Assembly: GCF_000513895.2 (NCBI RefSeq)
Contig: NZ_CP165782.1
Span: 62,001-126,000 of the forward strand
Origin: Ensifer sp. WSM1721
GTDB taxonomy: Bacteria; Pseudomonadota; Alphaproteobacteria; Rhizobiales; Rhizobiaceae
DNA length: 64,000 nt
Reading direction: 5' to 3'
Within the stretch, counting starts at the first letter, position 1; every line of letters begins with the position of its first letter. Position numbers and translations under genes: made by a program. Below are positions 1 through 64,000 of this stretch, piece by piece. The notes below the pieces were generated by a model. That model was not told where the DNA came from, did not search any database, and was given only the letters and a program-made list of their open reading frames with translations.

Positions 1-528
1 CATACACTGCGCAATGCGTTGAACGCGCATCTGACGCTCGCCGGCGAGCGCGTCTCGATTCTCGAGGCAGCGGAAGCGCCGGCGGATTTCGACGCGCGTT
101 TTTCGGCGATCCGGCGGCATTATCTCTACCGCATCATTTCCCGGCGCTCGCCCCTGGCGCTGGAGGCAAAGCGCGCCTGGTGGGTGCCGAAGTCGCTGAA
201 TCATGAGGCGATGCACGAGGCAGCGCAGCGGCTTGTCGGGCATCACGACTTCACGACGTTCCGTTCGGCCCATTGCCAGGCCACAAGCCCGCTTCGCACG
301 CTCGATAGGCTGGATGTGACGCGTAGTGGCGAACTGATCGAAATTCGGGCGACGGCGCAGAGTTTCCTGCACAACCAGATACGCTCCTTCGCGGGCTCCC
401 TGAAGCTCGTCGGCGAGGGCAAGTGGACGCCGGACGATCTTGAGGCCGCCCTCGAAGCGCGCGACCGCAAAGCCTGCGGGCCCGTCGCTCCGCCGGAAGG
501 CCTCTATTTCCTGCAGGTCGACTACTGA
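1..528 (+). CDS. truA: tRNA pseudouridine synthase A, C-terminal part
   Basis: TruA converts uridines 38-40 in the anticodon stem-loop of many tRNAs to pseudouridine. The frame is open from base 1, so the N-terminal half with the catalytic aspartate lies outside the window; 175 residues are visible. Recognisable family blocks are [12 protein letters not shown], the FTTFRS...SPLRTLDRL segment, and the late [13 protein letters not shown]...VGEGK block, which matches the FLHNMVRN...VGxGK block of TruA. It is convergent with the dapE cluster. A palindromic repeat starts a few bases after the stop. Confidence 0.93.
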
Positions 529-533
529 CCTCA

Positions 534-580
534 TGCATGTCGCCCAGAAGTGTGTAGCGGTTCTGGGACAACGGCATGCA
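534..580. repeat. RIME-like palindromic element
   Basis: Imperfect inverted repeat bounded by TGCATG and CATGCA, with the arms cCCAGAA and TTCTGGg around a GTGTAGCGG loop. It lies directly behind truA in the truA/membrane-protein convergent gap. A second relative is at 14391-14492. Elements of this look (catgtcg...agcggtt...acgacatgc) are common in rhizobial intergenic DNA. Confidence 0.7.
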
Positions 581-595
581 TCGAAACAAAGAGGC

Positions 596-1192
596 TCAGC
601 CCGGCATTACCCCCAGGAGGCGCTGCAGAGACTGCACGATCATCAATGGGGACAGCAGGAAGAGTGCAGCCAGTGCGGCGGCGAGCAGGTTCTGGTTGGC
701 GGTCACGGTGCGCAAGAGGCGGAAGAGCAGGGCGGCATTCACGAAGAGCAGAAGAAATGACAGCAGGACGGCGACGTCCTGGCCGCCGGGCACCAGCAGC
801 AGGATCGCCGCCGGCACCGCCATGGCATAGGACAGCGGCACCTGGAGCCAATTGGTGGTGACGATCACCGGCACCACGAAAGCCGTGAAGTCGAGCGGGC
901 GCGAGAGGATGAGTGTCAGCGCGACCGGCAGCAGCCAGGCCGCGAGATCGACGACGAAAAGCTTGACGACGAAGCCGAGACCGACCGTCGTGCCGCTCGG
1001 CATCGCCGAAAGATAATAGAGCCGCCATGACGCCCAGCCGACGGCGAGCGCCGGCAGCGACCAGAGTATGGCCGTGAACGACCGCCAGAGACCGGCCTCG
1101 CTGATGTCCAGCCAGCGAAACCCTTCGCGGTTGCCCTGGATCAACAGCGATAGTCCCTTGATATAGACAAGGACCTCCTCAAGCCGTGACAT
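596..1192 (-). CDS. Conserved membrane protein downstream of dapE
   Basis: 198-residue hydrophobic protein with about five membrane segments (roughly residues 40-57, 70-95, 102-120, 125-150 and 170-190) after a short polar N-terminus that may be amphipathic. The start overlaps the end of dapE by 14 bases, so the two are probably translationally coupled. I do not recognise a catalytic motif. The overlap suggests co-expression with lysine/peptidoglycan precursor synthesis, but no function can be assigned. Confidence 0.8.
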
Positions 1193-2372
1193 GGCCGAAC
1201 CAGCGGGCGATGAAGGTTTCGTAGATGCCGGTCAGGGTCTCAACATCGGCAAGCGCGACGCGCTCGTCGATCATATGCATCGTCTTTCCGACCAGGCCGA
1301 ACTCGACGACCGGGCAATAGTCCTTGATGAAGCGCGCGTCCGAGGTGCCGCCGGTGGTCGAAAGCTGCGGCCGCCGCCCAGTGACGGCTTCGATCGCGCC
1401 GGAGAGAGAATCGATGAGGGCGTTGTTGCGCGTCAGGAAGACATGGCTCGGACGCTCGTTCCAGACGATGTCGTATTTGACCGGCGCACGGCCGGGCCTG
1501 AGCGCCCCGTCCGCAGCGGCGCGGTCGAGGCGAGCTACGATCTCGGCCATCAGGCTCTCGGCCGTCCAGCGATCGTTGAAGCGGATGTTGAAAGCGGCGC
1601 TCGCCTTGGCCGGAATGACGTTGACCGCGGCATTGCCGACATCGATCGTCGTGACCTCGAGATTTGACGGCTGGAAATTTTCCGTGCCGTTGTCGAAGGG
1701 CGGCTCCATCAGCGCCTGCGTAAGCTGCAGGATGCCGCGCACCGGATTGTCGGCGAGATGCGGATAGGCCGCATGGCCTTGGACCCCGTGCACTGTGATA
1801 CGGCCGGAAAGCGAGCCGCGGCGGCCGATCTTGATCATGTCGCCGAGGCTCTCCGGATTGGTCGGCTCGCCGACGAGGCAGGCGTCCCAGCGCTCACCTT
1901 TTTCCGCCGCCCATTCGAGGAGCTTCACCGTGCCGTTGATCGCCGGGCCTTCCTCGTCGCCGGTGATGAGTAAGGAGATCGACCCTTTAGGGGCGCCATG
2001 CTTTGCGATGTGGCGGCCGACGGCCGCGACGAAGCAGGCGATGCCGCCCTTCATGTCGACGGCGCCACGGCCGTACATTTCGCCATCGGCGATTTCGGCA
2101 GAAAATGGGGCGTGGCTCCAGGCAGCCTCGTCGCCGACCGGCACGACGTCGGTATGGCCGGCGAACATCAGATGGGGGCCATCGGCCCCGAGCCGGGCGT
2201 AGAGATTCTCGATGTCGGGTGTCCCTGCCTCCTTCGCCACCACGCGATCGACCTGGAAGCCGAGCGGCCCGAGCATGGCCTCCAGAGCCGAAAGCGCACC
2301 ACCCTCGGCCGGGGTGACGGAGGGGCAGCGGATGAGGGCGGCGAGATTAGAAATGGGATCGGTGGGGAACAT
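1179..2372 (-). CDS. dapE: Succinyl-diaminopimelate desuccinylase
   Basis: Hydrolyses N-succinyl-LL-2,6-diaminopimelate to LL-DAP and succinate in the succinylase branch of lysine/DAP synthesis; cytoplasmic, di-zinc M20 peptidase fold. Visible metal-site motifs are AGHTDVVP (H73, D75), [10 protein letters not shown] (D107), the catalytic TGDEEGP (E140/E141), and the late GGTSDAR and TMHM blocks. I use the internal ATG at 2372 (397 residues, the usual length, starting MFPTDP). An upstream in-frame ATG at 2438 would add 22 unconserved residues. Its partner dapD is at 11505, separated by the efflux and helicase block. Confidence 0.95.
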
Positions 2373-2492
2373 CGAGCGGAATGCCTGCGAAGCCGGTGGG
2401 CCAAGGAACTGAGATTGCTGGTTTATCCGATCGGTCATCGGCTGTCACGCACGATGAGGCGGGCCGGGTCTTTGGCTGCGGCTCGAAACGAC

Positions 2493-2518
2493 ACGGGCCG
2501 GACAAGCGTCCGGCCCGT
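2493..2518 (-). terminator. Hairpin after the RND efflux gene
   Basis: Perfect 11-bp inverted repeat ACGGGCCGGAC / GTCCGGCCCGT with a 4-base loop, just beyond the stop of the efflux pump gene. It has no strong U-tract on the minus-strand side, so it may act as an mRNA end stabiliser rather than an intrinsic terminator. Confidence 0.55.
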
Positions 2519-2546
2519 TAGGATACCCGTTTGCGGGCAGGGAAGG

Positions 2547-5500
2547 CTATTCGCCAGGGGCGAGATGCGGCGCCTCGATGTGCCCGCCAGCGTGCTTCAG
2601 AGGCCGCTCGCCGGAAAGCTTGCGGATCAGCACGTAGAAGACCGGGGTCATGAAGATGCCGAAGGCGGTGACGCCGATCATGCCGGCGAACACGGCGATG
2701 CCCATCGCCGAACGCATCTCCGCGCCGGCGCCGGTCGACAGAACCAGCGGCACGACACCCATGATGAAGGCCATCGAAGTCATCAGGATCGGCCGAAGGC
2801 GCAGCCGGCTCGCCTCGATCGCGGCGCTGACGGCATTCTTCCCGGACAGCTCGAGCTCGCGAGCGAACTCGACGATCAGGATCGCGTTCTTCGCCGAAAG
2901 ACCGACAAGCACGATGAGACCGATCTGCGTGAAGACGTTGTTGTCGCCACCCGTCAGCCAAAGGCCTGTAAGCGCCGCCATGATGCCCATCGGTACGATC
3001 ATGATGATCGCGATCGGCAGCATCAGGCTTTCATACTGAGCCGCGAGCACGAGATAGACGAGCAGCAGCGCTAGCGGGAAGACGAGGACGCCCGAATTGC
3101 CGGCGAGGATCTGCTGATAGGTCAGGTCCGTCCACTCGTAGGAAATCCCGGGCGGCAGCGTCTCGGCGGCGATCCGCTCTATTGCAGCCTGCGCCTGGCC
3201 GGAGGAGAAGCCCGGAGCCGGCCCGCCATTGATGTCGGCGGCGAGGAAGCCGTTGTAGCGGATCGCCCGTTCGGCACCCACCGTCTGTTCGACCCTGAGC
3301 AGTGCCGACAGCGGGATCATCTCGCCCGATTGCGAACGGACCTTCAGCTTGCCGATGTCGTCGGCATGCGCTCGGTAATTCGCATCGGCCTGGATGCGTA
3401 CGCTGTAAGTGCGGCCGAAGGCATTGAAGTCGTTGACGTAGAGCGAACCGAGATAGATCTGCAACGTCTCGAACACGTCGGTCACCGCCACGCCGAGCTG
3501 GCGCGCCTTGACGCGATCGAGGTCGGCATAGAGCTGCGGCACGTTGATCTGGAAGCTCGAATAAAGCCCGGCGAGTTCCGGTGCCGCCATCGCCTTCTCG
3601 AGGAAAGCCTTGGCCGCCTCGTCGAGCGTCCGGTAGCCGAGGCCGTTCCTGTCCTCGATCTGCAGCTTGAAGCCGCCCGTCGTGCCGAGACCCTGCACGG
3701 GCGGCGGCGGGAACATGGCGATGAACGCGTCCTGGATCGCACCGAACTCCTGGTTCAGTTGCATCGCGATCGCGCCGCCGGAGAGTTCGGGGGTCTTGCG
3801 CTCCTCGAACGGCTTCAAGGACACGAAGACGATGCCCGAGTTCGACGAGTTGGTGAAGCCGTTGATGGACAGGCCGGGGAAGGCGATGGCGTGCTCGACG
3901 CCCGGGTGCTTGAGCGCGATCTCGCTCATGCGCCGGATGACGTCTTCCGAGCGATCGAGCGTCGCCGCATCCGGCAGCTGCGCAAAACCGATCAGATACT
4001 GCTTATCCTGCGCCGGCACGAAGCCGCCGGGCACGGCGCGGAAGAGGACGAAAGTGACGCCGAGGAGGACGACATAAAGTCCCACGATCAACGACTTACG
4101 CGTGAGAATGCCGCCGACGCCGCGGCCATAGGCTTCCGAACTCGCTCCGAAGAAGCGGTTGAAGCCACGGAAGAACCAGCCGAACAGCGCATCCATGATC
4201 CGCGTCAGCCGATCCTTCGGCGCGTGGTGGTCCTTCAGAAGCAGGGCTGCAAGCGCCGGCGACAGCGTCAGCGAGTTGAAGGCCGAGATCACCGTCGAAA
4301 TCGCGATGGTCAGCGCGAACTGGCGGTAGAACTGGCCGGTGAGGCCGGTGATGAAGGCGAGCGGCACGAAGACCGCGACCAGCACCAGCGCGATCGCGAT
4401 GATCGGACCGGAAACCTCCGACATGGCCCGGTAGGTCGCCTGGATCGGCGACAGCCCCTGCTCGATGTTGCGTTCGACGTTCTCGACGACGACGATAGCG
4501 TCATCGACAACGATGCCGATCGCAAGCACCAGGCCGAAGAGACTCAGCGCATTGATCGAGAAGCCGAAGACATACATCACCGCGAAGGTGCCGACGATCG
4601 AGACGGGCACGGCGACGAGCGGGATGATCGAGGCGCGCCAGGTCTGCAGGAAGACGATGACGACGATGACCACCAGCGCGATCGCTTCGAGCAGCGTGTG
4701 GATGACCGATTCGATCGACGCCCTGACGAACTGCGTCGTGTCGTAGACGATCTCGTAGTCCACTCCTGCCGGCATTGTCTGCTTGAGCTCGGCCATGACC
4801 TTGTGGACGTTTTCGGAGATCTGGATGGCGTTCGAGCCGGGCGCCTGGAACACGCCCATGCCGACGGCGGCCTTGTTGTCGAGGAGCGACCGCAGCGAAT
4901 AGTCCGCCGCGCCCATTTCGACGCGGGCGACGTCGCCAAGGCGCGTGATCTCGCCGTTCTCGCCGGACTTGACGACGATCTCGGCGAAGTCCTCGGGCGT
5001 CCTGAGCCGCCCCTGCGCATTGACGGAGAGCTGCAGGTCGAGACCAGGAACGGATGGGGAGGCGCCGATCACGCCGGCGGCCGCCTGGACGTTCTGTCCA
5101 CGGACGGCGTTGGCGATGTCGCTTGCGGCAAGGCCGCGTTCGGCCGCCTTTTGCGGGTCGATCCAGATGCGCATCGAATAGTCGCCGCCGCCGAAGATCT
5201 GCACTTGGCCGACGCCTTCGACGCGCGCCAGGCGATCCTTGACGTTCAGGACGCCGTAATTGCGCAGATAGTTGATATCGTATTGGCCGTTCGGCGAAAG
5301 CAGATGCACGACGAGCGTCAGGTCGGGCGAGCTCTTGACCGTCGTGACGCCGAGACGCCGCACCTCTTCCGGCAGCCGCGGCTCGGCCTGCGAGACGCGG
5401 TTCTGCACGAGCTGCTGGGCCTGGTCCGGATCGGTGCCGAGCTCGAAGGTGACGGTGAGCGTCATCAAGCCGTCGGCGGTCGCCTGGCTCTGCATGTAGA

Positions 5501-5732
5501 GCATGCCTTCGACGCCGTTGATCTGCTCTTCGAGCGGGGTCGCGACGGTTTCCGCGATGACGGCCGGGTTGGCGCCCGGATATTGGGCGCGCACGACGAT
5601 CTGCGGCGGCACGACCTCCGGATATTCGGAAATCGGCAGACCGGTCATGCCGATGAGCCCCGCCACGAAGATGAGCACGGATAGAACGCCCGCGAAGACC
5701 GGGCGGTCGACGAAGAAGCGTGAGAAGTTCAT
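2547..5732 (-). CDS. RND multidrug efflux permease (HAE1 family)
   Basis: Inner-membrane proton-driven pump of an AcrB-type tripartite efflux system; 1061 residues, full length for HAE1. Residues 10-30 are the first membrane helix. Periplasmic porter loops follow, then the proton-relay block GIVVDDAIVVVENV in the fourth-helix region and the later LSAKNAILIVEFA block carrying the conserved lysine. The start has a good Shine-Dalgarno (AGGGGGATC). It is the last gene of a hydrolase-adaptor-pump operon opposite a LysR gene. No outer-membrane channel gene is present, so it presumably uses a TolC-type protein encoded elsewhere. Substrate is unknown. Confidence 0.95.
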   Translation of the reverse strand: MNFSRFFVDRPVFAGVLSVLIFVAGLIGMTGLPISEYPEVVPPQIVVRAQYPGANPAVIAETVATPLEEQINGVEGMLYMQSQATADGLMTLTVTFELGTDPDQAQQLVQNRVSQAEPRLPEEVRRLGVTTVKSSPDLTLVVHLLSPNGQYDINYLRNYGVLNVKDRLARVEGVGQVQIFGGGDYSMRIWIDPQKAAERGLAASDIANAVRGQNVQAAAGVIGASPSVPGLDLQLSVNAQGRLRTPEDFAEIVVKSGENGEITRLGDVARVEMGAADYSLRSLLDNKAAVGMGVFQAPGSNAIQISENVHKVMAELKQTMPAGVDYEIVYDTTQFVRASIESVIHTLLEAIALVVIVVIVFLQTWRASIIPLVAVPVSIVGTFAVMYVFGFSINALSLFGLVLAIGIVVDDAIVVVENVERNIEQGLSPIQATYRAMSEVSGPIIAIALVLVAVFVPLAFITGLTGQFYRQFALTIAISTVISAFNSLTLSPALAALLLKDHHAPKDRLTRIMDALFGWFFRGFNRFFGASSEAYGRGVGGILTRKSLIVGLYVVLLGVTFVLFRAVPGGFVPAQDKQYLIGFAQLPDAATLDRSEDVIRRMSEIALKHPGVEHAIAFPGLSINGFTNSSNSGIVFVSLKPFEERKTPELSGGAIAMQLNQEFGAIQDAFIAMFPPPPVQGLGTTGGFKLQIEDRNGLGYRTLDEAAKAFLEKAMAAPELAGLYSSFQINVPQLYADLDRVKARQLGVAVTDVFETLQIYLGSLYVNDFNAFGRTYSVRIQADANYRAHADDIGKLKVRSQSGEMIPLSALLRVEQTVGAERAIRYNGFLAADINGGPAPGFSSGQAQAAIERIAAETLPPGISYEWTDLTYQQILAGNSGVLVFPLALLLVYLVLAAQYESLMLPIAIIMIVPMGIMAALTGLWLTGGDNNVFTQIGLIVLVGLSAKNAILIVEFARELELSGKNAVSAAIEASRLRLRPILMTSMAFIMGVVPLVLSTGAGAEMRSAMGIAVFAGMIGVTAFGIFMTPVFYVLIRKLSGERPLKHAGGHIEAPHLAPGE

Positions 5733-5773
5733 AACGATCCCCCTTTGGGAACTTCAGGCAAGGGCAGGGCGTC

Positions 5774-5857
5774 TGCGGCGAAGACTTGTCGCCGCACGCG
5801 CCGATGCATGCCGTTGCAATATCTTTTTGAGCGCCCGCCTCTTAACGAGGAGGGCGC
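5774..5857. other. Two hairpins between adaptor and pump genes
   Basis: The 130-base adaptor-pump gap holds a perfect 8-bp inverted repeat (TGCGGCGA at 5774-5781, TCGCCGCA at 5789-5796) and a longer one (GCGCCCGCCTC at 5831-5841, GAGGAGGGCGC at 5847-5857, one mismatch). The longer hairpin lacks a U-tract on the transcribed side. It could protect the 3' end of adaptor mRNA and set the adaptor-to-pump ratio; this is inference. Confidence 0.45.
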
Positions 5858-5862
5858 GCTTC

Positions 5863-7065
5863 CTATGGTTTGGCGATCGAGGCGGTCGCCTGCTCGACCG
5901 GCTGCGGGGCGACCACGACGCCGGGACGCACACGCTGCAGACCGTTGACGACGATGCTCTCGCCGGGTTTGAGGCCGCTTTCGACGATCCTGAGACCGTC
6001 AGCCACCGGGCCGAGCGTTACCTGCCGGTACTCCACCTTGTTGTCCGATCCGACGACCAGGACGAATTTCTTGTCCTGGTCCGAGCCGATGGCGCGGTCG
6101 CTGATCACCAGCTTTTCCTCAGGCTGCGGATCGCCGATCCGGATGCGCACGAACTGGCCCGCGATCAGCCGGCCGTAGGCATTGGTGAGCGCCGCCCGTA
6201 CGCGGATCGTGCCGGTCGCCGCATCCACCTCGTTGTTGATGAGCTGGATATGGCCGCTGATCGGCGTACCGGCGTCGGCGGCGGTGCCGATTTCGACGGG
6301 GATGCGTTCGATCGCATCGGTGCCGGGGGAGGCGGAAAGCTTGGCGAGTGCTGCGGCCACCACTTCCTCGCTGACGTTGAAGCTCGCATAGATCGGATCG
6401 ACGGAGACGAGCGTCGTCAGGATGGGCGAGGCCGCGCCGGCGGCGACGAGGTTGCCGGCCGTGACCTCCAGCCTGCCGACGCGCCCGGTGATCGGAGCGC
6501 GCACCTCGGTGTATCCGAGGTCGAGCCGGGCCGAGCGCAGCGCCGCCTTTGCCGAGCGGACGTTCGCCTGCGCCTCGTCGAAGGCGGCGAGCCGCTGGTC
6601 GACGCCGCTTTGCGCGATGGCGCTGGTGGTGACCAGCTTGCGGCCGCGCTCGAGTTCCGTCTTTGCCAGAGCGACGCGCGCTTCGGCGGCCGCGACCTCC
6701 GCCTCCGCGCGCTCCACTGCGGCGGCATAGGGTTCGGGATCAATGGTGACTAGCAGATCGCCCTTCTGAACCACGGCACCCTCGCGGAAATGCGCGCTCA
6801 GGATCGCGCCGCCGACGCGGGGACGAACCTCGACGCGCTCGATCGCCTCGAGACGGCCCGAGAAGCTTTCCCAGGTGGTGATTCGGCGCGCTTCCGCTTT
6901 TGCTACGGAGACGGGAACGGCGGGTGCCGCTGCCGGCGCTTCAGTCGCTGCGTCCGCTTTGAAATGGCTTGGAACGCCGAGGAACACGGCTGCTCCACCG
7001 ACGACGGACAACAGGATGCTGAGGCCGGCGCCCCACAGGACCCGGCGGGTTACGGTCGACGTCAT
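5863..7065 (-). CDS. RND efflux periplasmic adaptor (membrane fusion protein)
   Basis: 400-residue adaptor linking the RND pump to an outer-membrane channel. A single N-terminal membrane anchor (about residues 8-30) has no lipobox cysteine. It is followed by the first half-lipoyl segment (VEVRPRVGGAILSAHFREGA), an alpha-hairpin rich in Ala/Glu/Arg (about 110-175), the second lipoyl half (GYTEVRAPITGRVGRLEV), the beta-barrel, and a membrane-proximal domain ending near 380. It sits 52 bases behind the hydrolase gene and 130 bases ahead of the pump gene, all on the minus strand. Confidence 0.93.
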   Translation of the reverse strand: MTSTVTRRVLWGAGLSILLSVVGGAAVFLGVPSHFKADAATEAPAAAPAVPVSVAKAEARRITTWESFSGRLEAIERVEVRPRVGGAILSAHFREGAVVQKGDLLVTIDPEPYAAAVERAEAEVAAAEARVALAKTELERGRKLVTTSAIAQSGVDQRLAAFDEAQANVRSAKAALRSARLDLGYTEVRAPITGRVGRLEVTAGNLVAAGAASPILTTLVSVDPIYASFNVSEEVVAAALAKLSASPGTDAIERIPVEIGTAADAGTPISGHIQLINNEVDAATGTIRVRAALTNAYGRLIAGQFVRIRIGDPQPEEKLVISDRAIGSDQDKKFVLVVGSDNKVEYRQVTLGPVADGLRIVESGLKPGESIVVNGLQRVRPGVVVAPQPVEQATASIAKP

Positions 7066-7117
7066 GTTTTTCTCTCCTCGCCGGTTGGGAGTCCGGCTTC
7101 AATTACTGCTTGTCTGT

Positions 7118-7933
7118 TTACTGCTTTGTCGGCCTCGCCCCCGCCTGTTCGAAGAAGCGGGCGAAGATGCCGGATATGGTCTTTTCCTGCGACGGCCAGT
7201 TTTGCTCAGCCGCGGTATTGGCGGGCAGCCAGGCGGCGCGACCTGGCAGTACGTGTATTTCCACCGGAACGCCGGCCTTGCGCAGCCGCTCTGCATAGGC
7301 CTGGGTCTCGTCGCGCATGGGACATTCGTCACTGGTGATGACGAGTGCCGGAACGAGGCCGCCAAGCCGCGTACAATGGCCGGGCGCCGCATAAGGGTGC
7401 GTCAGCCCGCTGCGCTCGCCGAGATATTGCTGCCAACCATCAGCGATCGACTGCACCGAACTCTGCGGACAGAACTTGCGGAACGACGGCGTCGCCAGAC
7501 AAGGGTCGAGCATCGGCGAGAGCAGGATCTGGCCCTTGAGGTCGGTCAGGTACTGGTCACGCGCCATCAGCGCCAGCCCGGCCGCAAGGTTGCCGCCCGC
7601 CTCCTCGCCGGCGACGAACAGCATGGACTTCTTATGCGCAAACTGCGGACAGCGGCTGCGCATGGATGAAAGCATGGCATAGGCGGCTTCGAGCGCCGCC
7701 GGGAAAGGGTTGAGGCACGCGGACGGGTATTCCGGCGAGATGACGACTGCGCCCGCGGCCGCGAGCGCATTGGCCACCTTTTCCCCCGCTGCGATCGAAT
7801 CCTCCACAAAACTTCCGCCATGCAGATGCAAGACCACCGGCGGCGGCGATAGCAGCGACGCACCGCGGTAGACACGTGCGCGGCACGAGCCTTGGCTCGT
7901 CTGCATCGTTTCTTCCGTAAAATGCGCGTCCAT
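7118..7933 (-). CDS. Degenerate HSL-type alpha/beta hydrolase
   Basis: 271-residue alpha/beta-hydrolase-fold protein of the hormone-sensitive-lipase/esterase type. The oxyanion motif HLHGGSF is intact, but the nucleophile elbow normally GDSAGG reads GEEAGG, and the C-terminal region where the catalytic histidine is expected reads VLPGRAAWLP. The acid region (SDECPMRDE) remains. The protein therefore probably binds rather than hydrolyses a ligand. The start at 7933 is chosen for GGTGGAG seven bases upstream; longer in-frame starts would run into the divergent LysR gene. It is first in the hydrolase-adaptor-pump operon. Confidence 0.8.
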   Translation of the reverse strand: MDAHFTEETMQTSQGSCRARVYRGASLLSPPPVVLHLHGGSFVEDSIAAGEKVANALAAAGAVVISPEYPSACLNPFPAALEAAYAMLSSMRSRCPQFAHKKSMLFVAGEEAGGNLAAGLALMARDQYLTDLKGQILLSPMLDPCLATPSFRKFCPQSSVQSIADGWQQYLGERSGLTHPYAAPGHCTRLGGLVPALVITSDECPMRDETQAYAERLRKAGVPVEIHVLPGRAAWLPANTAAEQNWPSQEKTISGIFARFFEQAGARPTKQ

Positions 7934-7956
7934 CTCTTGTCTCCACCGTGAGTGAA

Positions 7957-8053
7957 TCCCTAGATGAGGGACAACCCGCGATGTTTGCAGCATAACATTG
8001 TCTTTCGTCTGGAATAGTCCGCGGGCGCTGACTACACTATTCGGAATTTCGAA
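7957..8053. promoter_or_regulatory. Candidate LysR-controlled divergent promoter region
   Basis: The 136-base gap between the efflux operon and the LysR gene contains two dyads: TCCCT-agatg-AGGGA (7957-7971), close to the operon start, and TTCG-GAATTT-CGAA (8040-8053), close to the LysR start. The layout is typical for LysR autoregulation plus control of the divergent operon. Neither dyad is a textbook T-N11-A box, so assignment is tentative. Confidence 0.4.
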
Positions 8054-8069
8054 CAATCCGGTATTGAAA

Positions 8070-9008
8070 ATGGACCAGCTCACGGCCATGCGCGTTTTCC
8101 TTCGAGTGGTGGAAACCGGCAATTTCACCCGGGCCTCCGCTTCGCTCAACATGCCGAAGGCGACCGTCACCAATCTCATCCAGGGCTTGGAGGCGCACCT
8201 GCGGACGAAGCTGCTCAATCGGACCACGCGACGGGTGCTGGTGACCCCGGACGGCGCGCTCTACTATGAACGCGCTGCTCGCCTGCTCTCCGATCTCGAC
8301 GAGTTGGACGGCAGCCTCTCAAGCGCCCAGAGCCTGCCGAAGGGGCGGCTGCGCGTCGAAACGGCGAGCGCCTTCGCCAACCTGATCATCATTCCGGCGC
8401 TACCCGAATTTTACAAGAAGTACCCGGACATACAGGTCGATCTCGGCGTTTCCGACCGGACGATCGACTATCTCGCGGAGAATGTCGATTGCGCCGTCCG
8501 TGCCGGCACGCTCACCGACCAGTCGCTGATCGCTCGCCGCATCACGGAGATGAAGTTCATCACATGCGCCTCGCGGGATTTTCTCGAGCGGCATCCGGTG
8601 CCGCAACATCCTTCCGATCTCGAGAAGAATTGCTATGCCGTCGGCTATTTCCTGCCGAAGTCGGGGCAGCAGATGCCCTTCCATTTCCGGCGCGGAAACG
8701 AGGAGATCGAGGTCAACAGCCGCTACACGGTCGCGGCAAACGAGTCGACGACCTATATCGCCGCCGCACGGGCAGGCCTCGGCGTCATCCAGGCGCCGCT
8801 CTTCATGGTGCGCGAGGACCTTCGCGCCGGGACGATGGTTCCGGTCTTGCCCGATTGGCAGGTGGATCCGATGCCGATCTATCTGGTCTATCCGCCGAAC
8901 CGGCATCTGAGCAGCCGGCTGCGCGTCTTTGCCGATTGGGTGGTGAAGGTGGTGGCGCAAATCGACACCGATCAGGCGGACCTCTCACTTGCCGCTTCGG
9001 CGTCGTAA
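8070..9008 (+). CDS. LysR-family transcriptional regulator
   Basis: 312-residue LTTR: N-terminal winged helix-turn-helix ([20 protein letters not shown], about residues 17-36), then a periplasmic-binding-like effector domain (from about residue 90). It belongs to the common subgroup beginning [15 protein letters not shown]. The ATG at 8070 starts exactly at this family N-terminus; an upstream in-frame start would add 24 unrelated residues. Transcribed away from the hydrolase-efflux operon, it is the obvious candidate regulator. Effector unknown. Confidence 0.9.
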
Positions 9009-9068
9009 CGCGCCCGCGGCGTCGCGCTCGCGGAAGCGGGGTTTCCACCCCGCGGTCTTGCAAAGAGC

Positions 9069-10964
9069 TCAGGCCCGCCGGCTCTTGGCATTGTTGCGCT
9101 TGCCCTTCGGCTTGATGCCGCCCTCTTTTTTCGCCTCGGATGTTCCCTTCTTCTTGCTCCACGGCTTCTCGTCCCGCTTTGCAACGGCGGAGTCCTGAGC
9201 AAAGGCAGGCTTCTTTTCGAACTTGCGCTTCGGCCCGAAGTCCTTTTTCTCGCGGACCGGACCGCTGTCATCGGACCGCGGCCGCTTCTTTTCGAAGTCC
9301 GGCTTCTCCTGTCGCGGCTGCGAGAGGTCGGGCGCGCCCGAAAGCGTCTTGATGCGAATGCCCTTTTCCAGCATCCGGTTGGGCCCGATCGCCGACAGAA
9401 AGCGTTCCGCGCCCTCCGACGTCAGTTCGACATAGGTCTCTTCCGCCTGCATGCGGATTGCCCCGATATCGCGCTTGGTGAGCTTGCCGTGGCGGCAGAG
9501 CATGGGAATGAGCCAGCGCGGCTCGGCATTCTGCTTGCGCCCGACGGAAAGCGAAAACCAGCTGCCGTCGGTGAAGTCGGCTCGCGGCGCGTGGGCCGTC
9601 TCGCGTTCGGTGACCGGGCGGTCCCGCCGCGTTCCCCGATCGCCCGTAACTGGAACGTCCGATAGATCTTCAGGCGCCGAGCGGCCGGCGCGGAACTGCC
9701 GCACAAAAGCGGCTGCGACCTTCTCCAACCCGTGCCGGCCGATCAGCATCTCCACGATTGCCCGCTCGTCATCACCGAGAGGCTCGTCGAACGCAGGATC
9801 GGCCAGCAGCCGCTCGTCGTCGCGACGCGTCACTTCGTCCGCCGAGGGCGGCTTTGCCCAGGCGGCAGCGATGCGGGCGCCGTCGAGCAGTCGCTCGGCC
9901 TTCCGTCGTTGATTGACCGGTACGATCAGTGCGCTGACGCCCTTCCGACCCGCGCGGCCGGTGCGGCCGCTACGATGCAGCAGCGTTTCCGGATTGGTCG
10001 GCAGGTCGGCGTGGATCACAAGCTCGAGGCCCGGCAGGTCGATCCCGCGGGCCGCGACATCGGTCGCGATGCAGACCCGGGCGCGGCCGTCGCGCATGGC
10101 CTGCAGAGCATGGGTGCGCTCGTTTTGGCTGAGCTCGCCTGAAAGCGCGACGACGGAAAAGCCGCGATTGTTGAACCGTGCGGTCAGGTGATTGACGGCC
10201 GCGCGGGTCGAGCAGAAGACGATCGCGTTCTTCGCCTCGTAATAGCGAAGCACATTGATGATGGCGTTCTCGCGGTCGCTCGGCGCAACGACGAGGGCGC
10301 GGTATTCGATATCGCCGTGCTGCTTCTGTTCCGATGCGATGCCGATGCGGACGGCGTCGCGTTGATAATTCTTGGCGAGCGTCGCGATCGAGCGTGGCAC
10401 CGTCGCCGAGAACATCAGCGTGCGGCGCTCGGTCGGCGACGCCTCGAGAATGAATTCCAGGTCCTCTCGGAAGCCGAGATCGAGCATCTCGTCCGCCTCG
10501 TCGAGCACGACGGCGCGGAGCGCCGCAATATCGAGCGAGCCCCTGCGGATGTGGTCGCAGAGCCGCCCGGGGGTGCCGACGACGATGTGGGCGCCGCGTT
10601 CGAGCGCCCGCCGCTCGTCGCGCATATCCATGCCGCCGACGCAGGAGGCGATGGTGGCACCCGCGATGTCGTAGAGCCATTCGAGCTCGCGCTTGACCTG
10701 CAGCGCCAACTCGCGCGTGGGCGCGATGATGAGCGCCAGCGGCGCATCGGCCGTATCGAACCGTCCGCTCGGGCCGATGAGCGTCGGCGCGAGGGCGAGG
10801 CCGAAGGCCACCGTCTTACCGGAACCGGTCTGTGCGGAAACCAGCGCGTCGGCGCCGTCGAGCGCCGGGTCGAGCATTGCCTTTTGAACCGGCGTCAGCG
10901 CATCGTAACCGCGTTTTGCCAATGCCTCGGCGATCGCAGGCGCGATCCCTTCAAACTCTGTCAT
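9069..10964 (-). CDS. DEAD-box ATP-dependent RNA helicase (DeaD/CsdA type)
   Basis: 631 residues. Helicase motifs in order: AQTGSGKT (I), PTRELA (Ia), TPGR (Ib), DEAD (II), SAT (III), then the C-terminal RecA lobe with ATDVAARGID (V) and HRSGRTGRAG (VI). A DbpA/CsdA-type RNA-binding domain follows (about 470-545, WFSLSVGRKQNAEPRWLIPM). The last about 75 residues are a low-complexity Lys/Arg tail. Family members remodel ribosome precursors and structured mRNA, often under cold stress. Monocistronic on the minus strand. Confidence 0.93.
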   Translation of the reverse strand: MTEFEGIAPAIAEALAKRGYDALTPVQKAMLDPALDGADALVSAQTGSGKTVAFGLALAPTLIGPSGRFDTADAPLALIIAPTRELALQVKRELEWLYDIAGATIASCVGGMDMRDERRALERGAHIVVGTPGRLCDHIRRGSLDIAALRAVVLDEADEMLDLGFREDLEFILEASPTERRTLMFSATVPRSIATLAKNYQRDAVRIGIASEQKQHGDIEYRALVVAPSDRENAIINVLRYYEAKNAIVFCSTRAAVNHLTARFNNRGFSVVALSGELSQNERTHALQAMRDGRARVCIATDVAARGIDLPGLELVIHADLPTNPETLLHRSGRTGRAGRKGVSALIVPVNQRRKAERLLDGARIAAAWAKPPSADEVTRRDDERLLADPAFDEPLGDDERAIVEMLIGRHGLEKVAAAFVRQFRAGRSAPEDLSDVPVTGDRGTRRDRPVTERETAHAPRADFTDGSWFSLSVGRKQNAEPRWLIPMLCRHGKLTKRDIGAIRMQAEETYVELTSEGAERFLSAIGPNRMLEKGIRIKTLSGAPDLSQPRQEKPDFEKKRPRSDDSGPVREKKDFGPKRKFEKKPAFAQDSAVAKRDEKPWSKKKGTSEAKKEGGIKPKGKRNNAKSRRA

Positions 10965-11118
10965 CTCTCGTCTTTCGGATTTCGGTTTTCACGCCGGCAG
11001 AGGAGCGGACCTCGGATCGGGTCCTCATCAGGCGTCGATTGCCGCGGCCAACATGTCGCGGCCCTGTTCGTTGCCGCGCTACATACCGGGCGGGGAGGAG
11101 AATGTACAGGCGGAATCG

Positions 11119-11502
11119 CTACTGCTGCGGGGCGTTGCGGCGGCTGCCATATTCGTTTGCTCCGTCCGCGCCCGGCCAGAGGCAGAGCGCGATGAAGACG
11201 ATCGGGCTCAGCACCGGTATGAAGAGACAGAGCGCAAAGGGCCCGGGATAGCCGATGTCATGCAGGCGCTTGATCGCCAGCATGGCAATGGAAACGGTGG
11301 AAAGCACGCCGGAGACGATCAGCGGCAGGGTCCAGAGGGCGAGTGCTGTCTCCTCAGCCTCGTTCTTCAGCACCTGCATGAGAAAGATCGAGCCGACGGC
11401 GAACCAGAACAGCCAGGAGAAAAGGAAGGGCAGTCGACCTATGCGGCCGGACGGGCTGAAGAACAGCCAGGTCATGCTCGGCTGCCGCCCTTCCTCGGCC
11501 AT
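11119..11502 (-). CDS. DUF805 membrane protein
   Basis: 127-residue inner-membrane protein of the DUF805 family: N-terminal TWLFFSPSGRIGRLPF, three to four membrane helices, and the family hallmark KRLHDIGYPG. The ATG lies two bases behind the dapD stop (TGA-TC-ATG), so it is translationally coupled to dapD. Function unknown. Confidence 0.88.
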   Translation of the reverse strand: MAEEGRQPSMTWLFFSPSGRIGRLPFLFSWLFWFAVGSIFLMQVLKNEAEETALALWTLPLIVSGVLSTVSIAMLAIKRLHDIGYPGPFALCLFIPVLSPIVFIALCLWPGADGANEYGSRRNAPQQ

Positions 11503-11504
11503 GA

Positions 11505-12362
11505 TCAGTCCCGGAGCAGTTCGTTGATGCCGGTCTTGGAGCGGGTCTTTTCGTCGACTCGCTTGACGATGACGGCGCAATAAAGGTTCGGCGCCGGCTG
11601 GCCGTTGGCCATGGTCGAGCCGGACGGCATCGAGCCGGCGACGACGACCGCATAGGGCGGGACTTCGCCATACATCACTTCGCCCGTGGCGCGATCGACG
11701 ATCTTGGTCGACTTGCCGATGAAGACGCCCATGCCGAGCACCGAGCCCTCGCGGATGATGCAGCCTTCGACGACCTCGGAGCGCGCGCCGATGAAGCAAT
11801 TGTCCTCGACGATCGTCGGCCCCGCCTGCATCGGCTCCAGAACGCCGCCGATGCCGACGCCGCCGGAAAGATGGACGTTCTTGCCGATCTGGGCACAGGA
11901 GCCGACGGTCGCCCAGGTGTCGACCATCGTTCCCTCGCCGACATAGGCGCCGAGATTGACGAAGGACGGCATCAGGATCGCGTTGGGGGCGATATAGGCC
12001 GAGCGACGGACGACGCAGTTCGGCACCGCGCGGAAACCGGCCTTTTCGAATTCGTTGACGCTCCAGCCGTCGAATTTCGACGGGACCTTGTCCCACCAGA
12101 CCGAGTCGCCGGGGCCGCCCTTGACGAGTTCCATCGGGTTCAGCCGGAAGGAGAGGAGGACCGCCTTCTTGAGCCACTGATTGACCGTCCAGGTTCCGTC
12201 CTCGCCGCGCTCGGCAACGCGCACCTTGCCGCTGTCGAGCAGGTTGAGCGCCGCTTCGACGGCATCGCGCACGGCCCCGCGGGTGCCGGTATTGACGGTT
12301 TCGCGATCTTCGAATGCGGTCTCGATCGTCTGGGACAGGGAGGCGAGGTCGTAAATCGTCAT
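11505..12362 (-). CDS. dapD: Tetrahydrodipicolinate N-succinyltransferase
   Basis: Transfers succinyl from succinyl-CoA to tetrahydrodipicolinate, committing carbon to the succinylase lysine/DAP pathway; cytoplasmic trimer. 285 residues: an N-terminal helical domain (to about 100), then a left-handed beta-helix of hexapeptide repeats (about 110-240; [37 protein letters not shown]). Full length and intact. AAGGA lies just upstream of the ATG. It feeds DapE (1179-2372). Confidence 0.95.
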
Positions 12363-12410
12363 CGGAATTCCTTAGGGTTCGGCAGGGTTCGGCGGTTGTG
12401 CTGCAAGCTC

Positions 12411-12510
12411 TACTGCATAATTCCCCAAATCGGAACCGGTCCTGAGGGATTATGCTGCGATTCAAGGTCTCACTGCGCCCTCGCGCGTTCAGGAAAGCGC
12501 GCGATGCCCT
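12411..12510. repeat. Divergent palindromic mosaic element
   Basis: In the 314-base gap between dapD and the LOG gene. The left palindrome runs from CTGCATAATTCC to GGGATTATGCTG, followed by GATTCAAGGTCTCACTGCG and a second short palindrome GCGCG..TTCAGGAAA..CGCGC. The layout matches the composite elements at 25775, 37667, 47705 and 50534, but the sequence has drifted. Apart from this the gap shows no gene. Confidence 0.6.
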
Positions 12511-12676
12511 GAGCCACCATGCTGAAAAGTTGAAGGCCTTTTCGCCTTCGCCCCTTCAACAGGACTTGGCAAGCTTCCAGGTTTCCGGCAGTAGGACGCC
12601 TCTATGGCCGAGGAACCGCGAAAGGAAGCGTCCGGACGAGGTCTCGGCTGTTCGAAACGCGACGGGAAGATGAAAA

Positions 12677-13576
12677 ATGGCACGCATGAGAAAGCGCAAT
12701 CTGCGCCGCAGGGATGGGGTCTGGGATCCGTTGGCAGACAGCGCGCAGAGCAGACAGCGCGCATCGACCGTGCCGTTGACGCCGCAGTCGGCCTCGCCGA
12801 CCTACCGCCTCGCCTATATCGACGACGACTTTCTCTGCCGCGAGGAACTGAGACCGGTCCGCCTGCAGCTCGAGCTTTTGAAGACGGAGATGATGCTCGA
12901 GGAGCGCGGTATCAACTCCACCGTCGTCATGTTCGGCGGCGCGCGCATTCCCGAGCCCGGCGGCGAGGCCTGGGCGGCCAAGAACGATGTCCAGCGCAAG
13001 AATCTGGAGGCCGCTTCGATCTACTACGACGAGGCGCGCAAATTCGCTCGCCTGTGCTCGGAACAGTCGGCAAAGCTTGGCTATAAGGAATATGTCATCG
13101 TCACGGGCGGCGGCCCTGGCGTTATGGAGGCGGGAAACCGCGGCGCGGCCGATGCCGGCGCGCCCTCGATCGGGCTCAACATCGTGCTTCCGCACGAGCA
13201 GGCGCCGAACCGTTTCGTCACGCCGGATCTGTCGTTCAATTTCCATTACTTCGCCATCCGCAAGATGCATTTCCTACTGCGCGCCAAGGCGGTGACGGTG
13301 TTCCCGGGCGGTTTCGGAACGCTCGACGAATTGTTTGAGACGGTGACGCTGATGCAGACCGGTCGGCTCGCCCTGGTTCCGCTCATCCTGTTCGGCGAGA
13401 AGTTCTGGCGCACGATCATCAATTTCGAGGCGCTCGCCGAGTTCGGCACCATTGCGCCGAACGATATCGACCTCGTGCATTTCGTCGAGACGGCCGAAGA
13501 GGCCTGGGAGATCATCGCCCGCTTCTATGAGTCGATCGACCCGCGTTCGGTGCCGATGGCATCGGGCCGGCGATGA
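12677..13576 (+). CDS. LOG-family protein (nucleotide-5'-monophosphate phosphoribohydrolase-like)
   Basis: 299 residues. LOG-family enzymes cleave ribose-5-phosphate from cytokinin or other nucleotide monophosphates. The diagnostic loops are GGGPGVMEAGNRGA (about 145-158) and PGGFGTLDELFE (about 212-223). Relative to plant-type LOG (about 180-200 residues) it carries about 80 extra N-terminal residues, beginning very basic (MARMRKRNLRRR). This matches the longer bacterial subgroup, whose substrate is less certain. GGGAAG precedes the ATG. Divergent from dapD. Confidence 0.88.
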   Translation: MARMRKRNLRRRDGVWDPLADSAQSRQRASTVPLTPQSASPTYRLAYIDDDFLCREELRPVRLQLELLKTEMMLEERGINSTVVMFGGARIPEPGGEAWAAKNDVQRKNLEAASIYYDEARKFARLCSEQSAKLGYKEYVIVTGGGPGVMEAGNRGAADAGAPSIGLNIVLPHEQAPNRFVTPDLSFNFHYFAIRKMHFLLRAKAVTVFPGGFGTLDELFETVTLMQTGRLALVPLILFGEKFWRTIINFEALAEFGTIAPNDIDLVHFVETAEEAWEIIARFYESIDPRSVPMASGRR

Positions 13577-13591
13577 TCGGCAGGTCCCGGA

Positions 13592-14305
13592 TTACACCGG
13601 CGAAACGACGCGGCGCAGAAAACCGGCAAGGTCCTCGGTGACGTAGTCGATCTGCTCGTCCGCGTCGCTCGACGTCTCCCAGGCTTCGGCGAACTCGTAT
13701 TCGAGGTTGCGCGGCACCAGGAGCACGGTCGTCATGCCGAGCGCCTTCGGCACCAGCAGGTTGCGCGGCAGATCTTCGAACATCACCGCATTTTGCGTGT
13801 CGATCCGGTGAAGACTCATGAACTTGTCATAGGTGTCGCCGGCGGGCTTCGGCACGAAGTCGGCGGCGACGATGTCGAATATGTCGTCGAAATGTTCGAG
13901 AATGCCGAGCGCGCGCGCCGTCATCTCGGCGTGGGAAACGCTGCCGTTGGTGAAGATGAACTTGCGCCCGGGCAATGCCTTGATCGCCTCGCCGAGAGCC
14001 GGATCCGCCGGAACGACGCTGTAGTCGATCGCGTGTGCCCGTTCCAGAAAGTCGTTCGGATCGACGCCGTGATGGATCATCAGCCCCTGGAGTGTGGTGC
14101 CATGGTCGCGGTAATATTCCTTCTGCAGCTTCTTCGCCTCGGCCGGATCCATTGACAGGAGCTCGGCGACGTAGGCCGTCATGTTGCGGTCGATCTGCGC
14201 GAAGAGATTGACGTGGTGCGGATAGAGCGTGTTGTCGAGGTCGAAGACCCAGTCGGTGACATGGGCGAATTCGGCATGGGACGGGAGACGGTCGAGCTTC
14301 TTCAT
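13592..14305 (-). CDS. HAD-family pyrimidine 5'-nucleotidase
   Basis: 237 residues, HAD superfamily, related to SDT1/PHM8-type pyrimidine 5'-nucleotidases. Motif I is VFDLDNTLYP with nucleophile Asp; motif II is FTNGS; Lys of motif III is in VPKPAGDTYD; motif IV is VMFEDLPRNL. The start at 14305 (MKKLDRLPSH) is preferred because the upstream in-frame extension runs through repeat DNA. It belongs to the housekeeping gene order between argB and dapD. Convergent with the LOG gene, with only 15 bases between stops. Confidence 0.88.
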   Translation of the reverse strand: MKKLDRLPSHAEFAHVTDWVFDLDNTLYPHHVNLFAQIDRNMTAYVAELLSMDPAEAKKLQKEYYRDHGTTLQGLMIHHGVDPNDFLERAHAIDYSVVPADPALGEAIKALPGRKFIFTNGSVSHAEMTARALGILEHFDDIFDIVAADFVPKPAGDTYDKFMSLHRIDTQNAVMFEDLPRNLLVPKALGMTTVLLVPRNLEYEFAEAWETSSDADEQIDYVTEDLAGFLRRVVSPV

Positions 14306-14390
14306 GGCCCGGGTTATGGCATGGCGGACCGACGAAGGAAAACGGATTATTCGCCGCAGTGCTGGATTGTCTCCCGCCCGCATGCTACCG

Positions 14391-14492
14391 CACGTCGCCC
14401 GAAAGTGCGCAGCGGTTTTGGGATAACGACATGCACAAAAACGAGGACCTAAAGCGCGTCGCATCAATTCGATTGCACGCGACGTGCTTTAG
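14391..14492. repeat. RIME-like composite palindromic element
   Basis: Two adjacent dyads. The first is cacgtcgcccgaaagtg...ttgggataacgacatg (14391-14434), a relative of the element at 534-580. The second has arms AAAGCGCGTCGC and GCGACGTGCTTT around CATCAATTCGATTGCAC (14451-14490). It fills most of the gap between the divergent nucleotidase and EamA transporter genes, so it lies in the 5' regions of both. Confidence 0.75.
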
Positions 14493-14501
14493 CCGGCAGA
14501 T

Positions 14502-15416
14502 ATGGAAACCTGGGTTCTCATCACCATCGCTGCGGCCTTCCTTCAGAATGTCCGCTCGTCCATGCAGAAACACCTGAAGGGCGTTATGGGCACGACCGGC
14601 GCGACATTCGTGCGCTTCGGTTTCGGCCTGCCCTTCGCACTTTTCTACCTGGTAATGCTCTGGCGCGTCGCCGGGCATCCGCTGCCGATACCGAACGCGA
14701 CCTTCTTCCTCTGGGCGGTCGTTGGCGGATTGGCGCAGATCGCCGCGACATTCCTGCTCGTGCATCTCTTCTCCTTTCGCAATTTCGCGGTCGGCACCGC
14801 CTATTCGCGTACCGAGCCCGCACAGGCGGCGCTCTTCGGACTGATCTTCCTTGGGGAGAAGGCGAGCCAGGGCGCGCTCATTGCGATCGCCATCTCGGTG
14901 ATCGGCGTCATGCTGATCTCGGTCGCTCGAACGGCGCTCAGCGCGCGGTCGCTCATGACATCAGTCTTCAGTCGCACAGCCGGGATAGGCCTGCTTTCCG
15001 GCACCTTCTTCGGGCTTTCTGCAGTTTCCTATCGCTCCGCATCGCTGGCGCTCGCCCCCAGCCTGCCGACACCGGATTACCTGATGCAGGCGAGCTTCAC
15101 CCTCGGCTTCGTCATTTTGATCCAGACCGTCATCATGCTCGCCTGGATCATCGCGCGGGAGCCGGACGAGTTGAAGCGCATCAGTGCCGCCTGGAAGCCC
15201 GCCTTCGTCGTGGGCTTCGTCGGTGCGTCAGCCTCCTTTGGCTGGTTCGCGGCGATGACGCTGCAGCAGGCCGCGATCGTCAAGGTGGTGGCGCAGGTGG
15301 AGATGCTCTTCACCTTCGCCTCATCCTTCTTCATCTTCCGCGAATGGATCAATCGTCTTGAACTCCTGGGCTGCCTCCTGATCGTGCTCGGCGTCGTCAT
15401 GCTGGTCGTGCTGTAA
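14502..15416 (+). CDS. EamA/DMT-family transporter
   Basis: 304-residue inner-membrane protein with ten predicted helices in two EamA repeats. The first repeat contains RTEPAQAALFGLIFLGE and the second ends in FTFASSFFIFREWINRLELLG, a typical DMT signature (F..RE...LE..G). It probably exports a metabolite or amino acid; substrate unknown. The start lies 10 bases beyond a palindromic element, with no strong Shine-Dalgarno. Confidence 0.88.
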   Translation: METWVLITIAAAFLQNVRSSMQKHLKGVMGTTGATFVRFGFGLPFALFYLVMLWRVAGHPLPIPNATFFLWAVVGGLAQIAATFLLVHLFSFRNFAVGTAYSRTEPAQAALFGLIFLGEKASQGALIAIAISVIGVMLISVARTALSARSLMTSVFSRTAGIGLLSGTFFGLSAVSYRSASLALAPSLPTPDYLMQASFTLGFVILIQTVIMLAWIIAREPDELKRISAAWKPAFVVGFVGASASFGWFAAMTLQQAAIVKVVAQVEMLFTFASSFFIFREWINRLELLGCLLIVLGVVMLVVL

Positions 15417-15472
15417 GCGGCGGGTCAAAGAGAAATAGGCGCCCGATTTTCGGCGGACGGCGCAGTCGGCGG

Positions 15473-16561
15473 ATGCTACAAAGCGGCATGCTTTTCGATT
15501 TGCCCAACGACGATGTCCTTTACGATGCGCTGCTGGCCCGCAGTTCCGACTATGAGGGCCAAGCCTTCGTCTGCGTGAAGAGCACCGGCATCTTCTGCCG
15601 GCTCTCCTGTCCCGCCCGCAAGCCGAAGCGGGAAAACACCCTGTTCTTCGATAGCATCGCCGCCTGCATCGATTCCGGCTTTCGGCCCTGCGAGCGATGC
15701 CGTCCGCTGGAGCAGGCAGCCGAGAAGGAGCCGCTGGTCAAGAGCCTCATGGAGCTGCTCGACCGGCAGCCGGACCGTCGCTGGACGGAGCAGGATCTCG
15801 TAGAGCGCGGCTTCGATCCGTCGACCGTCCGGCGCGCCTTCAAGCGGGCCCTCGGCGTGACCTTTCTCGATCTCGCCCGACAGAGGCGAATGGCCGAGGC
15901 GGCGCGTCAGCTTTCGACTGGCGCCAGCGTCATCGAGGCGCAGATCGACGCCGGCTATGAATCGCCAAGCGGCTTCCGGGCCGCCTTCGCGAAACTGATC
16001 GGCGAGGCGCCGGCAAGATCCCAGGGGCGCGCGCTGCTCTTTGCCGACTGGATAGAAACGCCACTCGGGCCCATGGTGGCGGTAGCCGACCGGACCCATC
16101 TTCATCTCCTCGAGTTCCACGATCGCAAGGCGTTGCCGGCCGAGCTGGAAAGCCTGAAGCGAAAGGTGCGATCGGCGGTCGTTCCGGGCAGGACGCCGCC
16201 GATTGACCAGATCGAGGCCGAACTCAAGGCCTATTTCGAGGGTCGCTCGGGCGACTTTTGCACGCCCCTTGCTCTCGACGGCAGCGCCTTCGAGCGCCAA
16301 GTATGGGCAAGGCTCATCGAAATACCTTTGGGCGAGACGCGGTCCTATGGCGAGATCGCGCGGGAGGTTGCTACCATGGAGGCGGTCCGTGCGGTTGCCA
16401 GGGCCAATGGCTCCAACCGCATTGCGATCGTCGTCCCCTGCCACCGCTGCATCGGCGCCGACGGATCCTTGACCGGTTATGGTGGCGGTATTGCGCGTAA
16501 GCAATGGCTGCTTCGGCATGAGGGAAAGATGAGGCCTGTCGGACTTTTCAGGGCGGGATGA
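15473..16561 (+). CDS. ada: Bifunctional Ada: methylphosphotriester/O6-methylguanine methyltransferase and activator
   Basis: 362 residues; repairs alkylated DNA by irreversible methyl transfer and activates the adaptive response. The N-terminal zinc site C42, C46, C73, C76 has exactly the E. coli Ada spacing (4, 27, 3). An AraC-type helix-turn-helix follows (about 90-175). The C-terminal methyltransferase has the PCHR active-site cysteine at C323 and the GYGGGIARKQWLL block. A second start at 15488 is possible. The last two codons and the stop (GCG GGA TGA) lie inside a palindromic element. Downstream genes show no obvious ada box, so partners are unknown. Confidence 0.94.
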   Translation: MLQSGMLFDLPNDDVLYDALLARSSDYEGQAFVCVKSTGIFCRLSCPARKPKRENTLFFDSIAACIDSGFRPCERCRPLEQAAEKEPLVKSLMELLDRQPDRRWTEQDLVERGFDPSTVRRAFKRALGVTFLDLARQRRMAEAARQLSTGASVIEAQIDAGYESPSGFRAAFAKLIGEAPARSQGRALLFADWIETPLGPMVAVADRTHLHLLEFHDRKALPAELESLKRKVRSAVVPGRTPPIDQIEAELKAYFEGRSGDFCTPLALDGSAFERQVWARLIEIPLGETRSYGEIAREVATMEAVRAVARANGSNRIAIVVPCHRCIGADGSLTGYGGGIARKQWLLRHEGKMRPVGLFRAG

Positions 16562-16597
16562 GGAAAAGGGTGGCCGGCCTTTCGTCCGCATCCCGCT
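16554..16597. repeat. GCGGGATG-type palindrome overlapping the ada stop
   Basis: Palindrome with ends GCGGGATG and CATCCCGC and internal arms GAGGAAAAGG / CCTTTCGTC. Relatives are at 25881-25914, 48153-48206 and 55806-55848. Here its first bases encode the final Ala-Gly of Ada and its stop codon. Confidence 0.75.
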
Positions 16598-16648
16598 TTT
16601 GCCTACAAGAGTCGTTCACATTCACAGCCATATTTGGGAGGAGATGCG

Positions 16649-17419
16649 ATGAACCAGGAGGAAAGGGCGATCGCCTTCACGGCGCTGCACCGCAAGGGCG
16701 ATCCGGTGATTCTCTACAACATCTGGGACGCGGGCAGCGCCCGCTGCGTCGCCGAGGCCGGCGCCAAGGCGCTCGCGACCGGAAGCTGGTCGGTCGCGGC
16801 CGCCCATGGCTTTGCCGACGGGCAAAAAATACCGCTGGCGCTGCTGATCGAGATCGTCCGCGAGATCGTTGCTGCGACCGAGCTTCCGCTTTCGGTCGAT
16901 TTCGAAGGTGCCTATTCGGAGGACCCGGCCCAGGGCGCCGCCAATGCGGCGCAGCTCATCGATGCCGGCGCGATCGGCATCAATTTCGAAGACCAGATCG
17001 TCGGCAAGGCCGGCGTTCATGCGATCGACAAGCAGACGGCCCGCATTCGGGCCATCCGCGAAATGGCGGAGCGGCAGGGCGTTCCGCTGTTTATAAACGC
17101 CCGCACAGACCTGTTCCTGCAGGAGAGCGACGCGGCACGCCATGCAGGTCTGATGGACGAGGCGATCGCCAGAGCTGAGGCTTATGCCGAGGCAGGAGCA
17201 AGCGGCTTCTTCGCCCCGGGGCTCGCCGATAAAGAGCTCATCGCCAGGCTCTGTGCAGCATCGCCTCTGCCGGTGAATGTAATGATGAAGCCCGGCGCGC
17301 CGGATCTCAAGACGCTCGCCGCCGCCGGTGTCGGCCGGGTGAGCTACGGGCCATTCCCCTACCGGGCGATGATCGCGTGGCTGCGCGGAGAGGCGGAGAA
17401 GGTGTACCGAACGAAGTAA
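16649..17419 (+). CDS. Isocitrate lyase/PEP mutase-family protein
   Basis: 256-residue TIM-barrel protein of the isocitrate lyase/phosphoenolpyruvate mutase superfamily. Family elements are YNIWDAGSA near the N-terminus, SVDFEGAYSEDP (metal/substrate aspartates), GINFEDQ, and NARTDLFL. It lacks the KKCGH loop of true isocitrate lyase, so a C-C or P-C lyase/mutase such as oxaloacetate decarboxylase or 2-methylisocitrate-lyase-like activity is more likely. The start at 16649 follows GGGAGGAG. Convergent with argB. Confidence 0.88.
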   Translation: MNQEERAIAFTALHRKGDPVILYNIWDAGSARCVAEAGAKALATGSWSVAAAHGFADGQKIPLALLIEIVREIVAATELPLSVDFEGAYSEDPAQGAANAAQLIDAGAIGINFEDQIVGKAGVHAIDKQTARIRAIREMAERQGVPLFINARTDLFLQESDAARHAGLMDEAIARAEAYAEAGASGFFAPGLADKELIARLCAASPLPVNVMMKPGAPDLKTLAAAGVGRVSYGPFPYRAMIAWLRGEAEKVYRTK

Positions 17420-17438
17420 AGGTTTTCCGCCCCTCAGT

Positions 17439-17480
17439 TCCCTCTCCCCGCGCGCGGGGAAAGGGGGCTGGGGTGAGGGC
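17439..17480. repeat. GC-rich REP-like dyad between convergent genes
   Basis: TTCCCTCTCCCCGCG / CGCGGGGAAAGGG dyad followed by GGCTGGGGTGAGGG, in the convergent gap between the PEP-mutase-family gene and argB. Likely a bidirectional mRNA 3'-end hairpin and a member of a rhizobial CTCCCC repeat family; related CTCCCC-rich DNA is at about 50440-50530. Confidence 0.5.
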
Positions 17481-17503
17481 AAATCGAGTCTTCAAGCTGC
17501 GTG

Positions 17504-18391
17504 CTACGGCACGATCAGCGTGCCGGCGCCGTGCTCTGTGAAGATCTCGAGCAGCACCGAATGGGCCGTCTTGCCGTTGAGGATGACTACGCCCTGGACG
17601 CCGGCCTTGATCGCGTCGATGCAGGTCTCGACTTTCGGGATCATGCCGCCGGAAATCGTGCCGTCGGCGATCAGCGCGCGTGCCTGCGCAACCGAAAGCT
17701 CCTTGAGCAGGTTGCCCTGCTTGTCGAGAACCCCCGGAACGTCGGTCAGGAACAAAAGGCGCGTAGCGTTGAGCGCGCCGGCGATGGCGCCAGCGAAAGT
17801 GTCGGCATTGATGTTGTAGGTGTGGCCGTCGCGCCCGGGCGCCACCGGCGCGATGACCGGAATCATTTCCGAGCGCGCCAGCAGGTCGATAAGCGTGCGA
17901 TCCACTTCGACGACCTCGCCGACGAAGCCGAGGTCGAGCACCCGTTCGATGTTGGAATCCGGATCGCGAATGGTCTTTTTCGCCTTTTCGGCGAAAACCA
18001 TGTTGCCGTCCTTGCCGCAAAGGCCGATCGCCCACTCGCCCGTCTGGTTGATGAGGGCAACGATCTCCTTGTTGATCGATCCGGCGAGCACCATTTCGAC
18101 GATCTCGACCGTCTTCTCGTCGGTGACGCGCAGCCCGCCTTCGAATTTCGATTCGATACCCATCTTGTTGAGCATGGCGCCGATCTGCGGGCCACCGCCA
18201 TGCACGACGATCGGGTTGACGCCGGACTGCTTGAGGAGCGCGATGTCGCTTGCGAAGGCGCGCCCGAGTTCAGAATTGCCCATCGCGTGGCCGCCATATT
18301 TGACGACGATCGTCTTGTTCTCGTAACGCTGCATGTAAGGCAGGGCCTGGGTGAGCAGGCGTGCCTGGATTTCACTTTCTGATGCGGACAT
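17504..18391 (-). CDS. argB: Acetylglutamate kinase
   Basis: 295 residues; phosphorylates N-acetyl-L-glutamate in arginine synthesis. Amino-acid-kinase blocks: [11 protein letters not shown] near the N-terminus, [26 protein letters not shown], and [12 protein letters not shown]. Full length. In Rhizobiales it usually follows engB directly; here about 1.8 kb (anti-sigma factor and DUF1269 genes) lies between them. Confidence 0.96.
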
Positions 18392-18511
18392 GGCGGACCC
18401 TCGAAAAATACCGGCTGCTGTTTAGCCCAAGTTTCCGGCAGATGGAATGATCCCTGCGCAACATAAGAGCATCATGACGGGCGCACCATCCCCGACTCGG
18501 CCGGCGCTCGG

Positions 18512-18667
18512 TTGCGGATATCGGCAGCGCCTTCGCGTAATCGCGCGATCGATCGCGAGGGCAGGAAACTCACCGTCAACCTGATTGACGAGACTGACGA
18601 TTTGGCTGATCCTGTTATCGATCCGGAAAGATCGGCGCCTCCTGATGTCGAGAGAGTGCATGGAACG
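18512..18667 (+). pseudogene. Possible ECF sigma-factor relic ahead of anti-sigma gene
   Basis: The reading frame leading into the anti-sigma gene encodes SRNRAID, then LIDETDDLADPVIDPE. In SigK/ECF-type sigma factors the segment after region 2 reads much like ARNRAIDR...LD(E)..D.ADP.P.PE. No region-2 start is present upstream in this frame (it runs into unrelated residues), and region 4 is absent. This fits a gene decayed to its linker. Evidence is short sequence resemblance only. Confidence 0.4.
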
Positions 18668-19375
18668 ATGACGCCGCAGAAGCCCGAGAGCGGGGATTCT
18701 CGCCGTGACGAAGTGATCGCGGGGGAATACGTGCTGGGAGTTCTGTCCGCCGAGGACCGTCGAAGGGTCGAGGCGCGCATCGCCACCGATCGCAATTTCG
18801 CGGCCATGGTCGTGCGCTGGCGGAAAAATCTCGCCTCGCTCGATCCTGCCTACGAGCCGGCGGCGCCGCCGCGCGGTTTTGCCGCGATCGAGCGGATTTC
18901 CGAATCGTCAGGAGCTGTCGGCGAAACCTCCGGCCTGTGGAGCTCTCTGCCGCTCTGGCGCAGCCTCGCCATCGCGTCGCTTACAGCCGTCGCCGCGCTC
19001 GTGATATCCATGCTCGGCGTTTTCGGCGGTGGCTCGGGCACGCCGCTCGTTGCGGAACTGGCCGGGCAAGGCACTCCCGTGAGCCTTGTCGCCGAGTTCA
19101 ATACCGGTTCCGGACGCGTAAGGCTGACGCCTGCCGCGGCGGGCCAGGGGGAGGAAAGATCTCTCGAGCTTTGGCTGATCAAGGGCAGCGACCCTGCCAC
19201 TTCGCTTGGCGTACTGCCTCAATCCGGCCAGGGGGAGATCCTGCTCTCCCCGGGAATGCGAGCGAAATTCACCGCCGGCTCCACGCTTGCCGTCAGTGTA
19301 GAGCCGTTGGGCGGCTCGCCGACCGGTTCTCCCACCGGACCGATCATCGCACGCGGCACCACTCGGCATCGCTGA
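18668..19375 (+). CDS. Anti-sigma factor, RskA-type
   Basis: 235 residues from the ATG at 18668. The N-terminal zinc-less anti-sigma domain contains AGEYVLGVLSAEDRRRVEAR, typical of SigK-partner anti-sigma factors. A single membrane helix (SLAIASLTAVAALVISMLGVF) and a C-terminal RskA periplasmic domain follow (LELWLIKGSDPATSLGVLP...). It should sequester an ECF sigma factor at the membrane, but no intact sigma gene is adjacent. Only a short relic precedes it, so the partner is missing or elsewhere. Confidence 0.82.
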   Translation: MTPQKPESGDSRRDEVIAGEYVLGVLSAEDRRRVEARIATDRNFAAMVVRWRKNLASLDPAYEPAAPPRGFAAIERISESSGAVGETSGLWSSLPLWRSLAIASLTAVAALVISMLGVFGGGSGTPLVAELAGQGTPVSLVAEFNTGSGRVRLTPAAAGQGEERSLELWLIKGSDPATSLGVLPQSGQGEILLSPGMRAKFTAGSTLAVSVEPLGGSPTGSPTGPIIARGTTRHR

Positions 19376-19420
19376 AGCGGGCCAGACGCGCCCGGAGTAA
19401 ATGCCGCTGCCGCGCTGCAC

Positions 19421-19966
19421 CTATGGTCCGAACGTGCCGGCCTGCGGCGAGGGCGTCTGTGCGTCCGTCAGCGCGGCTTGCAGCTTCTGCTCCTGCTCGG
19501 GTGAAAGCGAAGTCTTGAGCACGCGACCGCGAAGTCCCGAGAACTCTGCCAGCACCTTCTCCGGCTGCACCTTGCGCACCAGAATGAAGAGAGCCGACGA
19601 ATTGTTCGGAATCGTGCTGCCGAGCGACTTGATGAAATCGTCGTCGATGCCGTAATCGGCAAACGAGCCGGACAGCGCTCCGGCGCCGGCGCCAAGAGCG
19701 CCGCCGATCGCGAAGCCCGCGAGTGGGTTCAGGAACAGCAGGCCCACGAGGCCGCCCCAAAGCGAGCCTGAAAGCAGGCCCGATGCCGCACCGACGGTGG
19801 TGAGATTGAGGCTCTGTTTCAGATGTACCTTGCCATCGGCGTCCCGTATGACGACGACGGCGTCTTCCAGATCGATCAGATATTCCTTTTTAAGGCTGTG
19901 GAGCTTCAAGAGGACCTTGTCGGCCTCTTCCGGCGAATCGAAACCCACGACGATCAAATCGGACAT
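19421..19966 (-). CDS. DUF1269 family protein
   Basis: 181 residues beginning MSDLIVVGFDS, a typical DUF1269 N-terminus (VVGFD...A...L..L). A glycine-zipper hydrophobic stretch (GLLSGSLWGGLVGLLFLNP...GALGAGAGALSG, about 65-105) suggests membrane association. The C-terminal QEQKLQAAL segment is helical. AGGAGAG precedes the ATG. Members are often stress-related in alphaproteobacteria; function unproven. Convergent with the anti-sigma gene. Confidence 0.85.
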   Translation of the reverse strand: MSDLIVVGFDSPEEADKVLLKLHSLKKEYLIDLEDAVVVIRDADGKVHLKQSLNLTTVGAASGLLSGSLWGGLVGLLFLNPLAGFAIGGALGAGAGALSGSFADYGIDDDFIKSLGSTIPNNSSALFILVRKVQPEKVLAEFSGLRGRVLKTSLSPEQEQKLQAALTDAQTPSPQAGTFGP

Positions 19967-19987
19967 GTCTCTCTCCTGATCCTCCCG

Positions 19988-20082
19988 CATGATGCCTCGA
20001 ATGGGATTCGAGGTGGAGTCATGCGGCGATTTCAAAGGGCCACAGCGAGCGTCCGCATCTCATTGGACATGCGGCGCTGTAG
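19988..20082. repeat. Divergent composite palindromic element
   Basis: Left dyad GCATGATGCCTCGAAT / ATTCGAGGTGGAGTCATGC, a GATTTCAAAG spacer, then right dyad cCACAGCGagcGTCCGCA / TGcGGCGCTGTAG. Same two-palindrome architecture as the elements at 25775, 37667 and 47705 but clearly diverged. It lies upstream of the DUF1269 start and downstream of engB. Confidence 0.65.
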
Positions 20083-20164
20083 AGCAGACAAAACCTGCGA
20101 GGTAGAAATAGAGCGGTTTGCGTGTCAGGGTAGTGACGCAAATCAAAGAGTTTTCATTTGGCGC

Positions 20165-20818
20165 TCAGCGCGTGACGGCGAGCTCGATCGCCATCCGGAG
20201 CTCTTCGATGCCGTCGCCCTTTTCCGACGATGTCGAAAGCACCTCCGGATAGGCGGCCGGGCGCTTCTTGATCTTCTCCAGCGTCTCGGCGATCAGCCGC
20301 GGCACGCCGGCCGCCTTGATCTTGTCGGTCTTGGTCAGCACGATCTGGTAGGACACTGCCGCCTTGTCGAGAAGCGAGAGCACCTCCTCGTCGTTCTTCT
20401 TGACGCCGTGGCGGGCGTCGATCAGCACATACACGCGCTTCAGCGTCGAGCGGCCGCGCAGATAGTCGAAGACGAGTTTCGTCCAGGCATCGACCTGTTC
20501 CTTCGGCGCCTGGGCATAGCCGTAGCCCGGCATGTCGACGAGCGCCATTGGCGGCAGGTCGTCGGCCTCTCCGGAATAGCCGTCCGGCACGAAGTAGTTG
20601 AGCTCCTGCGTGCGTCCGGGCGTGTTGGAGGTGCGCGCGAGGCCCTTCTGCCCCACGAGAGCGTTGATCAGCGACGACTTGCCGACATTCGAGCGGCCGG
20701 CAAAGGCGATCTCTGTCGGGCCTTCCGGCGGCAGGAACTTCATCGACGGAACGCCGCGGATGAAGATCCACGGCCGACCGAAGACGCTCGAGGCATTCTG
20801 GTTGTTCTTCCCGGACAT
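20165..20818 (-). CDS. engB: Ribosome-biogenesis GTPase EngB/YihA
   Basis: 217-residue TrmE-Era-type GTPase needed for large-subunit assembly. G1 is [11 protein letters not shown]2 is in [11 protein letters not shown]3 is [10 protein letters not shown]4 is LTKTDK, G5 is STSSEKGDG. Intact. It sits downstream of yidC but behind a strong hairpin, so it may have its own promoter. Confidence 0.95.
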
Positions 20819-20910
20819 ATCGCGACGTTCCTTCTTGCCGGGTCCGCATCCGGCTTTTGTGCCCGCTTGTCAAGCGCGGCGGCGTCTGGCGGTGAGCTTC
20901 CGCTTGTCGG

Positions 20911-20951
20911 AGCAAAAAGCAAAAGCCCCGGACGGTGCTCGATCCGGGGCT
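20911..20951 (-). terminator. Rho-independent terminator after yidC
   Basis: Arms AGCCCCGGA (20924-20932) and TCCGGGGCT (20943-20951), a 10-base loop, and on the minus strand a T-rich tail (revcomp of 20911-20923, TTTGCTTTTTGCT). It lies 23 bases past the yidC stop and ahead of engB. It should end or attenuate the rpmH-rnpA-yidC transcript. Confidence 0.85.
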
Positions 20952-20973
20952 CTCGCGTGAAGCTCGCTGCCGG

Positions 20974-22761
20974 CTATTCCGCCGGCTTGGGTTTCTTCGT
21001 GAACAGCCCCTTCAGATTGTCGAAGAGTTCGATCTTCACGCCCTGGCGCTTCATGATGATCCCCTGCTGGAGGATCGACAGCGTGTTGTTCCAAGCCCAG
21101 TAGATCACGAGGCCGGCCGGGAACGAGGCCAGCATGAAGGTGAAGACCACCGGCATCCAGGTAAACAGCATCGCCTGCGTCGGATCCGGCGGCGTCGGGT
21201 TCATGCGCATCTGCAGGAACATGGTGATGCCCATGATGATCGGCCAGACGCCGAGATGCAAGAAGGCCGGCGCATCGAAGGGAAGCAGACCGAAGAGGTT
21301 GACGATCGTCGTCGGATCGGGCGCGGAAAGGTCATGGATCCAGCCGAAGAACGGCGCATGGCGCATCTCGATGGTGATGTAGATTACCTTGTAGAGCGCG
21401 AAGAATACCGGAATCTGGATGATGATCGGCCAGCAACCCGCCAGCGGATTGATCTTCTCATCCTTGTAAAGCTGCATCATCGCCTGCTGCAGCCCCATGC
21501 GGTCGTCGCCGAACTTCTTTTTCAGTTCCTCCATCTTCGGCTGAACCTTCTTCATGTTCGCCATGGAGGCATATTGCCTGTTGGCGAGCGGGAAGAAGAT
21601 GAGCTTGACAACGATCGTCGTGATCAGGATCGCGACGCCGAAATTGCCGAAGAGACGGAAGAAGAAATCCATCATTTTGAACATCGGCTTGGTGATGAAG
21701 TAGAACCAGCCCCAGTCGATCAGCTTGTCGAAGTTGGGGATCGAATAGGCAACCTCGTAATTGTCGACGACCGGGACTTCCTTGGCGCCGGCGAAGACCA
21801 GGTTCTTGACCTCCACCGTCTGGCCGGGAGCAACGGTGACCGCGTCGCTCCTGTAGTCGCTCTGGTAGCGCGCGCGGCCATCGGTGAAATGCGAGAAGCG
21901 GGTGTCGAACGGCGTGTCCTGGGGCGGGATGATCGTCGCGGCCCAGTACTTGTCGGTAATGCCGAGCCAGCCGCCGGTCGACTTGCCCGGTTCGACCGTC
22001 TTCTCATCCTCCGCGTCGGAATAGCCGACCTCCTGCAGACTGCCGCCGGTGACGCCGACGAAGCCCTCGTGCAGGACGTAGATGCTCGGCGTCGTCGGTT
22101 TGTTGAAGCGGGTGACGCGGCCGTAGGAGGAAAGCGACAGCGGGGCGGAGGTCTCGTTCTTGATGCTGTCGACGACCTGGAACATGTAATGCTCGTCGAC
22201 CGAGATCGTCCGTGTGAAGGTGATGCCCTTGTCGTTCGTGTAGGTGAGCGTCACCGGAGTGGCCGCGGTCAGCTTGTCGCCACTGGCCAGCGTCCAGACG
22301 GTCTGCGGACCGGGCACGGTGCCCGTAGCCTCATTGCCGATATAGCCGAGTTCGGTAAAGTAGCCGTCGGCGGTCTCCGCCGGGCTGAAGAGCGTGATGA
22401 CCGGGCTCTTCGGATCGACCGTTTCGCGGTATTCCTTGAGCTTCAGGTCGTCGAAGCGTGCGCCGGTCAGGTTGATGGAGCCCGAGAGCGCCGGCGTGTC
22501 GATGGCGACGCGTGCAGACTTGGCGACGGCCTGTTCGCGGTTTTCGCCCGCGCCGGGGATCGTCCCGCTGCCCGGCAGCGCCTGTCCCGGTGCCGCCGGC
22601 TGAGCGCTCGGCTGCGGCTGGACTTGCTGTGTCTGCTGGGCCTTTTCCGCGGCGATGCGGTCCTTCTCCATCCTCGGATTGACATAGAAGAACTGCCAGG
22701 CGACGAGGATCAGCACGGATAGGGCAATCGCCACGAAATAATTGCGGTTGTTTTCCATCAT
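20974..22761 (-). CDS. yidC: Membrane protein insertase YidC
   Basis: 595 residues; inserts and folds inner-membrane proteins with or without Sec. N-terminal helix ([18 protein letters not shown]), a Gln/Pro-rich linker, the large periplasmic beta-domain (about 90-355), then the conserved five-helix core including [35 protein letters not shown] and [20 protein letters not shown]. Its ATGA start overlaps the rnpA stop by four bases. Confidence 0.96.
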
Positions 22762-23144
22762 GGTTTCCTGGAACCGGCCGACGGCCGCTTCTGTTTCGGC
22801 TTGTTTTCGATGCGATCCCGAAGCGCCCGAGTCAATGCGTCAAAAGGAGCGTTGAGGAGATCGCGTCGGGCGACAATCACATAGTCGTGTCCGGGTTTCA
22901 TTGCAAACCCGGCGGACAGCCGCACGGCTTCTTTGAGGCGTCGGCGCATTCGATTTCGCTCGACCGCATTGCCGTGTTTCTTGGTAACTGTGAAACCGAC
23001 TCGCGCCTCGCTTTCCGGATCGTTCCGGTCAAGCACTTCGAGGAGAAATAGCGGTCCTTTGCGGCTTTCTCCAGCCCGAACGGCCAAAAACTGCGGACGG
23101 CTTTTCAGCCGTCCGACAGTCGTTTTGTCTTTGTCTGACGTCAT
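22758..23144 (-). CDS. rnpA: Ribonuclease P protein component
   Basis: 128-residue basic RNase P protein that helps the catalytic RNA process pre-tRNA 5' ends. The family signature [13 protein letters not shown] lies mid-protein, preceded by [15 protein letters not shown] use the ATG at 23144; an in-frame GTG at 23156 is equally possible. The rpmH stop is at 23177, so rpmH, rnpA and yidC form the classical origin-type operon, with a 4-base overlap to yidC. Confidence 0.93.
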
Positions 23145-23176
23145 TTGCCCGGACACATATTTCGGGCAAGCTCGGC

Positions 23177-23311
23177 TCAGGCCGAGAGACGCTTGCGGCC
23201 ACGAGCCCGGCGGGCTGCGAGAACCTTGCGACCACCCTTGGTGGACATGCGTGCACGGAAGCCGTGACGGCGCTTGCGAACAAGCTTGGACGGTTGGTAG
23301 GTACGCTTCAT
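23177..23311 (-). CDS. rpmH: 50S ribosomal protein L34
   Basis: 44-residue L34, translated by eye: starts [20 protein letters not shown], continues with MSTKGGRK and ends RGRKRLSA. Full length and fully conserved family sequence. First gene of rpmH-rnpA-yidC, 20-32 bases ahead of rnpA depending on its start. Confidence 0.97.
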
Positions 23312-23628
23312 TTATTTAAATACCGCGGTGTGCGGCCCTTCTTGGGTTTGCATAATGCAAGAGCGTTTACGCGACCGGGCATAGCTCCGCCTTCGGGCGG
23401 CCGGACCGGACGTGCGCGGCTTATAGGGATAAAAGCCCGAGAAAGTCAATTGCTGCTCAATGATCCTGCTAGACGGGCGCGGCTAATCGGAAATCGCCTG
23501 CACCCCTGAGAATTAACTGGAGCCCAGGAGGCCTTTGTTAACCACATGTATTTTAGAGTTTAATCAAATACGTGTAAACCGCAATCAACTTCCCGTTTTG
23601 GGCGAGTGCGCGGGGGAGGGGGCAGGAA
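23312..23628. other. Intergenic region, divergent rpmH and chemoreceptor promoters
   Basis: 317 bases without a gene. The rpmH-proximal half has an A/T-rich leader (TTTATTTAAATACC) next to the start codon. The chemoreceptor-proximal half contains TTAACCACATGTATTTTAGA and a purine-rich GGGGGAGGGGGCAGGA ribosome-binding region. No palindromic element is present. I see no confident promoter boxes. Confidence 0.4.
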
Positions 23629-25623
23629 ATGAAAATTCGCGGAAAGATATATTTGATCGTCGGCATCATGAGTCTGCTGGCGATCGCCATCACCGGCATG
23701 TCGTTGCTGATCGTATCCGAGTACAATGGCAAGCTCCGTCAGTTCCAGAGCGCTTCCGAGCGGGCATTCAAGGGCGAGCGTCTCAACCGCCTGGTCACCG
23801 CAGTCGTCATGGAATCGCGCGGCATCTACGCCGCGCCGACGATCGAGAAGGCGAAGTCCTTCGCAGATGGCCTCCTGAAAAACCTCGACAAGATCGACGC
23901 GCTTCTGAAGGACTGGCGCCCGCTGGTTCCGGCCGACAGGCTTTCGGCCTTCGATGCGCTGGCAAAGCGCGCGGAAGAGTTCAAGACCTTCCGCACCGAA
24001 ACGGCGCGCCTCGGACTGGAGGTTTCGCCCCAGGCCGCCAACGAGCAGGGCAATAACGACGCCAATCGCGCCAACCGCAAGGCTTTCCAGGCCGAGATCG
24101 ATGTGGTGGTCGATGCCGATCGTGAATCCCTAGACGCCATCACCGCCGAGATCGACGCCTTCGAGCGCTCGATCGTCCTGATCGTCCTCGGCATCGCGGG
24201 GATCGGCATGGCCGCCGGCATCGGCACGGCCTTCTATATCGGCACCAATCAGCTCAGCCGTCCGATCCTCGATTTAACGGAGGGGATGAAGCGGCTGGCC
24301 GCAGGCGATCTTTCGGTCGACGTTCCCTTTGCAGGGCGCAACGACGAGATCGGAGACATGGCGGCGGCCGTGGAGGTCTTCAAGCAGAACGGTCTTGCCG
24401 TGCGCGAGCTGAATGCCCAGGAGGCGGCTCTGCGCGAGAAAAGCGCCGATCTGCAATCGAGCATCGGCATCGTCGTTTCGGCGGCGGCGGCGGGCGATTT
24501 CACCAAGCGCATCGGCAAGGACTACGACAATGAAGACCTCAACCGCTTTGCGGCGAGCGTGAACGAACTCGTCGGAAGCGTCGACAGCGGCATTGCCGAG
24601 ACGCGCCGCGTCATCGCGAGCCTTGCCGCCGGCGATCTGACGCAAAACATGAACGGCCAGTTCCAGGGCGCCTTTGCAGAGCTGCAGAAAAACGTCAACG
24701 ACACGCTTTCGACCCTGCAGAAGACGCTGCGTGAGATCCGCCTGACAACGGACTCGATCAACGGCAACGCTTCGGAATTGCGCACGGCCGCCGACGACCT
24801 GTCGAAACGCACCGAGCAGCAGGCCGCCTCGCTCGAGGAGACTTCCGCCGCTCTCGACGAGATCACCGCCGCCGTACGCAGCTCGACCGAGCGGGCCCAG
24901 GAAGCGACGGTGATGGTCACGGAGGCGAAGGAAAATGCCGCAGAGTCCGCGTCGGTGGTGCGCAGCGCGATCGACGCCATGGGCCGCATCGAACAAGCTT
25001 CGAGCGAGATCGGCCAGATCACCAACGTCATCGACGAGATCGCCTTCCAGACGAACCTGCTGGCGTTGAACGCCGGCGTCGAGGCGGCGCGGGCCGGTGA
25101 CGCCGGAAAGGGCTTCGCCGTCGTCGCGCAGGAGGTCCGCGAGCTCGCCCAGCGCGCCGCCAGCGCCGCCAAGGACATCAAGACGCTCATCTCGAAATCC
25201 GGTACCGAGGTGGCGACCGGCGTCAAGCTCGTCCAGGCGACCGGAGCGGCACTCGGTGAGATCGAAACGCGCGTCCTCAAGATCAACGACCACATCCATT
25301 CGATCGCGACCGCCGCACGCGAGCAGTCGACGGGCCTCGGCGAGGTCAGCACGGCGGTCAACCAGATGGACCAGGTCACCCAACGCAATGCCGCGATGGT
25401 CGAGGAGGCGAATGCCGCGACGCACAAGCTCTCCGCCGAAGCGGACAATCTCGCGAGCCTCATCGCTTACTTCAAGGTTGAACGCGATCAGGCACGCGCC
25501 GTCACACCGGCCAGGGAGGCGAGCCGCCCGGTTGCGTCGCCAGCGCGGCGCATGATCGGCACGGTTTCGCGTGCTTTCGGCGGCTCGGCCGCCGCCGCCC
25601 GGGACGAATGGGAGGAGTTCTGA
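23629..25623 (+). CDS. Methyl-accepting chemotaxis protein
   Basis: 664-residue transmembrane chemoreceptor. TM1 is about residues 7-30; a helical periplasmic ligand domain (about 31-185) follows, then TM2 (about 186-210), HAMP ([20 protein letters not shown]...), a second HAMP-like segment ([14 protein letters not shown]), and the signalling tip [21 protein letters not shown]. The C-terminus DEWEEF resembles a CheR/CheB-docking pentapeptide, so it is probably a fully adapting receptor. Ligand unknown. A strong terminator follows. Confidence 0.94.
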
Positions 25624-25654
25624 GCCACATAGCGGATGCTGCCGACGTGCGCGC

Positions 25655-25683
25655 AGAGCCTGCCTTTCGGCAGGCTCTTTCGT
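25655..25683 (+). terminator. Rho-independent terminator of the chemoreceptor gene
   Basis: Perfect 10-bp stem AGAGCCTGCC / GGCAGGCTCT with loop TTTC, followed by TTcg. It lies 32 bases behind the chemoreceptor stop. Confidence 0.85.
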
Positions 25684-25774
25684 CTCACGGCAACGTGAGT
25701 TGTCACGCTTGTCCGTTCACGCTGTCGTTGGAGGGCGCGACCATTCGTTATTGGTTCCGCGTCCCGATTCTCAC

Positions 25775-25914
25775 TACTGCATGATTCCTTAAGTCGGAAT
25801 CGATTTAAGGACAAAATCATGCAGCGACTCAAAGTGCTACAGCGACCTTTGCGCGTCCGATCGGACGCGCGGCGCTGTAAAGCGGGATGAGGAAAGGTGC
25901 GCCCGCATACCGCT
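25775..25914. repeat. Composite palindromic element (A-C type plus GCGGGATG module)
   Basis: Left palindrome CTACTGCATGATTCCTTAA / TTAAGGACAAAATCATGCAG, linker CGACTCAAAGTG, right palindrome CTACAGCG..GCGCGTCC / GGACGCGCGGCGCTGTAA. The GCGGGATGAGGAAA module (25881-25914) abuts directly. Together with the terminator at 25655 this is all that the 380-base gap before the TVP38 gene holds. Confidence 0.85.
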
Positions 25915-26003
25915 AAAGAATCGCTCACGATGGTCCGCGCCGATACGATCCGGGGATCATCGCGATATGATGCAGGGCCGAACCCCGAGGAAGGCAGAGC
26001 TCG

Positions 26004-26804
26004 ATGAGCCATGACGTCAGAGGCAAGGCGGAAGAAGGCGCGACCGTGACACCGCCGTCCGGCCGGCCACATCGCGAATCCCTGTCGCGTCGTTCGCCCT
26101 GGCGATTCCTGCCATTTGCGTTTCTCCTGGCGGGCGGTCTCGCGTCCTACGCACTCGGGCTGCATCATTATGTTTCCCTGTCGACGCTCGTCGATCACCG
26201 TCAGGCTCTCGGTGGCTATGTCGAGGCTTTTCCGCTCCGCTCCGGCCTGCTTTTCTTTGCCGTCTATGTAGCGGTCGTGATCTTCTCGATTCCCGCGGCA
26301 TCGGTTCTGACCATGTTCGCGGGATTTCTGTTCGGTCCGCTTCTCGGGGGAGCCATTACGGTCCTTGCCGCCACATTGGGATCAAGCCTTCTGTTCCTCG
26401 CGGCACGTGGCGTCCTCAGCGATCTGTTGCGTCGGCGTGCCGGACGGTTTCTGGAGCGTCTTGCCGAAGGATTTCGGCGCAACGCTTTCCTCTACCTACT
26501 GATCCTGCGGCTGGCGCCGATCTTCCCGTTCTTCATCGTCAATATCGCGCCCGCCTTCTTCGACGTGAAACTTCGCACCTTTGTCGCCGCGACGCTGATC
26601 GGCATCGTGCCGGCAACCTTCGCCTACGCCTGGCTCGGTTGCGGGCTCGACGAGGTGATCGCCCGCGCGGCCCACAGCGGCGGCGCACTGTCCTTTTCGG
26701 ATTTCGCCACCACGGATGTTTCGTTGGCGCTTCTTGCACTGGCGCTGATTGCGGCATTGCCTCTGGCCTACAGGCTAATACAGTCACGCCATAGGAATGC
26801 CTGA
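26004..26804 (+). CDS. TVP38/TMEM64 (DedA-like) membrane protein
   Basis: 266-residue inner-membrane protein with the VTT/SNARE-associated core: VIFSIPAASVLTMFAGFLFGPLLGG and later FLYLLILRLAPIFPFFIVN with a long helical hairpin. Five to six helices, preceded by about 30 polar residues. VTT proteins are implicated in lipid transport. The following oxidoreductase starts 20 bases after the stop, a recurrent TVP38/oxidoreductase pairing in proteobacteria. Confidence 0.88.
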   Translation: MSHDVRGKAEEGATVTPPSGRPHRESLSRRSPWRFLPFAFLLAGGLASYALGLHHYVSLSTLVDHRQALGGYVEAFPLRSGLLFFAVYVAVVIFSIPAASVLTMFAGFLFGPLLGGAITVLAATLGSSLLFLAARGVLSDLLRRRAGRFLERLAEGFRRNAFLYLLILRLAPIFPFFIVNIAPAFFDVKLRTFVAATLIGIVPATFAYAWLGCGLDEVIARAAHSGGALSFSDFATTDVSLALLALALIAALPLAYRLIQSRHRNA

Positions 26805-26824
26805 CGACGGGAAGGGCGTGCGGC

Positions 26825-28246
26825 GTGGCGAAGATACTCACTCCCGATATCTGCGTGATCGGCGGCGGCGCGGCCGGTCTCTCCGTGGCCGCAGGCGCCG
26901 CCGCCTTCGGCGTACCGGTCGTTCTTGTCGAGCATGGCCGGATGGGCGGGGACTGCCTGAACTATGGCTGCGTGCCATCGAAGGCACTGATCGCGTCGGC
27001 GAAGCATGCGGAGGCAATCCGCGGGGCCGCAGAGTTCGGCATCACCGCCTCCGAGCCGGGCGTCGACCATGAGCGGCTGCAGGCACGCATCCGTTCCGTC
27101 ATCGCGGGCCTCGCGCCGCATGATTCGGTCGAGCGCTTCACCCGCCTCGGCGTTGAGGTGATCGAAGAAAAGGCCCGCTTCATCGACGAGCGCACGGTGA
27201 CCGCCGGTGACCGCCTCATCCGCGCGCGCCGCTTCGTGATCGCGACAGGATCATCTCCCGCCGTTCCCCCGATCCCGGGGCTGGCGGAGACGCCATTTCT
27301 CACCAATGAGACGCTCTTCGAGCTGAAGCACTTGCCGCAGCACCTCGTCGTGATCGGTGCCGGGGCGGTCGGCCTCGAAATGGCGCTCGCCCATCGCCGG
27401 CTCGGCGCCCGCGTCACGATCGTGGAGAATGCGGCCGCCCTGTCGCAAGTCGATCCGGAACTGGCGGCGATTGTGCTCGAGGCTATCGCCGCGGAGGGCA
27501 TCGTTCTCCATGAACGCACGACGATCCGCTCGATCGGGAAGACGGACGGCGGCATCCGCTTGCTTTGTGAAAATGGCAACGGAGCCTTCCAGATCGACGG
27601 AAGCGATCTGCTCATTGCCGCCGGTCGCGCGGCCAATCACTCATCGCTCGATCTCGATCTCGCCGGCATTCGCCACGACGCCAAGCACATAGAGGTCGGA
27701 GCCGATATGAGGACGAGCAATCGCCGCGTCTACGTGGTCGGCGACGCGGCAGGCGGCCAGTTCACCCATCAGGCAAGCTACCATGCGCGGCTGGTGCTGC
27801 AGCAGATCCTCTTTCGTCTACCCGCGCGCGAGAAATTTGATGTCGTTCCGCGCGTGATCTTCACGGATCCGGAACTGGCAGAGGTCGGCCTGGGCGAGCG
27901 GCAGGCACGCGACGGATTCGCCGGGATCGAGGTCGTCCGTTGGGATTATTCCGGGAACGATCGCGCCCGTACCGATGGGCTCGGCCGCGGGTTGATCAAG
28001 GTCGTGGTCGGCCGGCGAGGGCGGATTCTTGGAGCCGGTATCGCCGGCGCCGGCGCAGGAGAGATGATCGCCATCTGGGCCTTCGCCGTTGCCAACCGGC
28101 TGACATTGAAGCACTTCCACAACTATGTTGCACCGTATCCGACGCTCGCCGAGATTGGAAAACAGGCGGCGATCTCCTATTATTCGCCTGTGGCACGAAA
28201 TCGCCTCTTGCGGTCCGCGATCCGGGTCCTGCGCTATTTCGGCTGA
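26825..28246 (+). CDS. FAD-dependent pyridine nucleotide-disulfide oxidoreductase
   Basis: 473 residues, group-I flavin disulfide reductase related to mercuric reductase and dihydrolipoamide dehydrogenase. FAD motif GGGAAG (13-18), redox pair in GGDCLNYGCVPSK (C44, C49), NAD motif VIGAGAVGLEMA (about 177-188), second FAD motif VYVVGDAAGG. The C-terminal block is APYPTLAEIG, without the catalytic HxxxE histidine of lipoamide dehydrogenase, so disulfide exchange there probably differs. Middle gene of a three-gene operon. Confidence 0.9.
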   Translation: MAKILTPDICVIGGGAAGLSVAAGAAAFGVPVVLVEHGRMGGDCLNYGCVPSKALIASAKHAEAIRGAAEFGITASEPGVDHERLQARIRSVIAGLAPHDSVERFTRLGVEVIEEKARFIDERTVTAGDRLIRARRFVIATGSSPAVPPIPGLAETPFLTNETLFELKHLPQHLVVIGAGAVGLEMALAHRRLGARVTIVENAAALSQVDPELAAIVLEAIAAEGIVLHERTTIRSIGKTDGGIRLLCENGNGAFQIDGSDLLIAAGRAANHSSLDLDLAGIRHDAKHIEVGADMRTSNRRVYVVGDAAGGQFTHQASYHARLVLQQILFRLPAREKFDVVPRVIFTDPELAEVGLGERQARDGFAGIEVVRWDYSGNDRARTDGLGRGLIKVVVGRRGRILGAGIAGAGAGEMIAIWAFAVANRLTLKHFHNYVAPYPTLAEIGKQAAISYYSPVARNRLLRSAIRVLRYFG

Positions 28247-28269
28247 CGGCAGGGAATGTTGTAAAAGTT

Positions 28270-29751
28270 ATGGTAGAAGACGCGCGTCCGGCCAACCCGA
28301 ATGCGGCACCACGAGCGGCAGTCGGCTTTCTTCGCGGGCTCTCCGGCAAGCTCCTGTTGCTGACCATCACCTTCGTCATGCTGGCGGAGGTGCTGATCTT
28401 CGTGCCCTCCGTCGCCAATATGCGCATCCGCTGGCTGCAGGATCGGCTGAACACGGTCGCCGCCGCCGCCGTCGTCGTCGACGGGCTGCAGAACATCGAG
28501 CTTCCGCGCGCCGTGCAGCGCGAAACCTTGATGGCGACCGGGACCAAGGCCATCGTCATTCGCCGCAAGGATGCCTCGCGGATGATTGCCACCGTCGACA
28601 TGCCGCCCGCGATCGACGGCGAATACGACATCGCCAACTTCACGGCGCTCGGTGCGATCCGCGACGCCTTCGATACGCTCCTCTTCGGCGGCAATCGGGT
28701 GGTGCGCGTCTACGGCCCGCTCGGCGAGGGCGACGCGACCATCGAACTGGTGATGAAGGATGCGACCCTGCGCAAGGCCATGCTCGTCTATTCGCGCAAC
28801 GTCTTCCTGCTGTCGATCGTCATCTCGCTCATTACCGCGGCGCTGATCTTCCTTGCCATCAATCGCATGCTGATCGTGCCGATCCGGCGTCTGACGACCA
28901 GCATGCAGGAGTTTTCCGACGAGCCGTCTAGTCCCGAACGCATCCTCGTGCCGCCGGAGGGCGGCGACGAGCTGGCGGTCGCCGGCCAGCATCTCGCCAG
29001 CATGCAGCGCGAGCTGCAGAAGACCCTGAAGCAACAGAAGAGCCTTGCCGAGCTCGGCCTTGCCGTCTCCAAGATCAACCACGACATGCGCAACATTCTT
29101 TCCTCGGCGCAGCTCATTTCCGACCGGCTCGCCGATGTCGACGATCCCGTGGTCAAGCGCTTCGCGCCGACGTTGCTTAGAACCATCGACCGCGCCGTCG
29201 GCTATACGCGCGAAGTTCTCTCGTACGGGCGCACCGCCGAGGCCGAGCCGCGCCGCCGCTTCGTCGCGCTCAAGCCCCTCGTCGAGGATGTAGCCGAACT
29301 CCTGGCGGTCGATCGCCAGAGCGGCATCGATTTCGATATCCAGATCCGCGACGATGTCGAGGTCGATGCGGACGGCGAGCAGCTGTTCCGCATCGTCCAT
29401 AATATCTGCCGCAACGCGGTCGAAGCACTGATCAATCACGAGCCGGAAGACGGTCGCGCCAGGAGGGTTACCGTCTCGGCGGTGCGCACCGGAAGCGTGG
29501 TGACGATTTCGATCGATGATACCGGTCCCGGCATGCCGGCAAAGGCGCGCGAAAACCTCTTCGCCGCCTTCCGCGGCTCGGCGCGCTCGGGCGGTACGGG
29601 CCTCGGACTCGCGATCGCCCGCGAACTGGTGCTTGCCCATGGCGGCACGATCGCGCTTGTGGAAAAGCCCACGCCCGGCACGCTGTTCCGCATCGAGCTC
29701 CCTGATCGTCCGGTGCGGCTTGACGCCTTCCGCGCGAAGGGGCGCCCCTGA
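28270..29751 (+). CDS. Orphan sensor histidine kinase
   Basis: 493 residues. TM1 (about 23-45), periplasmic sensor loop, TM2 (about 175-200), HAMP-like linker (VPIRRLTTSMQEF). The phosphoacceptor helix is KINHDMRNILSSAQLISDRL, followed by N-box HNICRNAVEAL, G1 DDTGPGM and G2 GGTGLGLAIA. Start chosen at the ATG at 28270, 23 bases after the oxidoreductase stop; the frame is open upstream but overlaps that gene. No response-regulator gene is adjacent. Confidence 0.88.
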   Translation: MVEDARPANPNAAPRAAVGFLRGLSGKLLLLTITFVMLAEVLIFVPSVANMRIRWLQDRLNTVAAAAVVVDGLQNIELPRAVQRETLMATGTKAIVIRRKDASRMIATVDMPPAIDGEYDIANFTALGAIRDAFDTLLFGGNRVVRVYGPLGEGDATIELVMKDATLRKAMLVYSRNVFLLSIVISLITAALIFLAINRMLIVPIRRLTTSMQEFSDEPSSPERILVPPEGGDELAVAGQHLASMQRELQKTLKQQKSLAELGLAVSKINHDMRNILSSAQLISDRLADVDDPVVKRFAPTLLRTIDRAVGYTREVLSYGRTAEAEPRRRFVALKPLVEDVAELLAVDRQSGIDFDIQIRDDVEVDADGEQLFRIVHNICRNAVEALINHEPEDGRARRVTVSAVRTGSVVTISIDDTGPGMPAKARENLFAAFRGSARSGGTGLGLAIARELVLAHGGTIALVEKPTPGTLFRIELPDRPVRLDAFRAKGRP

Positions 29752-29837
29752 TCTTCCGTCGCTTCGCCCCCGGGGGCCGGCAACTCCGGCCTTGGTCCAC
29801 CCTCGTCGCAAAAATGAAATTTTTTGCCGAAAGGCGC

Positions 29838-29866
29838 TTGCAATCGCCGGAAGGACCCTTTAGAGG
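29838..29866 (+). promoter_or_regulatory. Candidate tRNA-Arg promoter
   Basis: TTGCAA (29838-29843) and an AT-rich TTTAGAG segment (29859-29865) lie 38-66 bases ahead of the tRNA with roughly 15-17 bases between boxes, consistent with an alphaproteobacterial housekeeping promoter. Confidence 0.45.
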
Positions 29867-29903
29867 ATCGCCACGCAAGCGGTGGTCGCCGCTTTCTAGG
29901 CAA

Positions 29904-29980
29904 GCACCCGTAGCTCAGCTGGATAGAGCACCAGACTACGAATCTGGGGGTCAGGAGTTCGAATCTCTTCGGGTGCGCCA
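29904..29980 (+). tRNA. tRNA-Arg (anticodon ACG)
   Basis: 77-base cloverleaf. The acceptor stem GCACCCG (29904-29910) pairs with CGGGTGC (29970-29976), discriminator G and encoded CCA (29978-29980). D arm GCTCAGCTGGATAGAGC; anticodon loop CTACGAA with ACG, reading CGN Arg codons; T arm contains GTTCGAATC. The 3' neighbours look accessory, so the tRNA may mark an insertion boundary. Confidence 0.96.
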
Positions 29981-30014
29981 TTTTCCATTGCTGCTCACTG
30001 CACTGCCGACCCGA

Positions 30015-30794
30015 TTAATCAGTCGCCCGCACAGCGCTGACGATCCATGCACGCGAGTCGAAAAACACACCTTCGGCAGTCATGTGCGCGTCCAGCAAAT
30101 CACGCAGCCGCTGCTGTGGCTGCTCCGGTGGTTCATCGGAGCGCGCAAGCGCGTCCTTCACCAGATAGAGGCCGGTGAGAGCATCAAAAGCGGCATCAAC
30201 ATCCGGCCCGTAGAAGACCGGCTCTTGCACCTCGACAAAGTCGATTGAGGCGAAGCCGGCAGTGCTGAGAAGTTCTGTGGCGATGGCGGGATCGCTAAGT
30301 GAAAACGCCTTGCCGGCATTCTCTGAAATCGCGCGCCCCGGAGCCAACGCCTGCCTAATGGCACCAGACCACGCATTGCGCTCCTGGCTCTGCCACACCA
30401 TCCACGCAAGACGCGCGCCTGGGCGCATCGCTCGGGCGATATTGGCAAATGCCGCCGCCGGATCAGCAAAGAACATTACTCCGAACCGGCTAATGCATAG
30501 ATCAAAGCTGGCAGCCGGAAAGTTGTGGTGTTGTGCGTCGCCCAGTTCAAAGGCGACATTCCGAAGCCCTGCATCTACGCAACGACGCCGCGCAATCTCA
30601 AGCATCTCGGCAGAAGTATCCACACCGACCACGTCTCCTTCCACCGCGATGCAGGCGGCTTCACGGGTGGTTTGGCCTGCACCGCAACCGATATCGAGCA
30701 CTCGGTCGCGCATTCCGACACTGGCAGCGGCCCGTAAATGCCGGTTGTGCAGTGACAACTCTGCGTCGTAAAAATCAGCACACTGCACCGCCAT
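30015..30794 (-). CDS. Class I SAM-dependent methyltransferase
   Basis: 259 residues. Motif I is VLDIGCGAGQTTREAA; motif II region is VVGVDTSAEMLEIAR; then ELGDAQ and FDLCISRFGVMFFADP (post-I/III). UbiE-like fold; substrate unknown. The start at 30794 has GGGGTGA upstream and lies five bases past the stop of an upstream frame that may be a decayed partner. It sits directly behind tRNA-Arg, and its less GC-biased codons suggest acquired DNA. Confidence 0.85.
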   Translation of the reverse strand: MAVQCADFYDAELSLHNRHLRAAASVGMRDRVLDIGCGAGQTTREAACIAVEGDVVGVDTSAEMLEIARRRCVDAGLRNVAFELGDAQHHNFPAASFDLCISRFGVMFFADPAAAFANIARAMRPGARLAWMVWQSQERNAWSGAIRQALAPGRAISENAGKAFSLSDPAIATELLSTAGFASIDFVEVQEPVFYGPDVDAAFDALTGLYLVKDALARSDEPPEQPQQRLRDLLDAHMTAEGVFFDSRAWIVSAVRATD

Positions 30795-30799
30795 GAGAA

Positions 30800-31030
30800 T
30801 CACCCCGTTTTGTGCTTGGCTACGGATGGAGTTCGTCCCTCTTCCGTTTCTACCGTGGCCTGGTAAGCCTTGGTCAGTTTTTGCAGCACCGAAAATTTGC
30901 TCGTCGGCGAAGCTGTAAGGTGCAGGACGCGCAGTTCGCCCATGACCTGTTCCCCATAACTTTGGCCCGCCCCTTCCAGCAACTGCCCGAACGCTGGGCT
31001 CCCGGTCGCGGGCAGGTACCTGCACCCTCC
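30800..31030 (-). pseudogene. Unidentified coding remnant upstream of methyltransferase
   Basis: An open minus-strand frame ends with TGA five bases ahead of the methyltransferase ATG and reads back through VETEEGRTPSVAKHKTG, LTASPTSKFSVLQKLTKAYQ and GCRYLPATGSPAFGQLLEG without a convincing start. It looks like the 3' end of a truncated gene once coupled to the methyltransferase. I do not recognise the family. It occupies most of the 363-base gap between the methyltransferase and the divergent hydrolase. Confidence 0.25.
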
Positions 31031-31157
31031 ATGCTCCTATTGCAGCCATGACTGGAATCGTCGCTGCGGTCCCTATTCTCTCAGGAAACTGGTTGCATAA
31101 CAGGAGCGGATATGCAAGAAGAATCTGGTTTCAATTTGCAATCGGAAGGATCAGTCA

Positions 31158-32024
31158 ATGGCGCAGACCGGATCATTGCTCGTCACCGATAAGATTGTTG
31201 AGATCGGGGGCGCGGCGCTGCAGACTCAAGCTTTCGGCGACCCCTCCAGCCCACCCTTGTTGCTGATCATGGGGATGATGTCTTCGATGTTGTGGTGGCC
31301 GGACAGGTTCTGTGAAGAACTAGCCGCTCAAGAACGCTACGTGATCCGATACGACCAACGCGACACCGGCCTTTCCACGCACTATCCGCAAGGCGAGCCC
31401 GGTTACTCGTTTAGCGACTTGGCCGACGATGCCATAGGTATTCTAGACAGCTACGTCTTGGAAACGGCGCATCTAGCCGGCATGTCGATGGGCGGCTTCA
31501 TCGCGCAGGAGGCCGCATTGCGCCATCCCCAGCGTGTGCGGACGCTCACGCTGATCAGCACGTCGCCGCTCGCGGTCGAGGGCTTACCGTCCTCGACCAA
31601 GGCCTATCGGGAGCACTCTATGGCGGCCGAGAGGATCGACTGGTCTGACATTGGAGCCATCGCCGATTTCCTGCGTCGCGATACGGCCATGCTCGCCGGC
31701 ATCAGGCATCCACACGATGCCGATGCTGCAAGCGCGTTGATCGCCCGCGACATGGCCCGGGCGCCGTCATTTGCCAGCGCCACGAACCATTTCGCGCTGG
31801 TGAGTGAGGAGGAGTCTGCAAGGCTGCAGGCATCCGATATCAAAATGCCGGTTCTTGTGATCCACGGCACCGCCGATCCGCTGTTTCCTATCGAGCACGG
31901 GGAGGCCTTCACCAAAGTCATCCGAAATGTACGGTTGCACCGGGTCGAAGGGGGAGGGCACGAAATCCACGATCGGGACATTGACGAGATGGTCCAGGCC
32001 ATCACCGATCATGCTGCTTACTGA
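31158..32024 (+). CDS. Alpha/beta hydrolase
   Basis: 288 residues with an intact triad: nucleophile elbow AGMSMGGF, acid in HGTADPLFP, histidine in EGGGHEIHD. The N-terminal LLLIMGMMSSMLWW..., with the RYDQRDTGLS strand, matches the aclacinomycin methylesterase/haloperoxidase-like group. Divergent from the methyltransferase. Substrate unknown; part of the islet after tRNA-Arg. Confidence 0.88.
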   Translation: MAQTGSLLVTDKIVEIGGAALQTQAFGDPSSPPLLLIMGMMSSMLWWPDRFCEELAAQERYVIRYDQRDTGLSTHYPQGEPGYSFSDLADDAIGILDSYVLETAHLAGMSMGGFIAQEAALRHPQRVRTLTLISTSPLAVEGLPSSTKAYREHSMAAERIDWSDIGAIADFLRRDTAMLAGIRHPHDADAASALIARDMARAPSFASATNHFALVSEEESARLQASDIKMPVLVIHGTADPLFPIEHGEAFTKVIRNVRLHRVEGGGHEIHDRDIDEMVQAITDHAAY

Positions 32025-32351
32025 ACATTCGGAAAGTCCGCCATTATTCCGTTCGGCGGAAGCAAGCCGAATGGCTGTTTCCCCGACTGTTGTGACCGTT
32101 GATTTAGCTCATACAAAATTCCGTCGGGGCAAATAGCGTGGCAAAAAAGGTAACTTTGCTGGGTGCGCTGAAATCTGCATCCATACTTTTCAGACGATTT
32201 AGGAGAGGGTTAGGGGCAAAAAGGATCCCGTTTATCGGCACCTGTAAGAGCGTTGCGCTCTGATGCGCCGCTCCTGCGCGTGTCGGTTTCTGCTGTCGGA
32301 AGCCCTGCGACGGCAAGATCAACGGCTTGCTCGCTCGCTGACGCCAGATGC
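32025..32351. other. Gene-free segment in islet
   Basis: 327 bases between the convergent hydrolase and VOC genes. No conserved frame is recognised. Short minus-strand frames cover it but have no family features and no ribosome-binding sites. The base composition is lower in GC than the flanks (for example CAAAAAAGGTAACTTTGC), consistent with degraded foreign DNA. No palindromic mosaic element is present. Confidence 0.4.
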
Positions 32352-32783
32352 TCATCCGAGACTGTCAGCCGGTAAGTTGGCTGGGTTCCAGACAACCTCC
32401 CACAGGTGTCCGTTCGGGTCGCGGAAATATCCGGCATAACCGCCATAGAACGTGTCCTGAGCGGGCTTGATGATCTCGGCTCCAGCGCGAGCTGCTTGAT
32501 CCATTACCTCATCAACTTCTGTCCGGCGCATAACGTTATGCCCGATCGTGAATGAGGTGGAGCTGATCGGCGTTTTCGGTAGGCCGGTGTCGTGGGCGAG
32601 GTCGTCCTGCGCCCAGATCGCGAGCTTTAGCCCGCCAGCCAACGTGAAGAATGCGACGGCGCCATGCTCGAACTCGCGGCCGATGATCCCTTCCGTTGGC
32701 AGTTGCAAACCGTCGCGATAGAAGGCGAGGGATTGTTCGAGGTCGGCGACCCCGATGGTCAGTACGGAAACACGCGGCTTCAT
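32352..32783 (-). CDS. VOC-family (glyoxalase/bleomycin-resistance-like) protein
   Basis: 143-residue vicinal-oxygen-chelate protein with paired beta-alpha-beta-beta-beta modules. The first is VLTIGVADLEQSLAFYRDGL; the second ends YFRDPNGHLWEVVWNP, carrying the typical metal-ligand glutamate in the last strand. Could be a small-molecule-binding resistance or isomerase protein; substrate unknown. Confidence 0.87.
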   Translation of the reverse strand: MKPRVSVLTIGVADLEQSLAFYRDGLQLPTEGIIGREFEHGAVAFFTLAGGLKLAIWAQDDLAHDTGLPKTPISSTSFTIGHNVMRRTEVDEVMDQAARAGAEIIKPAQDTFYGGYAGYFRDPNGHLWEVVWNPANLPADSLG

Positions 32784-33009
32784 GGCAGCTCCTCATTTTA
32801 TCCGGTTGCCCAAATACCCTTCGGCTCCGATCGAAGAGTACGACGCCTGACGCGTTAACGTTATAGTAGCGCTCTCGGGAGGCAAACTTTTTCCCTACTC
32901 TTGGCCGAGCGACCCGAATTTTCCTTTAGCTGACAAAAACAGTAGATAATATATATTAAGCCTCGCCGATCAGCGCTGGCGTGCCATTCCGCTTGCCGAA
33001 GGAGAAACA

Positions 33010-33600
33010 ATGCCCCCCCTTAAACTTGTCGGTCTTGCCGGAAGCTATAGCCGACCCTCCAAATCTCGAACATTGGTCGAGGAGGTTTCGGCGCTCGCGT
33101 CTGAACGCTACGGATTTCGCCGTCGCATCTACGATCTTCACGATGCCGGTCCTTTTCTGGGCCAGGCCCAGCGCTTTGCGGACCTCGATCCCAACGGACG
33201 CCAGCTCATAGAAGACATCATCGCCGCCAATGTCCTGGTCGTCGGATCGCCGACCTACAAAGGCAGCTATCCGGGCCTGTTCAAGCACCTGATCGACCTG
33301 ATCGAACCGCTGGCATTGCGCGGCAAGCCGATCGTCGTCACCGCAACCGGTGGCGGAGATCGGCACGCCTTAATGGTCGAGCACCAGCTCCGACCGCTCT
33401 TCGGGTTCTTCATGGCCCATACGCTGCCGACCGCGATCTATGCTTCCGATCGTGACTTTTCCGACTCCCGCATTGCCGCGGAATCGCTGCGTCAGCGGAT
33501 CGTCCAGGCAGTGGATGAATTGGAGGCGTTCTTTCCGGTGCTAGCGAGGCCCGCGGCCGCGGCGGAAGGAGGGTGGCGGCCGCTCGTCTCAGCAATCTGA
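33010..33600 (+). CDS. NADPH-dependent FMN reductase (SsuE/MsuE-like)
   Basis: 196-residue flavodoxin-fold reductase. N-terminal phosphate loop GLAGSYSRPSKSRTL and the VGSPTYKGSYPGLFKHLIDLI block are typical of SsuE/MsuE, which supply reduced FMN to a two-component monooxygenase. The matching monooxygenase starts 44 bases downstream. GGAGA precedes the ATG, and an AT-rich segment (TAGATAATATATATTAAG) about 50 bases upstream may hold the operon promoter. Confidence 0.9.
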   Translation: MPPLKLVGLAGSYSRPSKSRTLVEEVSALASERYGFRRRIYDLHDAGPFLGQAQRFADLDPNGRQLIEDIIAANVLVVGSPTYKGSYPGLFKHLIDLIEPLALRGKPIVVTATGGGDRHALMVEHQLRPLFGFFMAHTLPTAIYASDRDFSDSRIAAESLRQRIVQAVDELEAFFPVLARPAAAAEGGWRPLVSAI

Positions 33601-33644
33601 AGGGTAGCGCTTGCTTCGATCAATTGAACAGGGAAGGAATTGAA

Positions 33645-34997
33645 ATGACACGCAAGATCAGGCTTGGAGCATTTCTCCCCGGTGGCGGGCAACACATTGC
33701 GGCATGGCGGCATCCAGACCAGCCCGCCGATGGCGCGACAAGTTTCGAGTTTCACAAGCGTCTGGCCCAGACGGCCGAACGTGGTCTTTTCGACGCTTAT
33801 TTCCTCGCAGACAATCTGGCGGTCGGCTTTGGCGGTGCGCGTGAGGGCGGCAATGCCCGCGTCGCCGGATTCGAGCCGGTGACGCTGTTTTCGGCTCTCG
33901 CGCCCTTCACCACCCATCTCGGCTTTATCGCGACGTCGTCGACGACTTATGAAGAGCCCTACACGACGGCACGCAAGTTCGCTTCCCTCGATTTGATCTC
34001 CGGCGGCCGTGCCGGCTGGAACGTCGTCACCACGACAGGCGACCTGACGGCGCAGAACTTCAATCGCGACACGCAGCTTCCTCATGCGGCACGCTATCGT
34101 CGCGCCGCCGAACATGTCGAAGTCGTTAAGAAGCTCTGGGACAGCTTCGAAGACGACGCTTTCATTCGCAACAAGGAAAGCGGCGTCTTCTACGATCCGC
34201 AGAAGCTGCACGAAAGCGATCATCGCGGCGAGCACTTCCAGGTGCGCGGCCCGCTCAATGTCTCACGCTCGCCGCAGGGCTATCCGGTCATCATCCAGGC
34301 CGGCCAGTCCGAGGATGGACGCGGGCTTGCGGCCGCCACCGCCGAGGTCATCTTCACTGCGCATCAACACCTTGAAACCGCCCAGGAGTTTTACCGCGAC
34401 ATCAAGGCGCGCGCCCGCGGCCTCGGCCGCAATCCGGGCCATATTCTCGTCATGCCCGGCGTCTCTCCTTTCGTCGGGCGGACGGAAGCCGAGGCACGCG
34501 AGAAGTACGAGCGCCTAACCTCGTTGATCGTCGAGGAGGACGGCATCGGCCTTTTGAACGGTCTGACCGGCGGCACGCTCGACCTGCGCGGCTACGATGT
34601 CGACGGACCGCTGCCGCCTGCGCCGCCCACGGAAGGGATGAAGAGCCGGCAGGCGCTTATCCGCCAGATCGCGGACGAGAACAACTTCACCATCAGGCAG
34701 CTCTATCAGTGGGTCGCTTCCGCCCGTGGCCATTACACGATCGTCGGCACGGCCGAGAAGATCGCCGACACGCTACAGGAGTGGTTCGAAAACGAAGCCG
34801 CCGACGGCTTCAACATCTTGCCGCCGTGGCTTCCGACCGCGCTCGACGACTTTGTCGATCTGGTAGTCCCGGAACTTCAGCGGCGCGGTCTGTTCCGCAC
34901 GGCATATGAGGGCAGGACGCTCAGGGAAAATCTCGGCCTCCCTTTCCCCGTCAACCGCTGGACAGCCGCGCGCTCGGCCGTCCAGGCCGCCGAGTGA
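33645..34997 (+). CDS. Two-component flavin-dependent monooxygenase (NtaA/SnaA/DszA family)
   Basis: 450-residue LLM-class flavin monooxygenase of the nitrilotriacetate/DszA type. Characteristic segments are GAFLPGGGQHIAAWRHP, LFDAYFLADNLA, the SGGRAGWNVVTT block (the SGGR...NVVT family hallmark), and DGFNILPPWLP near the C-terminus. It needs reduced FMN from the preceding reductase. The neighbouring SsuA/B/C-like transporter suggests oxidative release of sulfite from an imported organosulfur compound. The start at 33645 follows AGGGAAGGAA. Confidence 0.9.
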   Translation: MTRKIRLGAFLPGGGQHIAAWRHPDQPADGATSFEFHKRLAQTAERGLFDAYFLADNLAVGFGGAREGGNARVAGFEPVTLFSALAPFTTHLGFIATSSTTYEEPYTTARKFASLDLISGGRAGWNVVTTTGDLTAQNFNRDTQLPHAARYRRAAEHVEVVKKLWDSFEDDAFIRNKESGVFYDPQKLHESDHRGEHFQVRGPLNVSRSPQGYPVIIQAGQSEDGRGLAAATAEVIFTAHQHLETAQEFYRDIKARARGLGRNPGHILVMPGVSPFVGRTEAEAREKYERLTSLIVEEDGIGLLNGLTGGTLDLRGYDVDGPLPPAPPTEGMKSRQALIRQIADENNFTIRQLYQWVASARGHYTIVGTAEKIADTLQEWFENEAADGFNILPPWLPTALDDFVDLVVPELQRRGLFRTAYEGRTLRENLGLPFPVNRWTAARSAVQAAE

Positions 34998-35006
34998 GGA
35001 GCGACC

Positions 35007-35858
35007 ATGACCCTCGAAAACGTCAACTCACCGCTGACAACGAATTTCAGGCTTGCAAGCCCAGGGCGGACAGGTCTGGTCATGGCGCCACGTCTGCGCG
35101 CGCTGATCGGTCCGTTTCTGTCCCGCTATGGCCTGGTTCTAAGTTTTCTCGTCCTGTGGCAGGTATCGAGCAGCCAAGGCTGGGTTAATCCGGCGGTCTT
35201 TCCGTCACTCGACGTGATCTTGGCCGCCTTGTGGGACGGTATTGCCAGCGGCGCGCTACTGGACGATATCGCGATAAGCCTGCAGCGCTCGGGCATTGCA
35301 TTCGCATCGGCCGTCGCGATCGGCATTCCCCTCGGCCTCTTCATGGGACAGGTCAAGGCCATCGAGCAGGCGCTTGACCCGCTGCTGCAATTCTTCCGGC
35401 AGACGTCTGCTCTGGCGCTCTATCCGGTCTTCATCCTGCTGCTCGGTCTCGGGGAGACCTCCAAAGTCTTCGTGATCTTCTGGGCCACGCTCTTCCCGAC
35501 CTTGTTGTCGACGATCGGTGGCGTCAAAGAGGTCGATACCAAGCTCATCGAGATGGCGCGTACCTACGGCGCCGGCCGGCTCACGACCTTCCGTCGCGTG
35601 GTGCTGCCCGCGTCGGTGCCGGCGATCTTTGTCGGTCTGCGTCTCTCTGCCACGACGGCGCTGCTGCTCCTGATCGCGGCCGAGATGATCGGCGCGAACA
35701 AGGGTATCGGCTTCCAGGTCATGAACGCCCAATACAACTTCCAGATCCCGCTGATGTTCGCCGCGATCCTGCTGCTCGCGTTGCTTGGACTCGCCGCCAA
35801 CGCCGTGCTCGTTCTTCTTCAACGCAAACTCTGCCGCTGGTCTCAGCCCAGCCTCTGA
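35007..35858 (+). CDS. ABC transporter permease (SsuC/TauC-like)
   Basis: 283-residue permease with about six helices and the inner-membrane coupling signature (GAGRLTTFRRVVLPASVPAIFVGLR) near 190-215, typical for nitrate/sulfonate/taurine importers. Nine bases behind the monooxygenase gene. Confidence 0.92.
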   Translation: MTLENVNSPLTTNFRLASPGRTGLVMAPRLRALIGPFLSRYGLVLSFLVLWQVSSSQGWVNPAVFPSLDVILAALWDGIASGALLDDIAISLQRSGIAFASAVAIGIPLGLFMGQVKAIEQALDPLLQFFRQTSALALYPVFILLLGLGETSKVFVIFWATLFPTLLSTIGGVKEVDTKLIEMARTYGAGRLTTFRRVVLPASVPAIFVGLRLSATTALLLLIAAEMIGANKGIGFQVMNAQYNFQIPLMFAAILLLALLGLAANAVLVLLQRKLCRWSQPSL

Positions 35859-35896
35859 CATGCTTCTCCCGGCTTCTCCCTTGAAAGGATAACGAC

Positions 35897-36877
35897 ATGA
35901 CCTTCCATTCCCGCAAGCTGCTGCTGTCCGCAGCTCTCTTCCTCGGTCTCACCGGCGCTGCCGTGGCGGCGGATGCCGTCAAGCTCCGCTACCTGGCGAG
36001 CCAGGGCGGTCTCTCTGCGCATGAGCTTGCCGCCGAACTCGGCTATTTCGACGGCACCGGCATCAGCTTCGAGAATGTTGGCTATGCGACGGGCGGCCCG
36101 GCCTCGCTGATCGCGCTCGCCTCGGGCGACGTCGAAATCGGCAGCGCCGCGACCTCCGCCGTATTGAACTCAATCATCAGCGGCAACGATTTCGTCGCAG
36201 CCTATCCTTCGAACGGCATCAATGACGAGGTCCAGTCGATCTTCTATGTTTTGGAAGACAGTCCCATCAAGGAAATCAAGGACATCGCCGGCAAGAGCGT
36301 GGCGGTCAACACGCTCGGTGCGCATCTCGACTACACCATTCGGGAAGCGCTGCATTCGGTTGGACTGCCGCCGGATGCCGCCAATCAGGTCGTCGTACCC
36401 GGCCCGCAGCTCGAGCAGGTTCTCCGCTCCGGCCAGGTCGACATCGCGGCCTTCGGTTATTGGCAGACGACCTTCGAGGGGGCCGCCAGGAAAAATGGTG
36501 GCTTGCGCGCGATCTTCGATGACACCGACGTCCTCGGCGAAATCGCCGGCGGCTTCGTCGTACTGCGACGGGATTTCGTGAAGGCGCACCCGGAAGCCGC
36601 CAAAACCTTTGTCGAACAATCGGCGCGCGCTCTCGACTATGCGCGCGAGCATCCGGAGGAAACCAAGCAGCTCTTGGCCAAGGCGTTGAAGGAGCGCGGC
36701 GAAAATCCGGATATCGCTCAGTATTTCCGCGGCTATGGCGTTCGTGCCGGCGGCCGCGCGGTCGAGCGAGACATCCAGTTCTGGATCGACGTGCTCGTCC
36801 GCGAGGGCAAGCTGAAGGAGGGGCAGTTGGCGGCCAAGGACATCCTGTTCACCGATGGCGCTTCGGCGAGCAACTGA
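35897..36877 (+). CDS. ABC transporter substrate-binding protein (SsuA-like)
   Basis: 326 residues with a Sec signal peptide (KLLLSAALFLGLTGAAVAA, cleavage after AVA-A). Two-lobe periplasmic fold; family markers are YLASQGGLSAHELAAELGYFDG, ASGDVEIGSAATSAVL, and IKDIAGKSVAVNTLG. It captures the organosulfur-type ligand for the permease/ATPase pair on each side. Confidence 0.92.
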   Translation: MTFHSRKLLLSAALFLGLTGAAVAADAVKLRYLASQGGLSAHELAAELGYFDGTGISFENVGYATGGPASLIALASGDVEIGSAATSAVLNSIISGNDFVAAYPSNGINDEVQSIFYVLEDSPIKEIKDIAGKSVAVNTLGAHLDYTIREALHSVGLPPDAANQVVVPGPQLEQVLRSGQVDIAAFGYWQTTFEGAARKNGGLRAIFDDTDVLGEIAGGFVVLRRDFVKAHPEAAKTFVEQSARALDYAREHPEETKQLLAKALKERGENPDIAQYFRGYGVRAGGRAVERDIQFWIDVLVREGKLKEGQLAAKDILFTDGASASN

Positions 36878-36886
36878 GGAACCGCG

Positions 36887-37657
36887 ATGAGCTTTGCGCC
36901 GGAAATCCGCCGTGGAGAGGTGACCATCCGTCATCTCTCCAAGTCCTTCACCCTGAATGGCAGACGCTTGCCCGTATTGAAAGACGTTAATCTGCAAATT
37001 CGCTCCGGCGAAAGCCTGGCGATTGTCGGCGCCAGCGGTTCGGGCAAGACAACCCTGCTGCGGGTTCTGGCCGGCCTGGACGAGGCCGATGCCGGAGAGG
37101 TCCTGATAGACGGAAAGGCCGTCAGAGGTGTCGGCGCAGAGCGCGCCGTCATCTTCCAGGAGCCCCGGCTCCTCCCCTGGTTGACGGTGATCGACAACGT
37201 TGCCTTCGGCCTGGAAACACGTGGCGTCCGTCGCGGGGAGGCGAAGGCCCGGGCGCGACGCTATGTTCAGCTTGTCGGCCTGCAGCAGTTCGAGAACGCC
37301 TATCCGCGCCAGCTTTCAGGCGGCATGGCGCAACGCGTCGGCATTGCCCGAGCTCTCGTCGTGCAGCCCGAGATATTGTTGCTCGACGAACCGCTTGGCG
37401 CGCTCGACGCCATGACCAAGATCAGCATGCAGCAGGAGCTCGCACGGATCTGGCGCGACGAGGACGTGACGACCGTTCTCGTCACCCATGACCTCGAGGA
37501 GGCGATCTATCTGGCCGACCGCATTCTGATCCTGCCGCGCGAAAAGGGCGGCGAGCCGCGGCTGATCGAGATCGACCTGCCCCGTCCGCGTGACCGTAGC
37601 GCGCGCGAGTTTGTCCGACACCGCGAGGAGCTGCTCAATCTGTTCGGGCTGCACTGA
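36887..37657 (+). CDS. ABC transporter ATP-binding protein (SsuB-like)
   Basis: 256 residues. Walker A GASGSGKTT, Q-loop FQEPRLLPW (the RLLPW variant typical of sulfonate/nitrate importers), signature LSGGMAQRVGIARAL, Walker B LLLDEPLGALD, H-loop VTHDLEEA. Starts nine bases after the binding-protein gene; last gene of the five-gene operon, followed by a palindromic element. Confidence 0.95.
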   Translation: MSFAPEIRRGEVTIRHLSKSFTLNGRRLPVLKDVNLQIRSGESLAIVGASGSGKTTLLRVLAGLDEADAGEVLIDGKAVRGVGAERAVIFQEPRLLPWLTVIDNVAFGLETRGVRRGEAKARARRYVQLVGLQQFENAYPRQLSGGMAQRVGIARALVVQPEILLLDEPLGALDAMTKISMQQELARIWRDEDVTTVLVTHDLEEAIYLADRILILPREKGGEPRLIEIDLPRPRDRSAREFVRHREELLNLFGLH

Positions 37658-37666
37658 AGTTTTCCT

Positions 37667-37812
37667 CTACTGCATGTTTCCTTAAATCGTACCCGATTTA
37701 GGGACAAAACATGCAGCAATTCAAAGTGCTACAGCGTCCTTTATGCGTCTGAAAAGACGCACGGCGCTGTAGGAGCGCCGGTCACAAATCGGGTACGATT
37801 TAAGGACTTGCA
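37667..37812. repeat. Composite palindromic element with partial second copy
   Basis: Full A-C element 37667-37772: CTACTGCATGTTTCCTTAAA / TTTAGGGACAAAACATGCAG, linker CAATTCAAAGTG, CTACAGCGTCC..GCGTCT / AGACGCACGGCGCTGTAG. A truncated A-type arm follows (ACAAATCGGGTACGATTTAA, then GGACTTGCAG, 37785-37812) and supplies the stop codon and last codon of the convergent AraC gene. Confidence 0.88.
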
Positions 37813-38699
37813 GCCGCCGCGGCGCGGACGTCGCGGCGGAAATCCGAAGGCGGCATGCCGGCGATCTGCCGGAAAGCCTTGTTGAAGGCGCTCACCGAAC
37901 CGAAGCCGCTATCGAGCGCCACCTGTAGAATGCTGTCATTGCCGTTCATCAGCATGGCTTGCGCCCGCGAAAGGCGCAGCAGGGTCACGTACTTGATCAG
38001 CGTCATGCCCGTCGACTTGCGAAACAGATTCATGGCGTATTTCGGATGCAATCCGGCGGCGGCGGCGATCTCGACCGCATCGATCTCCTCGAGAAAATTG
38101 GCAGCGATGAAATCGCACATGCGCTCGACGGCGGGCGAAGGCGAAGCCGAGGCAGCTCCGGCATTGCCTTCCTTGCCCGACGCAATGATCGTGTAAGGCT
38201 CCAGGAACATTCGTTCAACGCGCAGCAGCAGCTCTTCCACGGCGTGCCGGGCCTTCACCTCATCTCCGGAATTGGCCCAGCTGCGCCATCGCGGAAAGTT
38301 CTGGTCGTCGGCACAATCGGTTTCGGATGTCAGCATCGTGGCGCCGCCCATAAGCATTGCCGATATCGCCGGCGGCAGCCGCATGCGGAAGAAATGCACC
38401 AACGGCAGATGGGCGCCCGCATAGAGGGAATCATCGGAGGACTCGTCCATCCTGTGGGGCTGCCCACCCCAGAAGAGACACATCTGTCCGGCGTCGAGCC
38501 TGAGATCATGGCCGGCCATGCGGTAATGCACCGAGCCGCGCACCACGTAATTCACTTCGACCTGCGCATGCCAATGCGGGCGCAGCATGATCGCGGGGTG
38601 GGCGTGGAAGAAATGCAGCTGCGTAGGCATGCCCTCGATGCTGCAGGCGCTGGGCTGGTAGACCGCTCTTTCGACAATCTTACTTTCCGACAACTCCAC
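37800..38699 (-). CDS. AraC-family transcriptional regulator
   Basis: About 299 residues from the GTG at 38699 (an ATG at 38765 would add 22 residues but has no ribosome-binding site). N-terminal cupin sensor (HPAIMLRPHWHAQVEVNYVVRGSVHYRM; RLDAGQMCLFWGGQPH), C-terminal double helix-turn-helix (LEEIDAVEIAAAAGLHPKYAMNLFRK and LQVALDSGFGSVSAFNKAFRQ). Likely a sugar-responsive MelR-like regulator of the divergent dehydrogenase-reductase gene. The final Ser-Pro-stop is encoded by a piece of palindromic repeat. Confidence 0.85.
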   Translation of the reverse strand: MELSESKIVERAVYQPSACSIEGMPTQLHFFHAHPAIMLRPHWHAQVEVNYVVRGSVHYRMAGHDLRLDAGQMCLFWGGQPHRMDESSDDSLYAGAHLPLVHFFRMRLPPAISAMLMGGATMLTSETDCADDQNFPRWRSWANSGDEVKARHAVEELLLRVERMFLEPYTIIASGKEGNAGAASASPSPAVERMCDFIAANFLEEIDAVEIAAAAGLHPKYAMNLFRKSTGMTLIKYVTLLRLSRAQAMLMNGNDSILQVALDSGFGSVSAFNKAFRQIAGMPPSDFRRDVRAAAAASP

Positions 38700-38787
38700 G
38701 TTCCCTTTGCACGAGACAGATTTTCGCCCGGCGATAATCTGCCCATGTTCGCTGAAGAACCACAATCGGAAAAGGGAGGAGGTTTCG

Positions 38788-38862
38788 ATGTGCTTTAGAT
38801 GTTGGCACTCCTCGATTTGGGCAATTCCATTCCCGCACGCTTCGTTCTATCGCCCGAAATGA
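38788..38862 (+). CDS. Possible 24-residue leader ORF
   Basis: A short frame with a very strong Shine-Dalgarno (AAGGGAGGAGG, 5 bases before the ATG). It encodes MCFRCWHSSIWAIPFPHASF followed by YRPK, and lies 78 bases ahead of the fused dehydrogenase gene, on its strand. Could be a regulatory leader peptide or a chance frame; no homology recognised. Confidence 0.35.
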   Translation: MCFRCWHSSIWAIPFPHASFYRPK

Positions 38863-38940
38863 CCTTCCCGCAGGCAGTGGCGGCGCTGCCGACCTGTCCC
38901 TCAGCATGACCAATCCCGGGACTGATCGAAAGGATATTGC

Positions 38941-40944
38941 ATGAACTCAGTACAGCGGATCCGTTGGGGTATCATCGGCCCCGGCACCATCGCGCGGACA
39001 TTCGCCGAAGGCATTGCCCATTCCGCTACCGGGTGCCTGGTGGCCGTCGCCACCCGCAACCCGGACAAGCCTGGCCTCGGCGAAGGCTTTCCGGGGGCGC
39101 GCATCGTCAAGGGTTACGACGCGCTGCTCGCTGATGCGGATATCGATGCGGTTTATATCGCTACGCCACACACCGGCCATGCCGAATGGGCGATCAAGGC
39201 GGTGCACGCCGGCAAGCATGTGCTGGTCGAGAAGCCGCTGGCGCTTTCCGCCTTCGATGCACGATCGATCTTCCACGAGGCGACGAAGGCCGGCGTCTTC
39301 GCCGGCGAAGCCTATATGTACAGATTCCATCCGCAGACAGCCCGTCTCGTCGAACTGGTGCGGGATGGGACGATCGGCGAAGTGCGGATCATCCGCTCGA
39401 GTTTCGGCTTCGACATGGGCGTTTATCGCCCGGAGCACCGCCTCTTTGCCAATGATCTCGCCGGCGGCGGCATTCTCGATGTCGGCGGTTACCCCGTCTC
39501 GATGGTGTGCATGCTCGCCGGTGCTGCCGAGAAAAAGCCTTTCCTTGAGCCGCTGACGGTGTCTGGCGCTGCTCGGCTGGGACCGTCCGGCGTCGACGAG
39601 TGGGCGTCGGCGGTCCTCAAATTCCCCAACGACATCATCGCGGAGGTGTCCTGCTCGATCATGGCTGAGCAGGACAACGTGCTGCGCATCATCGGTTCCA
39701 AAGGCCGAATCGAGGTGAAGGACTTCTGGTTCGCCTCCGGCAAACAGGGCGGGATGGGCAGCATCGAGATCATCAAGGGCGACGGTCAGCAGGCGGTAGA
39801 GGTGGAGGAAAAACGCCATCTCTATTCGTTCGAGGTCGATGCGGTGGGCGAGGCGATCCGTGCCGGCCGCACCGAGTTCACCTTCCCCGGCATGAATGCC
39901 GAAGAGACCTGCGCCAATCTGCGTGTTCTCGATCTCTGGCGCGCGTCCGTCGGTCTTGAATTCGCAATCGAGACGGCCGCCAGGCGGACCGTCAACATCG
40001 CGGGCGCGGCGGTCGTCGCCGGGAAGAACGTACCCAAACGGCAGGTTCCCGGCCTGGCGAAGCCAGCGTCCACGGTTGCGCTCGGCTTCGAGTTCTTCCC
40101 CAATTTCGCCTCCGCCTCGCTGACGCTCGATGCGTTCTACGAGGCAGGCGGAAACCTGTTCGATACCGCCTTCATCTACGAGCGCGGCAAGGCCGAGAGC
40201 ATCTTCGGCGACTGGCATACGAGCCGCAAGCTCAACCGCGAAGACATCGTCCTGATCGGCAAGGGCGCGCATTCGCCGCTCTGCTATCCGGATGTGATCG
40301 CCAAACAATTGGATCAGTCGCTCGAGCGAATGAAGACGGATTATGTCGATGTCTATTTCATGCACCGCGACAATCCGGACGTCCCCGTCGGCGAATTCGT
40401 CGACGCCATGGACGCCGAGGTCCGGCGCGGGCGCATCCGGGGCATTTTCGGCGGATCCAACTGGACACGCGAACGCATGGACGAGGCGATCGTCTATGCG
40501 GAGAAAAACGGCAAGGCGGCACCGGCCGCTCTTTCCAACAACTTCTCGCTGGCGCAAATGCTCGATCCCATCTGGCCCGGCTGCGTCGCGGCGTCGGACG
40601 ATCGCTGGAAAGATTGGCTGATGACGCGCCAGATACCGAACTTCGCCTGGTCGAGCCAAGGGAGAGGCTTTTTCACCGAAAGGGCGGGGCGCGACAAGCA
40701 TGACGATGAAGAGCTCGTCCGCGTCTGGTATTCCGAGCCCAATTTCCAACGCCGAGACCGCGCAATCGAACTCGCCAGGAGGCGCGGCTGCAGCCCGATC
40801 CATATCGCGCTCGCCTATGTCATCGCCCAGCCATTCCCGGTGATCCCGCTTATCGGCCCGCGCACCGTGGCGGAACTGGAAGACAGCCTCTCTGCCATTC
40901 AGGTTACGCTTACACCGGAAGAGGTGCGTTGGCTGGAAGGCTGA
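38941..40944 (+). CDS. Fused Gfo/Idh/MocA oxidoreductase - aldo/keto reductase
   Basis: 667 residues, two complete catalytic units. Residues 1 to about 350 are a Gfo/Idh/MocA dehydrogenase: NAD motif GIIGPGTIA (10-18), catalytic EKP (97-99), and the AGGGILDVGGYPV block of the dihydrodiol/xylose-dehydrogenase branch. Residues about 368-667 are an aldo/keto reductase with the tetrad D408, Y413, K441, H475. A short linker (GKNVPKRQ) joins them. It may oxidise and then reduce a sugar derivative at different carbons, giving net epimerisation or isomerisation. A divergent AraC gene probably regulates it. Confidence 0.9.
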   Translation: MNSVQRIRWGIIGPGTIARTFAEGIAHSATGCLVAVATRNPDKPGLGEGFPGARIVKGYDALLADADIDAVYIATPHTGHAEWAIKAVHAGKHVLVEKPLALSAFDARSIFHEATKAGVFAGEAYMYRFHPQTARLVELVRDGTIGEVRIIRSSFGFDMGVYRPEHRLFANDLAGGGILDVGGYPVSMVCMLAGAAEKKPFLEPLTVSGAARLGPSGVDEWASAVLKFPNDIIAEVSCSIMAEQDNVLRIIGSKGRIEVKDFWFASGKQGGMGSIEIIKGDGQQAVEVEEKRHLYSFEVDAVGEAIRAGRTEFTFPGMNAEETCANLRVLDLWRASVGLEFAIETAARRTVNIAGAAVVAGKNVPKRQVPGLAKPASTVALGFEFFPNFASASLTLDAFYEAGGNLFDTAFIYERGKAESIFGDWHTSRKLNREDIVLIGKGAHSPLCYPDVIAKQLDQSLERMKTDYVDVYFMHRDNPDVPVGEFVDAMDAEVRRGRIRGIFGGSNWTRERMDEAIVYAEKNGKAAPAALSNNFSLAQMLDPIWPGCVAASDDRWKDWLMTRQIPNFAWSSQGRGFFTERAGRDKHDDEELVRVWYSEPNFQRRDRAIELARRRGCSPIHIALAYVIAQPFPVIPLIGPRTVAELEDSLSAIQVTLTPEEVRWLEG

Positions 40945-41076
40945 TCCTTAACCTGCGCGGCCAAGCTCTCATGGAAACGGCGCACTTCAAGTCGCCGTTT
41001 CTGTTCACAGCCGACCGCCGCCGGTCAAGCCGCAAGCCAGTCGACCGGAAAACTACTATTTACGAAGAGCTTTGCG

Positions 41077-41182
41077 TTACTGCATGTTTCTTAAATCGTA
41101 GCCAATTAAGGACAAAAACGTCCAGTAATTCAAAGTGCTATAGCGTCCTTTGTGCGTCTGAAAAGACGCGCGGCACTGTAGG
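41077..41182. repeat. Composite palindromic element (A-C type)
   Basis: TTACTGCATGTTTCTTAAAT / AATTAAGGACAAAAACGTCCAG (left, partly decayed), CAATTCAAAGTG-type linker, CTATAGCGTCC..GCGTCT / AGACGCGCGGCACTGTAG (right). With the element at 41394 it is the only recognisable content of the 510-base gap behind the fused dehydrogenase gene. Confidence 0.85.
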
Positions 41183-41393
41183 AAACCGCGGTACTCAGTG
41201 CCAATCTCCACATATCGAGTACCCTTGCAACAGGTTCCTCGAGCATCTTGCAAGCGGATAGCAAGCGGCGCTATTCCGAATAGAGGGTGCGGCACCCGTG
41301 GGCGGCATTATTTGAAGGGAACGCCTTCCTACCACTTGAAATTTGTTGAACCGACGTCTGTTTGAGCACAAAATTAGCCAGCAAGTCCAAAAG

Positions 41394-41438
41394 GCTACAG
41401 CGTCCTTTGCGCGTCATATTCCAAGTGCGGCGCTGTAG
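41394..41438. repeat. Right-hand (C-type) palindrome in the BA14K leader
   Basis: CTACAGCGTCCTTTGCGCGTC / AAGTGCGGCGCTGTAG, ending 16 bases before the BA14K start, so it folds in the 5' leader just ahead of the AGGAAAGG ribosome-binding site. The preceding 40 bases are a decayed left half. Confidence 0.75.
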
Positions 41439-41454
41439 AGGAAAGGTGAAGCCA

Positions 41455-41943
41455 ATGAAGAGGCTAGCAATCGTTGCCTTGTCGCTGGCGACGGCGCTCA
41501 CGAGCGTTGGGCCGGCCATGGCGTTTCCCCCCGTTGTCCCACTGAAGGTCGAGGTACCGCAGGCGCAGCCGGTCAGCCACCGCAACGGTGACGACGATTG
41601 GGCCTGGGCGCTCGGCGGGCTCGCCGCCGGCACGATCATCGGGGGGCTGCTGACGCAGCCGAGGTATTACGGCCCGAGGTATTATGGCCCGAGCTACTAC
41701 GATGAGGGCTACTACTACGGCCCGACCTATTACCGGCCGCGTTACTATGCGCCAGCCTACTACGCGCCACGTTACTACTACGCGCCGCGCTACTATGCGC
41801 CGAGTTATTACCGCCAGACCTATTATGGCGGCAATGCGCATGCGCGCTGGTGCTATGCCCGCTACCGGTCGTACAGGGCTTACGACAACACGTTCCAGCC
41901 CTATTACGGTCCGCGGCGGCCGTGCGTCTCGCCCTACTATTGA
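41455..41943 (+). CDS. Exported tyrosine-rich BA14K-like protein
   Basis: 162 residues. Signal peptide (KRLAIVALSLATALTSVGPAMA, cleavage near 23), a short Gly-rich hydrophobic stretch (WALGGLAAGTIIGGLL), then about 65 residues of tandem RYYGP/RYYAP-type repeats. The C-terminal BA14K-type motif is RWCYARYRSYRAYDNTFQ with CVSPYY, including two cysteines that could pair. BA14K proteins are exported envelope proteins, some lectin-like. Both flanks carry palindromic elements. Confidence 0.85.
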   Translation: MKRLAIVALSLATALTSVGPAMAFPPVVPLKVEVPQAQPVSHRNGDDDWAWALGGLAAGTIIGGLLTQPRYYGPRYYGPSYYDEGYYYGPTYYRPRYYAPAYYAPRYYYAPRYYAPSYYRQTYYGGNAHARWCYARYRSYRAYDNTFQPYYGPRRPCVSPYY

Positions 41944-41956
41944 TGGCGTCGCGCAA

Positions 41957-42163
41957 CTACAGCGCTGCGCGTCTTATCAGGCGCGCAAAGGTCGCTGTAG
42001 CACTTTGAATTGCTGCATGTTTGCATCCTTAAATCGGGTAGGATTTAAGGAAACGTACAGTAGCCATTCATCGCGCCTTGGGCACTATGACGCGCAGGCC
42101 AGCGAGGAGATTGACTGGTATCTACAGCGCCGTGCGTCCGATTGGACGCGCGGCGCCGTGAGC
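41957..42163. repeat. Inverted composite element plus extra C-type palindrome
   Basis: 41957-42063 is an A-C element in reverse orientation (ACTACAGCG..., GCACTTTGAATTGCTGCATG, TTTAAGGAAACGTACAGTAG). A separate C-type palindrome follows at 42121-42163 (TCTACAGCGCCGTGCGTCC / GGACGCGCGGCGCCGTGA). Together they fill the gap between the BA14K and YbaK genes. Confidence 0.8.
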
Positions 42164-42230
42164 GACAAGACTATCGCCCCTTCGATTGCCGCATCGCTTC
42201 GACGCCGCCGGAAACCATGCCGGCGTCCGC

Positions 42231-42701
42231 TTACGACGGGTGGCTGAACCGCGCCACCCGCGCATCCTTCGTCAGGTTGCGGAAATTGCTGCCGCTCATA
42301 TGTACGAGCGTCCTATGGTCGCCGCCCTCGAAATAGATGTCGCTGGCCCTGTCGAGGCTTTCGTCGAGAATGACCGGTACGCCATAGGCTGATCCGATCG
42401 GCGGGACCGCGCCAATCTCGCAATCGTTGAAAAGTTCGCTGACCTCCTCCTCCGAGGCGAGGCCGAGACGCCGGTTCATGACGTCCTGCAGTGTCGAGAG
42501 TTCGACACGGTGCGTGGCCGGTACGACGGCTAACACATAGCCCATCTCGTGGTGCACGACCACGGATTTGGCAAGCCTGTTGCCTGGGACGTGAGCGGCC
42601 TCGGCTGTCTGGCTGGTGGTTGCCGTGCGGTGGTGGGCGACGGTGTCGTAGGCCACACCCTCGCTGTCGATGTAATCCTGAAGTTTCTTGGCGATCGTCA
42701 T
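42231..42701 (-). CDS. YbaK/EbsC-family aminoacyl-tRNA deacylase
   Basis: 156-residue protein of the YbaK/ProX/INS superfamily, which hydrolyses mischarged aminoacyl-tRNAs such as Cys- or Ala-tRNA(Pro). Family blocks are TSQTAEAAHVPGNRLAKSVVV (with the conserved Lys), LGLASEEEVSELF, GAVPPIG and the closing YFEGGDHRTLVHMSG. The start at 42701 gives the normal length. Confidence 0.88.
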   Translation of the reverse strand: MTIAKKLQDYIDSEGVAYDTVAHHRTATTSQTAEAAHVPGNRLAKSVVVHHEMGYVLAVVPATHRVELSTLQDVMNRRLGLASEEEVSELFNDCEIGAVPPIGSAYGVPVILDESLDRASDIYFEGGDHRTLVHMSGSNFRNLTKDARVARFSHPS

Positions 42702-42895
42702 CGTGGCGCCCTTCTGCTGAGTAGCGACGCGGAAGACAAATATTCTCCTCTGATCGCCTGCGGAGTCAACGATGAATGGACCGCCCGAGGCGGGAGGCAA
42801 GGCGACTCCGCAGGCGGCGTTCGGCGCGATTCAGGAGCGATTCGAGGAAAAGTGTGTAACGATTTTCCGCCCGAAATTACGCGATTTTGCCTGTC

Positions 42896-44110
42896 TCACC
42901 GCGAGTTGAATTGTACATCTCCGCCGAAATCGAACACCGCTCGGACGCTGAAGATGTGGGCGGTCTCCTCGTCGGCGCTCCGTGCGAGTGTGTAAGCTGC
43001 GGTGAGTTTCCATGTCGCCCCTTCGGATTGTTTCTCCCCGTCGGGCTCATAGATGACTTCGAAGTCGGCCAGGTGCTCACTTGTGTCCGGCCTTCCGCTG
43101 ATAAGGTTTAGCTGCCGGGTGTAAGTCGCGACGTAGGTCAGCGGCTCCGTTTCAAGCGCAGCGGAGCCCGTGAGGACCAGCGCATCGTCCGGACGGCCGT
43201 CGAAATGCCGAAGATAGGCCGCTTCGCCGAGCAGCCTGAGCGTCGCCCCGTCAAATTCCCGGCGGGCGGTCGCGGCGGCCAGATAGGCAAGCTCGTCGCC
43301 GCCCCTTGGCCGTTCGTCCTCGTCCTCGCCAGTTGCCTTCCCGGCCTTCTGATATCGTAAGCCCAGCCTGTAGCCAAAATCACCGTCCATATAGCAATCG
43401 CTCGGCTCCGCTCCGCTGCAGCCATCCAGTACAAGCGAGAGCGAGGAGAGGCCATCGGTGTTGCCGGCGCCGCCGTCCGACAGTTTCGTCCTGCCCCGGC
43501 TCGTGAACAGGGAATCGCTGAGGGTGCTGCGGTCCGTTGTAAACGCCGTTGCGGAAAGAGCCTGGTCCATCCCGAGACCGTCGAAATTGAGCACGATCTC
43601 GGAGCCAAGGCGCTCATCCGCATCGAAATCCGAGACCAGTTCCGTGGCGTTGATACCGGGCGCCACCTCACTGGCGAGGCTGAAGATAGTGTCGAACTTT
43701 CCAGCCCTGAGAGTGACCGCGTCGGTTTCGACGACGGCGTAGAGTTCGGCCAGGTAGGTACCGATGCTCTCGAAATTCGCGTTCTCGCCGGATTCGGGCT
43801 CTATGACGGGCTCGGTGATGATGGACGTGACGAAGCGCAGATAATCCGTCGGCGCGAAAAACAGATCGACGGTGAATGTCGGTTCCAAAACGTCGGACGT
43901 GAGACGGGAAGGCTCGGCGGCAAATGTCCAGTCGTTCTGCAGTTCTGCAGAAATCTCATACCTCGCGCAGGGCGCGGCGCAGCCTTCGACAAGTGCCGGT
44001 ACTGTGTCCCCGGCCATTGCGGCAGGAGAGATTGCCGCGGGAGAGAGGATCAGCAACACCATGCTGATGCGGGCGAAGGCGAAAAGACGCAAGCAGACCC
44101 CCGTCAGCAC
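42896..44110 (-). CDS. Putative outer-membrane beta-barrel protein
   Basis: 404 residues with an N-terminal signal peptide ending ISPAAMAGD. The mature part has alternating amphipathic strands separated by acidic turns, and ends with aromatic strands (HIFSVRAVFDFGGDVQF-NSR), like an outer-membrane barrel. A disulfide-capable loop CSGAEPSDC sits mid-barrel. The family resembles LbtU/porin-like proteins, but I cannot name it. Start uncertain (GTG at 44110 or ATG at 44062). Confidence 0.65.
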   Translation of the reverse strand: MLTGVCLRLFAFARISMVLLILSPAAISPAAMAGDTVPALVEGCAAPCARYEISAELQNDWTFAAEPSRLTSDVLEPTFTVDLFFAPTDYLRFVTSIITEPVIEPESGENANFESIGTYLAELYAVVETDAVTLRAGKFDTIFSLASEVAPGINATELVSDFDADERLGSEIVLNFDGLGMDQALSATAFTTDRSTLSDSLFTSRGRTKLSDGGAGNTDGLSSLSLVLDGCSGAEPSDCYMDGDFGYRLGLRYQKAGKATGEDEDERPRGGDELAYLAAATARREFDGATLRLLGEAAYLRHFDGRPDDALVLTGSAALETEPLTYVATYTRQLNLISGRPDTSEHLADFEVIYEPDGEKQSEGATWKLTAAYTLARSADEETAHIFSVRAVFDFGGDVQFNSR

Positions 44111-44554
44111 GCCGCACCGACTGCTTGCCAGGGATCGGACTTCCTGTGTTGGAGGTCCTGGGAATCGGGACCGGAGTTCCTTTCGCCTCCTTCCGAAGAA
44201 ATTGAACTCTGCATGGCCGCTGCTCCCCGTAACGCCGGCGGCAGACCATAGCGCAGGATGTAACCTCTACCAATGGCGCGAGTGGGTGATCCGACGGGCC
44301 GTTTCCAATCTGCACGCGCGAAACGACCCCGTGGACGCGCAACGACGAAGGCTGTTGGGCATCCACCCAACAGGGCACCGGCAAGTCGCGCATCTGACAT
44401 CCGTACGATCGACCGTCCAGGTCCTTGAGCCGGCGGGCCTTTTTTCGCGTCACGCCTGCCGGATTTCCGGAAGGCGTCAGCCGCCGCATCCTCTGGTGGC
44501 GGCAAGCGGGCGGTCGGGGCGCGCTCGCGACGCGATCACCTCGGAGGACATGCC
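44111..44554. other. Gene-free divergent promoter region
   Basis: 444 bases between the outer-membrane-like gene and the DUF4114 gene. Several short frames cross it without ribosome-binding sites or family features. No mosaic palindrome. A T-run (CTTTTTTCGCG at about 44440) follows GCCGGCGGGCC but forms no clear terminator stem. Presumably holds both promoters. Confidence 0.35.
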
Positions 44555-46270
44555 ATGGCCATCTTGCCCAATTTTGGTGCGGCGACCTTCATTCCCGGAG
44601 CGCCGATCGACAATCCCTACTTACCCCTGATCCCCGGTCACGTCCTGAGCTATAAGGGCGATGAGACCGATCCGGACACTGGCGAGGTCACGACGGAGCG
44701 CAACGACCTCTTCACCACCTCTGCGACATTCGAGGTGCGCGGAATCACCACCACTGTGATCCGCGACACGGTCTACGAGGACGACGTGATCCTTGAGGAC
44801 ACCTTCGACTGGTATGCGCAGGACACCGAAGGCAACGTCTGGTATTTCGGCGAGATCGTCGTCAATTATGAGTACGACGACAACGGTAATTTCATTGGCA
44901 TCAATCATGACGGCCAATGGTCGGCAGACGACCCAGGCAATCAGCCGGGTTGGGCGATGAAGGCGAGTCCCGAGTTCGGCCCGGCCTATTATCTCGAATA
45001 TGCGCCGGGCATTGCCGAGGACGAAAGCATCATCGCCGAGACCGGGCTCCGCGTCGAAACGCCCTTCGGAGAATTCGACGACGTCATCAAGATCATCGAC
45101 AGTTCGGCACTCTCCACCGGCATCGAGTTCAAGTATTACGCTCCCGGTATCGGCGAAATCACCGAACTTGCCGTGGCACCGGACGGGAGCACGGCGTCGC
45201 AGGTCGACCTCTACCGGCGCGGCGTGGTCGGTCAGGTGGATCCCGACGACACGGATGATGTAACGCCTCTTTTGGCGAAGCTTCAGGAAGGCAAGACAAT
45301 AGAGGATCTCGCCGAGATACGTGACCTCGAGGCCGCAGATTTCGCGGGGGCCGGAGCGACGAAGCAGGTGACGGTGCTCGGTGGGTCCACCGACAGCGCT
45401 AACGCACTGGGCGCCTATTTCGTCGATACGGCGAGCGGAGCCATCAGCGAGGCAAGAATACTCGTGGCGGATCTCTCGGATGCGTCGAGCGGTACCTCGG
45501 TGCCCGTCGATGTGCCGGCGGGGCAGGCCTTATGCTTGTTCCTTGTGCGCGCTACGGACGAGATCGGCGTCGATCTGGAGCAGTTCACCGATGGTGGCTT
45601 GCGTCTCACCAATCTCCTCACGGGCGCGCCGGCCAGCGCGAACGACCTCTTTGCGCCGACGATCATGGACGATGCCGGCAATATCCTGCCGATCCAGCCC
45701 TTGAGCGCGCTTGGGGCCGACGACGGTACCAATCTATTGAACCCCGCCGGCAGCATGCAGGCGATCGGTCTTTCCTCGAAAGTCGCGGGAGCGGGTGGGA
45801 TCGAGATCATCGGCTTCGAAGACCGGCTGAACACCAGCCCCAATTATGATGGCGATTTCAATGATGCGATTGTTGCCGTCAGCGATACGCCAATCGCGCC
45901 CGAAACGCTCAGCCAGCTCGTTCGCGAAGCCGGAGCCGCAAAGCCCGGAGAGACCGATGATGATCAGCCGGACAGCGACAGCCCAGACGGATTCCCAGTC
46001 AACCTTCCAGGCGATGACGAGGCTGAGCATCGGGATAGGGATCAGAGCGGAGACTGGTTTGCCGGCGATACTTTCCATTTCGCCGACGCCGCATTCCATC
46101 CCGAGCGGTTCGGCGATTCCAGCCGTAGCGATTTGACCGCGGATTGGGCGGCGCCCTGCGCATGCGCCAACGATGATCACCTCGCCGATATCGATTTTCT
46201 CCCAGGGGGAAGCGTCGAGGTTGGCATGGGCTCCGCCTCGCCGGGCGGCGATGGCTTCTTCCTGGCCTGA
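44555..46270 (+). CDS. Large acidic DUF4114-domain protein, probably secreted
   Basis: 571 residues, very Asp/Glu-rich. The N-terminal half (1-230) is a beta-rich domain of unknown family. Residues about 270-450 fit a DUF4114-type domain, ending with IEIIGFEDRLN...YDGDFNDAIVAVS (the GFED...DFND signature, likely Ca-binding). The tail is Asp-rich and low-complexity. There is no Sec signal, so export would need type I or another leaderless route; no exporter gene is adjacent. GGAGGA precedes the ATG. A membrane LuxR gene follows after 97 bases. Confidence 0.75.
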   Translation: MAILPNFGAATFIPGAPIDNPYLPLIPGHVLSYKGDETDPDTGEVTTERNDLFTTSATFEVRGITTTVIRDTVYEDDVILEDTFDWYAQDTEGNVWYFGEIVVNYEYDDNGNFIGINHDGQWSADDPGNQPGWAMKASPEFGPAYYLEYAPGIAEDESIIAETGLRVETPFGEFDDVIKIIDSSALSTGIEFKYYAPGIGEITELAVAPDGSTASQVDLYRRGVVGQVDPDDTDDVTPLLAKLQEGKTIEDLAEIRDLEAADFAGAGATKQVTVLGGSTDSANALGAYFVDTASGAISEARILVADLSDASSGTSVPVDVPAGQALCLFLVRATDEIGVDLEQFTDGGLRLTNLLTGAPASANDLFAPTIMDDAGNILPIQPLSALGADDGTNLLNPAGSMQAIGLSSKVAGAGGIEIIGFEDRLNTSPNYDGDFNDAIVAVSDTPIAPETLSQLVREAGAAKPGETDDDQPDSDSPDGFPVNLPGDDEAEHRDRDQSGDWFAGDTFHFADAAFHPERFGDSSRSDLTADWAAPCACANDDHLADIDFLPGGSVEVGMGSASPGGDGFFLA

Positions 46271-46367
46271 GCCGCCCGCTCAGCGCCCGTCTGTTGCGAA
46301 GCCCGACAGGCGGGCGCAAAATGGTTGGACTGTTGCAGCGCAGTGCGACGAGTTCGGGAGGCGAGCC

Positions 46368-46967
46368 ATGGATTGGACCAGGGGGCGTGGCCGGCAGATC
46401 CTGATCGCCGGCGCAGTGGGAACCTTCGCACTGTTGCTCGGTCTTGAAGTGGTGAAAGAGGAAGAAGAGTGGACCGTCGCGGAATTGCTGACGGAGGCAG
46501 TGACGATCGCACTTCTCGTTGGCTGTTCGGCCTGCGTCGCGCTCTTATCCTCGCGCCTTCGTGAGCAGGAGGCCGGTAATCTCGATCTGCGCGACAAGAT
46601 CGCACGCATCAGGGAAAGCAACGCCCAGTGGCGCGCCGACCTGGCGGACCATTTTCAGGAGCTCGGCGCAGCAATCCAGCGCCAATTCGCGGCCTGGGGC
46701 TGCACGCAAGCGGAGCAGGAGGTCGGATTGCTGCTGCTCAAGGGCTTCAGCCACAAGGAGATCGCGCGAATCCGGGGAGCAAGCGAAGCGACAATTCGCC
46801 AGCAGGCAGCCTCGGTTTACCACAAGGCCGAGCTTTCCGGCCGCGCTGCGCTCTCTGCCTATTTCCTTGAGGAGCTGCTGCTGCCGCCGACACCTCAGCC
46901 GCCCGCGCGCGGCGACGGGTTGGCTCGTCCGGAACCCCCGGAACCCGGCCGCTTCACGTCCGATTGA
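46368..46967 (+). CDS. Membrane-anchored LuxR-type regulator
   Basis: 199 residues. Two membrane helices at the N-terminus (about 9-27 and 40-62), a coiled linker (about 63-110), then a LuxR/GerE-type helix-turn-helix (TQAEQEVGLLLLKGFSHKEIARIRGASEATIRQQAASVYHKA). No receiver or autoinducer domain is present, so the signal is presumably sensed at the membrane. A Pro-rich tail ends the protein. Likely co-transcribed with the DUF4114 gene. GGGAGG lies upstream of the ATG. Confidence 0.82.
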   Translation: MDWTRGRGRQILIAGAVGTFALLLGLEVVKEEEEWTVAELLTEAVTIALLVGCSACVALLSSRLREQEAGNLDLRDKIARIRESNAQWRADLADHFQELGAAIQRQFAAWGCTQAEQEVGLLLLKGFSHKEIARIRGASEATIRQQAASVYHKAELSGRAALSAYFLEELLLPPTPQPPARGDGLARPEPPEPGRFTSD

Positions 46968-47012
46968 TCTCGATCCGCAGCCTCTTCCGGCCGCGTAAAA
47001 GTCGGTGTGCAA

Positions 47013-47690
47013 CTACCATACGAAGGGAACGAGCCGGTAGCGGACCCGTTCCGCATAGGTGTCATAACCGGCGAGGCCGGTGCGCAGCGCCTTCTCCTCG
47101 ATGCCTATGCGGATGGCGAGCAATCCCGCCAGCCCGAATGCGGCGATAAGGCCCCACCAGGAGCCGAGAAGCAGCGACGTGCCGGCAACGAAGAGAAGGC
47201 TGCCGGCATAGAAGGGGTGGCGGACGTAGCGGTAGGGTCCGGTGGTGACAACCCTTTGCGCACGCTCCATTTGCACCTTGACCACCGGCGATGCGAAGCT
47301 GTTTTCGCGCAACGTCCGATAGCTGAATCCGATAGAGAGGATGACGAGCAGCGCCCCCACGGCCTGCACCCACTCCGGCACCGACGACCACTTGAACCGC
47401 ACCGCGTCGAGCGCCATCAACACATAGGCGCCGAAGAGGAACAGCAGGATCACGGAAAGAAGCACCTTGTCGGCCAAAGGCTGGCCCTTCTGGATGGGCG
47501 GCGACAGTCTTTCTTTCAGGAGCGCCGGATCGTGCCGGGCAAGCAACAGCCCGGTGACCAGCGAAAGCGCAAGCATGATGGCGAGGTAGGTCCACGCGGC
47601 CGGCCAGGCAAGGGTCCCGGCGGAGAGGAAGAGGACGGCTCCGATGAACCCGAACCAGGCGACGGTCTGCACGATCAGTCGGACGAGCAT
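47013..47690 (-). CDS. ICMT/PEMT-like membrane methyltransferase
   Basis: 225 residues, about five helices, with the isoprenylcysteine-carboxylmethyltransferase-type C-terminal block VVTTGPYRYVRHPFYAGSLL and EEKAL...Y..Y..RV.YRL. Bacterial members probably methylate lipids or small lipophilic substrates. AAGGAG precedes the ATG, and a palindromic element begins 15 bases upstream of the start. Confidence 0.87.
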   Translation of the reverse strand: MLVRLIVQTVAWFGFIGAVLFLSAGTLAWPAAWTYLAIMLALSLVTGLLLARHDPALLKERLSPPIQKGQPLADKVLLSVILLFLFGAYVLMALDAVRFKWSSVPEWVQAVGALLVILSIGFSYRTLRENSFASPVVKVQMERAQRVVTTGPYRYVRHPFYAGSLLFVAGTSLLLGSWWGLIAAFGLAGLLAIRIGIEEKALRTGLAGYDTYAERVRYRLVPFVW

Positions 47691-47704
47691 AGCAAGCTCC
47701 TTGC

Positions 47705-47805
47705 CTACTGCATGTGTCCTTAAATCGTACCCGATTTAAGGACAAAAACATGCAGTAATTCAAAGAGCGTCCTTTGTGCGTCTGAAAAGACGCACGGCGC
47801 TGTAG
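47705..47805. repeat. Composite palindromic element with linker deletion
   Basis: A-type palindrome CTACTGCATGTGTCCTTAAA / TTTAAGGACAAAAACATGCAG is perfect or nearly so. The usual AAAGTGCTACAGCGTCC junction reads AAAGAGCGTCC, so the left end of the C palindrome is lost. The right end GACGCACGGCGCTGTAG is kept. It lies in the leader of the methyltransferase gene and with it accounts for the 295-base gap. Confidence 0.88.
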
Positions 47806-47985
47806 CCTCGATCTCGAGGGCACCGCGGCGAGTGGGCGCGTCGACCTCTGAGATAGTGCCCAGGCCTCGGATCGCAACTCCGGTCGAACCTCACAGTCTT
47901 GTGCTCGGGACGCGCCTTAAAACCGCACGGCCCGATTCCCATATCGATTCGGGTGCCAATCGTCTCCGCAGGAGGAGGGCTCGCG

Positions 47986-48093
47986 ATGTATCGTTACATG
48001 ATGAAGGAGTTGATGGTCATCATCGCCGGGCTGACGGTCTGCGCGGTGCTGTTCCTGGCCGTCCTCTCTCAAGCACCGGCCGCATCTCTCTAG
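47986..48093 (+). CDS. Small membrane protein (35 residues)
   Basis: 35 codons from an ATG preceded by GGAGGAGGG at ideal spacing. The protein is Lys/Met-rich at the start (MYRYMMKELM) followed by one helix (VIIAGLTVCAVLFLAVL). It is short enough to be missed by annotation. The stop codon TAG overlaps the first base of a palindromic element. No family recognised; single-pass inner-membrane micropeptide. Confidence 0.65.
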   Translation: MYRYMMKELMVIIAGLTVCAVLFLAVLSQAPAASL

Positions 48094-48206
48094 ATCACGA
48101 TGATTTTAGGTCGGATCGACCTAAAATCATAAACGTGATCGACTCTGATAAGTTAGCGCGGGATACGGGCGGAAAACCGCGCACACTTTTCCTCATCCCG
48201 CGCTAA
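48093..48206. repeat. Two-module palindromic element (GATCACG and GCGGGAT types)
   Basis: 48093-48140: GATCACGATGATTTTAGGTC / GACCTAAAATCATAAACGTGATC. 48153-48206: TTAGCGCGGGAT...GGCGGAAAA / TTTTCCTCATCCCGCGCTAA. The same two modules occur in the opposite order at 55806-55908. Confidence 0.85.
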
Positions 48207-48220
48207 AAGACGGCCGAAGG

Positions 48221-48652
48221 TCAAACCCTGCCGAGAATTTCGATGGTTCGCGGATCGCGAACCCCGTCGAAATAGAGGTCGAGCGCTCTGGCAAAAGCGC
48301 CGACGGTCGGCGCGGCAGCCTCGAACAGCGTCATGGACGAGCGGAATTTGAGATCGTCCGGCCGGCCGAAAATCTCGAGCGCGCTTCTTCCGCTGACTGC
48401 ATTGACCGCCTCCGTGCATTCGAGGATCCGGCGGCCGAGAAGCGGATGGCCGAGATAGGCGCGCGCCTCGTCGAGGCCGGATAGCGCGTAATATTGCGCC
48501 GTCGGCGAATGGCCGAGACCCGCAATCTGCGGAAAGATGAACCACATCCAATGCGTCCGCTTGGCGCCGGCGCGCAGTTCGGCGAGCGCGGTCGCATAGG
48601 TGCTTTCCTGCGCCTGGACGAAGCGCTCGAGATCGAAGGCCTCGCTCGTCAT
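48221..48652 (-). CDS. DUF1810 family protein
   Basis: 143 residues of the DUF1810 family: FDLERFVQAQESTYATALAELRAGAKRTHWMWFIFPQ is the hallmark N-terminal block, followed by GLGHSPTAQYYAL and HPLLGRRL-like ILECT. Function not established. Start chosen at the MTSEAF ATG (48652), which matches family length. Confidence 0.88.
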   Translation of the reverse strand: MTSEAFDLERFVQAQESTYATALAELRAGAKRTHWMWFIFPQIAGLGHSPTAQYYALSGLDEARAYLGHPLLGRRILECTEAVNAVSGRSALEIFGRPDDLKFRSSMTLFEAAAPTVGAFARALDLYFDGVRDPRTIEILGRV

Positions 48653-48703
48653 CGGTTTTCCCCGACCGCCTGGCGGAAACCCCTTCGGCTTCCCGCTCAC
48701 ATG

Positions 48704-49690
48704 TCACCAGCGCTGATGAACATGAACCTTGATGAGGCGCTCGTAAAGCGCGGCGATCGCGCCCATGGTGGCGTCGTCGATCGGCGCCAGCGCGCTGGCG
48801 GCGGCGTTGGATTGCGCCTGGGCGGCATTGCGGGCGCCGGGGATGACGACGGAAACGGCGCCCTGCTCGAGGATCCACCGGAGCGCGAATTGCGCCATCG
48901 GCACATCAGCGGGCACGAGCGCGCGCAACTGTTCGACCGCCTCGAGCGCCACGTCGAACGGCACGCCGGCGAAGGTCTCGCCGACGTCGAAGGCTTCGCC
49001 ATGGCGGTTGAAGTTGCGGTGGTCGTCTGCAGCAAAGACGGTGTCCTTGCTGATCCTGCCCGTAAGTAGGCCGGAGGCGAGCGGCACGCGCACGATGACG
49101 CCGACATTCTTCTTTTTCGCTTCGGCGAAGAAGAGGTCGTGCGGCCGCTGGCGGAAGATGTTGTAGATGATCTGGACCGTGGCCACACCAGGATATTCGA
49201 TCGTTTTCAGGGCTTCTTCGACCTTCTCGACGGAGACGCCGTAGTGGCGGATCTTGCCCTTGGTCACCAGGCGGTCGAGCGCCCCGAAGACCTCGGGCCG
49301 GTAGTAGACCTCCGTCGGTGGGCAGTGGAGTTGCACGAGATCGAGCGTTTCGACGCCGAGGTTTGCGAGGCTGCGGTCGATGAAGGCCTCGATATTGGCG
49401 GCCGTGTAGCCGTCCGCCACGTGCGGATTGAGCCGGCGCCCGGCCTTGGTGGCGACGAATGGTTTGTCTCCGCCACGTTCCTTCAGCACCGCGGCGATGA
49501 TTTTTTCGGACCGTCCGTCGCCGTAGACATCCGCCGTGTCGATGAAGGTGACGCCGCTGTCGAGTGCGGCGTGGAGCGCGCGCCTGCCGTCTTCCTCGCT
49601 GACATCGCCCCAGGACCCGCCGATCTGCCAGGCGCCGAAGCCGATCTCCGAAATCGTTGCGCCCGTCCGGCCCAAAACCCTCGTCTTCAT
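48704..49690 (-). CDS. Aldo/keto reductase
   Basis: 328-residue NADPH-dependent (alpha/beta)8 reductase. Catalytic tetrad region: FIDTADVYGDGRSE (Asp, Tyr), VATKAG (Lys), DLVQLHCP (His). C-terminal cofactor block is SVVIPGARNAAQAQSN. AAGGAG precedes the ATG at 49690. Upstream of and co-directional with the DUF1810 gene. Substrate unknown. Confidence 0.92.
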   Translation of the reverse strand: MKTRVLGRTGATISEIGFGAWQIGGSWGDVSEEDGRRALHAALDSGVTFIDTADVYGDGRSEKIIAAVLKERGGDKPFVATKAGRRLNPHVADGYTAANIEAFIDRSLANLGVETLDLVQLHCPPTEVYYRPEVFGALDRLVTKGKIRHYGVSVEKVEEALKTIEYPGVATVQIIYNIFRQRPHDLFFAEAKKKNVGVIVRVPLASGLLTGRISKDTVFAADDHRNFNRHGEAFDVGETFAGVPFDVALEAVEQLRALVPADVPMAQFALRWILEQGAVSVVIPGARNAAQAQSNAAASALAPIDDATMGAIAALYERLIKVHVHQRW

Positions 49691-49777
49691 CTCAAATCTC
49701 CTTCGCACGCCGTGCCGGTGTCGCTTGTCGTCTCGAGCATTTGTATGACGATTGTCACGCTTATGAAAAGCGGGGGC

Positions 49778-50362
49778 TCAGTTCTCCATCGATACGATCG
49801 CCTTTCCGCGACTGAGATCCGCGACGAGGACAAGCGTCTCATCTGCCACGTCCTTTCGCAGGTCGATCGTCAGCACCGCACCGATATCGGTGAAGCTCTC
49901 GCCAGCAATCATGACGCCGCGAGCCGTGAGCCGCGCCTTGATCAGCGCGAGATCAGCGAAGTCGCAGGCAATTGTCGCGCGCAGCATCTCGACGAGTTCG
50001 ACCTTCTCCGCCGCCTTGAGGCAGAGTGCGGCGGTGCCGCCATAGGCGCGGACCAGCCCGCCGCTGCCAAGCAGGATGCCGCCGAACCAGCGAGAGACGA
50101 CGACCGCGATGCGGTCGAGGGACTGGCCGTCGATCGCCGCGAGGATAGGCTTCCCCGCCGTACCGCTCGGCTCGCCGTCGTCGCTAAAGCGGTAGTTCTG
50201 GCCGATGCACCAGGCCCAACAATTGTGATTGGCGGAAGGATCGGAATGCGCGGCAAAGAATGCCTTTGCCGACCGCTCGTCCTCGATCGGAGCGGCGACT
50301 GCCGTAAACCGGCTTTTCTTGACTTCCTGTGTCGCGGTTTCGATGCTTTTGAGGGTGAACAT
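49778..50362 (-). CDS. YigZ/IMPACT-family protein
   Basis: 194 residues. The N-terminal UPF0029 domain contains KKSRFTAVAAPI, NHNCWAWCIG, FSDDGEPSGTAGKPIL and RWFGGILLGSGGLVRAYG, all hallmark blocks. A C-terminal DUF1949-type ferredoxin-like domain is present. Ribosome/translation-associated family of uncertain role. GGAAG precedes the ATG at 50362. Confidence 0.92.
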   Translation of the reverse strand: MFTLKSIETATQEVKKSRFTAVAAPIEDERSAKAFFAAHSDPSANHNCWAWCIGQNYRFSDDGEPSGTAGKPILAAIDGQSLDRIAVVVSRWFGGILLGSGGLVRAYGGTAALCLKAAEKVELVEMLRATIACDFADLALIKARLTARGVMIAGESFTDIGAVLTIDLRKDVADETLVLVADLSRGKAIVSMEN

Positions 50363-50440
50363 CCGCTTCTTCCGTTTGGAGCGGTCATAGCGGAATGGGG
50401 AAGGGTGCGCCAGCGGTGTGCGGGCTTTCCGAGGCCGCCC

Positions 50441-50470
50441 CTCATCCCGCTGCCGCGACCTTCTCCCCGC
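50441..50470. repeat. REP-like arm shared with 58507-58589
   Basis: CCCCTCATCCCGCTGCCGCG continues into ACCTTCT and matches the left arm at 58503-58529, followed here by a CTCCCCGCGGGGCGGGGGAG dyad. It is in the gap between YigZ and putA. Confidence 0.5.
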
Positions 50471-50533
50471 GGGGCGGGGGAGAAGGGACAAGCCGCGACC
50501 GCTCGGTCCCCTCTCCCCGCCTGCGGAGAAAGG

Positions 50534-50640
50534 CTACAGCGCCGTGCGTCTTTTCAGACGCACAAAGGACGGTGTAGCACTTTGAATTGCTGCATGTTTT
50601 TGTCCTTAAATCGGGTACGATTTAAGGAAACATGCAGTAG
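50534..50640. repeat. Composite palindromic element, reverse orientation
   Basis: CTACAGCGCCGTGCGTCTT / AGACGCACAAAGGACGGTGTAG, linker CACTTTGAATTG, then CTGCATGTTTTTGTCCTTAA / TTTAAGGAAACATGCAGTAG. It ends 26 bases beyond the putA stop and is the main content of the 303-base YigZ-putA gap. Confidence 0.9.
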
Positions 50641-50665
50641 GGGAAGGGCAAGCCTGACCGTGATT

Positions 50666-53600
50666 TCAGCCTATCGCCATCAGGCTGGCATTGCCGCCGG
50701 CCGCCGCCGTGTTGATGGAGGTGGAGACCTCTTCCACGAGCCAGTTGAGGCAATAGGCGTTCGGATTGCGGGCGATCTCCTCGCCCGATGCGGCCTGGAC
50801 GAGCATTAGCGGACCGGGGAGCGCGGCGATTGTCTTGTTGACCTCGCGGATGCGTTCGTCATCTCCCTCCACCAGGGCGCCGGAAAAGGGGCCGTCGGCC
50901 GCCCAGTCCTTCGACCAGGAGACGCGGAGCGCAATGCTCTGCGGCAGGCCCTTCAGCGAAGCCTGGAGGCCGGAGGCCGCGTCTACAACGACGCTGTTGC
51001 CGGTCGCGAGCGCTGCCGCGAGCTGGTGATAGAGCCCGCTTTCGGTCGCCGGCACGAGGAGGATGCGGCCGCGCGGATGAAGCGCATAGAGGTTGCGCTC
51101 GCCGACGGGGCCGGGAAGCTCCAAATCGAGACCGAGCGCCGAGTTGCTGCCGGCGTTGCGGGCGGCTTCCGCTTCCGCCCGCGCGCCTTTGCCGTCGAGC
51201 CACTTTGCGAAGTCGAGGAGCGTGGGATCGGTATGCACTGAGCTGTGCTGCGGCGGCACGGGTGCGGTCATCACCAGGCGGCCGAGATAGAGCGGGCCGC
51301 CCGCCTTGGGGCCCGTGCCGGAAAGACCGCGGCCGCCGAAAGGCTGCACGCCGACGACCGCACCGATGATGTTGCGGTTGACGTAAAGATTGCCGGCTTT
51401 GATGCGGCTCGTCACATGCGCAATCGTCTCGTCGAGGCGCGTGTGCAGGCCGAAGGTGAGCCCGTAACCCGTAGCATTGATGTCGTCGATCAGCCGGTCG
51501 AGATCGTCGCGGCGGTAGCGGATGACATGGAGCACTGGCCCGAAGACCTCGCGCTTCAGATCCGAAAGCTTTTCCAGTTCGATGATCGTCGGCGGCACGA
51601 AGGTGCCCTGGCCGGTCTCGGCGGCAAGGCCGAGCTGTTCGACCTTGCGGCCGAGCCCGCGCATCCGCTCGATGTGCTTTTCGATGATCTCCTTGGCCTC
51701 GACGGTAATGACCGGGCCGACATCCACCGACAGGCGATCGGTGCGGCCGATGTTCAGTTCGCGGAGCGCCCCCTTGAGCATGGTCAGGATGCGGTCGGCG
51801 ACATCCTCCTGCAGGCAGAGCACGCGCAGCGCCGAGCAGCGCTGGCCGGCGCTATCGAAGGCCGAAGTTATCACGTCGCCGACGACCTGCTCGGCGAGCG
51901 CCGAGGAATCGACGATCATGGCGTTCTGGCCGCCGGTTTCGGCGATGAGCGGGACCGGCCGCCCGCGGGGCGACAGCCGATCGGCGAGCTGCGCCTGGAT
52001 GAGCCGCGCGACCTCGGTCGAGCCGGTGAACATCACGCCCGCGGTCTCGGGCGCGGCGACCAGCGCCGCCCCGACGCGGCCGTCACCCGGCAGAAGCTGC
52101 AGCACGCTTGCCGGAACGCCGGCCTCGTGCAGGATACGTACAGCCTCGGCTGCGATCAGCGGCGTTTCTTCCGCCGGTTTGGCAAGCACCGGATTGCCGG
52201 CGACGAGCGCCGCGGCGACCTGACCGGTGAAGATCGCCAGCGGGAAGTTCCACGGGCTGATGCAGACGACGGGACCGAGCGCCCTATGGGCAGGCCCCAG
52301 CGTGCGGCGCGTCTGTTCGGCATAGTAGCGCAGAAAATCGACCGCTTCGCGCACCTCGGCAATGGCGTTCAGCACCGATTTGCCCGCCTCGCGCATGATC
52401 AGCCCGAGAAGCGTCGGCATGCGCGCCTGCATCAGATCGGCAGCCCTTTCGAGTGAGGCCGCCCGCTCGGCCGGGGAAACGGCGGCCCAGCTCGCCGCCG
52501 CTTCTGCGGCAAGACGCACGGCGCGCCTCGCATCGTCGTCCGAAGTTTCGGTCACAGAGCCAACGACGTCGCGGCGGTCGCCCGGGTTCATGACCGGTCG
52601 CGTTTCGCCGCTGGCGACGCCCGTTGCGAGTTGCGGCGCAGCCGTCCAGCCGATCGTGGCGCTTGCCTTCATCGCCTCCGTTAGGGAACCAAGCGTCTCT
52701 TCGTTGGAGAGGTCGAGGCCGGCCGAATTCCTGCGTGTCTGGCGGAAGAGATCGGCCGGCAGCGCAATCTTGTCGTGCTTGGCGCCGACGACCGGCATGG
52801 AGCGCACGAGTTCCACCGGATCGGCGATCAGTTCGTCGACGGAGACTTTCGGATCGTTGATGCGATGGACGAAGGAGGAGTTGGCGCCGTTCTCGAGCAG
52901 GCGGCGCACGAGATAGGCAAGCAGCGTCTCATGCGTGCCGACCGGCGCATAGATGCGGCAGGGGCGATCGAGCTTGCCGCCGCCGACAACCTCTTCGTAA
53001 AGCGGCTCGCCCATGCCGTGCAGGCATTGGAACTCGTATTTTCCGACCTGAAAATCCTTGCCGGCCATGTGGTAAATGGTGGCGAGCGTCTGGGCGTTGT
53101 GGGTCGCGAACTGCGGGAAGATCACGTCGGTCGCGGAAAGCAGCTTGCGGGCGCAGGCGACATAGGAAACGTCGGTGTAGACCTTGCGGGTGAAGACCGG
53201 AAAATCCTCGAGACCATCAAGCTGTGCGCGCTTGATCTCGGCATCCCAATAGGCGCCCTTGACGAGGCGTAGCATGATGCGCCGGCCCGAGCGCCGCGCG
53301 AGGTCGATGATGAAATCGAGCACGAAGGGGCAGCGTTTGCCATAGGCCTGCACGACGAAGCCCATGCCGTTCCAGCCGGCGAGGTCGGCGTCGAGGCAGA
53401 GGTCCTCAAGGAGATCGAGCGACAGTTCGAGCCGGTCGGCTTCCTCGGCGTCGATATTGAGGCCGATATCATATTTCTTCGCAAGCAGCGCGAGCGCCTT
53501 CACCTTCGGCAGCAATTCACCCATGACGCGCGCTGCCTGCGGCCGCGAATAACGTGGATGCAGCGCCGAGAGCTTGATGGAAATGCCGGGACCTTCATAG

Positions 53601-54367
53601 ATGCCGCGGCCGGCGGAAGCCTTGCCGATGGCGCGGATGGCGGTCTCGTAGTCCTTGTAGTAGCGCTCCGCATCGGCGGCCGTCGTCGCCGCTTCGCCGA
53701 GCATGTCGTAGGAATATCGGAAGCCCTTCTGTTCGAGCTCTCGTGAGCGGTGCAGAGCCTCATCGATCGTCTCGCCGGTGACGAACTGCTCGCCCATCAT
53801 CCGCATCGCCATGTCGACGCCGCGGCGGATCACCGGCTCGCCGCAGCGGGCAATGAGCCGCGTCAGCGCGGCCGCGAGGCTGCGGTCGTTGACCGTGGAC
53901 GTCAGTTTGCCGGTGACGACAAGCCCCCAGGTCGCGGCGTTGACGAAGAGCGACCGGCTGCCGCCGAGATGCGACTTCCAATCGCCGTCGGCGATCTTGT
54001 CGCGGATCAGGGCGTCGCGCGTCGCGGTATCGGGAATGCGCAAGAGCGCCTCCGCAAGACACATCAGGGCAACGCCTTCCTGGCTCGAAAGCGAATATTC
54101 CTGCACGAGCCCCTCGACGCCGGAACTTGACTGCTTGCCGCGCAGCGCCTCGATGAGCCTGCGCGCGGTCTTCGCTGCAGCATCCCGGGTCTCCTTCGGC
54201 AGGGTCGCCGCCTCGATGAGCGGCGGCAGGCATTCCGTTTCCGGGCGGCGATAGGCGGCGGTGATTGCCCGGCGCAGCGTGCTTTGCGGCCGGATCGGTG
54301 GCGCGAAGTCGGCGAACGGCGCGGGCGCAGCGTCGGTCACGGGTTTCTGAAGCGGGCTCTGGCTCAT
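50666..54367 (-). CDS. putA: Bifunctional proline dehydrogenase / glutamate-semialdehyde dehydrogenase
   Basis: 1233 residues, the length of S. meliloti PutA. Oxidises proline to glutamate using FAD then NAD. The proline dehydrogenase barrel (about 190-480) contains LRLVKGAYWDAEIK and FATHNAQTLA. The P5C dehydrogenase (about 560-1010) has AETGGQNAMIVDSSA (Glu base) and SAGQRCSALRV (Cys nucleophile). A third C-terminal domain follows (about 1010-1233). No N-terminal ribbon-helix-helix, so it is not self-repressing as in E. coli. GGAGGA lies before the ATG at 54367. Confidence 0.97.
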   Translation of the reverse strand: MSQSPLQKPVTDAAPAPFADFAPPIRPQSTLRRAITAAYRRPETECLPPLIEAATLPKETRDAAAKTARRLIEALRGKQSSSGVEGLVQEYSLSSQEGVALMCLAEALLRIPDTATRDALIRDKIADGDWKSHLGGSRSLFVNAATWGLVVTGKLTSTVNDRSLAAALTRLIARCGEPVIRRGVDMAMRMMGEQFVTGETIDEALHRSRELEQKGFRYSYDMLGEAATTAADAERYYKDYETAIRAIGKASAGRGIYEGPGISIKLSALHPRYSRPQAARVMGELLPKVKALALLAKKYDIGLNIDAEEADRLELSLDLLEDLCLDADLAGWNGMGFVVQAYGKRCPFVLDFIIDLARRSGRRIMLRLVKGAYWDAEIKRAQLDGLEDFPVFTRKVYTDVSYVACARKLLSATDVIFPQFATHNAQTLATIYHMAGKDFQVGKYEFQCLHGMGEPLYEEVVGGGKLDRPCRIYAPVGTHETLLAYLVRRLLENGANSSFVHRINDPKVSVDELIADPVELVRSMPVVGAKHDKIALPADLFRQTRRNSAGLDLSNEETLGSLTEAMKASATIGWTAAPQLATGVASGETRPVMNPGDRRDVVGSVTETSDDDARRAVRLAAEAAASWAAVSPAERAASLERAADLMQARMPTLLGLIMREAGKSVLNAIAEVREAVDFLRYYAEQTRRTLGPAHRALGPVVCISPWNFPLAIFTGQVAAALVAGNPVLAKPAEETPLIAAEAVRILHEAGVPASVLQLLPGDGRVGAALVAAPETAGVMFTGSTEVARLIQAQLADRLSPRGRPVPLIAETGGQNAMIVDSSALAEQVVGDVITSAFDSAGQRCSALRVLCLQEDVADRILTMLKGALRELNIGRTDRLSVDVGPVITVEAKEIIEKHIERMRGLGRKVEQLGLAAETGQGTFVPPTIIELEKLSDLKREVFGPVLHVIRYRRDDLDRLIDDINATGYGLTFGLHTRLDETIAHVTSRIKAGNLYVNRNIIGAVVGVQPFGGRGLSGTGPKAGGPLYLGRLVMTAPVPPQHSSVHTDPTLLDFAKWLDGKGARAEAEAARNAGSNSALGLDLELPGPVGERNLYALHPRGRILLVPATESGLYHQLAAALATGNSVVVDAASGLQASLKGLPQSIALRVSWSKDWAADGPFSGALVEGDDERIREVNKTIAALPGPLMLVQAASGEEIARNPNAYCLNWLVEEVSTSINTAAAGGNASLMAIG

Positions 54368-54553
54368 TGAACGCTGTCCTCCACGGAACGGTAGCGGGCG
54401 CCACTCACGCCCTGATGTCGTGGCAGAAAATACGCTTGCTGCCGCCGAACATCCATCCGGCAAATTTCCGCTCCTTTAGGATGTTTCCCTACAATTTAGG
54501 TCGAAAACAAGCAACCATACGGAAGACGGCAAAACGCACCGAATGATCCGAAG

Positions 54554-54868
54554 TCAGGCGGCCGCTCCGAAAAGCCGCTCTCGCGCCATCAGGCACTCGT
54601 CGTCTCCCGGCATGCAGGTGCGGCAGACGATGGGGCGCACGGCGTAAACTTTGCAAATCACCGAACGGCCGAGTGTGCCCTCGAGCGCGGTGCAGCGGTC
54701 GTTTTCGCAGCGCATGCCGCCGAGATCGGCGGCCACATAGTCCGCCGGTATGCGATCGAGTTCTTCCTCCGTTTCAAGCGAGAAACGCGGCCATTCCGCC
54801 GAATAGGCGCAGCAGGCGCCGCAAGTCTGGCAGTCGAAATCCTGATTGACGAGAACGGCATCGGTCAT
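54554..54868 (-). CDS. YkgJ-family cysteine-cluster protein
   Basis: 104-residue Cys-rich protein: CQTCGACCAY near the N-terminus, CENDRCTAL in the middle, and CKVYAVRPIVCRTCMPGDDEC, the YkgJ metal/Fe-S signature. Role unknown. It follows the phosphodiesterase gene by 38 bases on the same strand. Confidence 0.87.
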   Translation of the reverse strand: MTDAVLVNQDFDCQTCGACCAYSAEWPRFSLETEEELDRIPADYVAADLGGMRCENDRCTALEGTLGRSVICKVYAVRPIVCRTCMPGDDECLMARERLFGAAA

Positions 54869-54906
54869 AAAGTGAGCCTAGCACGAAGGCCGCTGCGCTG
54901 GAACGC

Positions 54907-55713
54907 TCACGCGACCGCCGCATCGCGCCTGGCGATTTCGTAGTCTTCCGTGTGCACGAGCACGCCGTCCTCGGTCACCAGCGCGATGCCGTAGGCTGCC
55001 GGTTCGTCGACGGAAAGGGAGGCGTCCGGTATGTCGAAGGGCATCGGCTGCTGGTGTACCGGGCTCTTGAAGATCGAGAAGGGAATGCCGTGGCTGGAGC
55101 CGCTGATGGTGCGGTGAACATGCCCGGCGAAAATATGGCGAACATTGCCGTGCCGCTTCACGAGCGCGTAGAAGTCGTCCCCGTTGATGAGGCGGATCAT
55201 GTCGATGCCGGCAAAGCCGCTAGCGTGCGGCGGATGATGCATGAAGATCAGCGCCGGTCGGTCGCCGGCCTCGTCGAGCTGCCGGTCGAGCCAAGCGAGG
55301 CGCCTTTCGCAAAGACGGCCGGCATGGCTCATCGGATAGTCGTAGGGCGGCGCAAAAAGCGTGTCGAGCAGGATCGCGCGGCAATCGGCGAAATCGATCG
55401 CCTGCTGGACAAAGCCGTTGTCGTCCGTCGCCGCCTCGGCGAAGACATCCAGAAAAACCTCGCGGCGGTCGTGGTTGCCGATCATGAGCGCCGCCGGCGG
55501 GACCAGCTCGCCGAGAAGCGGTTTCAACCGCTCGTAGGACGGACGGTCCGCCCCATGCGCGAGGTCGCCGGCGAAAATCACCCGGTCCGCGTCCGCATGA
55601 TAACGGTTGACATGGGCGATGCCGTTGGCGAGTCGCCGATAAGGGTCGAGCCCGATGATCGCCGCACCTTCGGGAACCATGTGCAGGTCGGTGAAAATGA
55701 TGAACTTCGTCAT
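54907..55713 (-). CDS. spdA: Class III cyclic-nucleotide phosphodiesterase (SpdA-like)
   Basis: 268-residue calcineurin-type metallophosphoesterase. Metal motifs: FTDLHMV (D, H), FAGDLAHG, IGNHDRR, FMHHPPHASG, FAGHVHR. In S. meliloti the gene in this neighbourhood is SpdA, which acts on cyclic AMP, with biochemical preference for 2',3'-cAMP. The name here rests on sequence type plus location beside cyclase and Clr genes. Start at 55713 (MTKFIIFTDLH). Confidence 0.85.
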   Translation of the reverse strand: MTKFIIFTDLHMVPEGAAIIGLDPYRRLANGIAHVNRYHADADRVIFAGDLAHGADRPSYERLKPLLGELVPPAALMIGNHDRREVFLDVFAEAATDDNGFVQQAIDFADCRAILLDTLFAPPYDYPMSHAGRLCERRLAWLDRQLDEAGDRPALIFMHHPPHASGFAGIDMIRLINGDDFYALVKRHGNVRHIFAGHVHRTISGSSHGIPFSIFKSPVHQQPMPFDIPDASLSVDEPAAYGIALVTEDGVLVHTEDYEIARRDAAVA

Positions 55714-55805
55714 GTTCGTCCGCGGTAGTGCCTCGCTATCACGCTCCTGCGCCTGCCGGCGCGCGTCAAGCGGCAAGTTTGGGCACGTGCCGACCGAGCG
55801 TTTGC

Positions 55806-55908
55806 GCGGGATGAGGAAAACTGTGCGCGCTTTCCGCCCGCATCCCGCCCGAACTTATGAGAGGCGATCACGATGATTTAGGTCGGTCCAGTCTAAATCA
55901 TCGTGATC
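55806..55908. repeat. Two-module palindromic element (GCGGGAT then GATCACG)
   Basis: 55806-55848: GCGGGATGAGGAAAA / TTTCCGCCCGCATCCCGC. 55866-55908: GATCACGATGATTTAGG / TCTAAATCATCGTGATC. It fills most of the spdA/proline-racemase-family gap; module order is reversed relative to 48093-48206. Confidence 0.85.
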
Positions 55909-55994
55909 TAGCGGTTCCCTTGCGGCGGGATCGGGATCGCGATATGGATCGCCGCGAACGCTGATATATCAGGTGCCATAGCCGGAGACATGTG

Positions 55995-57029
55995 ATGAGA
56001 TGGAAGCGCACGATCCAGTTGCTAGATGTTCATTGCGAGGGCGAGATCGGCAAGGTGGCGATCGGCGGCGTGCCGAAGATCCCGGGCAATTCCATTGCCG
56101 AGCAGTTGAACCACATCAATACAGTGGATGACAGCCTGCGTCGCTTCCTGTGCCTGGAGCCGCGCTCGGGCTCGATCGGCTCCGTCAATCTGCTGGTGCC
56201 GCCGAAACGGCCGGAGGCGGATGTGGGCTTCATCATCCTGCAGGCCGACCAGGCGCATGCGATGTCCGGGTCCAATTCGATCTGCGTGACGACGGCGCTG
56301 CTGGAATCCGGCATTGTCGAAATGAAGGAGCCGGAAACCGTGGTGATGCTCGACACGGCGGCGGGCCTCGTGAAGGCAACGGCCACATGCCGCGACGGGC
56401 GCTGCGAACGCGTGAAGCTTACCATGGTCCCGTCCTTCGTGCAGGAATTGGATGTGGAGGTGGACACGCCCGATTGGGGCCGCATCAAACTCGATCTCTG
56501 CTTCGGCGGCATCTTTTATGCGCTTGTCGACGTCCGCCAGGTCGGCACGATGATTGAGAAGGCGAATGCGCGCCGGATCGTCGAGATGGGGATGGTGCTG
56601 AAGGACATCGTCAACCGCACGATCCCGGTGGTGCACCCGGAAATCCCGGAGATCAGGGGCGTGGCCTACGTCATGTTCCGCGACACGGAGGCGGACGGAA
56701 CCGTTCGGACCTGCACGACCATGTGGCCGGGCCGCGTCGATCGCTCGCCCTGCGGTACCGGCAGTTCGGCCAATCTCGCGACGTTGCATGCGCGCGGCAA
56801 GGTCAAGCCGGGAGACGTCTTGAAATCCCGGTCCATCATCGGCTCGGAATTCGAGGTCGGACTCGAAGGCGTGACGACGGTCGCGGGCCGGCAGGCGATC
56901 ATCCCCACCATTTCGGGTCGCGGCTGGACCTTCGGTCTGCACCAGGTGGCCCTTGATCCGTTCGATCCGCTCGCCGATGGCTTCGCACTGACCGATACCT
57001 GGGGGCCGCAGGCGGGCGAGATCCGTTGA
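55995..57029 (+). CDS. Proline racemase-family enzyme, probable trans-3-hydroxy-L-proline dehydratase
   Basis: 344 residues with the two-lobed proline racemase fold. The first catalytic position, Cys in racemases and epimerases, reads AMSGSNSICVTTALLE, so it is Ser. The second, DRSPCGTGSSANLA, keeps its Cys. A Ser/Cys or Thr/Cys pair is the pattern reported for trans-3-hydroxy-L-proline dehydratases rather than racemases. ATG at 55995 follows GGAGA; a GTG three bases upstream is possible. It sits between spdA and the Sel1-like gene, about 1.6 kb from putA. Confidence 0.85.
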   Translation: MRWKRTIQLLDVHCEGEIGKVAIGGVPKIPGNSIAEQLNHINTVDDSLRRFLCLEPRSGSIGSVNLLVPPKRPEADVGFIILQADQAHAMSGSNSICVTTALLESGIVEMKEPETVVMLDTAAGLVKATATCRDGRCERVKLTMVPSFVQELDVEVDTPDWGRIKLDLCFGGIFYALVDVRQVGTMIEKANARRIVEMGMVLKDIVNRTIPVVHPEIPEIRGVAYVMFRDTEADGTVRTCTTMWPGRVDRSPCGTGSSANLATLHARGKVKPGDVLKSRSIIGSEFEVGLEGVTTVAGRQAIIPTISGRGWTFGLHQVALDPFDPLADGFALTDTWGPQAGEIR

Positions 57030-57071
57030 TGCCGGATCGCCCCGGCGCCTGACCATGACGGAAAGGCGTGA

Positions 57072-57662
57072 TCATCGCGGCAGCCGGTCCGTGTCTGCCC
57101 GCGCCAGCCGGTCCGTGTCTGCCCGCGCCAGCCATTGGGAGGCAACTTCGTCGTCGACATTCGTCGCCAGGCCGTCGCGAGGAGTCGCGGCGAGATAGCG
57201 GGCGGCGAGGATATTTCCTTGAGCCGCCGCCCGCTGGTAGAGGCTGACGGCCGCTTCCGTTTCTCCACGCTCGGCAAGTACCTCGCCGTAGCCCACCATC
57301 GCGAGCGCATGGCCGTTCTTGGCGGCTTCGGCGAGAACGCGTTGCGACTGCAGCTTCTGCCCGGCCCTGTCGAGAACGCGTGCGAGCTGGAATTGGGTCC
57401 GGGCGCCGCCATTCTGGTTATAAGCCTCGCGGCACGCCGAAAGCGCGATGCCGATGCGGATGTCCTGTGTGGCAACGGCGGGGAACGCCCTGTTTCGCGT
57501 AAGGTCGAACTCGCTGCCGGCTTCCCGGTCACACTGTTCGGCCGCCGTGAGATCGGCGGCGCGCGCCGAAGGAAATGCGGTCGTAGCGAAGGCGGCAAGC
57601 GCGACGACCGCAAGCGGAACGCCCTTGGCGATCCTAATGTCCAAACCGGTCCGGTTCTTCAT
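57072..57662 (-). CDS. Exported Sel1-like repeat protein (SMc02178 position)
   Basis: 196 residues with a signal peptide ending SARAAD (about residue 35). One cysteine pair, then Sel1/TPR-like helical repeats (QFQLARVLDRAGQK..., AMVGYGEVLAERGETEAAVSLYQRAAAQGNILAARYLA). The C-terminus is a tandem ARADTDRL repeat. AGGAG lies before the ATG. Clr box 50 bases upstream. In S. meliloti the Clr/cAMP-dependent gene smc02178, which limits secondary root infection, lies at this place beside cyaD1 and clr; equivalence is by location, box and export signal. Confidence 0.8.
   Translation of the reverse strand: MKNRTGLDIRIAKGVPLAVVALAAFATTAFPSARAADLTAAEQCDREAGSEFDLTRNRAFPAVATQDIRIGIALSACREAYNQNGGARTQFQLARVLDRAGQKLQSQRVLAEAAKNGHALAMVGYGEVLAERGETEAAVSLYQRAAAQGNILAARYLAATPRDGLATNVDDEVASQWLARADTDRLARADTDRLPR
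57081..57133. repeat. 24-bp in-frame tandem repeat
   Basis: CAGCCGGTCCGTGTCTGCCC plus GCGC, repeated twice (57081-57104, 57105-57128) with a start of a third. It adds an eight-residue unit to the C-terminus of the Sel1-like protein. Confidence 0.85.
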
Positions 57663-57711
57663 GATGATCTCCTAATGTTGTCCAATTCTAAAACCCCCGT
57701 GATGCGGCGCA

Positions 57712-57727
57712 TGTTCCTCGGGAAACA
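57712..57727. promoter_or_regulatory. Clr (cAMP-CRP-like) binding box
   Basis: TGTTCCTCGGGAAACA fits TGTT-N8-AACA and is one base off the known S. meliloti Clr consensus form TGTTCCGCGGGAAACA. It lies 50 bases ahead of the Sel1-like start and between it and the divergent FecR gene, so it could control both. The clr gene itself is 2.8 kb away. Confidence 0.85.
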
Positions 57728-57860
57728 GCGGCGATGAGGGCGAAGCGGCGAGGTTGGGGCGAGGCGATTGCATCTTGCATCACCAATGCGTGCGTTTATC
57801 CTCGGATGGCGCCGGAAGCGCGAACAGGAGGCGCTGCCATCAAGCAGCGGGCACAGGTCG

Positions 57861-58478
57861 ATGCGGCAACCAGATGTGAAAAGAAGGCTCTTCCTTTGCG
57901 GCCTGATGCTTGCTGCCATGGGTGGCGGAACGGCTGTGACTGCGGCCAGCCCGGTCGTAGGCAAGGCGCGGAATATCCGTGGCAATGTTCGCCGCCGGCA
58001 GGGGGGCGACGAGGGGCGCCTCGCCGCCGGCGACGCGGTTCTCGACAACGACTATGTCTCCACGAGCACCAACAGCTTTGCCGATCTCGCGCTCAGCGAG
58101 ACGCGCATCCTGCTCGGTCCACAGACGGAACTCCTCATCGATAGCTTCCTCGCCGCTGAGGGCGGCACGCTCGAACTCGGACTGGGCCGCATGGTGTTCG
58201 ACCGGCCCGACAATTTGCCGAAGATGGATGTGGCGGTGCGAACGGCCTTCGGCATGATCGGGGTTCGCGGGACGAAATTCTTCTGTGGTCCGAGCCGGGC
58301 GGCCTTTGCCGTCTTCGTGGAGCGTGGCTCCGTCTCCGTCCGAGGCGGCGGCGTGACGCGGACGGTCTCGGCCGGCCAGGGCGTCGATTTCACGAGCCCG
58401 GGTGCTCCACCGAGCGAGCCGACGAACTGGGGCCAGGCGCGAATCCGGCAAGCCTATGCGAGCGTTGGGCTGAGGTGA
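57861..58478 (+). CDS. Exported FecR-domain protein
   Basis: 205 residues from the ATG at 57861. Twin-Arg-like/Sec signal (VKRRLFLCGLMLAAMGGGTAVTAASP), then a FecR-type beta domain: RNIRGNVRR, LAAGDAVLDNDYVSTSTNSFADL, LGPQTELLID, VRTAFGMIGVRGTKFFC and VERGSVSVRGGG. FecR domains are often encoded beside CHASE2 cyclases and may act as periplasmic signal or assembly partners. Upstream in-frame starts (57768, 57786) have no signal-peptide logic. Convergent with the cyclase gene. Confidence 0.85.
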   Translation: MRQPDVKRRLFLCGLMLAAMGGGTAVTAASPVVGKARNIRGNVRRRQGGDEGRLAAGDAVLDNDYVSTSTNSFADLALSETRILLGPQTELLIDSFLAAEGGTLELGLGRMVFDRPDNLPKMDVAVRTAFGMIGVRGTKFFCGPSRAAFAVFVERGSVSVRGGGVTRTVSAGQGVDFTSPGAPPSEPTNWGQARIRQAYASVGLR

Positions 58479-58506
58479 GGTAGTTTCAAGGTCGAGATCC
58501 GCCCCT

Positions 58507-58589
58507 CATCCCGCTGCCGCGACCTTCTGCCCGATCGGACCGACACGTCGCGCCGCCCCGGCCCTTCGGCTCGTCGCGGCAGCGGGATG
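58507..58589. repeat. Perfect 17-bp inverted repeat between convergent genes
   Basis: Arms CATCCCGCTGCCGCGAC (58507-58523) and GTCGCGGCAGCGGGATG (58573-58589) with a 49-base loop, between the FecR and cyclase stops. Probably a shared transcript end, and a member of the CTCATCCCGCTGCC repeat family also seen at 50441. Confidence 0.7.
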
Positions 58590-58606
58590 ACGGGCGGCCA
58601 TAAGCC

Positions 58607-60475
58607 TCATCCGTCGCCATCCACCACGGTGAAAAGCTCCAGCGACCCAAAGCCGCGAATGTCGTGTGGCCCGAGCGTACGCAGCGCTGCGCGCGACTGG
58701 GTGGCGGCGGCCGGGCCGATGCAGATGGCCGTGCCAAGGAACTTGTTCGCTTCCTGCAGGCGCGCGGCGAGGTTTACGGCATCGCCATGGGCCGTATAGT
58801 CGAGTTTCCCGCCGGCCCCGACCTCTCCAAGTACAGCCGGACCGGTTTCGATGCCGATCCGGGTTCTGCCGAAGCCATGTTCGGCAAATTGCGGGCGCTT
58901 GCGCATTTCCTCTGTCAGATTGCGGATCGCCACGGCGCATTTGATCGCTTTGTCGACATGGTCGGCGAGATCTTCGGGCGCGTTGAAGAGGGCATGGACG
59001 GCGTCGCCAACGACCTTGTCGACCATGCCGCCATGTCGGGAGACGAGGGCGTTCACCTCGGCGAAATAGATGTCGAGCAAGGACACGAGCTCGCGCGGCC
59101 CGAGCTTCTGCGACAGCGTAGAAAAGCCTTCGATATCGGTGAAGAGCGCCGTCACGGGGCGTTCCTCGCCGGCCATGCGGCCGCGATACGGTTCGTCGAT
59201 GTAGCGCGCCACCACGGACTGCGGCAGATACTGCGCGAATTTCCGCCGGGCAATCGCTTCGGCGCGACGCACCCGGGCGAGTTGGAGCGCGCTCGTCACT
59301 ACGAGGACAGCCACCAGGGCAACCGAGATGCTAACCGCGTCGACGAGCCAGCCGGTGGCGGCGTAGATCGCGCCGGCAACGGCGACGACCGCAAGCACGG
59401 CCGCCGAGCCGAGAGCGAGCGTCGTCAGGGGACGCAGTTTCGTTGCGCCATAGGCGGCGACCGTCCCCGCGGCGAAGCTGAAAAGCGCTTCGAGCAGAGG
59501 CAGATCGCCGTGCCGATAGGGCACGAAACCCGTCGTGATTGCATTGGCGATGTCGGCATGGATCTGCACCGAGGCTTCGAGCGGCATGGAGGCGGTCGGG
59601 CGTAGGCCGCCGAGGCTCGGCATGCTGCTGCCGAGAAAGACGAGCTTGCCCGCGAGCCGGCTTCCGTTGGCCTTATCAGCCAGGACGTCGGCTGCCGAAA
59701 GCGTTCGTTCGGCGATTGCCTCTTCCGAGCTTGCGACGAACCGCAAGTTGCCGCTTTCGTCGAGCGGGATGATAGCGTGGTCGAGCCTCAGCCAAGCGGG
59801 TTCGCCGCCGAGTACCGGCGTGCTGCTTGCCGCGGCAAGCCGGCCCGCTTCGATACCGAGCGCCGGATAGGCATCATTGCCGAGGATGGCGAAAGCCTGC
59901 ACGCGCCGGACGCGTGCATCGTCGTCGCCGACGAGGAAGGCGGCGGCCGCGGCTTTCGATTGCTCCATGAAGGCGGGGCAGGAGGTTTCCGCGCCTTGGA
60001 TGAACCATTGCGCGGGCACCGCAAGCCTGCGCCGCAAGGCGAGCGGAGGAACGGGGCGCGGGTGCTCCAGGGCGCGATCGGCAGCCAGGAAGCCCAGGAC
60101 GACGGGCGCTTCGGCGAGTGCTGTGGCGAGCCCGCTGTTTGCCGGCAAGGCCGGATCGCAGTCAGCGCTGAAGACGAAATCGACCGCGATTGCCTTTGCC
60201 CCGGCCGCGGCGAGCCGCACTATCAGCTCGGCAGTCGCGCCCCTGTCCCAGATGCCGGATTTCGCTTCATAGGCCCGGCGGTCGACGTCGACGACGACGA
60301 TCTCCGGCGACCGTGGCGAGGGGACCCATTGCGTCAGATTGTCGAAGAAGAGCTCGCGCTGCGTGCGGAACACCGGTTCGGCATAAAGATACAGCATGAG
60401 CGCCGCCGCCAGGCTCGCGACGATCCCGCCGGCAAGCGGGGTGATGCGATAATGCGGCCACTGCCTGAGGCTCAA
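58607..60475 (-). CDS. cyaD1: CHASE2-domain adenylate cyclase (CyaD1-like)
   Basis: 622 residues. N-terminal helix (about 12-32), extracytoplasmic CHASE2 sensor (about 40-320, with EIVVVDVDRRAYE and KLVFLGSSMPSLGGLRPTASMP), three membrane helices (about 340-420), and a class III cyclase domain (about 440-615). Key catalytic elements: FTDIEGFSTLS (metal Asp), VVGDAVHALFNAP (second metal Asp), and DYTAHGDAVNLAARLQ, the transition-state/adenine-selecting block. The start lies five bases past the clr stop, so clr and the cyclase form one operon. In S. meliloti CyaD1 answers a plant signal in nodules. Confidence 0.92.
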   Translation of the reverse strand: MSLRQWPHYRITPLAGGIVASLAAALMLYLYAEPVFRTQRELFFDNLTQWVPSPRSPEIVVVDVDRRAYEAKSGIWDRGATAELIVRLAAAGAKAIAVDFVFSADCDPALPANSGLATALAEAPVVLGFLAADRALEHPRPVPPLALRRRLAVPAQWFIQGAETSCPAFMEQSKAAAAAFLVGDDDARVRRVQAFAILGNDAYPALGIEAGRLAAASSTPVLGGEPAWLRLDHAIIPLDESGNLRFVASSEEAIAERTLSAADVLADKANGSRLAGKLVFLGSSMPSLGGLRPTASMPLEASVQIHADIANAITTGFVPYRHGDLPLLEALFSFAAGTVAAYGATKLRPLTTLALGSAAVLAVVAVAGAIYAATGWLVDAVSISVALVAVLVVTSALQLARVRRAEAIARRKFAQYLPQSVVARYIDEPYRGRMAGEERPVTALFTDIEGFSTLSQKLGPRELVSLLDIYFAEVNALVSRHGGMVDKVVGDAVHALFNAPEDLADHVDKAIKCAVAIRNLTEEMRKRPQFAEHGFGRTRIGIETGPAVLGEVGAGGKLDYTAHGDAVNLAARLQEANKFLGTAICIGPAAATQSRAALRTLGPHDIRGFGSLELFTVVDGDG

Positions 60476-60480
60476 TCGGC

Positions 60481-61185
60481 CTAATCCTCCTCGGGATCCG
60501 CTATGCTCAGCAGACGGCCCACATTACACGAGATGATCCCGTCCGTCCGCTTGATGGCGCAGTTTTCCTCCAGCCAGAGGATGGCGCGGTTCACCTTGGG
60601 CCGACTGGCGCCGAGAATGGAGGCGATATCGGTCTGGCTGAGCGTCAGGCGGAGATTGGCGCTGGCCGGCAGCTCGCTGCCGTGGATTTGCCGCAGCGTC
60701 GCCAGGAAGAAGCGTGCCACACGGGCATTGAGGTCGTAAAGCGCGATGGTCTCCAGCCGATCCGTCGTGTCGCGCAATTGCGCGCAGAGGAACCGAATCA
60801 CCGCTTCGGCGATCTTCGGCTTCTGCGTGATGAGAGCGAGGAAATCCTTCTTGCCGATCACGTAGCCCTCGGCGGCCGTGACCGCGGTCGCGTCCGCCGA
60901 GCGAGGCTGGTCATCCAGCACCGCCATTTCGCCGAACAGCGCGCCCGCCTCATGCTGGCGCAGCAGCAGCTCGCGGCCTTGCGGCGTGAACAGCGACAGC
61001 TTTATGCGGCCGGAAACGAGGACGATCATGTAGTTGCCCTCGTCGCCGCGCTGAAAGATCACCGTTCCGGCGGGCCACTTCCGATAGGTGGCGATCTCGG
61101 CGAGCTCGCAAAGCGTTTCCCGATCGAAGTCTTCGAAAATAGGGAAGGACCGCCAAAAGGCGGGACTCCGGTTCACTTCGGCCAT
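60481..61185 (-). CDS. clr: Crp-family cAMP-responsive regulator Clr
   Basis: 234 residues. The cyclic-nucleotide pocket contains GALFGEMAVLDDQPRSADATA, with the Arg-Ser pair that contacts the phosphate in CRP. A long C-helix and winged helix-turn-helix follow (LTLSQTDIASILGASRPKVNRAILWLEE). Placed immediately upstream of the adenylate cyclase gene, as Clr is in S. meliloti. Activates TGTT-N8-AACA targets, one of which is at 57712. Confidence 0.92.
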   Translation of the reverse strand: MAEVNRSPAFWRSFPIFEDFDRETLCELAEIATYRKWPAGTVIFQRGDEGNYMIVLVSGRIKLSLFTPQGRELLLRQHEAGALFGEMAVLDDQPRSADATAVTAAEGYVIGKKDFLALITQKPKIAEAVIRFLCAQLRDTTDRLETIALYDLNARVARFFLATLRQIHGSELPASANLRLTLSQTDIASILGASRPKVNRAILWLEENCAIKRTDGIISCNVGRLLSIADPEED

Positions 61186-61425
61186 GCGATTACCCCTGCG
61201 TTCCCCTTACAGCGCCGGGATTTTTCACTCTGTCGCCGCGTCTTGCAACAGAAAAGCGCTTGATGGACGGACGTGATCGCGTGCGAAGCGCTTTATGGGC
61301 GCGTCGGTTGACGACGAATCACTTCCGTCTCTAATTTGTGAACGATCTGTCGCCGGGCCGGCGGCTAGAGGATTCTCGAAATCTTGATATCTCTGCTGCC
61401 AACGTTTCCAACAGGAGCCTCGATC

Positions 61426-61863
61426 ATGTCCCAGAATGTCATCGTCCTCATCGGACGCATTCTTCTCTCTATCATCTTCATCACCTCCGGTTTCGGCAAG
61501 CTGACCGATCCGGCGGCAACGGCGGGAATGATCACCAATGCCGGCTGGCCGGCGGCAACGGCGCTCGCTTATCTCGCCGGTATCTTCGAACTCGCCGCGG
61601 GCCTCGCGGTTCTCGTCGGTTTCCAGACGCGCATCGCGTCCTACCTGCTTGCTGCCTTCTGCTTGGTGACGGGTTTCGTCTTCCACAGCGGCGCGATCAA
61701 CATCCCGGACTTCCCGCCGGCCGCCAATGGCTTGCTGACGGTCTTCAACCAAATCATGATGATGAAGAACGTCACCATCGCCGGCGCCTTCCTCGTGCTC
61801 GCCGGCTTCGGCCCGGGTGCGCTCTCGCTCGATGCCCGCGTCGGCAGGGCCGTCACCGCCTAA
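61426..61863 (+). CDS. DoxX-family membrane protein
   Basis: 145 residues, four helices, with the DoxX signature GRILLSIIFITSGFGKLTDP at the N-terminus and the GLAVLVGFQTRIAS...F block. Members support redox/thiol stress handling, but function here is unproven. AGGAGCC precedes the ATG at 61426. A strong bidirectional terminator follows. Divergent from clr. Confidence 0.9.
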   Translation: MSQNVIVLIGRILLSIIFITSGFGKLTDPAATAGMITNAGWPAATALAYLAGIFELAAGLAVLVGFQTRIASYLLAAFCLVTGFVFHSGAINIPDFPPAANGLLTVFNQIMMMKNVTIAGAFLVLAGFGPGALSLDARVGRAVTA

Positions 61864-61885
61864 GCACTGAAATCCTTGATCAAAA

Positions 61886-61918
61886 AAAGAACCCGCCGGC
61901 CGCTCCGGCGGGTTCTTT
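61886..61918. terminator. Bidirectional rho-independent terminator
   Basis: Perfect 14-bp stem AAAGAACCCGCCGG / CCGGCGGGTTCTTT with a 5-base loop; A-run before and T-run after, so it serves doxX (+) and the FucU/RbsD gene (-). Confidence 0.92.
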
Positions 61919-61934
61919 GCGTCTTCGCTCCAGG

Positions 61935-62363
61935 TCAGGGATAGATTACGCCCTTGCGCAGGATGACGTTGCCATAGAGCCGCGGCTCGCTGGTCTGAAC
62001 CACCGTGTGGGCGGCCCTGACGCGCGGGTAGAAGTCCGCGCCGAGCAATGGAACGACCGGCTGCTTCGGCTCGTGCTTCCGGCAGCAGGCGATGATGTCG
62101 CGATGCACCGGATCGAGCGCATCCTTGTCCTGCTTGACCGTGGCGCGGAAGATCGCTTCGGGCACGAAATCGTCGATCGGCAGCACGCTGAGAATAGCGT
62201 CGAGCACGGGGATCAGGTGGTGACCGTCGAGTCGTACCAATCGGCGTGCATGTTCCTGTCCGGGGTAGTTTCCGTCGACCAGCGCGATCTCGTCGCCGTG
62301 CCCCATTGCTCTGAGCGCGGAAAGCAGTTCCGGGCTCAGGATGGGATCTATTCCTTTTAGCAT
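61935..62363 (-). CDS. RbsD/FucU-family sugar mutarotase
   Basis: 142 residues. RbsD/FucU proteins interconvert anomers or pyranose/furanose forms. Blocks: LLSALRAMGHGDEIALVDGNYP (catalytic His in GHGD), DDFVPEAIF, and the C-terminal ERRLYGNVILRKGV-like SEPRLYGNVILRKGVI. The start overlaps the frcR stop by one base (TAATG), so it is coupled to the ROK regulator and the fructose transport region. Confidence 0.9.
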   Translation of the reverse strand: MLKGIDPILSPELLSALRAMGHGDEIALVDGNYPGQEHARRLVRLDGHHLIPVLDAILSVLPIDDFVPEAIFRATVKQDKDALDPVHRDIIACCRKHEPKQPVVPLLGADFYPRVRAAHTVVQTSEPRLYGNVILRKGVIYP

Positions 62364-63595
62364 TAACTAAGCTCCTTAAAGAGAACATTCGTGTCGAGCA
62401 GGTAGCGGGAAAACAGCGGCAAGCTTGCGCCGCCGATCGCCCTGGCGTGGCTTCCGACGGCACCTTCGACGAGGTCCGGAACGGTGACGCCCTGGAGATC
62501 CAGCGTCCGCAGCGCCTTGCGGGTGGCCGCGAGAAGACGGGAGCGTACCCAGGACGGGAAGCCGCCGTCGATCACTGCGGCGGAGAAGTCGACGATGGAG
62601 ACGGCCGAGACAACGGCCTGGGCGAGCGCCGCGGCCGAATCCTGGATCCAGATCTCCAAGGGCTCGCCGAAGTCGATCCAGTCGTCCGCTGAATACCAGA
62701 GCGGCTTCGGATCCATGCCGCGTTCGCGCAAGAGCTTTTCGAGCACGAAGACCGAGGCGATCTTCAGCAATTGCGTCGACCTGCCATCCTTGCCCGCAAC
62801 CGGCAATGGACCGATAGCACCGGCCGTACCGGTCCGGCCGGAGAAGAGGGCGGAGTTGATGACCACGCCGCCGCCGATGAAGGAGCCGATATAGAAATAG
62901 ACGAAATCCGGATAGCTGGCGCCGACACCGAAGGCGAGTTCCGCACCGCAGGCGCTCGTGCCGTCATTTTGCAGAAAGACGGGACGCGGGACACGTGCCG
63001 CGACGGCCGCCTGCAGGTCGAAACTGCGCCACTTGTCCATCTCTTCGCGCGGCGCGCCGACTTCCTCGGCCCAGTTCCACAGTTCGAAGGGCGTGGCGAT
63101 GCCGACGCCGGCGATGCGCCCGCGCTCATCCGGCGTTAGCTGTTGCTCGAGTTTCTGCATGCCCTCGACGATGAAGGTGACGATCTCGTGGGGGAGCGGA
63201 TAGGTATGGATCTGGTGCAATTGCAGACGAATGCTGCCGAGAAAGTCCATGAGCACGAGATCGGCGCTGCGGCGGCCGATCTTGACTCCGAAGGAGTAGA
63301 CGGCGTCCGGATTGAGGCGCATGGGGATCGAGGGCTGTCCTACGCGGCCGCGCACCGGTGCGCCGCGGATGAGCAGGCCGTCGGCTTCGAGCGCGCGCAT
63401 GATGACGGAGACGGTTTGCGCCGAGAGGCCCGAGCGGCGCGCGATCTCGGCTTTTGACAGGCTGCCGTGCCGCCGCACCAGCGACATGACCAGCCGTTCG
63501 TTGTAGGCGCGCACGCGTGTCTGATTGGCCCCGCCGCTTGGGTCGATCACATCCGGTTGAGCCGGTCCCGCATAGGGACCCTCTGTCAATGACAT
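62363..63595 (-). CDS. frcR: ROK-family regulator of the frc fructose-uptake locus
   Basis: 410 residues. N-terminal winged helix-turn-helix (GSLSKAEIARRSGLSAQTVSVIMRALEADGL), then an actin-like ROK fold (FLQNDGTSACGAELAFG; YIGSFIGGGVVINS). The canonical sugar/zinc block (ExGH plus CxCGxxGCxE) is replaced by GAIGPLPVAGKDGRSTQLL, with no cysteines, so ligand sensing must differ. GGGAGGAG lies before the ATG at 63595. Divergent from frcB. The name follows the gene order of S. meliloti. Confidence 0.85.
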   Translation of the reverse strand: MSLTEGPYAGPAQPDVIDPSGGANQTRVRAYNERLVMSLVRRHGSLSKAEIARRSGLSAQTVSVIMRALEADGLLIRGAPVRGRVGQPSIPMRLNPDAVYSFGVKIGRRSADLVLMDFLGSIRLQLHQIHTYPLPHEIVTFIVEGMQKLEQQLTPDERGRIAGVGIATPFELWNWAEEVGAPREEMDKWRSFDLQAAVAARVPRPVFLQNDGTSACGAELAFGVGASYPDFVYFYIGSFIGGGVVINSALFSGRTGTAGAIGPLPVAGKDGRSTQLLKIASVFVLEKLLRERGMDPKPLWYSADDWIDFGEPLEIWIQDSAAALAQAVVSAVSIVDFSAAVIDGGFPSWVRSRLLAATRKALRTLDLQGVTVPDLVEGAVGSHARAIGGASLPLFSRYLLDTNVLFKELS

Positions 63596-63649
63596 GCCAC
63601 CGTCTCCTCCCGTTGGCACCACTGCAGCAGTTCTTCAAACGACCTGAGA

Positions 63650-63710
63650 AGAAATCATGCAGCAATTCTAAGTGCGACAGCTCGCGCGTCCGGCCGGACC
63701 GGCGACGCCA
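63650..63710. repeat. Decayed composite palindromic element
   Basis: AAGAAATCATGCAGCAATTC, then TAAGTGCGACAGCTCGCGCGTCC / GGACCGGCGACGCC; recognisable as the right part of an A-C element but missing its left palindrome and right end. It lies 55 bases upstream of frcR in the 373-base frcR-frcB gap. Confidence 0.55.
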
Positions 63711-63830
63711 TCGATGCCCGCTTGGCGCGAGTCTGTTTTTCCACTCGCCGTGACTACGTCAATTCGCCCGCCCTTCAGCTTACAGCCGGAGCGCCGCTAG
63801 CCGCAGAATGCCACAACCAGATAATAATTC

Positions 63831-63882
63831 AATTTGATTTATTTATTGACACCCCGGAAATTTGATGTTTGATTGATCGTCG
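63831..63882 (+). promoter_or_regulatory. Candidate frcB promoter with paired AATTTGAT sites
   Basis: AT-rich island in GC-rich DNA. A perfect TTGACA -35 box is at 63846-63851. A weak -10 (TTTGATT) sits about 17 bases on. Two direct AATTTGAT copies (63831-63838 and 63859-63866) flank and overlap it, 28 bases apart start to start. They are candidate operator half-sites for FrcR. frcB begins 87 bases downstream. Confidence 0.5.
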
Positions 63883-63968
63883 GAAGCGCCGGTTGCAGCG
63901 GAAGGAGAATGCTGCGATGGCGAAGCCCGAAGCCGGTCCGCCGGCATTTTCATCCTTGGGAGGGTTTT

Positions 63969-64000
63969 ATGAAGAAAACAGTTCTTTCTGCCGCATTCGG
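63969..64000 (+). CDS. frcB: Fructose ABC transporter substrate-binding protein, start only
   Basis: ATG at 63969 after TTGGGAGGG; the first ten codons read MKKTVLSAAF, the start of a signal peptide, and the window then ends. Its identity as FrcB, the periplasmic fructose-binding protein of the frcBCAK system, rests on the divergent frcR and the clr-doxX-frcR order known from S. meliloti. Confidence 0.75.
   Translation, partial: MKKTVLSAAF

Follow-up and report, generated by a model that had tools for sequence, protein, structure and literature searches.

The Clr box TGTTCCTCGGGAAACA (57712..57727, no strand assigned, centre 57719.5) is likely to be the class II operator of a Sel1/smc02178-type gene, and the divergent fecR-type gene would have a separate promoter that Clr raises loosely. 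The box lies in a stretch of 64,000 nucleotides from Ensifer sp. WSM1721, hereinafter designated the window, and is kept at all 59 loci compared. The locus is the ortholog of the S. meliloti clr-cyaD1-smc02177/smc02178-spdA locus, and both genes flanking the box are published Clr targets, so that most of what is described here is known biology in another species. New here are a promoter geometry fixed on one side only, a class II mechanism that is likely, and the occurrence of the module in genomes with no detectable nodA. In the literature searched, which leaves out most subscription papers, no statement on conservation of the smc02178 promoter beyond S. meliloti was found.

The box is flanked by the gene of a Sel1/TPR-type exported protein, the smc02178 ortholog (57072..57662, minus strand, 196 aa), and by a fecR-type gene, the smc02177 ortholog (57861..58478, plus strand), whose ATG start was set by homology and lies downstream of the TTG that opens the longest ORF. 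Beyond fecR lie the orthologs of cyaD1 (58607..60475, minus strand), which encodes CHASE2 and class III cyclase domains, and of clr (60481..61185, minus strand), whose product aligns over its full length with the Clr crystal structure, PDB entry 7pza. On the other side, the Sel1-type gene is followed by a Pro_racemase-family gene (55992-57029; Pfam) and by the spdA ortholog, a metallophosphoesterase gene (54907..55713, minus strand; Pfam, tblastn). The sequence-only reading had claimed a cyclase, a regulator, a phosphodiesterase and an output gene within about 6 kb. Consistent with this, the Crp-type regulator, the CHASE2 cyclase, the FecR protein and the metallophosphoesterase pass Pfam cut-offs within 6.3 kb. 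The order and orientation of the clr, cyaD1, smc02177 (FecR), smc02178 and spdA orthologs are as in S. meliloti Ak57 (Pfam, tblastn). The Ak57 sequence, L019 (CP090106.1, 3.72 Mb), carries the clr-cyaD1 locus and is titled plasmid pSymB; this replicon label may be wrong, since the papers put clr-cyaD1 on the chromosome.

The closest named locus is that of Ensifer aridi LMR001, with a Sel1-type protein 99% identical to that of the window. A short tandem duplication at the 3' end of the Sel1 gene (57072-57140) makes the window protein 8 aa longer (196 aa versus 188 aa in LMR001). The same reading had called the protein Sel1-like. For the window protein itself, the only match is to TPR_16 and stays below threshold, but Sel1 is matched with E <= 0.01 by 10 of the 17 family members aligned. 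The S. meliloti/fredii/aridi group has Sel1-type proteins of 150-205 aa, and most of those from the other Ensifer and Rhizobiaceae have 286-301 aa; the distant L071-L074 proteins are also short (about 196-203 aa), and that of L076 has 205 aa. SMc02178, for which PMC5498481 had reported no structural clue, now looks like a short form of a Sel1/TPR family. The racemase-type gene between the Sel1 gene and spdA distinguishes the window from S. meliloti; it is present at this place in 36 of the 58 relative loci and absent from the S. meliloti and S. medicae loci. Its origin as an insertion in the lineage of the window was rejected, as the 36 loci include distant ones. A putA gene lies near the racemase-type gene.

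The 16-mer at 57712-57727 matches TGTT-N8-AACA, as had been claimed, and is a single base away from TGTTCCGCGGGAAACA, the site given for smc02178 (PMC4222275). It also fits the Clr core GTNNCNNNNGNNAC and matches the consensus HGTYHCNNNNGRWACA on both strands. TGTTN8AACA occurs twice in the window versus 0.16 times expected from shuffles; in the other occurrence, TGTTTGCAGCATAACA at 7982-7997, the G that belongs to the Clr core is missing. A genome scan for the same pattern, which the sequence-only reading had proposed, showed no enrichment, with 29 sites versus 34 for the reversed control in 6.33 Mb. Genome-wide counts of the core GTNNCNNNNGNNAC (1490 versus 2262 per strand), of HGTYHCNNNNGRWACA (21+23 versus 21+27) and of a further 16-base pattern (1+4 versus 2+1) likewise do not rise clear of their reversed controls, and for this reason no Clr regulon is claimed. 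Eleven other genome sites were inspected beside the Clr box. Among the sites of this genome is a second exact copy of TGTTCCTCGGGAAACA, located between predicted ORFs (L009 1501-1516, corresponding to G000:C1:862960-862975).

The lack of enrichment makes the bare pattern weak evidence for a Clr site, and it could be read to mean that the box is a chance palindrome or the site of another Crp/Fnr regulator, as could the second copy of TGTTCCTCGGGAAACA, which has no TAnnnT at offset 21 on either side. The strong evidence for a putative Clr site is conservation. Specifically, a genome scan with the Sel1-type family alignment gave 58 loci, of which L077, with 27% identity and no neighbour genes, proved a false match and was removed; the comparison thus comprises L020-L076, S. 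meliloti Ak57 and the window, 59 loci together. A site fitting GTNNCNNNNGNNAC is present in 59/59 loci, and TGTTN8AACA is fitted in 50/59. In the 320 bp that precede the Sel1-type gene, the best site scores 10/10 in 50 loci and 9/10 in the other 9, compared with scores of 9 or 10 in 6 of 313 control searches upstream of spdA, doxX, clr, putA, cyaD1 and the racemase gene. Boxes were chosen by best score, which in itself accounts for part of the conservation of the box columns; no such choice was made for the -10 and flanking columns. Where fecR is present, as in 58 loci, the intergenic region contains exactly one Clr core site. A clr ortholog lies beside the box in 56 of the 58 relative loci, the exceptions (L033 and L036) being near contig ends. 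At L071, which was left out of the tree for too little aligned sequence, fecR and cyaD1 are absent, and clr, the box and the -10 are kept.

According to PMC10127613, Clr contacts bases through Q184, S194, R195, K197 and N199, with a further contact by L152. The first five residues are invariant in 55/55 aligned Clr proteins, namely those of the 58 relative loci with a Clr alignment of about 200 residues or more. In S. meliloti, deletion of the box abolished Clr activation, and Clr bound the box only with 3',5'-cAMP, giving a smear and no clean shift (PMC4222275); Clr-DNA structures, ChIP-seq and promoter tests have also been published (PMC10127613), and the smc02178 promoter serves as a cAMP reporter (PMC13001267). 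The gel shift, ChIP-seq and clr/cya-mutant reporters suggested by the sequence-only reading are therefore already in print for S. meliloti (PMC5498481, PMC4222275, PMC10127613). In view of the proven S. meliloti ortholog (PMC4222275), the invariant contact residues and the conservation of the site in 59/59 loci, TGTTCCTCGGGAAACA very probably works as a Clr site. A chance palindrome or a site of another regulator is hardly credible, given the conserved place, core and -10, the clr ortholog beside the box and the Clr contacts just described.

The comparison of the 59 loci defines a fixed spacing on the Sel1 side of the box. TAnnnT occurs exactly 21 bases from the box in 53/59 loci, whereas the remaining 109 offsets average 0.14. 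Of the six remaining loci, L029, L047 and L055 have the motif one base off, and L028, L033 and L069 keep TA and lack the final T. After thinning for similarity, 49 loci remain; among them, the fixed letters T, A and T of TAnnnT occur in 47, 48 and 43, and the intervening spacer columns carry 0.02-0.48 bits. With start codons chosen among candidates, the distance from box centre to Sel1-type start codon is about 54-64 bp in 58/59 loci and 134.5 bp in L034. In L034, extra DNA shifts the start codon, and the -10 still holds its distance to the box. In the window, the pattern of the 53 loci predicts TAGAAT as the -10 of the Sel1-type gene (57685..57690, minus strand, 21 bases from the box). With the last T of TAnnnT taken as -7, transcription is predicted to start at 57678 (minus strand), 41.5 bp from box centre. 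The predicted leader of 16 nt includes AGGAG (57669..57673, minus strand), read as the ribosome-binding site; over the 59 loci, the predicted leader is most often 18 nt long and has a purine-rich ribosome-binding site.

A box centred at -41.5 suggests a class II position. Specifically, Clr bound to cAMP (or cGMP) would activate the Sel1/smc02178-type gene from a box that overlaps the -35 region, with the TAnnnT -10 held 21 bp away and followed by a short leader that carries a ribosome-binding site. This predicted arrangement, deduced from the comparison, resembles E. coli class II CRP/CAP-dependent promoters, in which the site is likewise at -41.5 and the -10 at a fixed distance; in the window, the start is a predicted one. 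The systems differ in that the Clr half-site is TGTT, not TGTGA (PMC4222275), and in that Clr belongs to the cluster G regulators and is activated by both cAMP and cGMP (PMC10127613).

The class II assignment differs from the class I assignment printed for S. meliloti, according to which Clr binds at -61.5. The latter is based on a single RNA-seq start of strain 2011, 61.5 bp from box centre (PMC4222275). In three S. meliloti loci (Rm1021/2011 left out) and in the window, the base 61.5 bp from box centre falls within the start codon or directly behind it, so that the combination of a site at -61.5 and a start upstream of the coding sequence was not found in these four loci. The distance from box centre to smc02178 start codon is 58.5-59.5 bp in the same three S. 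meliloti loci, versus about 68 bp in PMC4222275. Moreover, TAnnnT at an offset that could serve a -61.5 start occurs in no more than a stray locus, and the conserved -10 points to 41.5 bp. We thus regard a class I promoter for the Sel1-type gene as improbable. Most activated Clr promoters have their site at -42 to -76 (PMC10127613), and the class II position of the smc02178 promoter may already be on record in that paper.

Other than the promoter class and the racemase-type gene, the window closely resembles the S. meliloti smc02177-smc02178 region: the box has the same place and neighbours, shares 15 of 16 bases, with the one difference in the non-conserved centre, and is accompanied by a regulator with invariant contacts. 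Binding and activation by Clr are in print for S. meliloti (PMC4222275, PMC10127613), and the window is known from its sequence alone. From sequence, synteny, conservation and spacing, which were observed directly, we infer where transcription starts, that Clr acts by a class II mechanism, and that binding and activation are the same in this species.

No such fixed geometry exists on the fecR side, where no offset has TAnnnT in more than 6/59 loci. Instead, the fecR gene of the window is preceded by a predicted sigma-70-like promoter of its own, with TTGCAT as the -35 (57775..57780, plus strand) and TATCCT as the -10 (57797..57802, plus strand) at a 16-bp spacer; the start is predicted at about 57809, 89.5 bp from box centre. 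TTGnnn-N16-TAT(C/T)CT is found upstream of fecR in 32/59 loci, which are 32 of the 33 Ensifer/Sinorhizobium loci (membership set by title or tree), L076 being the exception. The start predicted in these 32 loci lies 80.5 to 119.5 bp from box centre, a range of 39 bp. Over all loci, box-to-fecR distances are 65.5-268.5 bp, which outside Ensifer/Sinorhizobium are estimates with rough FecR start codons.

The sequence-only reading had proposed that the single box could switch both exported proteins together. A true bidirectional switch, which co-activates both genes to similar effect, agrees with the single core site between the genes in 58/58 loci with fecR, and ex planta smc02177 does respond to Clr and cyclases (PMC5498481). 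A shared operator would be expected to keep its geometry to both promoters, but the geometry is fixed on the Sel1 side only, and the fecR promoter is at a distance that varies over the 39 bp given above. Furthermore, Clr activates smc02177 ex planta more weakly than smc02178, and in nodules smc02177 is essentially clr-independent (PMC5498481); in E. coli, unlike in S. meliloti, Clr does not activate the SMc02177 promoter (PMC10127613). Equal switching of both genes is therefore unlikely, and the proposal has partial support only. The fixed -10 on one side ties the box to the Sel1-type gene, and its effect on fecR is likely secondary. In the class II reading that we prefer, fecR would start about 80-120 bp beyond the box from its separate promoter; Clr can raise it, as found by others ex planta in S. 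meliloti, through a geometry that is not conserved, and fecR could be expressed without Clr.

The same reading had held that the whole signalling loop can be read from the sequence, a claim that is not supported as worded. The substrates of S. meliloti SpdA are 2',3'-cyclic nucleotides; activity on 3',5'-cAMP is not detectable, and clr is not needed for spdA expression (PMC4222275). On this published biochemistry, spdA was rejected as the gene that closes a cAMP loop. In addition, the cyclase adjoining fecR is one of 31 cyclase-domain matches in the genome. With S. meliloti SpdA inactive on 3',5'-cAMP, the locus comprises a cyclase, a receptor and outputs, with no demonstrated off switch.

The distribution of the module was compared with that of NodA (PF02474), searched in the window genome and in the 57 genomes from which L020-L076 come. 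NodA was found in 22 of these 58 genomes (19/40 and 3/18) and not in 36, although genes can go missing from drafts (L033 is a MAG of 4.0 Mb) and a genome without detectable nodA is not thereby proven non-nodulating. The Clr box is present in all 36. The window genome has one NodA match, on contig C3, and the window is on C1.

The S. meliloti orthologs of the flanking genes are both required to limit secondary root infection (PMC5498481), and for their promoter region the comparison of 59 loci yields a concrete model in conflict with the printed one. On balance, we favour the view that this infection-control promoter of S. meliloti has been misclassed, being class II and dedicated to the smc02178-type gene, with fecR loosely coupled. 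In the same view, Clr-CyaD1-Sel1 would be an old envelope response of the Rhizobiaceae, also working in non-nodulators and later used by S. meliloti for infection control. With the module present in many genomes without detectable nodA, its first function may need to be sought outside nodulation.
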